This document shows positions 1 through 39,706 of a stretch of 39,706 bases of DNA, one piece after another (the first letter of the stretch is position 1; each line of letters begins with the position of its first letter). The stretch comes from Myxococcales bacterium. Lineage in GTDB: Bacteria > Lernaellota > Lernaellaia > Lernaellales > Lernaellaceae. The notes below the pieces were generated by a model. That model saw nothing but the letters and a program-made list of their open reading frames with translations, was not told where the DNA came from and searched no databases. The position numbers and the translations under genes are program-made. The stretch covers positions 1 through 39,706 of the forward strand of contig JAAYVF010000093.1 in NCBI GenBank assembly GCA_012517325.1, written 5' to 3'.

Positions 1-18
1 CTTCCCCCTCGGGGGAAG
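1..18. other. GC-rich inverted repeat at window edge
   Basis: Seven to eight bases (CTTCCCC) pair with GGGGAAG across a CTCG loop. No T-tract follows on the plus strand, and the minus-strand continuation lies outside the window, so a terminator cannot be called. It may be the outer part of the repeat element that starts at position 20. Confidence 0.4.
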
Positions 19-19
19 G

Positions 20-155
20 CGACCGGCTGGGAACCCTCAACCGAAAGAGGATCCTAACCCAAAGTGCGAAAGATTGTTGACACTACCCGACCGGCTGGGA
101 ACCCTCAACCGAAAGAGGATCCTAACCCAAAGTGCGAAAGATTGTTGACACTACC
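20..155. repeat. exact 68-bp tandem duplication
   Basis: Positions 20-87 and 88-155 are identical as I read them, two copies with no spacer. Each unit runs from CGACCGGCTGGG to GTTGACACTACC, contains a TTGACA hexamer, and read on the minus strand carries a TGTCAACAATC segment near one end that would suit the outer end of an insertion sequence. Base composition drops sharply just after the second copy. Either a recent duplication, a repeat-element end, or a contig-edge assembly artefact would explain it. Confidence 0.85.
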
Positions 156-325
156 ATCTTACTTTTACCATTAGGCGTTTTATTTGACGCACGCGAAACA
201 AATCATGGGGTTTCGCTTCGTAACATTTTTGAAAGGTGTGCTGCCGCAATGCAAGAAAAGGGAAGAGATGTACTATTGACTCGTGTGGTTACAGGTGTCC
301 ACGGAATTTTCCACGATAATTGCTT
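156..325. other. AT-rich stretch without a convincing gene
   Basis: This is the 3' flank of the AT-rich minus-strand gene. A 65-codon plus-strand frame (132-329) begins with GTG inside the second 68-bp copy, and a frame of about 39 codons is open on the minus strand. Neither has a recognisable motif or ribosome-binding site, so I call no gene. It could be decayed sequence of the same foreign segment. Confidence 0.5.
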
Positions 326-1171
326 CTAACTCCAATCCAATTGAAAACACTGAAATTTTAAAAATGGGTTATTCTTATCAAACACTAGATGAATCTGAAT
401 GCGTTGTCCTGGTTGCCAACCATTTTTCATTGCTGTTTTTAAATAGGATGACTCATTATCTCTAACCTCGCTTTCTCTTTGCTTCAATTCATTTCGAAAA
501 TGATTCATATGCATTACTGCATCGCTACTATCTCCTGATGTTTGAATGCCCCCGCCAATTGGGAAATACGTCGTGTCATCGGAAAGAGTGATAATTGGTT
601 GTAAGCCGGCTTTTCGAGCCCTGCCCAATTCTTCTTTACTAGGTGTTTTTCCACAAGATTCAACCTCCAATATGAACTTCGATAATAATTCAGGCCAGTT
701 ACTATGCATTTCCTCTAGAAGACTGATCAAATTAAAAGATTTGTGATCGCCTATAGTTATTGCACAGAAATGAGTGTCAGTTACATAAGCAAATAGTAGA
801 TTATCTGTTCTTTTTATAAAGCCATAATTTTCCAGTATTTCGCCAAGATGGAAATGGTGAATTCCCCAATCAAAAAGTAGCAAATCTTTTTTCGCTAATT
901 TACGAATATTTGTTGTCTGATATGGGGATAAATCCAGGCCTTGTTCTGCTCGATTTAGGATACACTGTATTGCCTCTTCATATTTTGGCGGCTGGATAAA
1001 ATTCTTCGCAATTAACACTATTCGCTGCTTAGGAAAAATTCTAGTCTTAAGTGCGTTGAAGTACATAAGCTCAATATCAATATCACGCTGATTCGAGTTG
1101 ATTGTGTATCCCATTGCGAGGAGACGATCACGCAAGTGATTGATATAATCGTGATAGAAATCAATTACCAT
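326..1171 (-). CDS. AT-rich orphan protein of unknown function
   Basis: I do not recognise this 281-residue protein. It is soluble-looking, with no signal peptide or membrane segment. The most distinctive stretch, near the middle, is DWGIHHFHLGE, a His-rich cluster that could bind metal or be catalytic; further on come TDTHFCAI and an acidic/aromatic SNWPELL segment. Base composition and codon use (many A/T-ending Lys, Asn, Ile codons) differ strongly from every other gene here, which suggests horizontal acquisition. The ATG lies 7 bp after the stop of the RqcH-like gene, so it may be read from that transcript. Its location next to a 68-bp duplication fits an inserted cargo gene such as a defence or toxin component, but nothing in the protein proves that. 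Confidence 0.7.
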   Translation of the reverse strand: MVIDFYHDYINHLRDRLLAMGYTINSNQRDIDIELMYFNALKTRIFPKQRIVLIAKNFIQPPKYEEAIQCILNRAEQGLDLSPYQTTNIRKLAKKDLLLFDWGIHHFHLGEILENYGFIKRTDNLLFAYVTDTHFCAITIGDHKSFNLISLLEEMHSNWPELLSKFILEVESCGKTPSKEELGRARKAGLQPIITLSDDTTYFPIGGGIQTSGDSSDAVMHMNHFRNELKQRESEVRDNESSYLKTAMKNGWQPGQRIQIHLVFDKNNPFLKFQCFQLDWS

Positions 1172-1178
1172 TTTCCGC

Positions 1179-2639
1179 TCAAAATCGGATTAATTCCGTA
1201 TCCTCCCTGCTCTCATACAACCGCTTAACCCGTTCCTCATCTCGGCGGACATATATCGTTTTGGTGGCGGCGGCGTAGACCTGGCCCGTGCGGGCGTCGC
1301 GCGGCTTTTTGACTAATTTGCGACGGGTGTAGAGGACCGAACCGGCGCCGGCGTTTTTCAGGTCGCTGTGCAACAGGGCGAGGGTCGCGGCGTCGAGTAG
1401 GGTTTCGGCGGACAGTTCGCCGGAGGCGGGCAGGCGGACGATCACGTGGCTGCCGGGCGAACCGTCGGTGTGCAGCCAATAGTCGTTACCGCGCGCCAGT
1501 TGAAAGGTCAAACTTTCGTTTTCGGCGGCGTTGCGGCCGACGTAGATCCGCGCACCGTCGGCGGCGACAAACGGCTTGGGGCCGCTCGGCGCCTGTTCGC
1601 GGACGCGCGGCAGCGCCTGCCGCTTCTTTTCGACGACCACCTTCAAGCGCCGCAGTTCGGCTTCCAGGCCGGACAGATCGTCGCCCGGAACGGAATGGAG
1701 CAGCCGCCGTTCCGGCTCTTCCAGGTCGAGCAGGCGATCCTCGTTTTCGCGGCGGCGGCGGTCGAGATCCTCGCGCTTGCGGCGCGTGCGCCGCGCCGAT
1801 TTGAACAGCCGGTCGGCGTTTTGCTGCGGCGTCAGCGCCGGGTCGAGTTCAACGCGCACGAGTTGCGCCGGGTCTTCCCACGACGGAAACTCCGCCGCCG
1901 GCTGTCCCTTGCAAACCTCGCGCAGATGGGCCAGCAGCAGTTCGCCCTGCAAGGTCAGCCGATCGGCGTCAGGCAGTTCGCCGAGCTCGCGCGCCAGCTT
2001 GCGCACGAATTTTTCGAGCCGGCGCGCTTCGCTCTGCACCGCGCCCAGCAGGCGTTGCCGGCGCGTTTCGTGTTCGTACTCGGTCTCGGCGGCGGCGAAG
2101 GCATCGGCCATCGCCTCGACCGGCATTCCGCGGTCGTCGCGATTCGGTTGGCCGGAGCGCGCGGGGGGCGCGTACGGCTGGCCGAGGGCCAGGCCGCGCG
2201 CCGCGAGGCGGTTATCGAAGAGCGCGGCGAGGACGCGCCCCTCGGGATCGAGAAACAGCAGGTTGCTTTGCGGGCCGAACAGTTCGGCGATCAGGGTCCA
2301 GACGTCGCCGAAGCCTTCCTCGTCCACGGCGTGAATGCTGAAGCTGAACAGGCGATCGTGCGGGTCGAGGGCGATTTCCTCGAGGCGGCCATTGGCGATC
2401 CGCTTGCGCAGCAACATGCAGAAGGCCGACGCCTCGGAAGGCTCGCCGGGCTTGTCGCCGTGCGGGACGACGCGGAAGAAACGGGGATGCGCGGAAAGGC
2501 GGACCCAGAGCGATTCGCCGGCGCCCCGGCATTCGAGGACGATCGTCTCGGGGCCCGGCTGGCGGATTTTCTGAACGCGACCGCCGGTCAGCCGCGCCTG
2601 CAGAAAGGCGGCGACGCGGGCCATCTCGGCCCAGGTCAT
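1179..2639 (-). CDS. rqcH: NFACT family RqcH-like ribosome quality control protein
   Basis: A 486-residue protein with the NFACT layout: NFACT-N at about residues 1-230, a highly charged Arg/Glu-rich coiled-coil region at about 235-385, and NFACT-R (DUF814) to the C-terminus, with motifs IYVGRNAAEN, YWLHTDGSPGSH and TKTIYVRR. RqcH proteins bind tRNA and obstructed 50S subunits and extend the stalled nascent chain with C-terminal tails. The Asp-Arg pair needed for tailing in Bacillus RqcH (D97/R98) appears to be matched by DR at residues 95-96. Older names for the family include fibronectin-binding protein A. I chose the ATG at 2639, 8 bp after the upstream phosphoesterase stop, because the N-terminal domain begins there; the frame stays open further upstream but is not coding. 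Last conserved gene of the run before the AT-rich segment. Confidence 0.9.
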   Translation of the reverse strand: MTWAEMARVAAFLQARLTGGRVQKIRQPGPETIVLECRGAGESLWVRLSAHPRFFRVVPHGDKPGEPSEASAFCMLLRKRIANGRLEEIALDPHDRLFSFSIHAVDEEGFGDVWTLIAELFGPQSNLLFLDPEGRVLAALFDNRLAARGLALGQPYAPPARSGQPNRDDRGMPVEAMADAFAAAETEYEHETRRQRLLGAVQSEARRLEKFVRKLARELGELPDADRLTLQGELLLAHLREVCKGQPAAEFPSWEDPAQLVRVELDPALTPQQNADRLFKSARRTRRKREDLDRRRRENEDRLLDLEEPERRLLHSVPGDDLSGLEAELRRLKVVVEKKRQALPRVREQAPSGPKPFVAADGARIYVGRNAAENESLTFQLARGNDYWLHTDGSPGSHVIVRLPASGELSAETLLDAATLALLHSDLKNAGAGSVLYTRRKLVKKPRDARTGQVYAAATKTIYVRRDEERVKRLYESREDTELIRF

Positions 2640-2647
2640 GCCGCTTC

Positions 2648-3463
2648 TCAGTCCACCGTCAGCCACCGGGCCTCCAGGGTGTGCGGCTCGATTTCCAGCA
2701 GGCGGTGCGTGTCGCGGAAGCAGCCGACGTTGATGTAGCGGATCGGCTCGTCGGGCAACTCGACGTCGACGAACTCGGCCAGTTGCGGCTGGTGCACGTG
2801 ACCGAACAGCACCAGGCGCGGCCGGTGGAGCCGGCAATAGTAAAGCAAATCGTCGCTGCCGCCCTCGTCGCGCGCCGCGGCCACATCGTAGGTGAGGCCG
2901 GGGATCGACGGCGGCGAATGGATGCCGAGGATTTCCACCGCGCCGACTTCGTGCAGGCGCTTGGAGAACTCGGTGGCGGGGATTTCGCCGGGCATGCCGA
3001 ACGAATACGGGCCGGGTGGATGGCCGCTGACCAGGCCGACGCGCCGTCCCGCGATTTCGAGCTTTTCGGCCAAGCAGAGGTGGTGGTCGTCGCCGAGGTT
3101 CGGCGCCAGGACCTCGGGGAAATCGACGTTGCCGTAGATGAAATAGCCGGGGCAGGGAATCGCCCGGCTCATCGCGTCGTAGGCCTTTTCGGCGGTGACA
3201 CGGATCAGGCGAAACAGGTTCGGCACCGAACCCGCCGCCGTGGCCATCCGCCGCCGCGCGTCGTCCAGATCGCCCGATTGAATGGCCGCCAGGGTCGACT
3301 CGATGGTTTCGCGCGGCACGAATTCGGCCAGCACGCCCGACAAATCCTTGTAGTCGATCACGTTGAGGTGGTCGCCCAGGCTGAGCAGCAGGTCGTCGGG
3401 GCGCAGGAAGCGGCCGAGCAATTCGGCCGAACCGTGCAGATCCGACACCACCAGCAGCCGCAT
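2648..3463 (-). CDS. calcineurin-like metallophosphoesterase
   Basis: This 271-residue cytoplasmic protein carries the metal-binding motifs of the calcineurin-like phosphoesterase superfamily in order: SDLHG near residue 7, a GDH motif near 30, GNVD near 115, GIHSPP near 190 and GHVHQP near 225. These supply the Asp, Asn and His ligands of a dinuclear metal centre. The substrate (phosphomonoester, diester or nucleotide) cannot be told from sequence. An insert at about residues 45-90 between GDH and GNVD makes it longer than minimal YfcE-type enzymes. It starts 5 bp after the pgi stop and ends 8 bp before the RqcH-like gene, so it is probably cotranscribed with both. Confidence 0.85.
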   Translation of the reverse strand: MRLLVVSDLHGSAELLGRFLRPDDLLLSLGDHLNVIDYKDLSGVLAEFVPRETIESTLAAIQSGDLDDARRRMATAAGSVPNLFRLIRVTAEKAYDAMSRAIPCPGYFIYGNVDFPEVLAPNLGDDHHLCLAEKLEIAGRRVGLVSGHPPGPYSFGMPGEIPATEFSKRLHEVGAVEILGIHSPPSIPGLTYDVAAARDEGGSDDLLYYCRLHRPRLVLFGHVHQPQLAEFVDVELPDEPIRYINVGCFRDTHRLLEIEPHTLEARWLTVD

Positions 3464-3468
3464 CGCGC

Positions 3469-4851
3469 TTAGCCTTCGACGACGATCTGTTTGCCCGCGG
3501 CTCGGCGCACCTTGGCCGCCTCGGCCTCGTAACCGGCGCGGCCCAGCAGGCCGAAGGCGTAGCGTTTGCCCGCTTCGACGCCCGGCTGGTCGAACGCGTC
3601 GATGCCGAACAGGCGGCCGGCGGCGGCGGTCTGCACTTCCAGATGCATCAGCAGGCGGCCGAGCGCGTCCTCGTCGATCCGTGGAAGCGTGATCGTGGCG
3701 CAGGGGCGACCGACCTCGGACAGCGCGAACCGCGTGGCCTCGGCCTCGGCGTCGAACAGGTCGTACATCGAGTGGCCTTTGAAGTAGGTGAAGGCGCCGT
3801 CTTTCCAGGGGCTGGCCGGGTAAGGCAGCTTGCGCCGCAGCCGTTCGACGCGCAGGAAGGTGTAGAACTTGTCGTCGGGCCCCTCGGCATACAACTGTAC
3901 CTGGCTGTGTTGATCGGTCGCGCCGAGCGCCGCGACGGGCGTCGGGCCGACGTGGACCGGCTTGCCCGACAGGTCGACGGCCTTGCCCAGGCTTTCGGCC
4001 CACAATTGCCGGAACCAATCGGCGACGCGGAACAGCGCGTTGCTGTAGGGCATCATCACCGCCATGACGCGGCCCTGCCGGTAATGCAGGTAGTGCAACC
4101 CCGCGCCCAGCAGCGCCGGGCTGGCGTCGGCCAGGCCGTACAACGAGGTTTGCAGCGCGTCGCCCGCGCCCTGGAGCAGCGCCTTGATATCCATTCCGGC
4201 CAGCGCGGCGGGAAACAGACCGACGGGCGTGAAGATCGAGAACCGGCCGCCGACGGCGGGCGGCACCGGCAAGGTGGCGAAGCCCTCCTTTTCGGCGAGC
4301 GCGCGCAACGGGCCCTTGGCGGGATCGGTGGTGAAGAGGAAGTGTTTCACGGCCGCGGCGCGGCTGCCGAGCTTCTTCGCGAAGAGGTCGAAGAAGATCA
4401 GGAATTGGCCGATCGTCTCGGCGGTCGAGCCGGACTTGGTGATGACGTTGACCAGGGTCGTGCGCGGGTCGATCACGTCGAGCACTCCGGCAACCAGTTC
4501 GGGATCAACGTTGTCGAGCACGTAAAACGTGCGGTGCCCGCACAGCGCGGCCAGTTGGTTGTGCTGCGGGTGCATCAACGCTTCTTTCAGGGCGATGAAG
4601 CCCAGCGCGCTGCCGCCGATGCCGAGGATCACCACCGAATGCACATCCTCGTGGCTGTAGGCCGCGGCCGCTTTTTTCACCGCGCGCAGCATCCCGGCGT
4701 CGCCGGGCAGGTCGGCGAAGCCGAGCCGGCCCGCCGCGCGGTCCGCTTGCAATTGCTTGCGGACCTGCCGCAGGTCTTTTTTCAGCGCCGTCAGGTCGCG
4801 TTTGGCGACGCCGGCGGCCAGGGCATGCGAGTAATCGAAACGGATCGCCAT
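3469..4851 (-). CDS. pgi: glucose-6-phosphate isomerase
   Basis: This 460-residue protein interconverts glucose 6-phosphate and fructose 6-phosphate in glycolysis and gluconeogenesis. PGI family signatures are clear: ILGIGGSALG, TKSGSTAET in the phosphate-binding SIS fold, GGRFSIFTPVGL with the region of the catalytic base, and ATDQHSQVQLY with the ring-opening His. Length fits the shorter bacterial PGI class. The ATG at 4851 is preceded by GGGAG and lies 2 bp after the nitroreductase stop, so the two genes are likely coupled. Its fructose 6-phosphate product is also the substrate of GlmS, encoded at 35714-37543. Confidence 0.95.
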   Translation of the reverse strand: MAIRFDYSHALAAGVAKRDLTALKKDLRQVRKQLQADRAAGRLGFADLPGDAGMLRAVKKAAAAYSHEDVHSVVILGIGGSALGFIALKEALMHPQHNQLAALCGHRTFYVLDNVDPELVAGVLDVIDPRTTLVNVITKSGSTAETIGQFLIFFDLFAKKLGSRAAAVKHFLFTTDPAKGPLRALAEKEGFATLPVPPAVGGRFSIFTPVGLFPAALAGMDIKALLQGAGDALQTSLYGLADASPALLGAGLHYLHYRQGRVMAVMMPYSNALFRVADWFRQLWAESLGKAVDLSGKPVHVGPTPVAALGATDQHSQVQLYAEGPDDKFYTFLRVERLRRKLPYPASPWKDGAFTYFKGHSMYDLFDAEAEATRFALSEVGRPCATITLPRIDEDALGRLLMHLEVQTAAAGRLFGIDAFDQPGVEAGKRYAFGLLGRAGYEAEAAKVRRAAGKQIVVEG

Positions 4852-4853
4852 GA

Positions 4854-5399
4854 TCAACTCCCGTATTTTTCGTGGGAAACGATTTTTTCCAGTTCCAGGC
4901 GCGTGGTTTTGTTGGGCCATTGCTCGGGATAACCCAGCGGGATCAACTCCACCAGCTGCACGTCGGCCGGAACCTGCAGGGTTTCGGCGGCCAGTTCGAG
5001 GTTGATCGCGCCGACGTGCACCGTGCCCAGGCCCTCGGCCACGGCGGCCAGCGACAGGTTGGCGGCGGCCAGCCCGGCGTCGAACAGGCCCCAGTCGCCG
5101 AGCGAGGTGCTGGGCGTGCCCTTGTAGTACCCGGAACGCTTTTTCACGAAACACAGCGCCAGCACGACCGGCGCCTTCAGAATGGCCGCGCTCGATGGAT
5201 TGCCCGGCGAGAGGCACGGCGCCAGTTTGGCTTTGATCGCGGGGTCGGTGACGACGATCCAGCGGGCGGGCTGGGCGTTGGCCCAACTAGGCGCCCGCCG
5301 GGCGGCTTCCAAAACGCGTTGCAACACCGCCGGCGGAATCGGGTCGTCCTTGAAGCGGCGGACGCTGCAGCGTTGTTCGAGTGCCTGGGATAGTTCCAT
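4854..5399 (-). CDS. nitroreductase family protein
   Basis: A 181-residue FMN-dependent oxidoreductase of the nitroreductase superfamily. The N-terminal QRCSVRRFKDDPI matches the family's FMN-phosphate-binding R-x-S-x-R region, APSWANAQPARWIVV is the conserved Pro-Ser plus Asn-x-Gln-Pro segment, and GLGTVHVGAI with LIPLGYPEQ forms the C-terminal half. Such proteins reduce quinones, nitro compounds or flavins with NAD(P)H; the natural substrate cannot be inferred. A good Shine-Dalgarno (AAAGGAG) precedes the ATG. It lies between the sirtuin gene (46 bp upstream) and pgi. Confidence 0.9.
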   Translation of the reverse strand: MELSQALEQRCSVRRFKDDPIPPAVLQRVLEAARRAPSWANAQPARWIVVTDPAIKAKLAPCLSPGNPSSAAILKAPVVLALCFVKKRSGYYKGTPSTSLGDWGLFDAGLAAANLSLAAVAEGLGTVHVGAINLELAAETLQVPADVQLVELIPLGYPEQWPNKTTRLELEKIVSHEKYGS

Positions 5400-5445
5400 C
5401 GTTTTCTCCTTTAATGGAAATAAGATAAGGCCTTTTCGCCCGTTG

Positions 5446-6207
5446 TCAGCCGCGCCGGTCGCGCAGGCAGTCCACCAGTTCGGTCAGGATCTCGCTGGCG
5501 TTACCCTGCAACGAATGATGGGCGACGTATTCGGTCAGGCCGGTCCGCGTGAGATTGATTTCGACGACCTTGGCGCCTTTTTGCCGCGCCATGATCGGAA
5601 TGCTGCTGGCCGGAAAAACGGTCGCGCTGGTGCCGACCACCAGGATGACGTCGCAACGTTCCGCTTCCTGGAACGCCATCAGCGAGGCGGCGCGCGGAAT
5701 ATCCTCGCCGAAGAAAATCACCGTCGGCTTGAGGATGTGGCCGTCCTCCGGGCAGCGCGGTGGAAAAACGCCGTCGGCTTCCATCTGCTTTTCGATGAGG
5801 TCGGCGTCGAACTGGCGGTGGCAGTAGAGGCACATCAGCTTGCGGCTGTTGCCGTGAAACTCGATCACGTTGCGCGAGCCCGCCTTCTGATGCAGGTCGT
5901 CGATGTTCTGGGTGACCAGCGCCTTGAGCACGCCCATTTCCTCGAGCGCGGCGAACCCAAGATGCGCCCGGTTGGGCCGGGCGCTTTTAACCACCGCGTT
6001 CATCTCGCGCAGCATTTCCCAGACCTTGACCGGATTGGCGCGAAACGCTTCGATGGTGGCGTATTCCATCGGGTCGAAGCGATCCCACAAGCCGCCCGGG
6101 CTGCGAAAATCGGGAACGCCGCTTTCGACGCTGATGCCGGCGCCGGTCAGGGCGATCGCCCATTGGCTGTGCCGGAGTAATTCGACGACGGTTTCGAAAT
6201 CTTTCAC
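5446..6207 (-). CDS. Sir2 family NAD-dependent protein deacylase
   Basis: A 253-residue sirtuin that removes lysine acyl groups while consuming NAD+. It has GAGISVESGVPDFRS (NAD binding), TQNIDDLH, the catalytic His in IEFHGN and VVGTSATVFPA. The small zinc domain is unusual: CLYC supplies the first pair, but the second pair is CPED, with Cys present and the fourth ligand position occupied by Asp (His follows two residues later). The Tyr/Arg pair typical of class III desuccinylases is not seen at the expected place (VWEMLREM). The start is a GTG whose bases overlap the TGA stop of the TPR gene (GTGA), so translation is coupled. GTG is chosen because the conserved fold starts a few residues later. 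Confidence 0.9.
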   Translation of the reverse strand: MKDFETVVELLRHSQWAIALTGAGISVESGVPDFRSPGGLWDRFDPMEYATIEAFRANPVKVWEMLREMNAVVKSARPNRAHLGFAALEEMGVLKALVTQNIDDLHQKAGSRNVIEFHGNSRKLMCLYCHRQFDADLIEKQMEADGVFPPRCPEDGHILKPTVIFFGEDIPRAASLMAFQEAERCDVILVVGTSATVFPASSIPIMARQKGAKVVEINLTRTGLTEYVAHHSLQGNASEILTELVDCLRDRRG

Positions 6208-6920
6208 CGCAAATCCTCGTCGGGGGGCAAGTCGTCGGTCCAGGAGGGATCTTCGGCTTCACGGGCGCGGCGCCCCAGTTGTTTTTCCAGCGCGGCGATG
6301 CGCTCCTTGGCGTGGGCCAGCCAATCGGTCCGCTCGCCGATGGTCTGGCCGACCTCGATGTATTGCCGCCAGCGGTCCAGCGCGCCCTCGATGTCGCCGA
6401 GCTTTTCGTGAGCCGTCGCCAGGTTGAAGTGAGCGCTGGCGTAATTGTATTCGATGCCGATCGCCCGTTCGTAGGCGTCCTTGGCCTGCTCGAACAGGCC
6501 CTGCGACGAATAGGCGCGCCCCAGGTAATTATAGGCCTGCCAATGGCGGACGTTGCGGTTGATCACTTCCTGAAACATCTTCGCGGCCTCGGCGAAGCGC
6601 TCTTCCTTCAACAACTGCCGGCCGAGGTTGAGGTATTCGTCCAGCGTGTGATCCTTGCCCTCCGGCTTGTTCAGCTCGAATTTCAGCCGTTCGGTTTTTT
6701 GGCGCGGGCCGCGACGCCGGATCAACGAAAGAACGATGAACAACAGGCACGCGGCGGCGATCGAAACCGCCAGCGCGCCGAAAAAATAACGGCCGTCGAT
6801 CACCCCGGTGATGAACAGTAAAGCCGTGACGGTCACGGCCGCCAGGATCATGACCCAAAGCCAGACGTAGGAGATGCGTCCGTTCGAACCCACTGTCGGA
6901 AACCTTTTACGTGAATTCAT
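6204..6920 (-). CDS. membrane-anchored TPR protein
   Basis: A 238-residue protein with two hydrophobic helices near residues 18-38 and 46-67, a basic cytoplasmic-type turn (RRRGPRQK), then about three tetratricopeptide units between residues 94 and 190, with typical phrases such as YNYLGRAYSSQGLFEQAKDAYERAI and AHFNLATAHEKLGD. The C-terminus is charged and acidic. TPRs mediate protein contacts, so a scaffold or assembly role at the inner membrane is plausible, with no more specific assignment possible. Its stop overlaps the sirtuin start; cytidylate kinase lies 63 bp upstream on the same strand. Confidence 0.75.
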   Translation of the reverse strand: MNSRKRFPTVGSNGRISYVWLWVMILAAVTVTALLFITGVIDGRYFFGALAVSIAAACLLFIVLSLIRRRGPRQKTERLKFELNKPEGKDHTLDEYLNLGRQLLKEERFAEAAKMFQEVINRNVRHWQAYNYLGRAYSSQGLFEQAKDAYERAIGIEYNYASAHFNLATAHEKLGDIEGALDRWRQYIEVGQTIGERTDWLAHAKERIAALEKQLGRRAREAEDPSWTDDLPPDEDLR

Positions 6921-6983
6921 CGTGATGTCCGGAAAGTATCATATCCGCCGCGGGGCCGTAAATCCGGGGCCGAAAAAAAGCGG

Positions 6984-7673
6984 TCAGGCGCGGCCTCCCG
7001 CGGCCGCGACCAGCTCCGCCAACCGGTCGACCACCTGTTCGATGCTCAGGCCGGTGGTGTCCAGGGCGACGGCGTCTGGGGCCTGCCGCAGCGGATTGAG
7101 GTCGCGCTCGCTGTCGCGGCGGTCGCGTTCGCGCTGGTCGGCCAGCACCTGGGCGAAGTCGACGGATTGGCCGCGCCGCGCCAGTTCCAGAACCCGCCGT
7201 CGGGCGCGTTCCTCGTCGCCGGCCACGAGAAACACCTTGATCTCGGCGTCCGGAAAAACGTTGGTGCCGATGTCGCGGCCTTCCATTACCACGCCGCCGC
7301 CCGCGCCCATTTGCCGCTGCATGGCCACCAGGCGGGTTCGCACCGCCGGCACGCTGCTGGCCTGGCTGGCCGCCTGGCTGACCTCGTGTCGCCGGATTTC
7401 CGCGGTGACGTCCTCCCGGTTACAAAAAACCCGTTGTCCGCCGTGGCCATCCGGTTCAAAATGGATACTCAAGGATTCCAGGAGCGGGGCCAGCGCGGCG
7501 GCGTCGAGCGGATCGCAACCGGCGCGCCGGGCCAGCAGGCCGACGCAGCGGTACATCGCCCCGGTATCGAGGTAGACAAAATTCAGGCGTTCGGCCAGCA
7601 TTTTGCTGACCGTGCTTTTGCCGGAGCCCGAGGGCCCGTCGATGGCGACGATCGGCCGGGAGCGTGCAGGCAT
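6984..7673 (-). CDS. cmk: cytidylate kinase
   Basis: A 229-residue kinase that phosphorylates CMP and dCMP to the diphosphates using ATP. The P-loop GPSGSGKST is near residue 14, followed by FVYLDTGAMYRCVG, the MEGRDIGTNVFPDA block, and a LID region with RARRRVLELARRGQ and RERDRRDSERDLNPLR. Length and motif order match bacterial Cmk. The ATG at 7673 has GGAG eight bases upstream. It is the first gene of the minus-strand run down to position 1179 and is divergent from the DUF192 gene across a 117-bp spacer. Confidence 0.95.
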   Translation of the reverse strand: MPARSRPIVAIDGPSGSGKSTVSKMLAERLNFVYLDTGAMYRCVGLLARRAGCDPLDAAALAPLLESLSIHFEPDGHGGQRVFCNREDVTAEIRRHEVSQAASQASSVPAVRTRLVAMQRQMGAGGGVVMEGRDIGTNVFPDAEIKVFLVAGDEERARRRVLELARRGQSVDFAQVLADQRERDRRDSERDLNPLRQAPDAVALDTTGLSIEQVVDRLAELVAAAGGRA

Positions 7674-7731
7674 GTCGTTCTCCGCGGTATTTTGCCGCGA
7701 TTGTTACACGAACGGCGGCTCCCTTTCCAGG

Positions 7732-7760
7732 TTGAACTTTACCGCGGCGGTTTCTAAGCT
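7732..7760 (+). promoter_or_regulatory. weak candidate promoter for the DUF192 gene
   Basis: TTGAAC at 7732-7737 is separated by 17 bp from TAAGCT at 7755-7760, within the 117-bp divergent spacer between cmk and the DUF192 gene. The -35 is good and the -10 poor. The predicted transcript would start about 25 bases before the ATG at 7791. Confidence 0.3.
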
Positions 7761-7790
7761 GGCGCATCGAATCATCCGAGGAGCGGACCC

Positions 7791-8219
7791 ATGCATTTCC
7801 GTCGGCCGATTCTGGCGATCCTTTGTCTGACGGCGGTCGCCGCGAGCGCGCAGATGCTATTGACGCTGACCATCGCCGATCACCGCCTGAGCGTGGAAAT
7901 CGCCGACACCGACTCGGCGCGGCAATTGGGCCTGATGAACCGCGATTCGCTGCCGGAAGAGCAGGGGATGCTGTTCGTCTACGACCGGGCGCATCGCCTG
8001 AATTTCTGGATGAAGAACACGCGTCTGCCGCTGGATATCGCTTTTCTTTCGGCCGACGGCGTCATCCAGCAGATCGCGTCGATGCAACCGTTCGACGAAA
8101 ACCATACGGTCTCCGAGCAGCCGGCGATGTACGCGCTGGAGGTCAACCAGGGTTGGTTCGCCCGCCATCGGGTCAAGGTCGGCGAGCAGGTGAAGGGTTT
8201 ACCGAAAACCGGTCGCTAA
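7791..8219 (+). CDS. exported DUF192 family protein
   Basis: A 142-residue protein with a cleavable-looking signal peptide (residues 1-20, cleavage probably after SAQ or nearby) and one DUF192 domain. Conserved features visible are RQLGLMNRDSLPEEQGMLFVY, FWMKNTRLPLDIAFL and the C-terminal VNQGWFARHRVKVGE. The biochemical role of DUF192 proteins is not established. The ATG has GAGGAG in front. It is followed 28 bp downstream by a lipoprotein gene on the same strand, so the two may form a small envelope operon. Confidence 0.85.
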   Translation: MHFRRPILAILCLTAVAASAQMLLTLTIADHRLSVEIADTDSARQLGLMNRDSLPEEQGMLFVYDRAHRLNFWMKNTRLPLDIAFLSADGVIQQIASMQPFDENHTVSEQPAMYALEVNQGWFARHRVKVGEQVKGLPKTGR

Positions 8220-8247
8220 CCGACCGTATCGACGAGAGGAACCGTCC

Positions 8248-9045
8248 ATGAACCATTCATTGTCGCGCGGCATGATCGTTCCGGCGCTGTGCCTGCTGCT
8301 TTTGGCGGCTGGCTGCGCCAGCGCCTACCAACATACGAAGCTTTACAGCGACGATCCGGAATATCTCTGGCTGGAGTGGGAAAACGCCAAGGGTCAGACG
8401 GTCGCCCAGCACTTCAATCATCCGGCCGACCTGACCGCCGACCAGATTCAGCAGATTCTCGCCGCGATTCACCTCGAGGAACATTCATTCTTCAAATGGC
8501 GGGACCAGGGCCCGCTGTTCACCGAGGAATCGTCCGCTAAACTCGCCGGCTGGCTCGTCGAGGCGCTGCAGAAGGCCACGGCGGATCAATGGGTGCGCTT
8601 CGCGGTCGTCAGCATGAAGCGCAAGCTGTTGTTCAAGGACGCCATGCTGACCGACGGCATCTGCTATTTCCAGGACGGCAAGCTCAACCTGATCTTCGGC
8701 AACATCGATTACCAATCCGCCGATCCGAACGCCGAGTACTACCGGCTCGATCCGCGCGAACGCACGGTGATCAACGCCTTGCGGCTGCAAACCAATCCGG
8801 CGCGCGGCTACGCCGCGCCGCCGGTGGTCAAGGGCGACAAGTGGCTGGACACGGACCGGCGCAACTGGCTGGTGATCGATCCGGCGGTATTTTTCGCGAA
8901 GCCGGCCGAGGAAGCGAAGCCCGAAACGCCGGTCAAGGAGGATCCGACCCTGCGCCTGCAAAAGCTCAAGGAATTGCTCGACCAGGGTTTGATCACGCCG
9001 GAGGAATACGAGCAGAAACGCCAGGAAATCCTGAAGGAGATTTGA
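8248..9045 (+). CDS. lipoprotein with C-terminal SHOCT domain
   Basis: A 265-residue predicted lipoprotein: a hydrophobic signal ends in LLLAAGC, with Cys near residue 23 as the lipidation site. The middle (about 30-220) is a mixed alpha/beta region I do not recognise. The last 34 residues (LRLQKLKELLDQGLITPEEYEQKRQEIL) are a typical SHOCT domain, a short two-helix module found at the ends of many secreted and membrane proteins. A Pro/Glu/Lys-rich linker precedes it. GAGAGGAA upstream of the ATG is a good ribosome-binding site. Exact function unknown. Confidence 0.8.
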   Translation: MNHSLSRGMIVPALCLLLLAAGCASAYQHTKLYSDDPEYLWLEWENAKGQTVAQHFNHPADLTADQIQQILAAIHLEEHSFFKWRDQGPLFTEESSAKLAGWLVEALQKATADQWVRFAVVSMKRKLLFKDAMLTDGICYFQDGKLNLIFGNIDYQSADPNAEYYRLDPRERTVINALRLQTNPARGYAAPPVVKGDKWLDTDRRNWLVIDPAVFFAKPAEEAKPETPVKEDPTLRLQKLKELLDQGLITPEEYEQKRQEILKEI

Positions 9046-9097
9046 CGCAGGCCGCCAGCACGCCGAAGAACGCCTGAGCCGGCGGATTTTCGCCGTA

Positions 9098-10189
9098 TTG
9101 CCGCTGATTTTAATCGCCGGCGCCTCGTGCTACCTCGGCCGCGCCGTTCGCTACAATGTCTCCTCCGTTTACGATTACAAAATTTTCCCCGGCAACGAAC
9201 TGACCGCGAGCGGTCAGCCGTTTCATTTTGAAAAAGACCTCGCCGCCGGCCGGGTGCCCGCAACGTTGTCGTTCGGACGTTTCCAAAACCAAAAGCTGGA
9301 CGAATTTCTGGCGGCGAACGACACGCTGGCCTTTCTCGTCTTGAAGGACGATCGCCTCGTTGACGAGCGGTATTTCAACGGGCATTCGCCGACGGCGCTT
9401 TCCATGTCCTTTTCGCTGGGCAAATCCATCCATTCGTTGCTGATCGGCATCGCGCTGGCGGAGGGGAAAATCGGGTCGCTCGATCAGCCGGTGACCGACT
9501 ACCTTCCCGAACTGCGCGACCGGGGATTCGACCAACTGACCATCCGCCACTGCCTGCAGATGACCTCGGGGATCCGCTACAAAGAGTGGGACAATCCGTT
9601 CGGGCGCCACGTCCGACTGTATTACGGCGACGACATCGAAAAGGAAATCCTCGGCTTCACCCTGAAAGAACCGCCCGGCACGCGGTTCGAATACCGCAGC
9701 GGCGACACCATGCTGCTCGCGCTGATTCTCAAGCGCGTCCTCGCGCCGGAAACCATCACCCAGTACCTGCAACGAAAGCTGTGGACGCCGCTGGGCATGG
9801 AAGGCGACGGGTTGCTCTGCACCGACTACGCGGGAAAACTGGAGAAGGTGTATTGCTGCCTCAGCGCCCGCGCCGTGGATTTTCTCAAGTTCGGACGGTT
9901 GATGCTGCGCCAGGGCGAATGGGACGGCACCCGGATCGTTCCGGCGGAGTGGGTCCGGCAATCCACCAGGATCGACGAATCGTTCGGCAGCGTCTGGTAC
10001 TACCAAATCCAGTGGTGGCTCGCATCGAAGGAGCGCGGCGATTTCATGGCCGTGGGCCATCTCGGACAGTATCTTTATGTGAATCCCGGCAAGAATCTGG
10101 CCGTTTTGCGCTTGGGTAGAAGCCGCGGCGATTTGGCCTTCGAAGAATGGAAGGAGCTGTTCACGGCACTGGCCGAACAGGTCCGGTGA
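9098..10189 (+). CDS. class C beta-lactamase-like serine hydrolase
   Basis: A protein of about 363 residues of the beta-lactamase/D-alanyl-D-alanine carboxypeptidase superfamily. Catalytic motifs, numbered from the TTG start, are Ser106-Leu-Gly-Lys109 (SxxK), Tyr199-Arg-Ser201 (YxS, in place of YxN) and His321-Leu-Gly323 (HxG in place of KTG), as in esterase-like members of the class C fold. The N-terminus is hydrophobic and contains GASC, a poor lipobox. The only standard start codon in frame after the upstream stop at 9032 is TTG at 9098, but the frame also encodes LSRRIFAV just before it, beginning with CTG at 9074; that longer form would give a proper positively charged signal sequence. 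Substrate unknown. Confidence 0.8.
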   Translation: MPLILIAGASCYLGRAVRYNVSSVYDYKIFPGNELTASGQPFHFEKDLAAGRVPATLSFGRFQNQKLDEFLAANDTLAFLVLKDDRLVDERYFNGHSPTALSMSFSLGKSIHSLLIGIALAEGKIGSLDQPVTDYLPELRDRGFDQLTIRHCLQMTSGIRYKEWDNPFGRHVRLYYGDDIEKEILGFTLKEPPGTRFEYRSGDTMLLALILKRVLAPETITQYLQRKLWTPLGMEGDGLLCTDYAGKLEKVYCCLSARAVDFLKFGRLMLRQGEWDGTRIVPAEWVRQSTRIDESFGSVWYYQIQWWLASKERGDFMAVGHLGQYLYVNPGKNLAVLRLGRSRGDLAFEEWKELFTALAEQVR

Positions 10190-10206
10190 CGGGCGATCGC
10201 CCGCGA

Positions 10207-10968
10207 TCAATCGACGACAAACACCTCGCCGTCGCGCGCGGCGCGGACCTCGCCGGCGAAATCGGCCTGCACGGCGGCGGTCAACCGTTCGGTGAGGCGA
10301 TCCGCGGCGAAGTGCGTGAGCACGATCTTTTTCACGCCGGCGCCGTTGGCGAGAGCGGCGATCTGGACGGGCGTCAGGTGCCCGGCAACCGGCTCGTCGT
10401 CCGGATAGCCGGCTTCGCAAAGCAGCAGATCTGCCTGCTGGATCAGACGCCGCAAGCCGTCGCAGGCGATGGTGTCGCCGGAAACGGCCAAGACCTTGCC
10501 GGCGGAGGCGAAGCGATAGCCGAGGCAGTGGTGCGATTCGGCGTGGACGACTTCCTCGTAGCGCACCGTCAGCTCGGAACCGAACGCGAGTTCGCCCGGC
10601 GGATCGTACTCCGTCCATTGCAAGGGGAAGGCCGGGTTCAGCAGCCAGTCGCCGAAGGCTTGCGCCAGCCCCTGCCGCAGCCGGCCCAGGCCGGGGCCGC
10701 CGCCGATCATCAGCGTCGCGGTCCGCCGCCGTTCGACGTGCAGGCCGAAGAGCAGCGGCGCCAGGCCGGCGGTGTGGTCGGCGTGATAATGCGTCAGCAG
10801 CACGGCGGCCAGTTCCTCGGGCGGGATGCCGGATTCGACCAGCCGCGGGCCGACGTTTTCACCGGCGTCAATGAGAATCCAGCGGTCGGCGGCCTGCACG
10901 GCGGTGGCGGGCGCGGCGCGGCGCGGGTTGGGGAAACAACCTCCGGTGCCTAGGGTGACGATTTTCAC
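10207..10968 (-). CDS. MBL-fold metallohydrolase, RNase Z-like
   Basis: A 253-residue metallo-beta-lactamase-fold hydrolase. The zinc-binding signature THYHADHTAG begins at His60; further ligands are provided by SHHCLGY, VSGDTI and the late LTHF motif. The order GTGG, DAGE, HxHxDH, SGDT and LTHF is that of the RNase Z/ElaC-like branch, but no long exosite arm typical of tRNase Z was seen, so a tRNA-processing role is not assured. The GTG start at 10968 is chosen because GGGAGG precedes it and the beta-strand KIVTLGTGG follows at once. It converges on the serine hydrolase gene with 17 bp between stops. Confidence 0.85.
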   Translation of the reverse strand: MKIVTLGTGGCFPNPRRAAPATAVQAADRWILIDAGENVGPRLVESGIPPEELAAVLLTHYHADHTAGLAPLLFGLHVERRRTATLMIGGGPGLGRLRQGLAQAFGDWLLNPAFPLQWTEYDPPGELAFGSELTVRYEEVVHAESHHCLGYRFASAGKVLAVSGDTIACDGLRRLIQQADLLLCEAGYPDDEPVAGHLTPVQIAALANGAGVKKIVLTHFAADRLTERLTAAVQADFAGEVRAARDGEVFVVD

Positions 10969-11118
10969 GGCGCCTCCCGAAAGGATGGGTGATCGTCCAA
11001 AATGTAACCCGGTCGGCTCGGTTGTAAAGCGAAAAACCGCCCCCCTTGATCGCAACGGGTGAATCGAGCAAATAATGCCTGACACGTCCCCATCCTATAA
11101 ACGGAAACCGAGGCATTC

Positions 11119-13161
11119 GTGACCGTCCGTCTGAACGACCATGGCCTGGACCTGGAGGGCCGCCGGCTCCCGCTGATTTCGGGCAGCATCCACTACTGGC
11201 GGCACCTGGCCAAGGACTGGCCGCAACTGCTCGAACGGGTGAAAAGCCTGGGATTCGACATCATCTGCACCTACATCCCCTGGGGTGTGCACGAAGCGGG
11301 GCCGGGCACGTTCGATTTCGGCGAGCTCGATCCCTCGAAGGACGTCGGTCGCTTCCTCGACCTGGCGGCGCAGGCCGGGCTGCTGGCGATCGTCCGCCCG
11401 GGGCCGCACATCAACGCGGAGCTGCCGTACTTCGGGTTCCCCGCGCGGGTGATCGAAAATCCGAACTGCCTGGCGCGCAACGCCCGCGGCGGGTTCGTGA
11501 TCCTGCCGATTCCGCCGCGCGCGTTTCCGGTCGTTTCGTACGCCTCCGACGAATTCTGGCGGGAGCTCGAAGGCTGGTTTGGGGCGCTGGCGCCGTTGTT
11601 GCGGCCGCGCTTGTATCCCAGCGGGCCGGTCGTCGGCGTACAACTCGACAACGAGATGAGCTACTTCTTCCGCACCTCGGCCTACGACCAGGATTACCAT
11701 CCCGATGCCCGCGCCAAGTGGCTGGCGTTTCTGAAAACGAAGTACGGCGATCTGCACAAGGCGGCGGACATTTACAACGCGCGGCAGTTGCCCGACGAGA
11801 CGCCGCTGCCCGACGACTTTCGCGCCCAGACCCCGCAGGAACTCCTGTTTTACCTGGATTGGGTCGAGTTCAAGGAAGAACTGTTGATCGGATCGTTCGC
11901 CCTGATGCGCGAGATGTGGCGGCGTCACCGGATCGACGGCGTCGTCTTTTCGCACAATTTCCCGCCCGCCCAGGCCAAGAGCCCGCTGAACATCCCGCGC
12001 GCCGAGCGGCATGTCGATTACTGCGGCGTCGATTTTTACCTGCACCGTTACGAGTACCCGGCGTTGAAGCGTCGCCTGTTGATGCTCGGCGGCCAGTCGC
12101 GCTTTCCGGTCAGCCCCGAGTTCGCCAGCGGCTGCTATCTGTGGTGGCCGCCGGTCGATCTGGCCGATCAGGAATTCACCGCCAAGGCGGCCTGGATGTA
12201 CGGCCTGAAGGGCATCAATTTCTACATGCTCGTCGAGCGCGACAGTTGGTACGGCAGCCCGATCACCCGCACGGGCGCGGTGCGCCGCGATTACTGGAAT
12301 TTTTTCGAACGTCACCTGGCGTTGCTGAAAAAACTGCAACCCTGGCGCTTGCAGCGGGTGGCACCGGTCTGCCTGCTGTCGGTCCGTGAATACGAAAGGC
12401 TCGAAGCCGCGACGACCGCCGTGGCGCCGTTCCCGCAAATGGCGGTCGATGCGACGGTTCCCTCCGAGGATTTGTGCTACGAGGGAAATTTCGGCTTTGC
12501 GCGGCCCATCCAATACCAGCACGCCAAAATGCTGCGCGGTTGGGAAGAGGCGCTGACGCGGTTGGGAATCCCCTACGTCATCGGCTCGTCCGATCTGCCG
12601 GTTTCGCGGCTGGCCGATTTTCAGGCCGTGGTTTGTCCGACCTTCGAGTTCATGGCGCGCCAAACGCAGCAGACGCTGGTCGATTACGCCACCCGGGGCG
12701 GGACGCTGATCTGCGGCCCGGAAGTGCCGAGTCTCGACGAATGCATGTGGGAGCATTCGACGATCGGCGGTTACACCGGCCGGCCCGAGGAAAAACTGAA
12801 CTGCGCCGTCGACGTCATCGCCTGCCGGGCGGGCCTCGGCCGCATCGTGCTGATCGCCGATGTGCCGCTGCCGCCGGAAAACGCGCTGCCGATCGTCACC
12901 GAGGTGTGCCGCTACGCCGCCCTCGAACCCGTCTACCCGGCGGCTCCGCCGTGCGAAACCTCGCTGCACCGCGGCCCGGACGGCCGCCGGATCCTGTACG
13001 TCATCAATCCGACGAACGAACCCCGCCGCGCCGTGATTCAATTGAAGGCCGGCCGCGAATCGTTCGCCGACCTCGAATCCGGCGCCCGGTTTTTCGGCGA
13101 GGAGGTCGTGGAAATCGAGCTGCCGCCCGCCGGCGTGCGCATCCTGGAGGTGCTGGGATGA
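11119..13161 (+). CDS. glycoside hydrolase family 35 beta-galactosidase-like enzyme
   Basis: A 680-residue glycosidase. GH35 features: SGSIHYWR at the N-terminus, TYIPWGVHE, RPGPHINAELPYFGFP (the family's GPYxxAEW region in divergent form), VVGVQLDNEM with the acid/base Glu179, and FPVSPEFASG with the probable nucleophile Glu334. GH35 enzymes release terminal beta-galactose, but distant members have other specificities. No signal peptide is seen, so the enzyme appears cytoplasmic. The region after about residue 450 resembles a glutamine-amidotransferase-like beta-galactosidase domain plus a small beta domain (inference). Start is GTG at 11119. The stop overlaps the next gene's ATG (ATGA), implying coupled translation. 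Confidence 0.85.
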   Translation: MTVRLNDHGLDLEGRRLPLISGSIHYWRHLAKDWPQLLERVKSLGFDIICTYIPWGVHEAGPGTFDFGELDPSKDVGRFLDLAAQAGLLAIVRPGPHINAELPYFGFPARVIENPNCLARNARGGFVILPIPPRAFPVVSYASDEFWRELEGWFGALAPLLRPRLYPSGPVVGVQLDNEMSYFFRTSAYDQDYHPDARAKWLAFLKTKYGDLHKAADIYNARQLPDETPLPDDFRAQTPQELLFYLDWVEFKEELLIGSFALMREMWRRHRIDGVVFSHNFPPAQAKSPLNIPRAERHVDYCGVDFYLHRYEYPALKRRLLMLGGQSRFPVSPEFASGCYLWWPPVDLADQEFTAKAAWMYGLKGINFYMLVERDSWYGSPITRTGAVRRDYWNFFERHLALLKKLQPWRLQRVAPVCLLSVREYERLEAATTAVAPFPQMAVDATVPSEDLCYEGNFGFARPIQYQHAKMLRGWEEALTRLGIPYVIGSSDLPVSRLADFQAVVCPTFEFMARQTQQTLVDYATRGGTLICGPEVPSLDECMWEHSTIGGYTGRPEEKLNCAVDVIACRAGLGRIVLIADVPLPPENALPIVTEVCRYAALEPVYPAAPPCETSLHRGPDGRRILYVINPTNEPRRAVIQLKAGRESFADLESGARFFGEEVVEIELPPAGVRILEVLG

Positions 13162-13961
13162 TCGCCGAGCGCCCGCTGCTGATCGACATCGACGCCCGCC
13201 AGTGGATCAACCTGCTGTCGCTATTCGCGCGACCGCGGGACCCGCTGCCGTCCTTGCTGGTCTGCCTGCTCGACGGCGAACGCTGCCTCAAAGCCTGGCA
13301 CAGCCGGAAGGGCGTGCTGTGGGGTTTTCAATTTCCCGGTATGAGTCACCTCGAGGAAGCGCGCCAGGCGGCCGCGGCCGACTATGTGCTTTGCCTGCCG
13401 CGCGGCGCGCTGCAAGAGATTTTCTATCACGCCCAGTCGGCGGTGCTGACCGGCGAAAACTACGCCAAACAAATGCTGGCCATGGCGCGGGCGATTCAGG
13501 ATTCCCTGGCGGAAGTGGCGGTCTGGCATCCGGCCAAGCCGATCGACCTGCGCCTGCCGGATTATGCGTCCACGGCCGCACGGCTCGACAAGTGGTGGCC
13601 CGACGGGCGAACCCTGGGCTTTTTCGTTTTCGACGGCAAGGAAGTGTTCACGTCGGCGATCCTGGGCAAGGACAACCACGAGGTGAACCTTTTCACGACG
13701 CTGGACGCGTTCGGCATGTCACAGCAGAGCCTCGATTGGCGGGAAGGCCATAAGACCCTTGCCGAGCTGATCGCTCAGACTTTTTCGCCGTTGCATACGT
13801 CGTTGTTCATCGAATTGCCTACTTTTCGTGAAATGTTGGCCGGCTCCAAACCGCTGTCGTTTTTGCGATTGGCCGAAAAACGCGGCCGGGCGCTGATTAC
13901 GCCCAAACCCTGGCGGTTGCGGCTGCTGTTGTGGGCGGCCCGGGTTTTCAAACGGCTGTAA
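13158..13961 (+). CDS. uncharacterised protein coupled to GH35
   Basis: I do not recognise this 267-residue protein. It has no signal peptide. The first third alternates hydrophobic strands and acidic turns (LLIDIDARQWINLLSLF); the middle includes KWWPDGRTLGFFVFDGKEVFTSAILGKDNHEVNLFTTLD, which looks like a beta-hairpin domain; the C-terminus is strongly basic with a hydrophobic helix (RLRLLLWAARVFKRL), suggesting peripheral membrane contact. Its ATG overlaps the stop of the GH35 gene, so the two proteins are made together and may act together on a glycan, but no catalytic motif was found. Confidence 0.75.
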   Translation: MIAERPLLIDIDARQWINLLSLFARPRDPLPSLLVCLLDGERCLKAWHSRKGVLWGFQFPGMSHLEEARQAAAADYVLCLPRGALQEIFYHAQSAVLTGENYAKQMLAMARAIQDSLAEVAVWHPAKPIDLRLPDYASTAARLDKWWPDGRTLGFFVFDGKEVFTSAILGKDNHEVNLFTTLDAFGMSQQSLDWREGHKTLAELIAQTFSPLHTSLFIELPTFREMLAGSKPLSFLRLAEKRGRALITPKPWRLRLLLWAARVFKRL

Positions 13962-14029
13962 ACCCGCGTCCGCCGGAATGTCCAAAAATCGAGAATGTGT
14001 TGCATATTCGAAGTATTAGCTCATGACCA

Positions 14030-14057
14030 TTGACGCTAACCGGGCAGCGGGTATACT
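14030..14057 (+). promoter_or_regulatory. sigma70-type promoter of the respiratory operon
   Basis: TTGACG at 14030-14035 and TATACT at 14052-14057 are separated by 16 bp, the best promoter match in the window. Transcription would start near 14064, giving a leader of about 45 bases before the ATG at 14109. No terminator or other comparable promoter was found before 26260, so it could drive all thirteen genes. Confidence 0.6.
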
Positions 14058-14108
14058 ACAGCCCAACCAGCGCCGGCCGCTAGGCGACGGAGCGGAAACA
14101 AAGCGAGC

Positions 14109-15035
14109 ATGACTGGTACAAAAGCTGCCGAAATCACCCGCCGGGACTTCCTTCGCGGCACTCTGGCCCTGACCGGCGCCGCGCTTCTGGCGAAACCGAA
14201 CCTCGCGTTATCGGCCGACGAGAACGTACTACCGGTGGAATTTCACGGCCCGTGGGGCGTGGCTTTCGATCCCGACGGCAATCTCTACATCTCCGACCCC
14301 GGCCGTTACGGCATCCGGGTTTTTTCTCCCGACGGCCGGGAACTGCGCCGGTTCGGCAAGCCCGGATCGGGTGAAGGTCATTTGAATTACCCGACCGGCC
14401 TGAGCTGGCGCGACGGCCTGCTTTATATCTGCGACACCAACAACGGCCGCATCGCCGTGACCGACCAGGAAGGCAACCACCAACGCCATTTCGGTAGCCT
14501 GGGCATCACCACGGCCCGCCTGGCCATGCCCAACGGCGTCTGGGCCGGGTCGCGGTGGATCTGGGTCGCCAATACGCGCGGCCACGTGTTGCAAAGGTAT
14601 TCGCCGAAGGACGGCCGGCTGGAAAGTGCGTTCGGCCGCCTGGGCGATGAAAAAACGCTGCCGGAAGCGGGTTCGATCGATTACCTGTTGCGGCAACCGA
14701 CCGCCGTGATTGGCGACGATCAAGGCAGAATATTTCTGCTCGATTCCAAGCACGCGCGGCTGCTGGCGCTCGATGAGGAAGGCCGCTTTCGGTGGGAAAG
14801 CAAGGCGGCGTTCGGCGGCGTCGCGTTGTCGCGTCCGCAGGGCCTGGCTTACGCCGACGGCGCCCTGTATCTGGCCGATACCGGCAATCACCGGATCCTC
14901 AAGCTCGACGGCGAGGGCCGGGCGGTGGATCAAATGACCGGCGTGCACGAGCCCTATGGTCTGGCGGCGGCGGGCGGCAAGCTCGCGGTCGCGCAGTTCA
15001 AGGACCGCGTCGTGCGCCTGATGGATGTCTTTTGA
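14109..15035 (+). CDS. Tat-exported NHL-repeat protein
   Basis: A 308-residue protein with a twin-arginine signal (TRRDFLRG at about residues 10-17, then a hydrophobic stretch ending near LALSA). The mature part is made of NHL/six-bladed propeller repeats, each with the pattern PxGVAFDPDGNLYISDPGxxxIxVF; at least five copies are visible (e.g. GLSWRDGLLYICDTNNGRI, GLAYADGALYLADTGNHRI). NHL propellers bind proteins or small ligands and are generally not redox-active. Tat export suggests folding or cofactor insertion in the cytoplasm, and fits a periplasmic partner of the electron-transfer complex encoded downstream. Its TGA shares bases with the next gene's ATG (TGATG). Confidence 0.85.
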   Translation: MTGTKAAEITRRDFLRGTLALTGAALLAKPNLALSADENVLPVEFHGPWGVAFDPDGNLYISDPGRYGIRVFSPDGRELRRFGKPGSGEGHLNYPTGLSWRDGLLYICDTNNGRIAVTDQEGNHQRHFGSLGITTARLAMPNGVWAGSRWIWVANTRGHVLQRYSPKDGRLESAFGRLGDEKTLPEAGSIDYLLRQPTAVIGDDQGRIFLLDSKHARLLALDEEGRFRWESKAAFGGVALSRPQGLAYADGALYLADTGNHRILKLDGEGRAVDQMTGVHEPYGLAAAGGKLAVAQFKDRVVRLMDVF

Positions 15036-15358
15036 TGGAAGCGATGCTGACGCAACTGACGGCGGCGTTTCTGATCGGCGGGTGGCTGTTTGCCCTGCTT
15101 TATTCGCGCCGCAAGGCCCGGCGCGGCGTTATCGTGCGCCCGCTGACCTCCGCCGCCGACCCGCTGGGCTGGCTCCAGGCGGAGTTCGTCGTCCGGATCG
15201 ACGACGGCCGCGAGGTCGTCGCGCGGGCCACCGGCTGCGTGCATTGCCAGGGCGGCCTAGGGCCGGGGCGGCGCGTCGGCTTGCTGCGCGACCGGCAGGG
15301 ATTCGTGGTTTTGCAAACCGATCACCGGCGCCCGGCGCCCGCGAACGCGAGAACCTGA
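15035..15358 (+). CDS. small single-pass membrane protein
   Basis: A 107-residue protein with one N-terminal transmembrane segment (about residues 7-25), a basic stop-transfer cluster (SRRKARRG) and a small, probably beta-rich cytoplasmic domain. The domain contains one CVHC motif, too little on its own for an Fe-S cluster and lacking the following His of a c-type haem site. I recognise no family. The start overlaps the NHL stop, and its own TGA overlaps the ATG of the transporter gene, so it sits in a chain of translationally coupled genes. It may be an accessory subunit of the transporter or the respiratory complex. Confidence 0.65.
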   Translation: MEAMLTQLTAAFLIGGWLFALLYSRRKARRGVIVRPLTSAADPLGWLQAEFVVRIDDGREVVARATGCVHCQGGLGPGRRVGLLRDRQGFVVLQTDHRRPAPANART

Positions 15359-17034
15359 TGGCGATCCTGGGCTACATCACGCTGACGATTTTTCTGACGG
15401 CGATGGTCCTGACCTTGCTGCGCAAGATCAATCTGCCGGTGCAGACGGTGCTGGTTCTGGTGGCGCTGGTGTGCCTGGCGCTCGGCGCGGTGGTCAAGGG
15501 CGCGCTCGAGGGTTGGCAGGCGGTGCTTTCGCTGCCGGCCGAGATGATGGGCGGCATCATTCTGCATCCGGTGACGGCGCTCCTGGCCGGCCTCTTCATG
15601 GCCGGCGCGCTGTCGGCGACCGGCGGCTTCGACGCCTTCCGGGTGCTGATCGGCAAGCTGCAAAAAACGCCGCTCGGCCTCGCCGGCACGGTCGTCATCC
15701 TGATTCAACTGCCGATGCTCGCCAGCCTGCCGTGCGGCCGCATTCTCGCCGCCGCGCTGCTGCCGCTCCTGTTCGCCTTCGGCTCCGAGGGCGGCATGAA
15801 CCTGCTGACCAAGTCGCAGCTCATCGTGCTGATCGGCGCCTTCGCCAGCAACGCCTTCGGTTCCTGCGGCCCCAGCCCGATCGGCGGCGTCGGCCAGATC
15901 GGCGAGGGCTTCCTGGGCAGCTATTTCCCGACGGCGGCCGACGGCATTCTGCGGGCGCCGCAGGCGTTCGCCTTGATGCTGGGCACCGCGCTGACCGCCG
16001 TGTTTCTGAAACTGATCACCCAGCGGCTGTACCCCAACGACTGCTCGCTGCGCGAAAAGAAGGAAGGAGCCGGCGCCGCCGTGGCCGCCGCCAAGGCGCC
16101 GCTGACCGGCTATTTCGCGCTGGTGATTTTTTTCGCGTCGCTCGCGGTAGCGATTTTCCAGCCGCTCGGCAAGGTGCCGGTGCAGACGGTGCTGGTGGTG
16201 GCCGGCGTGCTGATCATCGTCATCGGCCAGGCTCGGCTCGAAGACCTGATGGCGGGCATCATCCTGCTGCCGGTGACCGCGATGATCGCCGGCTTCATGG
16301 CGGCCGGCGCGCTGGCGGCGACGGGCGGGTTCGACGCCCTGGGCCAGGTGCTGTCGCTGTTCGCCAAGGTGCCGCTGCTCGGCGTCGCGGGCATGCTGGC
16401 GATCTTCGTGCAGATCCAGACGATGATTCCGCTGTCGTGCAGCCGCATCCTGACCGCCGCGCTGGTGCCGGTGCTGTTTTTGTTCGGCCCGGCGGCCTAC
16501 GGTTTCCTGACCTGGGAACAACTCGCGGTCGTGATGGCCGCGTATATGATCAACGCGACGACCAGCTGCGGGCCGAGTCCGCTCGGCGGCGGCGGCATGA
16601 TGGGCGAGGGCCAGATGCGCGTCGAAAGCGGCTACATCAAGGGCGCCTACACGTTCGCCTCGATGGCGGTGATGGCGCCGCTGGCCGCCGTTTATATGAA
16701 ATTTCTCAATCTGGCCAGATTCCCCGCCGCCGACCAGGCGTTCCAGGCCAACCTTTGGGCGCTGCTGGGTTACGCGGTGCTGATCCTGGGCGCCAACGGC
16801 GCGGCGATCTGGCTGATGAGCCGGGTGGCGGCGCCGGGCGACGGCGGTTATCGCCGGCAGGTGATCGGGTTCGTCGCCGCCGGCGCGCTGGGCGGGTTGG
16901 TCCTGGCGTTGTCGGTGTTCGGGTTCCGGTTCGGCGCGGCTTTCCAGGGGGCCTTCGGTGGCGCGGTCGCCGCGGTGTGGATCGCGTACATGGTGCCCCG
17001 CCGCCTGTTGCCGGAACCGGCGGCGTTCGTCTGA
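15358..17034 (+). CDS. internally duplicated polytopic transporter
   Basis: A 558-residue, very hydrophobic protein with about 12-14 membrane segments. It is built from two similar halves: half one has PVQTVLVL, GGIILHPVTALLAG, AGALSATGGFDAF, CGRILAAAL and SCGPSPIGGVGQIGEG; half two has PVQTVLVV, AGIILLPVTAMIAG, AGALAATGGFDAL, CSRILTAAL and SCGPSPLGGGGMMGEG, in the same order. Two extra segments follow at the C-terminus. Duplicated Gly/Ser/Pro-rich re-entrant-like motifs are a hallmark of the ion-transporter superfamily of carboxylate and cation carriers, so a role in importing or exchanging fumarate, succinate or related acids is a reasonable inference from the flavoprotein genes of the same operon. 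I cannot name the family. Its ATG overlaps the preceding stop. Confidence 0.75.
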   Translation: MAILGYITLTIFLTAMVLTLLRKINLPVQTVLVLVALVCLALGAVVKGALEGWQAVLSLPAEMMGGIILHPVTALLAGLFMAGALSATGGFDAFRVLIGKLQKTPLGLAGTVVILIQLPMLASLPCGRILAAALLPLLFAFGSEGGMNLLTKSQLIVLIGAFASNAFGSCGPSPIGGVGQIGEGFLGSYFPTAADGILRAPQAFALMLGTALTAVFLKLITQRLYPNDCSLREKKEGAGAAVAAAKAPLTGYFALVIFFASLAVAIFQPLGKVPVQTVLVVAGVLIIVIGQARLEDLMAGIILLPVTAMIAGFMAAGALAATGGFDALGQVLSLFAKVPLLGVAGMLAIFVQIQTMIPLSCSRILTAALVPVLFLFGPAAYGFLTWEQLAVVMAAYMINATTSCGPSPLGGGGMMGEGQMRVESGYIKGAYTFASMAVMAPLAAVYMKFLNLARFPAADQAFQANLWALLGYAVLILGANGAAIWLMSRVAAPGDGGYRRQVIGFVAAGALGGLVLALSVFGFRFGAAFQGAFGGAVAAVWIAYMVPRRLLPEPAAFV

Positions 17035-17048
17035 TGCGGAGGTAGTCC

Positions 17049-17201
17049 ATGCTGGGAATGGCGAGTTTTGCCTTGGGCGGCGTGGTTTCGGGCCTGCTGA
17101 TCGCCTGGAGCATGGACTGGCGGTCGCCCAAGGAATTGTTGCAAGGGGCGTTGGGCGGATTGGCGGTCGGGATCGGGATGTCGCTGCTTTTGCCGATGTG
17201 A
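17049..17201 (+). CDS. 50-residue two-helix membrane protein
   Basis: A short gene with a strong ribosome-binding site (GGAGGT, 6 bases before ATG). The predicted peptide starts MLGMASFALGGVVSGLLIAW, followed by a charged turn (DWRSPKELL) and a second hydrophobic, Gly-rich helix ending in LLLPM. It fills the only gap in this part of the operon: 14 bp after the transporter stop and 6 bp before the ferredoxin start. Gly-zipper-like spacing suggests packing against another membrane subunit, either the transporter or the NrfD-like protein. No family recognised. Confidence 0.65.
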   Translation: MLGMASFALGGVVSGLLIAWSMDWRSPKELLQGALGGLAVGIGMSLLLPM

Positions 17202-17207
17202 GGAACG

Positions 17208-17768
17208 ATGGCGGACGAGAAGACCGGTAACATTCACAAACGCGATGACGGCACGCAACCGATTTCGCTGCCGGGCATCCGCCGTTTCCAATTTTTCTCG
17301 AACCTGCGCGACCGCTCGCTGACCAAGAACCTCAACCGCCTGGCGATGCTCGGCATCGGGGCGAGCCTGGCCTTCGACGTGGTCAAGCCGATCGCCGGCG
17401 ACGCGCCGCAAACCATTTACTGCTACGAATGCCGCGCCTGTTACGCGACGCAGGACAAGTGCCCGGCGGGGATCGCTTATCAGGCCGAGCTCAACGTCGC
17501 CACGCGCGTCGGCGACCACGCCCGGTTTCTGCGCGCCGGCGGCATGAAGTGCGTCCGCTGCGGCGGCTGCGTAAGCTTTTGCGTGATCAACCTCGACCTG
17601 CCGCGAATTTTTTCGCGCGGCCAGCAAAAGGTGCTGCAGGCGATCGAGGCCGGCGAAATCCCGCGCGGGCGCGTCGAAACGGCGCTGGAAAACGGGCTGA
17701 TCGGCCGCGAGTTCATCGATCGGGTCGCCGCCTGGTTGGCGAAAAACGGGAAGGACGTCACCGCATGA
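17208..17768 (+). CDS. dicluster 4Fe-4S ferredoxin-like protein
   Basis: A 186-residue protein with two four-Cys motifs: Cys72, 75, 78 and 85 (CYECRACYATQDKC) and Cys115, 118, 121 and 125 (CVRCGGCVSFC). The first has a longer third spacing than a standard ferredoxin, and the second is followed by Val rather than Pro. A moderately hydrophobic stretch at residues 44-62 could be a membrane-contacting helix. It resembles HdrC/GlpC-like electron-transfer proteins that link soluble enzymes to membrane partners. Its stop overlaps the start of the FMN-domain gene (ATGA). The likely role is electron transfer on the cytoplasmic side between the FMN/Fe-S membrane protein and another subunit; this is inferred from context. 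Confidence 0.8.
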   Translation: MADEKTGNIHKRDDGTQPISLPGIRRFQFFSNLRDRSLTKNLNRLAMLGIGASLAFDVVKPIAGDAPQTIYCYECRACYATQDKCPAGIAYQAELNVATRVGDHARFLRAGGMKCVRCGGCVSFCVINLDLPRIFSRGQQKVLQAIEAGEIPRGRVETALENGLIGREFIDRVAAWLAKNGKDVTA

Positions 17769-18799
17769 AACCGCGGCTGGACCATTGGCTGGAGGATCGG
17801 GTGACGCGCGGTCTGCGGCTGTCGCTGCTCGCCGCCGGCCTGGCGCTGCTGTTTCCTCCCGGGCGGCTGTACGCGCTGGCGATCCTCGGCCTCTTGCTGT
17901 TCATTTACGGCGTCCGGCAATGGCGGCGCGGCGGCTGGCGGTATGCGCTGCCGGTCGGCCTGCTGGCCGCGGCGGGTTTGGGCCTGCTGTTGTGGTCGAT
18001 TCACGACCGGCGGGCCGTCGAGGATTACCTGGCGCTCCACCGACCGCTCTCCCTCGAGTTCGTGCCCGACGGGGTTTACCAGGGCAGCGCGCCGGGCAAC
18101 AACGGCGACATCCACGTTCAGGTCCGGGTGGCCCACGGCCGCATTCAACAGGCGGCGGTGCTCGATCACCGCGAGGCCGTCTACGCGTTCGACGAGGTGC
18201 TGGCGCGTTTGCCGGGTCAGCGCAAGATCGACCTGACGGATCTGTCCGGCTTCGTTTTTCGCAATGAACGCTCGCTCATCGGCCTGCAAGCCGCGTTGGA
18301 AAAAGCCGTACTGCCGGCGATTTTCGATGCGCCGCAATTGTCGCGCGCCGCGCGGGCGGTCTTTTTCGTCGCCAGCAACCGCGGCGGACGGATCACCGCC
18401 AATTCGTTGGCCGTCCTGTTCATCGTGCTGCTGGCGTTCGATTACACCTTCGGGCCGACCCTGCGGCCGGGATTGGGACAATCGCTCAATTGTTACAACT
18501 GCCAGGCCTGCGTCGGCGTGTGCCCGGTGAAGATGGTCGCCGGCGATCCGTTCCCGATGACGATGGTGCTGATGGCGCGGCTGGGCAACCTCGATCGCGT
18601 GGTGGAGCTTTCGAAATACTGCGTCGGGTGCGGCAAGTGCGCCGCCAAGTGCCCGGTCGGCAATTCCGGCCCGTCGGTGGCCAGCGCGGCCTACCTCGTC
18701 TGGCGCGAACGGCGCCGCCGCGAGGAATCGACCCGCGATCCGGAAATCCGCGCCCTGACCGGCGAACCACCTTCGCGGGAAGGAGGCGCCGATGCCTGA
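17765..18799 (+). CDS. NosR/RnfG-like FMN-domain and dicluster Fe-S membrane protein
   Basis: A 344-residue protein with three hydrophobic helices (about 18-32, 35-50, 60-80), an FMN-binding-type domain at about 95-187 (DGVYQGSAPGNNGDI is the entry motif), another helix at about 211-231, and two 4Fe-4S motifs, Cys243/246/249/253 and Cys286/289/292/296. The order, extracytoplasmic FMN-type domain, membrane helix, then cytoplasmic Fe-S clusters, is that of NosR/CprC-like proteins, which move electrons across the membrane. The covalent flavinylation motif (S/D-GAT) expected at about residue 161 reads SGFVF, so the Thr is missing and FMN, if bound, is not phosphothreonine-linked. It overlaps the next gene by 8 bp. 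Confidence 0.8.
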   Translation: MKPRLDHWLEDRVTRGLRLSLLAAGLALLFPPGRLYALAILGLLLFIYGVRQWRRGGWRYALPVGLLAAAGLGLLLWSIHDRRAVEDYLALHRPLSLEFVPDGVYQGSAPGNNGDIHVQVRVAHGRIQQAAVLDHREAVYAFDEVLARLPGQRKIDLTDLSGFVFRNERSLIGLQAALEKAVLPAIFDAPQLSRAARAVFFVASNRGGRITANSLAVLFIVLLAFDYTFGPTLRPGLGQSLNCYNCQACVGVCPVKMVAGDPFPMTMVLMARLGNLDRVVELSKYCVGCGKCAAKCPVGNSGPSVASAAYLVWRERRRREESTRDPEIRALTGEPPSREGGADA

Positions 18800-19394
18800 G
18801 AGCAAAGTGCGCTACGGTTTTTTAATCGATCTGCGCAAATGCATCGGCTGCCAGACCTGCGAGGTCACCTGCAAGATGGAAAACGACGTCCATCTCGGCG
18901 TCTGGCGCTCGTGGGTCAAGAAGGTCGAAAAGGGCGAGTATCCGCGGACGACCCGCAAGTTCCTGCCGCTGTTGTGCAACAACTGCGAAAACCCGATCTG
19001 CGTGACCGTCTGCCCGGTGCGCGCCAACCGCCGGCGGCCCGACGGCATCGTGACGTTCGACCCGCATCGTTGCGTCGGCTGTCGCTACTGTATGGCGGCC
19101 TGTCCCTATCAGGTGCGCTACATCCATCCGCTCAAGCGCATCGTCGAAAAATGCAATTGGTGCCACCACCGCATCGACGCGGGCCTGCAACCGGCGTGCG
19201 TGGAAAACTGCCCGACCGGCGCGCGGGTTTTCGGCGATCTGCGCGACCCGCAAAGCGAAATCAGTCGCCTGCTGGCCAAGCACGATACCGCCGTTCTGCT
19301 GCCCGAGATGGGCACGAAGCCGCAGGTATACTACATCGACTTCGACGAGCAGGTGTTCGCCACGAAACAACCGCTGATCTGGAAGTGGAGGTAG
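18792..19394 (+). CDS. four-cluster ferredoxin subunit, DmsB/PsrB/QrcC type
   Basis: A 200-residue electron-transfer subunit with sixteen Cys in four complete motifs: 17/20/23/27, 62/65/70/74, 94/97/100/104 and 121/124/136/140. This is the arrangement of DmsB, PsrB, NrfC and QrcC, which wire a large periplasmic subunit to an NrfD-like membrane protein. All four sites have four Cys, so four 4Fe-4S clusters are predicted. There is no signal peptide; such subunits are normally exported bound to a Tat-signal partner, here the molybdopterin-fold protein two genes downstream. The ATG at 18792 lies inside the end of the preceding gene. Confidence 0.9.
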   Translation: MPESKVRYGFLIDLRKCIGCQTCEVTCKMENDVHLGVWRSWVKKVEKGEYPRTTRKFLPLLCNNCENPICVTVCPVRANRRRPDGIVTFDPHRCVGCRYCMAACPYQVRYIHPLKRIVEKCNWCHHRIDAGLQPACVENCPTGARVFGDLRDPQSEISRLLAKHDTAVLLPEMGTKPQVYYIDFDEQVFATKQPLIWKWR

Positions 19395-19395
19395 G

Positions 19396-20307
19396 TTGGA
19401 AACCGTCGCCACCCGGTTGTTGTACGACGTGCCGCACCAGACGACCTTTGCCTGGCTGATCTCGATCTATTTCTACTTCACCGGATTGTCGGCGGGCAGC
19501 TTCGTGGTTTCCACCATGAGTTACGGTTTCGGCCTGACGAAGTACAAGCCGATCAGCCGGATCGCGGTCATCACCGCCACCGCCTGCCTGGGGATCGCGC
19601 CGATCGCGCTGCTGATGCAGGTCGGCTGGCCGATCCGTTCGATCTGGAACCACTTCACCTACCTGAATTTCACCAGCCCGATGACCTACGGGGCGTTTCT
19701 GCTGGTCGGTTACCCGGTGGTCTGCATTTTCTACGCGCTGTTCATGTTCCGCGGCGATCTGAAGCGCACCAAGCTGCTGGGGATGATCGGCATTCCCACC
19801 GCGATCGCCACGCACGGCTACACCGGGTTCATCCTGGCGTTCGGCAAGGCGCGCGCCTACTGGAACACCGCGCTGATGCCGACGCTCTTCCTGGTCTCGG
19901 CCATCGTGTCCGGCCTGGCGCTGATGATCCTGCTGGTCATGCTGCTGTTCCGCTTCGTCTTTGCCGAGCGCAAGATTCCGGCCGACATCGTCGACGGGCT
20001 GGCCGGCCTGCTCGGCTGGGCGATCGTGGTCGATCTGTTCCTGACTTTCTGCGACATCGCCGTGCTGTCGATCAGCCACGAGGGCGCGCAGCGGATGGCC
20101 TGGCTGGTGCTCGGCGGCAGCTTCACGCCGCTGTTCGTGGTCGTGGAGAACCTGATCGGCAAGGTGCTGCCGCTGGTCGTTTGTTTCGTGCCGGCGTTGC
20201 GCAAACGGCACTGGGTGCTGGCCCTCGCGGCGGCCGGGGTGGTGATCGGCATCTTTTTCATGCGGTACGTGACCGTCTTCGGCGGTCAGGTGCTGCCGTT
20301 GATGTAG
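19396..20307 (+). CDS. NrfD/PsrC/QrcD-like membrane quinone subunit
   Basis: A 303-residue integral membrane protein with about eight helices, of the NrfD/PsrC superfamily that forms the quinone-reactive subunit of complex iron-sulfur enzymes. Family features include the N-terminal FAWLISIYFYFTGLSAGSFV segment, HFTYLNFTSPMTYGAFLL, and a conserved-looking His in SISHEG. The start is TTG at 19396, chosen because GGAGGT lies just upstream and the preceding stop is at 19394. It is shorter than ActC/QrcD proteins of about 400-450 residues and near the size of NrfD/PsrC. Gene order places it between the four-cluster subunit and the molybdopterin-fold subunit, as expected for one membrane complex. 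Confidence 0.9.
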   Translation: METVATRLLYDVPHQTTFAWLISIYFYFTGLSAGSFVVSTMSYGFGLTKYKPISRIAVITATACLGIAPIALLMQVGWPIRSIWNHFTYLNFTSPMTYGAFLLVGYPVVCIFYALFMFRGDLKRTKLLGMIGIPTAIATHGYTGFILAFGKARAYWNTALMPTLFLVSAIVSGLALMILLVMLLFRFVFAERKIPADIVDGLAGLLGWAIVVDLFLTFCDIAVLSISHEGAQRMAWLVLGGSFTPLFVVVENLIGKVLPLVVCFVPALRKRHWVLALAAAGVVIGIFFMRYVTVFGGQVLPLM

Positions 20308-20315
20308 GGGTTCGC

Positions 20316-22406
20316 ATGCGGATTACGCGTCGCCAATTCGTTTCCTGGGGCCTGGCCGCCGGCGCGGCGATCGGGGTCGAGGGAGTCGGCCACGCGTTTT
20401 TCGGCCACGTGATGCGCACCGCCACGCGCCGCGACGAACCGGTGCCGTCGGTCTGCCGGGCTTGCCCGGCCGGCTGCGGCATTGTCGGCTATTTGCGCGA
20501 CAAGACGCAGCTCACCGCGATTCTCGGCAATCCCGAGCACCCGGCCAGCCGCGGCAAGGTCTGCGCGCTCGCCCTGGCCGCGATCAATCTGCACTATCAC
20601 CCCGAGCGCCTCTGGCAGGCCCGCCGCCGCAACGGGCAAACGCTCGAAACCACCGCCGCGCTCGACGAGGCGCAGCGCCAATTGGCCGGGCTGCTGGCCG
20701 AGGGCGCCACGGTGGTGATCGACACCTGGGACGAGCAGGCGGCGCACGCCGATTTCCTGGCGCCGCTCGGCGTCCGAGGGAAATTGATCGGCCGCGAGGC
20801 GTTGGCCGGCGCGAACCGGCAGGCGGTCATGCGCGAAATCTGGGGCGCCGAGGTCCGGCCCGACATCGAAGCCGCCGATCTGCTGCTGGTCTTCGACGAC
20901 CGGCCGCTCGACGAGGGGCCGCGCTTCATTCAAGACGCCCGGCGCATCGTCGAGGGGCAGGTCGACCGCGGCTTGAAGGTGGTGGTGTTCGATCCGCACC
21001 TCGCCAACACCGGCGGCAAGGCCGATCTGTGGGTGCCGATCCGGCCCGGCACGGCGCGCGTCGCGGCGTTGGCTCTGGTGCGCCACACGCTGGAGCACTG
21101 GAAGCTCGACGCGACGATCCGTATGGGCGGCCAATACCTGCCGCTTTATTTTCTGGCCGAGGCGCTCGACGCCTACGACTTCGAATATGCCGCGCACCGC
21201 TGCGGCGTGGATCCCGAATTGCTGCGGCAGGCCGCCGACCTGCTGCTCGAATCCCATCGCCCGGCGACCATGGCCGGCGACGGCGTTTTCGACGGCGCGG
21301 ACGCGAAAGCGGCGTATGCTTCCATCGCCTTGATCGATCTGCTGTTCGGCGAGCGTCAGATCCCGGTCATTCCGCGGCCGCGTTGGGTGCCCGAGGCGCA
21401 GGCGCTGACCGCGGTGGAGGCCGAGGAGTTCTACCGCGAACTGGAATTCGGCGAGAAGCGGCGAAAGATCATCCTGATCACCCATCGCGCCAATCCGGTT
21501 TACGAGCGGGGCGGCCGCCTGGAAAGCGCGCTGGTCGACGGCGCGGCGGCCTATCATCTGGCGATCAGTCCGCTGCCCAACGAAACGGCCGGGGTCGCCG
21601 ATCTCGTCATTCCCGAGGCATTGCCGCTGGAGTGCGAGGGCCGCGTCTGGCTGACTGCCTACGTTCCGACGCCGACGTATGCGTTGCAGCAGCCGATCGC
21701 GCCGCCGCCCAAGGGCGTGTTGCCGGCCAAAGCCGTCTTCGCTGCCCTGACCGGCGCCGAACCGCCGGCGAACGCCGCGGCGGAAAACGACCTCCGCTGG
21801 GTGCGCGATCGGTTGGGCGTGCAGGCGTTTTTCGAAATCGCCCAGGGGATTTTCGCCGGCGATGTGAACTTCAAACCCGAACTGGTTTACACCCCGTCGC
21901 TGGCCTACTTCAAACAGCTCGCGCCTTTGGAAACGACCCCGGCGCACGGCGGGCGGCTGGAACTGCTCCTGCACGGCGGTCCGACGACCAACCGGACCAG
22001 CGCGCAAGCCAAGTGGCTGGCGGAAATCGATCACGCCGCCAAGCTGTTCGTGAATCCGGACGACGCCCGGCGCCTGCGCGTCCGCACCGGCGACGCGGTG
22101 CGTTTGCTGGCCGAGGAAAGCCGGCCCGCGCCCGCGCGACCGGTCGAGGTGAAGGTGGAAGTGTTCGTTTCGGGCGGCATCCGTCCCGGCTGCGCGGCGT
22201 TGAATATCGGCCAGGGCCATCCGGCCTCCGGGCTGCTGGCGCTGGCCAGCCGCTTTTCCGCCCGGCTCGACCCGGACATGAAACTGATCTGGTGGGAAGA
22301 CCAACGCAACGGCGTCAACCTGTCGCCGCTGACCACCGCCGACCCCGCGCCGGAAGGCGACCGCCTGCTGCGGCCGCTCGTCCGGCTGCGCGTCAGGAGG
22401 GCCTGA
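20316..22406 (+). CDS. molybdopterin-oxidoreductase-fold protein, probably cofactor-free
   Basis: A 696-residue member of the DMSO-reductase superfamily with a Tat signal (TRRQFVSWGLAAG). Cys47, 50, 54 and 83 bind one 4Fe-4S cluster. Family landmarks further on are FDPHLANTGGKADLWVPIRPGT, THRANPVYE, ETAGVADLVIPEALPLECEGR, and the C-terminal barrel with NPDDARRLRVRTGDAV and LNIGQGHPASG. It is short for the family (usually 750-1000), and the segment where a Ser, Cys or Sec normally binds Mo or W (about residues 150-180) contains none of these. QrcB and ActB are established relatives without active molybdenum. A structural and electron-relay role is therefore more likely than catalysis. The ATG at 20316 is 8 bp after the NrfD-like stop. 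Confidence 0.88.
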   Translation: MRITRRQFVSWGLAAGAAIGVEGVGHAFFGHVMRTATRRDEPVPSVCRACPAGCGIVGYLRDKTQLTAILGNPEHPASRGKVCALALAAINLHYHPERLWQARRRNGQTLETTAALDEAQRQLAGLLAEGATVVIDTWDEQAAHADFLAPLGVRGKLIGREALAGANRQAVMREIWGAEVRPDIEAADLLLVFDDRPLDEGPRFIQDARRIVEGQVDRGLKVVVFDPHLANTGGKADLWVPIRPGTARVAALALVRHTLEHWKLDATIRMGGQYLPLYFLAEALDAYDFEYAAHRCGVDPELLRQAADLLLESHRPATMAGDGVFDGADAKAAYASIALIDLLFGERQIPVIPRPRWVPEAQALTAVEAEEFYRELEFGEKRRKIILITHRANPVYERGGRLESALVDGAAAYHLAISPLPNETAGVADLVIPEALPLECEGRVWLTAYVPTPTYALQQPIAPPPKGVLPAKAVFAALTGAEPPANAAAENDLRWVRDRLGVQAFFEIAQGIFAGDVNFKPELVYTPSLAYFKQLAPLETTPAHGGRLELLLHGGPTTNRTSAQAKWLAEIDHAAKLFVNPDDARRLRVRTGDAVRLLAEESRPAPARPVEVKVEVFVSGGIRPGCAALNIGQGHPASGLLALASRFSARLDPDMKLIWWEDQRNGVNLSPLTTADPAPEGDRLLRPLVRLRVRRA

Positions 22407-22407
22407 C

Positions 22408-23352
22408 ATGAAGGGATTGGCGCGAGTGTTCGGCTGGCTCGAGCATTTTCTGATTACGGCGCCGCCGCTTTACGTCGGCCTGGGCATCGGCGTCGCCGGA
22501 TTGCTGGGTTTTCTCGGCATGGTGACCTACAATCAATCCTCGTTCTTCTGCCTGAAATGCCACGCGCCGGCCGGCGTTTTCGTCAGTTTCGCCGAGGACT
22601 CGACCTCGCACTCGCCCTATAAAAAAGACAAGGAACGCTGTCTGACCTGTCACACCGACAAGGATTTCTACCGGGTGGCCGGGAAATGGGTGAGCCGCTC
22701 GGTGGCCGATTTCGACGACGCGACCGGCGCCGAAACGACGCGCCTGCCGGACCCCGAGCCCGGCTATACCGACGACGAATGCCTGCGCTGCCATTTCGAC
22801 ATTCTCAAGCGCGACGAGGCCGATAAGCTCAAACTGCCGGAAAAGGTCGCCAAGATCGGCCTGCGTTTTTCGCACCGCAACCACTTCTGGATGAAGGATT
22901 ATCCGCGGCCGGCGCGCGCCCAGCTCGAACGCCTGAGGGCGATGGCGCTGCCCACCGAAGAGCAGAAAACCGAACGCGATTTCCTGCTGCGGGCGCAACT
23001 CGGCTGGTGCGGCCAGTGCCACGACCGCGAACAGCCGACGGCGGACGGCAAGACGCGACCGGATCGCTCAATCAACTACTTTTCGATCAACCCGATGCGC
23101 TGCATCGGCTGCCACCCCGACGCGACCGCGCGTCGCCATCCGGGGACGATTCACCTGGCGTTGCCGCGCGAGGAACAATGCCGTCGTTGCCACAGCGGCA
23201 CTTTCCACGGGCGCTTCGCGGTGTTCCGCGCCGAATGCGCGGGTGAGGACAAACGAGACTGCCGGCGTTGCCATCCCGGTTGGCAACCGGAAGCGGCGGA
23301 GGAGTCCGGCGTCGCCGGACCGGTGGCCGCCGCGCCGGCGCCGGAAGGGTAG
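22408..23352 (+). CDS. membrane-anchored heptaheme cytochrome c
   Basis: A 314-residue protein with a single N-terminal membrane anchor (about 19-40) and seven CXXCH haem sites, at Cys48, 78, 125, 201, 232, 258 and 285 (first Cys of each). Further His such as in FSHRNHFW are likely distal ligands. The first site lies just after the anchor, as in NapC/NirT-type and QrcA-type cytochromes. QrcA has six haems and ActA five, so seven is different from both. It should sit on the periplasmic side and exchange electrons with soluble cytochromes or with the MopB-fold subunit. It starts 1 bp after the preceding stop. The C-terminal tail is a Pro/Ala-rich spacer. Confidence 0.9.
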   Translation: MKGLARVFGWLEHFLITAPPLYVGLGIGVAGLLGFLGMVTYNQSSFFCLKCHAPAGVFVSFAEDSTSHSPYKKDKERCLTCHTDKDFYRVAGKWVSRSVADFDDATGAETTRLPDPEPGYTDDECLRCHFDILKRDEADKLKLPEKVAKIGLRFSHRNHFWMKDYPRPARAQLERLRAMALPTEEQKTERDFLLRAQLGWCGQCHDREQPTADGKTRPDRSINYFSINPMRCIGCHPDATARRHPGTIHLALPREEQCRRCHSGTFHGRFAVFRAECAGEDKRDCRRCHPGWQPEAAEESGVAGPVAAAPAPEG

Positions 23353-23360
23353 GAGGCGAC

Positions 23361-23843
23361 ATGGCATCGATCACCGAACAATCGCCGCCGCTGTCCACGG
23401 AGAAACGACGGACGGTCGATCAACTGCTGACCATCAAGGAGCCGCCGGTGGCGCGCTTCCGGTTGCTCAGCCGCGGGATGGAGCCGTACCACCGGCTGTA
23501 CCTGCCCAGCGGCGACGAGATCACCGGCGACCAGGCCTGCCTGGCCTGCGGTAATTGCGTCGATTCGTGCCCGGTGCTACGGCGCGAACCGGCGCGACTG
23601 GGCGTGACCGACCGCCGCACCAGCTTTGCGTTGGAAACGACGGTCGCCGAGGATTGCGAATTGTGTTTTTCGTGCCTGCTGGCCTGCCCGCAGGTAGACA
23701 CGGAAATCAAGGATTACGTGGTGGACGAGAAGATCCCGGAAACGATCCCCCAAAGCAAACTGCTGCGCCGGTTCGACAACTACTTCATGGTCATCGCGGC
23801 GCTGCTACTGGGCATCGCGCTCGGCGTTTTCATCGCCCGATAG
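23361..23843 (+). CDS. tail-anchored HdrC-like dicluster Fe-S protein
   Basis: A 160-residue protein with two 4Fe-4S motifs, Cys60/63/66/70 (CLACGNCVDSCP) and Cys99/102/105/109 (CELCFSCLLACP), and one C-terminal transmembrane helix (about 141-159) ending in a lone Arg. The Fe-S domain is therefore cytoplasmic and membrane-tethered. It looks like HdrC or the C-terminal half of GlpC-type proteins. Its position directly before the two Frd-like subunits suggests that it docks them to the membrane complex in place of FrdC/D, an inference from gene order. The ATG at 23361 is preceded by AGGAGG, which decides it over upstream in-frame codons. Confidence 0.85.
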   Translation: MASITEQSPPLSTEKRRTVDQLLTIKEPPVARFRLLSRGMEPYHRLYLPSGDEITGDQACLACGNCVDSCPVLRREPARLGVTDRRTSFALETTVAEDCELCFSCLLACPQVDTEIKDYVVDEKIPETIPQSKLLRRFDNYFMVIAALLLGIALGVFIAR

Positions 23844-23857
23844 AGGAGGGAGACAGG

Positions 23858-24589
23858 ATGCAGACGTTACCGCCGGAAACCGCGCGGATTTACCTCATGG
23901 GCAAGGAATATCTGGTGCCCGATTCGTTGACCATTCAAAAGGCCTTCGAGTTCGCCGGCTACCAATGGCTGCGCGGCTGCGGCTGCCGCGGCGGCATCTG
24001 CGGCGCCTGCGCGACCGTCTACCGGTTCGCGGGTTCGTACAAGATCGAGGTCGGGCTGGCCTGCCAGACGGTCGTCCAGGACGGCATGTACATCGCCCAG
24101 ATCCCGTTCTTCCCGGCGCCGAAGGCGACCTACGACGTGGAGCGGATCGAGGCGACCACGCAGGTCGTTCATTCGTTGTACCCGGAGATCTTCAAGTGCA
24201 TGGGTTGCAACACCTGTACGAAAAGCTGCCCGATGGAAATCCGGGTCATGGAGTACATCAGCGCGACCATCCGCGGCGATCTGCGCGAGGCGGCCCGGCT
24301 GTCGTTCGACTGCGTCATGTGCGGCCTCTGCGCGGCGCGTTGCCCTGGCGAACTCAAGCAGTATCACATCGCCGAACTCGTCCGCCGGCTGGTGGGCGTG
24401 CACCTGCAGCCGCGCAGCCGCCACCTGGCGGCGCAAACCGCGCGCATCCGCGCCGGCGAATTCGAAAAGGCGCTGGACGAGGTGACGGCGCTGAGCGACG
24501 CCGAGTTGCGGCAGCGCTACGTCGCGCGCGAGGAACAGCCGCAGGAAGATGATCCGAACTGGAAACCGAAGGACCCGACGTATCTGTAG
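23858..24589 (+). CDS. fumarate reductase/succinate dehydrogenase Fe-S subunit
   Basis: A 243-residue subunit with an N-terminal plant-type 2Fe-2S domain (Cys41, 43, 48, 51 and 69; RGCGCRGGICGACAT) and a C-terminal domain with two four-Cys motifs, Cys114/117/120/124 and Cys152/155/158/162. Classical SdhB/FrdB proteins have 2Fe-2S, 4Fe-4S and 3Fe-4S centres; here the last site also has a full four-Cys motif (CVMCGLCAARCP). It should pass electrons between the flavoprotein encoded next and the membrane. A strong GGAGGGAG site precedes the ATG. Residues after about 190 are a charged helical tail. Confidence 0.88.
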   Translation: MQTLPPETARIYLMGKEYLVPDSLTIQKAFEFAGYQWLRGCGCRGGICGACATVYRFAGSYKIEVGLACQTVVQDGMYIAQIPFFPAPKATYDVERIEATTQVVHSLYPEIFKCMGCNTCTKSCPMEIRVMEYISATIRGDLREAARLSFDCVMCGLCAARCPGELKQYHIAELVRRLVGVHLQPRSRHLAAQTARIRAGEFEKALDEVTALSDAELRQRYVAREEQPQEDDPNWKPKDPTYL

Positions 24590-24598
24590 GAGGCCGCC

Positions 24599-26260
24599 GT
24601 GGGCTATACCCAGGAATTGCTCGAGCTGATTAAAAAAGTCGAAGCGACCCGTCCGGCCCGCATTCAGCGTGCCAAGGAGGGTAAGGACTTCCCGGCGCTG
24701 TCGCTGGCCGAACGCGCCGAACGATTGAAGCACCACCCGGACTACCAGGCGGATGGGCGTCGGCCGCTCGTTGTCGGTCCCAGCAAGGGCTACGCGATCT
24801 GCCACGAGATGGCTGCCCTGTTCGAGGCCCGGCCGCTGCTCGATCCCGATCGCTTCGCCGTGGACAAACCCGATTACACCACCGACGTTCTGGTGCTGGG
24901 CGGCGGTGGCGCAGGCACCAGCGCGGCGTTACTCGCGGCCGAGCAAGGGCTGCGCGTAATTCTCGCCACCAAGCTGCGGCACGGCGACGCCAACACCATG
25001 ATGGCCGAGGGCGGCATCCAGGCGGCGACGAAAGTCGGGTGGGACAGCCCGTATTTCCATTACCTCGACGTGATCGGCGGCGGTCACTTCAAAAACGTGC
25101 CGGAACTGGTGCGGACGTTGGTCACCGAGGCGCCGCTGGTGATCGAGTGGCTCGAGGGTCTGGGCTGCCTGCTGTCGAAGGAGCCGCACGACCCGCAGGG
25201 CACCTTGCGCACGGCGCACGGCGGCGGCACCTGCCGCAAGCGGATGCACTTCGCGGCCGACATCACCGGCGCGGAAATCATGCGCACCCTGCGCGACGAG
25301 GCCCGCAACCGCGCCGACCGGATCGAGGTGCTGGAGTTCAATCCGGCGATCGAGCTGATTCTGGACGACAAGGGCCGCTGCATGGGCGCGGTGCTGCTCA
25401 ACCTCGAGACGAAGCAGACCTACGTCGTCCACGCCAAGGCCGTGGTGCTGGCCACCGGCGGCTCGGGCCGCCTGCACATCAAGGGCTTCATGACCACCAA
25501 TCACTACGGCGCGACCGCCGACGGGTTGGTGATCGCCTACCGCGCGGGCGTGCCCGTCTGCTTCTTGCACGCCGTGCAATACCACCCGACCGGCGTCGTC
25601 TTTCCGGAACAGGCCGAGGGCATCCTGATCACCGAAAAGGTGCGCGGCTTCGGCGCCCACGTGCTGAACGTCGAGGGCGAGCAGTTCGTCTTCGAGCGCG
25701 AGCCGCGCGATGTCGAGGCGGCGAGCATCATTCGCGAATGCACGGTGGTCGGGAAGGGCGTGCCGACGCCGACCGGCAAGTTCGGCGTCTGGCTCGACAG
25801 CCCGATGATCGAGACCATGGTCGGCCCGGGCACCGTCGAGCGCGAGTTCCCCGGCAAGTTCATCCTGTACAAGCGCTTCGGCATCGACATCGGCAAGGTG
25901 CCGATGCTCGTCTACCCGACGCTGCATTATCAAAACGGCGGCGTGACCTACAATCGACATTGCGAGACCAACGTGCCGGGTTTGTTCGCGGCGGGCGAGG
26001 TGACCGGCGGCGTCCACGGCGAGAATCGCCTGATGGGCAATTCGCTGCTCGACGTGTGCGTGTTCGGCCGGATCGCGGGGCAGACGGCGGCGGCTTACGT
26101 CAAGGAAAAGTACGCACCGGGCATCCCGAACCTCGAGCACGTGCGGCGGTTCATCGCCGAACGGAAGGAAGCCGGCATTGACAGCGCGGTCGCCAGCCCG
26201 ATCCTGCTGCCCGACTACGTCAACCAGCAGGTGAAGGATAAGCGGCTCCCCGGCCTGTAG
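24599..26260 (+). CDS. FAD flavoprotein of fumarate reductase/succinate dehydrogenase type
   Basis: A 553-residue flavoprotein. After an unusual 90-residue N-terminal extension comes the FAD-binding LVLGGGGAGTSAALLAAEQG, then AEGGIQAAT, DITGAEIMRTL and the active-site segments with His329 (QYHPTG), Arg349 (KVRGFG), His443 (HYQNGG) and Arg477 (GENRLMGNSLL). These match residues that bind the dicarboxylate and donate the proton in FrdA/SdhA. The His that covalently holds FAD in SdhA/FrdA (SHTVAAQGG) is Asn132 here (ANTMMAEGG), so FAD is probably noncovalent, as in soluble relatives. Fumarate reduction or succinate oxidation is likely, but related dehydrogenations remain possible. GTG start, 9 bp after the Fe-S subunit. 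Last gene of the operon. Confidence 0.88.
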   Translation: MGYTQELLELIKKVEATRPARIQRAKEGKDFPALSLAERAERLKHHPDYQADGRRPLVVGPSKGYAICHEMAALFEARPLLDPDRFAVDKPDYTTDVLVLGGGGAGTSAALLAAEQGLRVILATKLRHGDANTMMAEGGIQAATKVGWDSPYFHYLDVIGGGHFKNVPELVRTLVTEAPLVIEWLEGLGCLLSKEPHDPQGTLRTAHGGGTCRKRMHFAADITGAEIMRTLRDEARNRADRIEVLEFNPAIELILDDKGRCMGAVLLNLETKQTYVVHAKAVVLATGGSGRLHIKGFMTTNHYGATADGLVIAYRAGVPVCFLHAVQYHPTGVVFPEQAEGILITEKVRGFGAHVLNVEGEQFVFEREPRDVEAASIIRECTVVGKGVPTPTGKFGVWLDSPMIETMVGPGTVEREFPGKFILYKRFGIDIGKVPMLVYPTLHYQNGGVTYNRHCETNVPGLFAAGEVTGGVHGENRLMGNSLLDVCVFGRIAGQTAAAYVKEKYAPGIPNLEHVRRFIAERKEAGIDSAVASPILLPDYVNQQVKDKRLPGL

Positions 26261-26261
26261 G

Positions 26262-27824
26262 CTATTTGCCGATTTTCAGGAGCGCCTTGCGGAGCACCTC
26301 TTTATCGACGCCGCGGATCAATTCCTGGTTGTCCGCCAGGGCGGCGAACTCCTCGGTGATGCTCAATTCGGCGGCTAGGTTGCTGTTCTCGGCCAGGATC
26401 TGGCTCGCCTTGTCCGCGTTGGCTTCCTTCTTGATCGTCGCCGGGTCCAGGCCCGCCTTGGTCACGAAATCTTCCCAGTAGCTCGACAGCGGATTTTCCG
26501 CGCGGCCCTTCAAGTAGTCCCAGACCTTGTCGGGCTTGGTATTCAGGATAGCGATCACCCGCAGCATCTCCTCGACTTCCATCACACCCATCTGCGCGGC
26601 GATTTCGCCGTTTTGGATCAGCGTGAACGGCAGCAGGCGCACGTGAACGCCGAGCTTCTTGATTTCCGGCGCGGCCAGGAGGTCCGACAAATCCAGCAGG
26701 GAACGCAGAGCGTTTTGCGAAACCGGGGTGAAGAACACGTCGAGGGTTTTCGGAGCGGCCTTGCGGTCGAGATAGAAATTGCCGCCGACCTTCGGCGAAA
26801 GCAGGTAGCCGTCGCCGGCTTTCACCACGTGCGGTTCGATGACCTTGAAGTTCGACCGTTTCGCCAGGTCGCCGGGGAAGAAATAGGCGGGCAACAGTTT
26901 GATGCCGTATTTCGCGATGAATTTTTTGCCGGCGGCGCTGTTGTAATCGATCTTTTCCACCTTGGCGCCCGGATAGAGCTGCAAGGTCTGCTTGAGAATC
27001 AGGTCCATCCGACTGGTGTCGATGGCCTTCGCGTCGTAGACGATCGTGTGGGTGAACGGCGACTTGTCCACCATCTCCGGCGGCAGCGGCGGCGCGTTGT
27101 CCTGGCCACTGCAGGAGCCCTTGGCGCTGCCGTCCGACCGCGAGAGGGTTTCCGGCGGGTTGTCGCAAACCGGAGCCTTTTTGCCGCCCATCGCTTTGCA
27201 GATCGCCTCGAACAATTCGCGGCTGTTGATGCCGCCCGCATAGGGTGCGCCGTTGATCAGAATGGTCGGGCTGGCGTGAACGTTCAGTTTGTTGGTTTCC
27301 GCCAGATGTTCGCGCAAGAGCCGCTCGGCGGTGCCGTCGGTCCGGCATTTTTCGATGGCTTCGACCGACAAGCCCAGGCTTTTCGCCGTCGCCTGCCAAT
27401 CCTTGCCGCTTTCGTTCCAGCGAACGATGAAATCCAGTTGCTTCTCAGGGGCGGCCTGACCGGCGCAGATCTGCACCTGGTCTTTTTCGACTTCCCGCGC
27501 GCCGTGCAAGCTTTCGATCTTGCCGTCCGACGACTGGCTGATAATGAAAACCAGCCGCAAATCAAACAGATCTTTCAACGCCTGGGCGACTTTATGCGTA
27601 ACGGTTTCCGCCGGGATGCCGTAAGGGCATTCGCTCATGACGTAAAGGGACACGAGCGGACGGTCGCTGGTCGGGATTTCCCGCGGGGCCGGGCCCTCGG
27701 CGGGCGGCGGGGCGACCGCCGGAGTCGGGCTGGTTTCGGTCGGGGTCGTTTTGCCGCAGCCGACCGCAAACAGCAGCAGCGGAAGGACCGCCAGCGCGAG
27801 GATCGAAAAACGGAATTGCCGCAT
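26262..27824 (-). CDS. two-domain thioredoxin-fold lipoprotein
   Basis: A 520-residue predicted lipoprotein (LLLFAVGC, lipid Cys23), followed by a Pro/Ala/Thr-rich linker (about 25-50) and a thioredoxin-fold domain at about 55-220. The active-site-like motif is SECPYG with a single Cys66, so it is not a CXXC; the cis-Pro loop is SPTILING (Pro186). Other Cys at 120, 160, 209 and 220 could form disulfides. A second domain at about 250-500 begins with TIVYDAKAID and may be a diverged thioredoxin-like or helical domain. This pattern recalls GILT/DsbA-like thiol proteins of the periplasm; the role is unknown. It converges on the flavoprotein gene with only 1 bp between stop codons. Confidence 0.8.
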   Translation of the reverse strand: MRQFRFSILALAVLPLLLFAVGCGKTTPTETSPTPAVAPPPAEGPAPREIPTSDRPLVSLYVMSECPYGIPAETVTHKVAQALKDLFDLRLVFIISQSSDGKIESLHGAREVEKDQVQICAGQAAPEKQLDFIVRWNESGKDWQATAKSLGLSVEAIEKCRTDGTAERLLREHLAETNKLNVHASPTILINGAPYAGGINSRELFEAICKAMGGKKAPVCDNPPETLSRSDGSAKGSCSGQDNAPPLPPEMVDKSPFTHTIVYDAKAIDTSRMDLILKQTLQLYPGAKVEKIDYNSAAGKKFIAKYGIKLLPAYFFPGDLAKRSNFKVIEPHVVKAGDGYLLSPKVGGNFYLDRKAAPKTLDVFFTPVSQNALRSLLDLSDLLAAPEIKKLGVHVRLLPFTLIQNGEIAAQMGVMEVEEMLRVIAILNTKPDKVWDYLKGRAENPLSSYWEDFVTKAGLDPATIKKEANADKASQILAENSNLAAELSITEEFAALADNQELIRGVDKEVLRKALLKIGK

Positions 27825-27949
27825 TTTTCAAGCTCCTTCAGGGCCGTTTGCCGGATTTTTTCGAGCGATACGATGGTGGGCGGGCCTGGGTTTGTCAAGG
27901 CCGCGAACCGGGCCGCGAACCGTGCCTACGGCCGGTTTTCAGCAAATGC

Positions 27950-27979
27950 TTGACAACCCGGTCCGGAAGGCGATATTAG
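27950..27979 (+). promoter_or_regulatory. candidate promoter of the SCP2 gene
   Basis: TTGACA at 27950-27955 is followed after 18 bp by TATTAG at 27974-27979. The leader to the ATG at 28077 would be about 90 bases, AT-richer than the surroundings, and ends with an AGGAGG site. A TTGACA on the opposite strand (27893-27898) may belong to the divergent lipoprotein gene, but no good -10 accompanies it. Confidence 0.5.
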
Positions 27980-28076
27980 ACACATACCATTGCAGATTGA
28001 TCAGGGGACATTACCAATATTACGGTACTCTTTTTCCGCCGTTTCATGGGGACGGCCCTAGCCAGGAGGAAAGACG

Positions 28077-28406
28077 ATGTCTGACATGACCGTGAACCAG
28101 GTGTTTGAAAACATTACCGCGAAAATGGCCGCCGATCCGGGCAAAGTGGCCAACATCAAGTCGGTTTATCAGTTCAACGTCACCGGCGACGGCGGCGGCG
28201 AATGGTACGTGGATCTCACCGGCGACGCTCCCAAGGTCGCGGCGGGCGCCTCGCCGACGCCTCATTGCACGGTCACCGTTTCCGACGCCGATTTCATCGC
28301 GATCTACACCGGCAGCCTGAATGCCCAGATGGCTTTCATGACCGGCAAAGTGAAGATCAGCGGCGACATGGGCCTGGCGATGAAACTGGGGAAAATCCTC
28401 GGGTAG
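28077..28406 (+). CDS. SCP2 sterol-binding domain protein
   Basis: A 109-residue single-domain protein of the SCP2 family, which has a hydrophobic pocket for lipids or acyl chains. Visible family features: VFENITAKMAADP at the start, a FNVTGDGGGEWYVDLT strand pair, the SDADFIAIYTGSLNAQMAFMTGKVKISGDMGLAMKL segment that closes the cavity. No signal peptide, so it is cytoplasmic. The preceding AGGAGG is a strong ribosome-binding site, and a hairpin with a T-tract follows, so this is probably a single-gene unit. The ligand cannot be predicted. Confidence 0.9.
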   Translation: MSDMTVNQVFENITAKMAADPGKVANIKSVYQFNVTGDGGGEWYVDLTGDAPKVAAGASPTPHCTVTVSDADFIAIYTGSLNAQMAFMTGKVKISGDMGLAMKLGKILG

Positions 28407-28430
28407 TTTTTTCGTTTACGGCATACAGGG

Positions 28431-28462
28431 GGGGGAAGCGAACGCTTCTTCCCTTTGTTTTT
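28431..28462 (+). terminator. rho-independent terminator after the SCP2 gene
   Basis: GGGAAG pairs with CTTCCC (alternatively GAAGC with GCTTC) around a GAAC-containing loop, and the stem is followed by TTTGTTTTT ending at 28462. It starts about 25 bases after the SCP2 stop and is the clearest intrinsic terminator in the window. Confidence 0.7.
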
Positions 28463-28574
28463 AAAGGCTTGACCGGGCATCCGGTCCGGCTCAGATTGAA
28501 CCGGAAACGCGTTGCGACAATCGCGAACGGGGAAACGGCGGTCGGTTGCGGACAAGGTTTGCGAGGAGGGGCGG

Positions 28575-28988
28575 ATGAGAAGCCATACCGAATATTTGTG
28601 GTTCCAAACCAAGCAGCGGCGCGAGTACATCAATATCACCGACCGGATTGAAAAAGCCGTCGAGGAATCCGGCATCCAGGAAGGAATGGTGCTGGTCAGC
28701 GCCATGCACATCACCGCCGGCATTTGGGTCAACGACGCCGAACTGGGAATCATCGCCGATATCGATGAAATGATTGAAAACCTCGCCCCAGTCGGCAAAA
28801 ACTACCGGCACCATCGCACGGGCGAGGATAACGGCGATGCGCACCTGAAAAGCATTCTCGTCCACAATCAAGTCATCCTGCCGATCACCGAAGGCCGCCT
28901 GGATCTCGGCCCCTGGCAACAGGTTTATTATTGCGAATTCGACGGCCGACGCCGCAAGCGGGTCGTCGTCAAGGCGATCGGCGAATAG
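28575..28988 (+). CDS. YjbQ/UPF0047 family protein
   Basis: A 137-residue protein of the YjbQ family. The conserved [15 protein letters not shown]-like [14 protein letters not shown] and [16 protein letters not shown] segments are present, with His residues that cluster in the trimeric fold of known structures. Members have been linked to thiamin phosphate synthase-like activity in one study of the family, but the physiological role is not settled. GAGGAGGGG precedes the ATG at 28575, which fixes the start; an upstream in-frame GC-rich stretch is not coding. Confidence 0.9.
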
Positions 28989-29076
28989 CCGCGCCGGCGT
29001 TTCTTACTCATTTTCATTGTTGATTCGAGCCGGCGACCAGGATACGGTTGCCGCGATGATCAGCGATGGGGAAAAC

Positions 29077-30003
29077 ATGAAACGCCTGGCGAGTTTCGGC
29101 TTCGTCTTCATTGGCTTCTTTCTGCTGCTGCTAGTCTTCGGTTGGCATTGGTTACGCGCCGAGGAGAAAACGCCATCCAGAGCAGAAACTCACGGCCTGA
29201 TACCGCTGGTCAAGGTTCCCGCCGGCAAATTCCTGATGGGCTCGCCGCCGGACGAACCGGCGCGGGAAAACGACGAAACATTGCACGAGGTAGTGATCAC
29301 TCGTCCCTTCTACATCGGGGCGACCGAGGTCACCAGAAAACAGTGGCTGAAGGTAAAATGGTACAGCACCACTTGGCTGGATCATTCCGGATTGACCCGC
29401 TGTGACGGCATCGACTGTCCCGCCGACATGGTGCGATGGCAGGAAGCGATCGAGTTCTGTAACCGACTTTCGATCCTGGAAGGTCGGACGCGTTGTTACA
29501 GCGGCAAGGGCGACCACGTGCAATGGAAACGCGATTGCACCGGTTATCGCCTTCCCACCGAGGCCGAATGGGAATACGCCGCGCGCGCCGGTACGACCAC
29601 GCCATTTTATACCGGCGCCACCATGACCAGGACCCAAGCCAACTGTAGCGAGATGACGGATTTATTCGGTTCTTCTCCCGAACCGCGCCGCAATGTGATG
29701 TCGATCCGCGGTTTTCCGCCTAATCAATGGGGCCTTTATGACATGAGCGGCAACCTCGAAGAATGGGTCTGGGATCGGTACGGCGATTACGCGACGGGAC
29801 CGGTCGTCGATCCGGCGGAACCGGCGTCACCCTATGAGAACGGCCGCTATCGCGTTCTGCGCGGCGGATATTGGGCAACCGCTTTTTCCGGTTGCCGTTC
29901 CGCGGCGCGAAGCCGAGCGCTTGGCGATCCGCAACACAACGAGTGGGGTCTCAAACCACGAATCGCGGGCGCGGGATTTCGTGTGGTACGCAACGCCGAA
30001 TAG
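29077..30003 (+). CDS. FGE-sulfatase (SUMF1-like) domain membrane-anchored protein
   Basis: A 308-residue protein with an uncleaved-looking N-terminal membrane anchor (residues 1-28) and an FGE-sulfatase domain: VPAGKFLMGSPPDE, HEVVITRPFYIGATEVTRKQW, YRLPTEAEWEYAARAGTTTPF, NQWGLYDMSGNLEEWVWD, RVLRGGYW and GFRVVR. True formylglycine-generating enzymes use two Cys in the RGGSFxC....C region; here the first is absent (RGGYWATA) and only one Cys (SGCRSAARS) remains. It is therefore more likely a binding or other member of the superfamily than a sulfatase activator. An ATG at 29056 is possible, but 29077 follows GGGGAAAAC and gives the proper anchor. Confidence 0.85.
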   Translation: MKRLASFGFVFIGFFLLLLVFGWHWLRAEEKTPSRAETHGLIPLVKVPAGKFLMGSPPDEPARENDETLHEVVITRPFYIGATEVTRKQWLKVKWYSTTWLDHSGLTRCDGIDCPADMVRWQEAIEFCNRLSILEGRTRCYSGKGDHVQWKRDCTGYRLPTEAEWEYAARAGTTTPFYTGATMTRTQANCSEMTDLFGSSPEPRRNVMSIRGFPPNQWGLYDMSGNLEEWVWDRYGDYATGPVVDPAEPASPYENGRYRVLRGGYWATAFSGCRSAARSRALGDPQHNEWGLKPRIAGAGFRVVRNAE

Positions 30004-30051
30004 TCGACGATCCAGTATCGGCCATTTTATCTAATACGGAAAAAGTTGTTA

Positions 30052-30530
30052 TTAGCCGCGTATTTGGCGGACGTAATTGGTGGTTGAGCGACCGCTCACC
30101 AAGGGAACCTGCCAGACGCGCCCGCCATAGGATTCGACCAACTCGCGGCCGACCACCTGATGCGGCCCCCAATCGCCGCCTTTGACCAGCACATCCGGGC
30201 GGATGAGATCGAGCAGGGGGATGGGCGTATCCTCGTCGAAGATCGTCAGGTAATCGATCGCCGCGAAAGCCGCCAGCAAGGCCGCCCGATCGTCCTGCGG
30301 ATGAATGGGCCGTTCGTCGCCTTTTTCCAGCCGGCGGATGGAGTCGTCGGAATTGATGGCGACGATCAGCACGTCGCCGGCGGTCCTGGCCTGGGCGAAC
30401 AGGCGGACGTGGCCGATGTGCAGGATGTCGAAACAGCCGTTGGTGAAGACCAGGCGTTTGCCTTGCCGGCGGTCTTCCCGGAGAACGGCCAGTAAGGGCT
30501 CCCGCGCCAGAATTTTAGCCGAGCGATAGA

Positions 30531-30534
<4 letters not shown>
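30052..30534 (-). CDS. rfaE2: D-glycero-beta-D-manno-heptose 1-phosphate adenylyltransferase
   Basis: A 160-residue nucleotidyltransferase equal to the C-terminal half of HldE. It transfers AMP to heptose 1-phosphate in making ADP-heptose for LPS inner core. The HIGH motif (residues 39-42) follows VFTNGCFDIL, and SDDSIRRLEKG, RPDVLVKGGDW and SGRSTTNYV complete the RfaE domain II pattern. The kinase half is absent, so it must be encoded elsewhere. Its ATG overlaps the stop of the OmpA-like gene (ATGA), linking LPS synthesis with the envelope proteins of the same operon. Confidence 0.93.
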
Positions 30535-31573
<1,039 letters not shown>

Positions 31574-31577
<4 letters not shown>

Positions 31578-31873
31578 TGGGCCTTCCGGAATTTGCGCGC
31601 GTTGTCGTAAGCCAAACGGGCTTTGTCGTACGACAAGGCGAGGTACTTGCGGGAAAGGGTCCAGTTGCCGTTGCTCTTTTCGGTCAGGGCCTGCTCGAAA
31701 TACAGGTTGGCGCTGAGATATTCGTAAGGGCTTTTTTGTTCGGCGCCGGAAAAACGCGCGGCGTCGAGCATCTTCTTGACCTGGACTTCGGTGATATCCG
31801 GGCTGGTCGGCACGGTGGCGCACCCCACCGCCAACCCGACGACAACCAAAATTGCGATCAGTTGAAACTTCAT
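31574..31873 (-). CDS. small alpha-helical lipoprotein
   Basis: A 99-residue predicted lipoprotein (VGLAVGC, lipid Cys18) with a mature all-helical domain whose later part (LYFEQALTEKSNGNWTLSRKYLALSYDKARLAYDNARK) looks like DUF4398/TPR-like stacks found beside OmpA-type proteins. Its stop overlaps the GTG of the OmpA gene, so the two are expressed together and probably interact in the periplasm. The following gene's N-terminal region (ADFAAAEAYLDFAAKSYELGNRQ) is of similar type, hinting at a local duplication. Confidence 0.8.
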
Positions 31874-31902
31874 TACGCCTTTAACCCGCCCGACTTGCGA
31901 CC

Positions 31903-31933
31903 ACTATAAGCAACAGCCGCCCGCGGCTGTCAA
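31903..31933 (-). promoter_or_regulatory. promoter with embedded palindrome upstream of the small lipoprotein gene
   Basis: On the minus strand TTGACA (31933-31928) and TATAGT (31908-31903) are separated by 19 bp (18 bp if the -10 is read as TTATAG). The spacer holds a perfect inverted repeat, ACAGCCGC and GCGGCTGT around two bases (31913-31930), which overlaps the end of the -35. The position suits a repressor operator. It may equally be a hairpin terminating the upstream beta-barrel gene, though no T-tract follows. Confidence 0.5.
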
Positions 31934-31961
31934 GCTGCCGGGTGCGGCGGGAGGACCGGCG

Positions 31962-32939
31962 TCAGGGGAAATATACGGTCAATTCGATCGAATGCGTGAA
32001 ATTGAGCACTTCCTGGGTGTCGCCCTGGAAGGTGTAGGAAAGCGTGCCGTATTTGTCGGTGTAGGCCGCGCCCAACGAATACAGCCGCGTGTCGTTGACG
32101 CGATCCCAGTTGAAACCGCCGCGCAGGGCGAAAATCTTCGCGATCAGACCCTCGGCGCCGACGGCGAAATTGAACGTGCCGGGCACGTCGCTGACGTCGA
32201 AGACCTTGGTGATTTCGGTGCTGATCGTGGCGTAGTTGAGGATGTAGCCGGCCAGGCCGAAAGCCAGTTCGCGGCGGATGATGCGCGGTTCGTCGTTGCC
32301 GAAGACGTTGCGGCCCACCAGGCCGAAGCCCAGGATGCCCACGGCTTTGAACAAGGCGCCGAAATCCATGTCGAATTCGCCGTTGCTGGTGGAACTGACG
32401 TCGACGTAGCGGCCGGTCGCGCCCAGGCTGAAGATGTCTTCCATGCCGCCGGCGATCGTCAAATCGGTGCAGAAATCGCGGCCTTCTTTGAAGGTGGTCG
32501 AGGGGAAATTGAGGCCGGTGAAGTCCATGCCGACCGCGACGAAGGGGTTTACGTAACCGTCGGCGACGGCGAGGTGGTAAAGGTCGCGCTTCATCTTTTT
32601 CTTGGGATCGACCGTGTTTCTGTCTTCATAGAAATAGTCGTTGGTGAAGTCGCTTTCGCTGTCGCTGGATTTCAGGTCGGGAAACAGGTATTCGGAGTCG
32701 CCGAACAGCATTTCCTGGCGCTCGTAATTGAATTGGATGCCCACCTGCTTGCGTTCGTTGAGGAACGCCAGGCCGGCGGGGTTCCATTGCATGGTGTTGA
32801 TGTCGTTGGCGACGGCGCTGAAGGCGCCGCCCATCGCCAGCGGCTTCGAGCCCCAATACCAGTAGGCGCTCGCCGTCGCGGGCAGCAGAAAAATTCCGCC
32901 CACCAACAGGGCGGCGAGGATGGCAGCGTATGGTTTCAT
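31962..32939 (-). CDS. outer-membrane beta-barrel protein
   Basis: A 325-residue exported protein with a signal peptide (residues 1-25, cleavage after SAY/ASA region). The mature sequence begins YWYWGSKPLAMGGAFSAVANDINTMQWNPAGLAFL, the N-terminal pattern of PorV/UPF0164 and FadL-like barrels, followed by many alternating beta-strand segments and a terminal aromatic (LTVYFP). It likely spans the outer membrane and could transport or bind hydrophobic molecules or assist secretion. It has its own promoter upstream and ends 88 bp before the small lipoprotein gene on the same strand. Confidence 0.8.
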   Translation of the reverse strand: MKPYAAILAALLVGGIFLLPATASAYWYWGSKPLAMGGAFSAVANDINTMQWNPAGLAFLNERKQVGIQFNYERQEMLFGDSEYLFPDLKSSDSESDFTNDYFYEDRNTVDPKKKMKRDLYHLAVADGYVNPFVAVGMDFTGLNFPSTTFKEGRDFCTDLTIAGGMEDIFSLGATGRYVDVSSTSNGEFDMDFGALFKAVGILGFGLVGRNVFGNDEPRIIRRELAFGLAGYILNYATISTEITKVFDVSDVPGTFNFAVGAEGLIAKIFALRGGFNWDRVNDTRLYSLGAAYTDKYGTLSYTFQGDTQEVLNFTHSIELTVYFP

Positions 32940-32963
32940 TGCCCACCTTTCGAGAACGGTCGC

Positions 32964-32992
32964 AAACTAACGAATAAGCCGGCCTTTGTCAA
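32964..32992 (-). promoter_or_regulatory. sigma70-type promoter of the beta-barrel gene
   Basis: On the minus strand TTGACA (32992-32987) is followed after 17 bp by TAGTTT (32969-32964). The -35 is a perfect match and the -10 is moderate. The start codon at 32939 is about 25 bases downstream. The 190-bp divergent spacer also serves the carboxyltransferase operon. Confidence 0.5.
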
Positions 32993-33129
32993 ATTTTGAA
33001 TCGCGCCCGGTTTGGACACCGCCGCCCGGCCGGGACGTTCAACGCCGCGACGCGGCGATTCGTGTTGTCAAGCAAGGGCTTTCAGTCTAAAAGGAATAAA
33101 ACGATTCCAGGCAAAATGACGAGGTGGCG

Positions 33130-34680
33130 ATGGACGAACGGACATCCTTGGAAAAGTTGCGGGAAATGAACACGCTGGCCCTGTTGGGCGGTGGGGCGGA
33201 ACGGATCGCGAAGCAGCACGCCGCCGGCAAGCTGACGGCGCGCGAGCGACTGGAAAAGCTTTTCGACCCGGGCACGTTCCGCGAACTGGACCGCTTCGTG
33301 GTGCATCGCTGCCACGATTTCGGCATGGAGAAGCAGCCCGTCCTCGGCGACGCGGTCGTCACCGGCTACGGCCTCGTCAACGGCCGGACGGTTTTCGCCT
33401 TCGCCCAGGATTTCACGGTGTTCGGCGGCAGCCTGTCGCGGGTGGTCGCGGACAAAATCTGCAAGGCGATGGACCTGTCGCTGCAGAACGGCGCGCCGTT
33501 CGTCGGCTTGTGCGATTCGGGCGGCGCCCGCGTGCAGGAAGGCGTGGACAGCCTGGCCGGATACGGCGATATCTTTTTGCATAATACGCTGGCCTCGGGC
33601 GTCGTGCCGCAGATCAGCGTCATCATGGGGCCGTGCGCGGGCGGCGCGGTGTACAGCCCGGCGATCACCGATTTCGTGTTCATGGTCGATCGCACCAGCC
33701 ACATGTTCATCACCGGGCCGAACGTCATCGAAACGGTCACCGGCGAAAAGGTGAGTATGGACCAGTTGGGCGGCGCGGCGACCCACACGGCGGTGAGCGG
33801 GGTGGCGCACTTCGCCTATCCGGATGATGCGTCCTGCCTGGCCGGGGTGCGGCGGCTGCTCGGATACTTCCCCAGCAACAACACCGAGGACGCGCCGGTC
33901 TACCAGACGGCCGATCCGCCCGATCGCGAATCGCCCGAACTCGAAACGCTGGTGCCGGCCAATCCGAACCTCCCTTACGACGTGCACGAGATCATCGCGC
34001 GGGTCGTCGACGGCGGAACGTTCGTGGAAGTGCACGCGGCGTACGCCGGCAACCTGGTGGTCGGTTACGCGACGCTGGGCGGGCGCAGCGTGGGCATCGT
34101 CGCCAACAACCCGGCGGTCAAGGCGGGGTGTCTGGATCTCGAAGCCAGCATGAAGGGCGCGCGGTTCGTGCGCTGCTGCGACTGCTTCAATATCCCGATC
34201 CTGACGTTTTGCGACGTGCCCGGCTTCTTGCCGGGGGTGCAGCAGGAATACGGCGGCATCATCAAGCACGGCGCCAAGATGATCTACGCCTACGCCGAGG
34301 CCACGGTGCCGAAGATCACCCTCGTTTTGCGCAAGGCCTACGGCGGCGCCTATATCGTCATGGGTTCCAAGCAACTGCGGGCCGACATCAACTACAGCTA
34401 TCCGGGCGCCGAGGTCGCGGTGATGGGGCCGGAAGGCGCGGTCAACGTCGTCTTTAAAAAGCAGATCGACCAGGCCGCCGATCCCAAGGCCGAGCGCGAA
34501 AAACTGATTCGCGAATACCGCGAAAAATTCGCCAATCCCGTCGTGGCGGCCGGACTGGGCTACCTCGACGAGGTGATCGAACCGCGCCAGACGCGCCGGA
34601 AACTGTACGAGGCGCTGCTGCTGTTGCGCAACAAACACGACACGTTGCCGCCGAAAAAACACGGCAATATCCCCCTCTGA
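33130..34680 (+). CDS. acyl-CoA carboxylase carboxyltransferase subunit
   Basis: A 516-residue biotin-dependent carboxyltransferase beta subunit of the propionyl-CoA/methylmalonyl-CoA type. Motifs: AAGKLTARERLEKLFD at the N-terminus, SGGARVQEGV and GPCAGGAVYSPA in the first crotonase-like half, then DVPGFLPGVQQEYGGIIKHGAKMIYAYAEA and RKAYGGAYIVMGSK in the second. Length fits PccB/MmdA. It carboxylates an acyl-CoA with carboxybiotin, or works in reverse with a decarboxylase. The biotin carrier and biotin carboxylase are not in the window. GTG at 33124 is also possible, but GAGG at 33121-33124 is a ribosome-binding site placed for the ATG at 33130. Confidence 0.9.
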   Translation: MDERTSLEKLREMNTLALLGGGAERIAKQHAAGKLTARERLEKLFDPGTFRELDRFVVHRCHDFGMEKQPVLGDAVVTGYGLVNGRTVFAFAQDFTVFGGSLSRVVADKICKAMDLSLQNGAPFVGLCDSGGARVQEGVDSLAGYGDIFLHNTLASGVVPQISVIMGPCAGGAVYSPAITDFVFMVDRTSHMFITGPNVIETVTGEKVSMDQLGGAATHTAVSGVAHFAYPDDASCLAGVRRLLGYFPSNNTEDAPVYQTADPPDRESPELETLVPANPNLPYDVHEIIARVVDGGTFVEVHAAYAGNLVVGYATLGGRSVGIVANNPAVKAGCLDLEASMKGARFVRCCDCFNIPILTFCDVPGFLPGVQQEYGGIIKHGAKMIYAYAEATVPKITLVLRKAYGGAYIVMGSKQLRADINYSYPGAEVAVMGPEGAVNVVFKKQIDQAADPKAEREKLIREYREKFANPVVAAGLGYLDEVIEPRQTRRKLYEALLLLRNKHDTLPPKKHGNIPL

Positions 34681-34696
34681 AAGCGAAAGGAAAACG

Positions 34697-35698
34697 ATGC
34701 GTCCGTTAGCCGTCGTGATTCTGGCCGCGGGCAAGGGCACGCGGATGAAGTCCGCGCTCGCCAAGGTGTTGCACGAGGTTTGCGGCAAACCGCTGATCTA
34801 TTACCCGGTGCGCCTGGCCCGCCAACTGAAGGCCACGCGGATCGTGGCGATCGTCGGCCACCAGGCCGAGGCGGTGCGCGCCGCCGTGCGAGCCGAATTC
34901 CCGGCCGCGTCAATCGACTTCGCCCTGCAGCGCACCCAGGAAGGCACGGGCCATGCCGTCCTGCAGGCCAAGTCGGCCCTGCGCGGCTTCGACGGCGACG
35001 TGCTGATTCTCTCCGGCGACGTTCCGCTGCTGCGGCTGGAAACGGCGCGGGCCATCGTGGCGCAGCATCGCCGCACGAAAAGCGATCTGACGAGCATGAC
35101 GACCCGGCTCGACGATCCGACCGGCTACGGCCGCTGCCTGACCGACGAGGCGGGCCGCCTGGTCCGCGTGGTCGAGCAGAAGGACGCCGACGAGGAACAG
35201 CAGAAAATTCAGGTCGTCAACGCCGGTTTTTACGTCGCCAACGCCAAGACCTTGTGGGCTACGCTGGCCCGCATCGGCAAAAACAACGCCCAGGGCGAAA
35301 TGTACCTGACCGACGCGATCGAAATCGCCGGCCACCTGGGCAAGAAGGTGCTGCCGTTCCGCCTGGCGGAACCGTGGCAGATCCTCGGCGTCAACAGCCG
35401 CGCCGATTTGGCCGAAGCGGCGCGGATCCTGCGCCGGGCCCTCAACGCCGGGTGGATGAAAAGCGGCGTGACGATGATCGACCCGGAGACGACCTACCTC
35501 GATTGGGACGTGCGCGTCGGGCCCGACACCGTGATCGAGCCGGGCGCGGTGCTGTTGGGGCGAACGAAAATCGGCGCCGGCTGCCGGATCGGCCAGGGCG
35601 CGCGTTTGACCGACGTGACCGCGGGCGCGGGGGCCGTTCTCGGCCCGTACGTCGTGCTGCAAGGTATGCGCGTGGAAGCGGGCGAAGTCATCGACTGA
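34697..35698 (+). CDS. glmU: GlmU-like UDP-GlcNAc pyrophosphorylase with short beta-helix
   Basis: A 333-residue protein. The N-terminal pyrophosphorylase domain is complete: LAAGKGTRMKS, GTGHAVLQAK, LSGDVPLL, GYGRCLTD, VVNAGFYV and GEMYLTDAI. It makes UDP-GlcNAc from UTP and GlcNAc 1-phosphate. The left-handed beta-helix (GVTMIDPETTYLDWDVRVGPDTVIEPG...) stops after only a few coils, so the acetyltransferase residues of the 456-residue GlmU, which lie beyond residue 330, are absent. Acetylation of GlcN 1-phosphate must come from another protein. A clear GAAAGGAAAA site precedes the ATG; glmS follows 15 bp later. Confidence 0.88.
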   Translation: MRPLAVVILAAGKGTRMKSALAKVLHEVCGKPLIYYPVRLARQLKATRIVAIVGHQAEAVRAAVRAEFPAASIDFALQRTQEGTGHAVLQAKSALRGFDGDVLILSGDVPLLRLETARAIVAQHRRTKSDLTSMTTRLDDPTGYGRCLTDEAGRLVRVVEQKDADEEQQKIQVVNAGFYVANAKTLWATLARIGKNNAQGEMYLTDAIEIAGHLGKKVLPFRLAEPWQILGVNSRADLAEAARILRRALNAGWMKSGVTMIDPETTYLDWDVRVGPDTVIEPGAVLLGRTKIGAGCRIGQGARLTDVTAGAGAVLGPYVVLQGMRVEAGEVID

Positions 35699-35713
35699 AG
35701 AAGGATCAAGCAG

Positions 35714-37543
35714 ATGTGCGGCATCATCGGTTATATCGGTCCGCGCAACCCGACCCAGGTGTTGCTCGACGGTTTGAAACGGTTGGAATATCGCGGCTAC
35801 GACTCGGCCGGCATGGCGTTGCTCGTTGACGGCCGCGTCCGCATCCGCCGCAGCGTCGGCAAGCTGCGGAACCTGGAACAGATGATGCACGACGATCCGC
35901 TGGAAGGCACCCAGGGGATCGGCCACACGCGCTGGGCGACGCACGGCAAGCCGTCGATCGTCAACGCCCACCCGCACAAAGTGGGGCCGATCAGCCTGGT
36001 GCACAACGGCATCATCGAAAACCACACCGCGCTGGCCAAGGAATTGCTGGCGGGCGGCGCGCAAATCCAATCCGAAACCGACACCGAAATCGTCGCTCAC
36101 TTGATCGCCCGCGAGGTGGAAAGCGGGGCCGATTTGATCGCGGCGGTCCGGCGGGCGATCGTTCGTCTGGAGGGCGCCTATGCCTTCGTCGTGCAGAGCA
36201 CGGCGGAGCCCGGCAAGCTGATCGGGGCACGCAAGGGCAGCCCGCTGGTCGTCGGCTACGGCGAGGGCGAATCCTTCGTGGCCAGCGACATCCAGGCGCT
36301 GGTCGCTTACACGAAGCGGGTCGATTTTCTCAATGACGAAGAGTTGGCGCTGATCGAGGCGGACCGCGTTTCGATCTTCGACGGCGCCGGCAACCTGCTG
36401 CAACGCCAGGCGAAAACGGTCAGTTGGAACCCGATCGACATCGAGAAGAGCGGCCACAAACACTTCATGCATAAGGAAATTTACGAACAGCCGCGCGCGA
36501 TCATCGACAGCCTCGAGGACAGTTTCGACCCCGGGCAGGGCTCGTTCTATTTCATCGAACAGGCCTTCGACATGGCGGCTTTCGCCCGCTTCAAACGCCT
36601 GGCAATGGTCGCCTGCGGCACCGCCTATCACGCCTGTCTGGTCGGTAAGACCTTCATCGAACAACTGGCCGGCCTGCCGTGCGAGGTGGACGTCGCCTCC
36701 GAATTCCGTTATCGCGAACCGGTGGTCGGCCCGGACACCTTGCTGGTCGTGGTCAGCCAGTCGGGCGAAACCGCCGATACCCTGGCCGCGATGCGTGAAG
36801 CCCAGCGGCGCGGCGCCGCCACCCTGGCGATCGTCAACATGCCCAATTCGACTATCGCCCGCGAGGCCGACGGCGTGGTCTTCACGCATGCCGGGCCGGA
36901 AATCGGCGTCGCCTCGACCAAGGCCTTCACGGCGCAATTGGTCGTGCTGTACGTGCTCGCCGTGCAGTTCGCCCGGGCCTACGGCCGGTTGAACGTCGAC
37001 GATGCCGAGGAACGGTTGCGCGCCCTGGCGCGGGTGCCGGGGCAAATGGAGGAAATCCTCGCGCAGGAAGAAAAAATCCGCCGCATCGCGCGCGAGTTCC
37101 AGCACATGAAGGGCTTTTTGTTCCTCGGCCGCGGCCCCTGCTATCCGATCGCGCTGGAAGGGGCGCTCAAGCTGAAGGAAATCAGCTACCTGCATGCCGA
37201 AGGCTATGCCGCCGGCGAAATGAAACACGGGCCGATCGCCTTGATCGACGAAAAGATGCTGGTGCTCGGCCTGATTCCCCGCGGACCGCTGCGCCAGAAG
37301 ATGATGTCGAACCTGCAGGAAGTCCGAGCCCGCGAAGGGAAAGTGGTCGCCGTGATCGAAGGCGCCGAGGAACCGCCCGCCGGCATCGCCGACGCGATCA
37401 TCCGCGTGCCGGAGACCGATCCGCTGATCGTGCCGCTCCTGATGGTGTTACCGCTGCAGTTGCTCGCGTACCACGTCGCCGATCTGCTCGGCACCGACGT
37501 GGATCAGCCGCGCAACCTGGCCAAGTCGGTCACGGTGGAGTAA
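35714..37543 (+). CDS. glmS: glutamine-fructose-6-phosphate aminotransferase
   Basis: A 609-residue enzyme that makes glucosamine 6-phosphate from fructose 6-phosphate and glutamine, the first step to UDP-GlcNAc. The N-terminal Ntn glutaminase begins MCGIIGYIG (Cys2 nucleophile), with GHTRWATHGKPS and HNGIIEN; two SIS domains follow with VACGTAYHA, SQSGETADT, STKAFTAQ, GRGPCYPIALEGALKLKEISY and the C-terminal RNLAKSVTVE. Full length, all motifs in place. It follows the GlmU-like gene by 15 bp, and no glmS ribozyme-like leader fits into that gap. Confidence 0.97.
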   Translation: MCGIIGYIGPRNPTQVLLDGLKRLEYRGYDSAGMALLVDGRVRIRRSVGKLRNLEQMMHDDPLEGTQGIGHTRWATHGKPSIVNAHPHKVGPISLVHNGIIENHTALAKELLAGGAQIQSETDTEIVAHLIAREVESGADLIAAVRRAIVRLEGAYAFVVQSTAEPGKLIGARKGSPLVVGYGEGESFVASDIQALVAYTKRVDFLNDEELALIEADRVSIFDGAGNLLQRQAKTVSWNPIDIEKSGHKHFMHKEIYEQPRAIIDSLEDSFDPGQGSFYFIEQAFDMAAFARFKRLAMVACGTAYHACLVGKTFIEQLAGLPCEVDVASEFRYREPVVGPDTLLVVVSQSGETADTLAAMREAQRRGAATLAIVNMPNSTIAREADGVVFTHAGPEIGVASTKAFTAQLVVLYVLAVQFARAYGRLNVDDAEERLRALARVPGQMEEILAQEEKIRRIAREFQHMKGFLFLGRGPCYPIALEGALKLKEISYLHAEGYAAGEMKHGPIALIDEKMLVLGLIPRGPLRQKMMSNLQEVRAREGKVVAVIEGAEEPPAGIADAIIRVPETDPLIVPLLMVLPLQLLAYHVADLLGTDVDQPRNLAKSVTVE

Positions 37544-37577
37544 GGGCGGCGCGTTACGGCCGACGGGAAACCGCGGT

Positions 37578-39119
37578 TCATTTCATCGTTTCAATCATCA
37601 CGCTGTGCCGGGCGATTTGCCGATTCGCCTCGATCGACGCCACCTGACGCGCCTCGTTCCACGTGTAGCTCCCTTCGCCGTCGGGATCGGAACAGGTGAG
37701 GATGAAACCGCCGGGGAAGTGGCGGCGGGGAATGTAGATTTCCGTCGGGCCGGTCGCCACCGGGTTTTCGGTCCAGACCAGGGTGAAAATCCCGGCGTCA
37801 GGATCGAAGGCGAAACTTTCGGGGTAGCCCGCCGTTTTTTGCGGGTAGGGCCGGGATACCGCGTCCAGCACCCAGGCACGCTCGTTGCCGTCCGGGTCGA
37901 GCAAGCCCACGTTGTCGTCCTTGTTGTAAACCCAGTATGACCAGCTCGCCAGATGTTCGTCGAGCAGGCGCGTCGCATCGCGCATGTATTGTTCGTGATT
38001 CACCGTTTGGCCGTTGAAGAGCGCCCACTCGCCGACCCAGACCGGCGCCGCCATGCGTCTGGCCGTGCGATCGATCGCGTCCAGGACGAATTCGATTTCG
38101 AGCGGCAGGCCTAGGTAAACGCTCAATATCACCGAGACGAACGGGTACAGGTGCGGCCCGTAGGAGACGTTGGGCACGTCTGGCAACCCCAGGTGGCACG
38201 GCAGACCGGCGCCCACCGCGCCCGCCGGTTCGACGAAAAACCAGGCGTCCTCGTCGTCAGTCCGCATGGCCGTCGCCAGGTTGCGGTAAAAAGGCTCCAG
38301 GGCGAAGCGGTCGAAGACGAAGAGCGGCAGATAGGTTCCGAAGAAAGGCTCGTTCATCAAGTCGTAGCCGAGTACGGCCGGTTCGTCCGCGTACCGCTTT
38401 GCGAGGTGGGACCACATCGCGACGTAGGCGTCTTGCACGCCGTTCCTGTTGCGCCAGAAATTGTTGAAGGCCGCCACCAGCGCGGGCTGCAAATAATTGA
38501 GATACCACGGCTCCCACGGGACGTAGGTCAGGCCGTTGTCCTCCGTGGCCCAGGCCGGCGCCCCGTCGCCGTTGAATTTCTCGCCGTACAGATCCTGGTG
38601 CATGTCGAGGATGACCGCGATGCCGCGCTCACGGCACCAGGCGATCCGTTCGTCGAGCTGTTCCAGAAAAGTCTCGTTGTAGACGCCCGGCTCGGGTTCG
38701 ACCGCGGCCCAGACGATGCCCAGCCGGATGGAGTTGAAGCCCCATTCGACCAGGCGGTCGTAATCGGCCTCGGTGTGCCACGAAATGTAAGGATCGCGTT
38801 GCTGAATGATCTGCACTCCGTGATAAAGCGCGACGCGACCCTGGGCGTCGAAGAACCACTCCCGCTCAGGTTCAATGGAAGTGTCGTCGTCGGTGGAATC
38901 GTCGTTGTCATTGTCATCGTCGTCGTCGGCGACGGAGTCGTCGTTGTCGTCGTCATCCGCGCTGTCATTGTCGTCGTCGGTGGAATCGTCATTGTCATTG
39001 TCATTGTCATCGTCGTCCGCCTGATCTTCTTCCGCGGTTGAATCGGAGTCGTCGTCGCAGCCGAACAGCGCAACGATCGCGAGCACGGTCAGCAAATAAA
39101 GAAAAGGAAGTTTCTTCAT
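37578..39119 (-). CDS. GH5 family glycoside hydrolase lipoprotein
   Basis: A 513-residue predicted lipoprotein (AIVALFGC, lipid Cys21) with an Asp/Asn/Ser linker (about 22-81) and a GH5-type catalytic domain. Catalytic residues visible: acid/base Glu257 in GYDLMNEPF and nucleophile Glu364 in VWVGEWAL; DMHQDLYG and NSIRLGIVWAAVEPEPG are typical of the endoglycosylceramidase-like branch. A C-terminal beta-domain from about residue 430 also occurs in that branch. It may cleave a glycosidic bond at the cell surface, but specificity (glucosylceramide, cellulose-like or other) is unproven. It follows the AgmX-like gene by 18 bp. Confidence 0.85.
   Translation of the reverse strand: MKKLPFLYLLTVLAIVALFGCDDDSDSTAEEDQADDDDNDNDNDDSTDDDNDSADDDDNDDSVADDDDDNDNDDSTDDDTSIEPEREWFFDAQGRVALYHGVQIIQQRDPYISWHTEADYDRLVEWGFNSIRLGIVWAAVEPEPGVYNETFLEQLDERIAWCRERGIAVILDMHQDLYGEKFNGDGAPAWATEDNGLTYVPWEPWYLNYLQPALVAAFNNFWRNRNGVQDAYVAMWSHLAKRYADEPAVLGYDLMNEPFFGTYLPLFVFDRFALEPFYRNLATAMRTDDEDAWFFVEPAGAVGAGLPCHLGLPDVPNVSYGPHLYPFVSVILSVYLGLPLEIEFVLDAIDRTARRMAAPVWVGEWALFNGQTVNHEQYMRDATRLLDEHLASWSYWVYNKDDNVGLLDPDGNERAWVLDAVSRPYPQKTAGYPESFAFDPDAGIFTLVWTENPVATGPTEIYIPRRHFPGGFILTCSDPDGEGSYTWNEARQVASIEANRQIARHSVMIETMK
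38877..39056 (-). repeat. Asp/Asn-rich trinucleotide repeat encoding a linker
   Basis: GAC/GAT/AAC-type codons (seen as GTC/ATC/GTT on the plus strand) recur for about 180 bp, encoding roughly 60 residues of Asp with Asn, Ser and Thr right after the lipidation site of the GH5 protein. The unit DDDDND...DDST occurs about three times, consistent with replication slippage. Confidence 0.8.
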
Positions 39120-39137
39120 GGAGGGTCGCGTTGCCGG

Positions 39138-39542
39138 TTACTTTTTCGTCGCGGTGAAATTGAAGATGTTGTCGAAATACACCGACTCGGAATGCGATGG
39201 CCAGGTCTTGGCCAGCAACAAATCCTGAATGCACTTCGTGACGGTTTCGTTCTTCAAGGTATCCTGGCGCGCCTCGACCGAGCGGGTCGCGCCGGATTTT
39301 TCGATGGTCACGCGCAGTTCCAGCTTGCCTTGCAAACCCGGTTGTTTCGCCAATTCTTTTGAATAGCAGGCGAGGATGTCGTTCATCGAGCGATTGAGGG
39401 CGAGTTGGTAGCGGCGGCCGTCGAGCGAATCGATATCGATTTGCGTCGGCTTGTCCGCCGGCGCCGGCTTTTCCTCGGCGAAACCGAAAAACGGCAACAG
39501 ACTCGCGGCGGCGAATACGAGGAGGATGAAAACCTTGCGCAT
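39138..39542 (-). CDS. exported AgmX/PglI C-terminal domain protein
   Basis: A 134-residue exported protein with a signal peptide (residues 1-22, FFGFAEE) and one AgmX/PglI-type domain, related in fold to the TonB C-terminus: MNDILACYSKELAKQPGLQGKLELRVTIEKSGATRSVEA followed by VTKCIQDLLLAKTWP. Two Cys, one in each part, are at the positions usual for the family. It lacks the long N-terminal part of AgmX, so it is a stand-alone domain. GGGGGAAAG precedes the ATG, which I prefer to an upstream in-frame start giving an unlikely N-terminus. GH5 follows in the same direction. Confidence 0.82.
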   Translation of the reverse strand: MRKVFILLVFAAASLLPFFGFAEEKPAPADKPTQIDIDSLDGRRYQLALNRSMNDILACYSKELAKQPGLQGKLELRVTIEKSGATRSVEARQDTLKNETVTKCIQDLLLAKTWPSHSESVYFDNIFNFTATKK

Positions 39543-39575
39543 CGCTTTCCCCCGGATGGTCGAAACGATGGCGGT

Positions 39576-39605
39576 ATTATGGCCTTGAATGAAGGAATAT
39601 CTCAA
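39576..39605 (-). promoter_or_regulatory. candidate promoter of the AgmX-GH5 pair
   Basis: On the minus strand TTGAGA (39605-39600) is followed after 18 bp by CATAAT (39581-39576), each one mismatch from consensus. The leader to the ATG at 39542 is about 30 bases. It lies in the short gap after the next gene's stop (39626-39628). Confidence 0.45.
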
Positions 39606-39625
39606 GAGCGGGACGAATCGGCGTT

Positions 39626-39706
39626 TCAGCGCACGCGCAGCGGCACACCCAGGCTTTCTTCAGCCAGCCGGCGGGCAGCCGCCACATTCAGGCCGGGAAC
39701 CTCCAC
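39626..39706 (-). CDS. 3' end of an unidentified gene
   Basis: The last 81 bases encode 26 residues and a TGA stop on the minus strand: an open frame running off the window edge, with VEVPGLNVAAARRLAEE as its most readable part. Codon use (GC-rich third positions) fits a real gene. The VPGL...A..LA pattern could be a helix-hairpin-helix or similar C-terminal motif, but the fragment is too short to name. Confidence 0.5.
   Translation of the reverse strand: MEVPGLNVAAARRLAEESLGVPLRVR

Follow-up and report, generated by a model that had tools for sequence, protein, structure and literature searches.

Gene content of the locus

The window analysed here, i.e. the whole 39,706 nt stretch of contig JAAYVF010000093.1 (assembly GCA_012517325.1, phylum Lernaellota), contains an ORF with an ATG start (15358–17034, +) that encodes a 558 aa membrane protein. 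The protein was identified from the ORF and its translation, AlphaFold2 and Foldseek results, and 13 relatives at 43–82% identity as a membrane protein of the ion-transporter (IT) fold carrying Cys4 motifs, and its gene (hereafter the transporter gene, after its fold) is single-copy in its own genome. Upstream lies a gene for a TAT-exported NHL beta-propeller (14109–15035, +), a neighbour kept in Lernaellota and in family f174 of a second phylum, where the beta-propeller is also found upstream of the transporter and shares ∼34% identity. The start of the transporter gene is overlapped by the gene for a 107 aa protein with one predicted membrane helix and only a weak Pfam match (15035–15358, +). 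In a second-phylum genome (G126), two response-regulator receiver-domain genes (locus L009, 609–1434) were observed just upstream of the transporter.

The transporter ends in a glycine-rich two-helix hairpin (residues 495–545; 16840–16992, +) that is homologous to the product of the next gene, a 50 aa mini-protein (17049–17201, +) forming a related two-helix hairpin. In 13 other genomes, a mini ORF distinct from the transporter gene was matched by positions 494–552 of the transporter profile, and the free-standing mini gene is kept beside Fe-S genes in both phyla. It is followed by FeS_A (17208–17768, +), a conserved partner with one predicted transmembrane helix and two [4Fe-4S]-type Cys motifs, and by an FMN_bind/[4Fe-4S] protein (17765–18799, +) composed of helices, an FMN_bind-like domain, a further helix and two [4Fe-4S] motifs. 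The FMN_bind profile (PF04205; cut-off 22 bits) matched two second-phylum relatives of the latter at 39.3 and 36.8 bits. The FMN-attachment motif S/TGAT is present in the second phylum as VTGAT or VSGAT and is absent, together with its flavin-attachment threonine, from all four Lernaellota copies, which carry GFVFRN instead, such that covalent FMN has possibly been lost from the Lernaellota proteins.

The remaining genes of the run begin with a TtrB/DsrO-like [4Fe-4S] ferredoxin subunit (18792–19394, +), the start of a Lernaellota extension, followed by an NrfD-type membrane subunit (19396–20307, +), a QrcB/PhsA-like molybdopterin-type subunit with a TAT signal (20316–22406, +), a membrane-anchored multihaem cytochrome c (22408–23352, +), FeS_B with two [4Fe-4S] motifs and a C-terminal helix (23361–23843, +), an SdhB/HdrC-like protein with one [2Fe-2S] and two [4Fe-4S] motifs (23858–24589, +), and an SdhA/FrdA/TfrA-like flavoprotein (24599–26260, +). 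Taken by itself, the composite cluster at 18792–26260 makes an unusual respiratory complex. On the opposite strand, an ORF of lipoprotein-like type (26262–27824, −) bears a CPYG motif resembling those of thioredoxin/DsbA and is kept beside the cluster in a related genome (G006). The small genes at 28062–28985, putatively SCP2-like and YjbQ-like, are conserved in G006 as well.

Internal duplication of the membrane protein

A first-pass annotation of this DNA had described the 558 aa protein as two direct repeats bearing the same motifs in the same order, about 255 residues apart. All of the listed pairs are present twice and in that order: PVQTVLV (residues 27–33 and 274–280), GIIL[HL]PVTA (66–74 and 300–308), AGALxATGGFDA (82–93 and 316–327), CGRIL at 126–130 with its counterpart CSRIL at 361–365, and SCGPSP[IL]GG (169–177 and 403–411). 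The spacing was measured at 234–247 residues rather than ∼255.

The two halves share 42% identity over 173 aa by BLASTP (96 bits, E = 4e-28). Their Smith-Waterman score was 366, ∼18 standard deviations above the 77 ± 16 obtained from shuffles that were kept within 10-residue windows and therefore preserved local composition, and the likeness of the halves is thus not a product of shared hydrophobicity. Half-half similarity was 76–124 bits in 14 of 14 family members, compared with no more than 36 bits in 17 ordinary IT-fold (CitMHS-profile) transporters from the same phylum. We conclude that the duplication is real and that a likeness of this degree between halves is unusual for the IT fold.

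The half alignment, predicted helices and loop charges delimit a first repeat at residues 5–226 (15370–16035, +) and a second at residues 251–457 (16108–16728, +), the latter predicted to be inverted in the membrane. The term "direct repeats" is consequently correct for the sequence and incorrect for the membrane, where the model and the loop charges give an inverted pair. The first-pass proposal of a duplicated core bearing two symmetric substrate loops is supported by the half alignment and the predicted fold.

A new family with the elevator-transporter fold

No match to the window protein was found in Pfam, NCBIfam or PHROGs, and PDB sequences likewise gave no match by phmmer or hmmsearch. 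A firm assignment to a family whose substrate is known, which would have spoken against the first-pass reading, was not obtained. Three relatives were identified in Lernaellota (66–82% identity) and ten in the second phylum, which was sampled as 14 genomes (∼60% identity in families f173 and f174, 43–45% in family f123), and together with the window protein these make up a family alignment of 14 rows from two phyla. A contig scan with a single-sequence query recovered only one relative. Two samples of 386 genomes contained no further true family member; a match in one genome (G374) was rejected as an MscS-like ORF.

The CitMHS profile (PF03600) touched six of the 14 members weakly, with a best E-value in the set of 8e-7 (an estimated ∼29 bits). 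Scanned singly, relatives scored 18.8–23.3 bits or gave no match, all below the Pfam cut-off of 31.9 bits, and the window protein gave no match to this profile. Comparison by hhalign of the 14-row alignment with small local DASS-, NhaD- and ArsB-like alignments returned nothing useful, the profiles being shallow (Neff ∼2).

An AlphaFold2 model of the window protein, built from the 14-row alignment, had a pLDDT of 73.8 and a pTM of 0.79. In each modelled repeat, three helices lead into an in-plane helix, which is followed by a re-entrant hairpin, a discontinuous helix and one more helix, giving five crossings plus the re-entrant hairpin per repeat, and three extra C-terminal helices follow the second repeat. 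Judged by positive charge, equivalent loops of the two repeats fall on opposite sides of the membrane. Structure prediction, which had been put forward as the means of checking for membrane inversion, did return repeats related by inversion, and the predicted topology places the N-terminus outside and the C-terminus inside, with hairpin 1 entering from the cytoplasmic side. Foldseek matched the model to VcINDY (including the fumarate- and malate-bound structures), ArsB, NaDC3, Pho90 and SiaQM with a probability of 1.00 and E-values down to 1e-5, and matches near probability 1 were confined to IT-fold structures. The outcome was the same for a second model, built for a relative with 44% identity (pLDDT 64), such that an inverted repeat with a re-entrant hairpin and a discontinuous helix in each half is predicted for two homologues. 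The TM-scores of these matches were only 0.4–0.6 and therefore establish the superfamily and not the family. The elevator-transporter fold of the IT superfamily is thus well supported for the 558 aa protein by these models, in line with the IT-superfamily members that the first-pass annotation had named for comparison.

A conserved redox gene module in two phyla

The transporter, mini, FeS_A and FMN/Fe-S genes adjoin one another both in Lernaellota and in a second-phylum genome of family f123 (G204), where the four-gene module stands alone and the next gene is uvrC-like. In another second-phylum genome (G196) the transporter gene precedes the remaining module genes by ∼12 kb within one run of same-strand ORFs, and no SdhA follows SdhB. 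Across 21 genomes from the two phyla, transporter and partners were both present in 13 and both absent in six, counts that rest on two phyla and are therefore not independent events. Of the two remaining genomes, G195 yielded the transporter but neither FeS_A nor the FMN/Fe-S protein, while G197 yielded the partners but not the transporter. Full-length homologues of FeS_A or of the FMN/Fe-S protein were not found elsewhere in samples of 386 genomes each.

The gap in G196 and the two discordant genomes are what would be expected were the protein simply another uncharacterised IT transporter, placed in this neighbourhood by chance through operon packing. We consider this very unlikely: the G195 scaffold contains runs of N and the G197 genome is 78% complete, presence and absence agree in all of the other genomes of both phyla, and a mini gene homologous to the C-terminus of the transporter lies beside the redox genes. 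The observed conservation supports a four-gene module of transporter-fold protein, mini-hairpin, Fe-S protein and FMN/Fe-S protein, and the linkage supports a flavin/iron-sulfur redox module whose integral-membrane subunit is the 558 aa protein. The coupling to respiratory genes proposed at first pass is upheld by this linkage, and the gene, whose absence from syntenic loci of related genomes would have spoken against that proposal, was present in them.

A pocket of four cysteines and two arginines

Cysteines 126, 170, 361 and 404 are invariant in 14 of 14 sequences, down to 43% identity, while all other cysteines vary; the arginines at the hairpin tips, Arg128 and Arg363, are likewise invariant in all 14. 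Two of the cysteines fall one to each hairpin tip and two fall one to each helix break. The tip of hairpin 1 is formed by Cys126-Gly127-Arg128 (CGR; 15733–15741, +), located by alignment and by a modelled helix break at 123–126 in the place of the first SNT motif of DASS proteins, and the tip of hairpin 2 by Cys361-Ser362-Arg363 (CSR; 16438–16446, +), in which Cys and Arg are the invariant positions. Tip 1 is CGR in all 14 sequences, and tip 2 is CSR in eight and CGR in six. Alignment and model place the breaks of the discontinuous helices at SCGPSPIGG in repeat 1 (residues 169–177; 15862–15888, +), which contains Cys170, and at SCGPSPLGG in repeat 2 (residues 403–411; 16564–16590, +), which contains Cys404. 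By fold and alignment, each of the four loops enclosing the IT substrate pocket contributes one invariant cysteine, with an inferred side-chain geometry.

The protein shares with the DASS/SLC13 transporters (VcINDY, LaINDY, NaDC, NaS1) its fold, two inverted repeats, a re-entrant hairpin and broken helix per repeat, and the places of the motif loops. In VcINDY the hairpin tips and helix breaks make up two clamshells, Na1 and Na2, with carboxylates held at the SNT tips (PMC9098524). Gap-free anchoring on the following LP/VP shows that the SNT positions are held here by C-G-R and C-S-R, so that both SNT motifs and the Asn residues for Na+ and carboxylate are lost. The window protein further differs from DASS/SLC13 members in that each of its four pocket loops has a cysteine, three additional helices follow at the C-terminus, the identity between halves is much higher, and the gene is linked to electron carriers. 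With ArsB/CitMHS-type proteins (PF03600) it shares the fold and, in six family members, a weak profile similarity; the sub-threshold scores given above and different pocket residues set it apart. The 558 aa protein represents a new family of the IT fold with a cysteine/arginine pocket.

One function compatible with the fold is Na+-independent anion exchange (e.g. of fumarate/succinate or another carboxylate pair) supplying the adjacent SdhA/FrdA-like enzyme, in which the tip arginines would take the place of Na+, a substitution made by basic residues in LaINDY, and the cysteines would be structural or substrate-tuning. Fumarate-bound VcINDY was among the top Foldseek matches and the CitMHS profile weakly matched six of the 14 members. 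The succinate exchanger LaINDY sets a precedent for the two invariant arginines, its Na+ sites being occupied by Arg159 and His392 (PMC7553777). Furthermore, the SdhA/FrdA-like gene lies in the same cluster, and one genome of Lernaellota appears in a published list of potential syntrophic propionate degraders (PMC13248872). However, the motifs that hold carboxylates are missing, four invariant cysteines are unexpected in a carboxylate exchanger, and the Fe-S and FMN genes stay with the transporter where the module stands alone (G204) or where SdhA is lacking after SdhB (G196). The first-pass suggestion of carboxylate transport or exchange is weakened on two counts, the replacement of SNT by CGR/CSR and the position of the SdhA/FrdA flavoprotein outside the second-phylum module, and we regard exchange as rather unlikely. 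A dedicated fumarate transporter was downgraded because the module exists without SdhA. Were exchange correct, the protein would still constitute a new IT family, with a pocket unlike those of the described DASS and ArsB members.

The cysteines could alternatively coordinate a transported thiophilic or redox-active cargo (a soft metal ion, a metalloid or a reduced sulfur compound) that is reduced or oxidised by the adjoining flavin and Fe-S proteins. The metalloid pump ArsB, one of the Foldseek matches, has the same fold, and its two hairpin tips and two helix breaks together enclose one small As(OH)3 pocket (PMC13381914). Flavinylated proteins also occur beside iron-uptake genes (PMC8238504), and the transporter has tetrathionate/thiosulfate-reductase-like neighbours in Lernaellota. 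However, ArsB holds its substrate by polar residues and hydrogen bonds, the loci covered contained no recognisable gene for metal resistance, metal uptake or a metal regulator, and two arginines disfavour cations. Transport of such a cargo is in our judgement unlikely.

A possible electron-relaying site

The positions of the four cysteines recall RnfA/RnfE, in which four iron-ligand cysteines lie at the breaks of four half-helices in two inverted subunits (PMC9588780). As in RnfA/RnfE and NqrD/NqrE, the window protein has four invariant cysteines, one per helix break, in two inverted units, as judged by sequence position and predicted breaks, and it has FMN_bind and Fe-S partners. It differs in fold and size, in combining in one polypeptide what RnfA and RnfE divide between two subunits, and in that the metal is putative here. 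No match to PF02508 (RnfA/RnfE, NqrD/NqrE) was found for the window protein, and its fold is that of the IT superfamily, placing it outside that family; the likeness concerns the arrangement and extends neither to fold nor to ancestry. True PF02508 genes occur elsewhere in the genome, and most module-bearing genomes own Rnf or Nqr, so the module is no simple replacement for them. A role as a general Rnf replacement was rejected accordingly, with both systems present in f123 and in most Lernaellota carriers, and f174 being without Rnf.

Our preferred reading, held tentatively and at somewhat less than even confidence, is that the IT-fold protein is the membrane subunit of the flavin/Fe-S redox module and bears an electron-relaying Cys4 site. 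The four thiols would ligate a metal or a small Fe-S centre, much as in RnfA/RnfE and NqrD/NqrE, and would thereby connect the cytoplasmic [4Fe-4S] domains of the neighbouring proteins electronically with the extracytoplasmic FMN_bind domain or the multihaem cytochrome. In Lernaellota the chain would be extended by the quinone-linked TtrB-NrfD-QrcB set and by the fumarate-reductase/succinate-dehydrogenase-like pair. The halves resemble each other more closely than do those of ordinary IT transporters, which is what a pseudo-symmetric shared site would require. Several points argue against a relay. By analogy with VcINDY, where the clamshells are separate sites, the cysteines may be too distant from one another for one metal. 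The FMN/Fe-S protein, with its own predicted helices, may move electrons alone, as NosR/PceC-like proteins may. The covalent-FMN motif is, as judged from the sequences, gone from all four Lernaellota copies, and the two invariant pocket arginines suit an anion.

To our knowledge, no IT-fold protein carrying a redox centre has been described, and a search of the open-access literature for an IT-fold electron carrier found none. Five membrane classes have been given for flavinylated electron-transfer systems, and the IT fold is absent from that list (PMC8238504). The window protein shares with those systems (NapH-like, MsrQ-like, PepSY, DsbD and RNF/NQR-like) the combination of an Fe-S carrier, an FMN_bind domain and a membrane protein, and differs in that its IT fold lies outside the five classes. 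Among the module proteins scanned, which covered part of the neighbouring genes, no Pfam matches to NapH, MsrQ, PepSY, DsbD or NqrB were found. It is possible, though doubtful enough that we put it forward with more reserve than the relay itself, that the module represents a sixth transmembrane electron-transfer class, in which an IT elevator transporter has become a redox subunit with a Cys4-metal site, evolved independently of RnfA/RnfE and NqrD/NqrE, and perhaps links the flow of electrons to the movement of ions or anions. Should the cysteines indeed hold a redox centre, a fold known from textbooks for solute transport would have become an electron carrier, and little-known phyla would have an independent solution for moving electrons across the membrane and perhaps a new pump driven by redox reactions.
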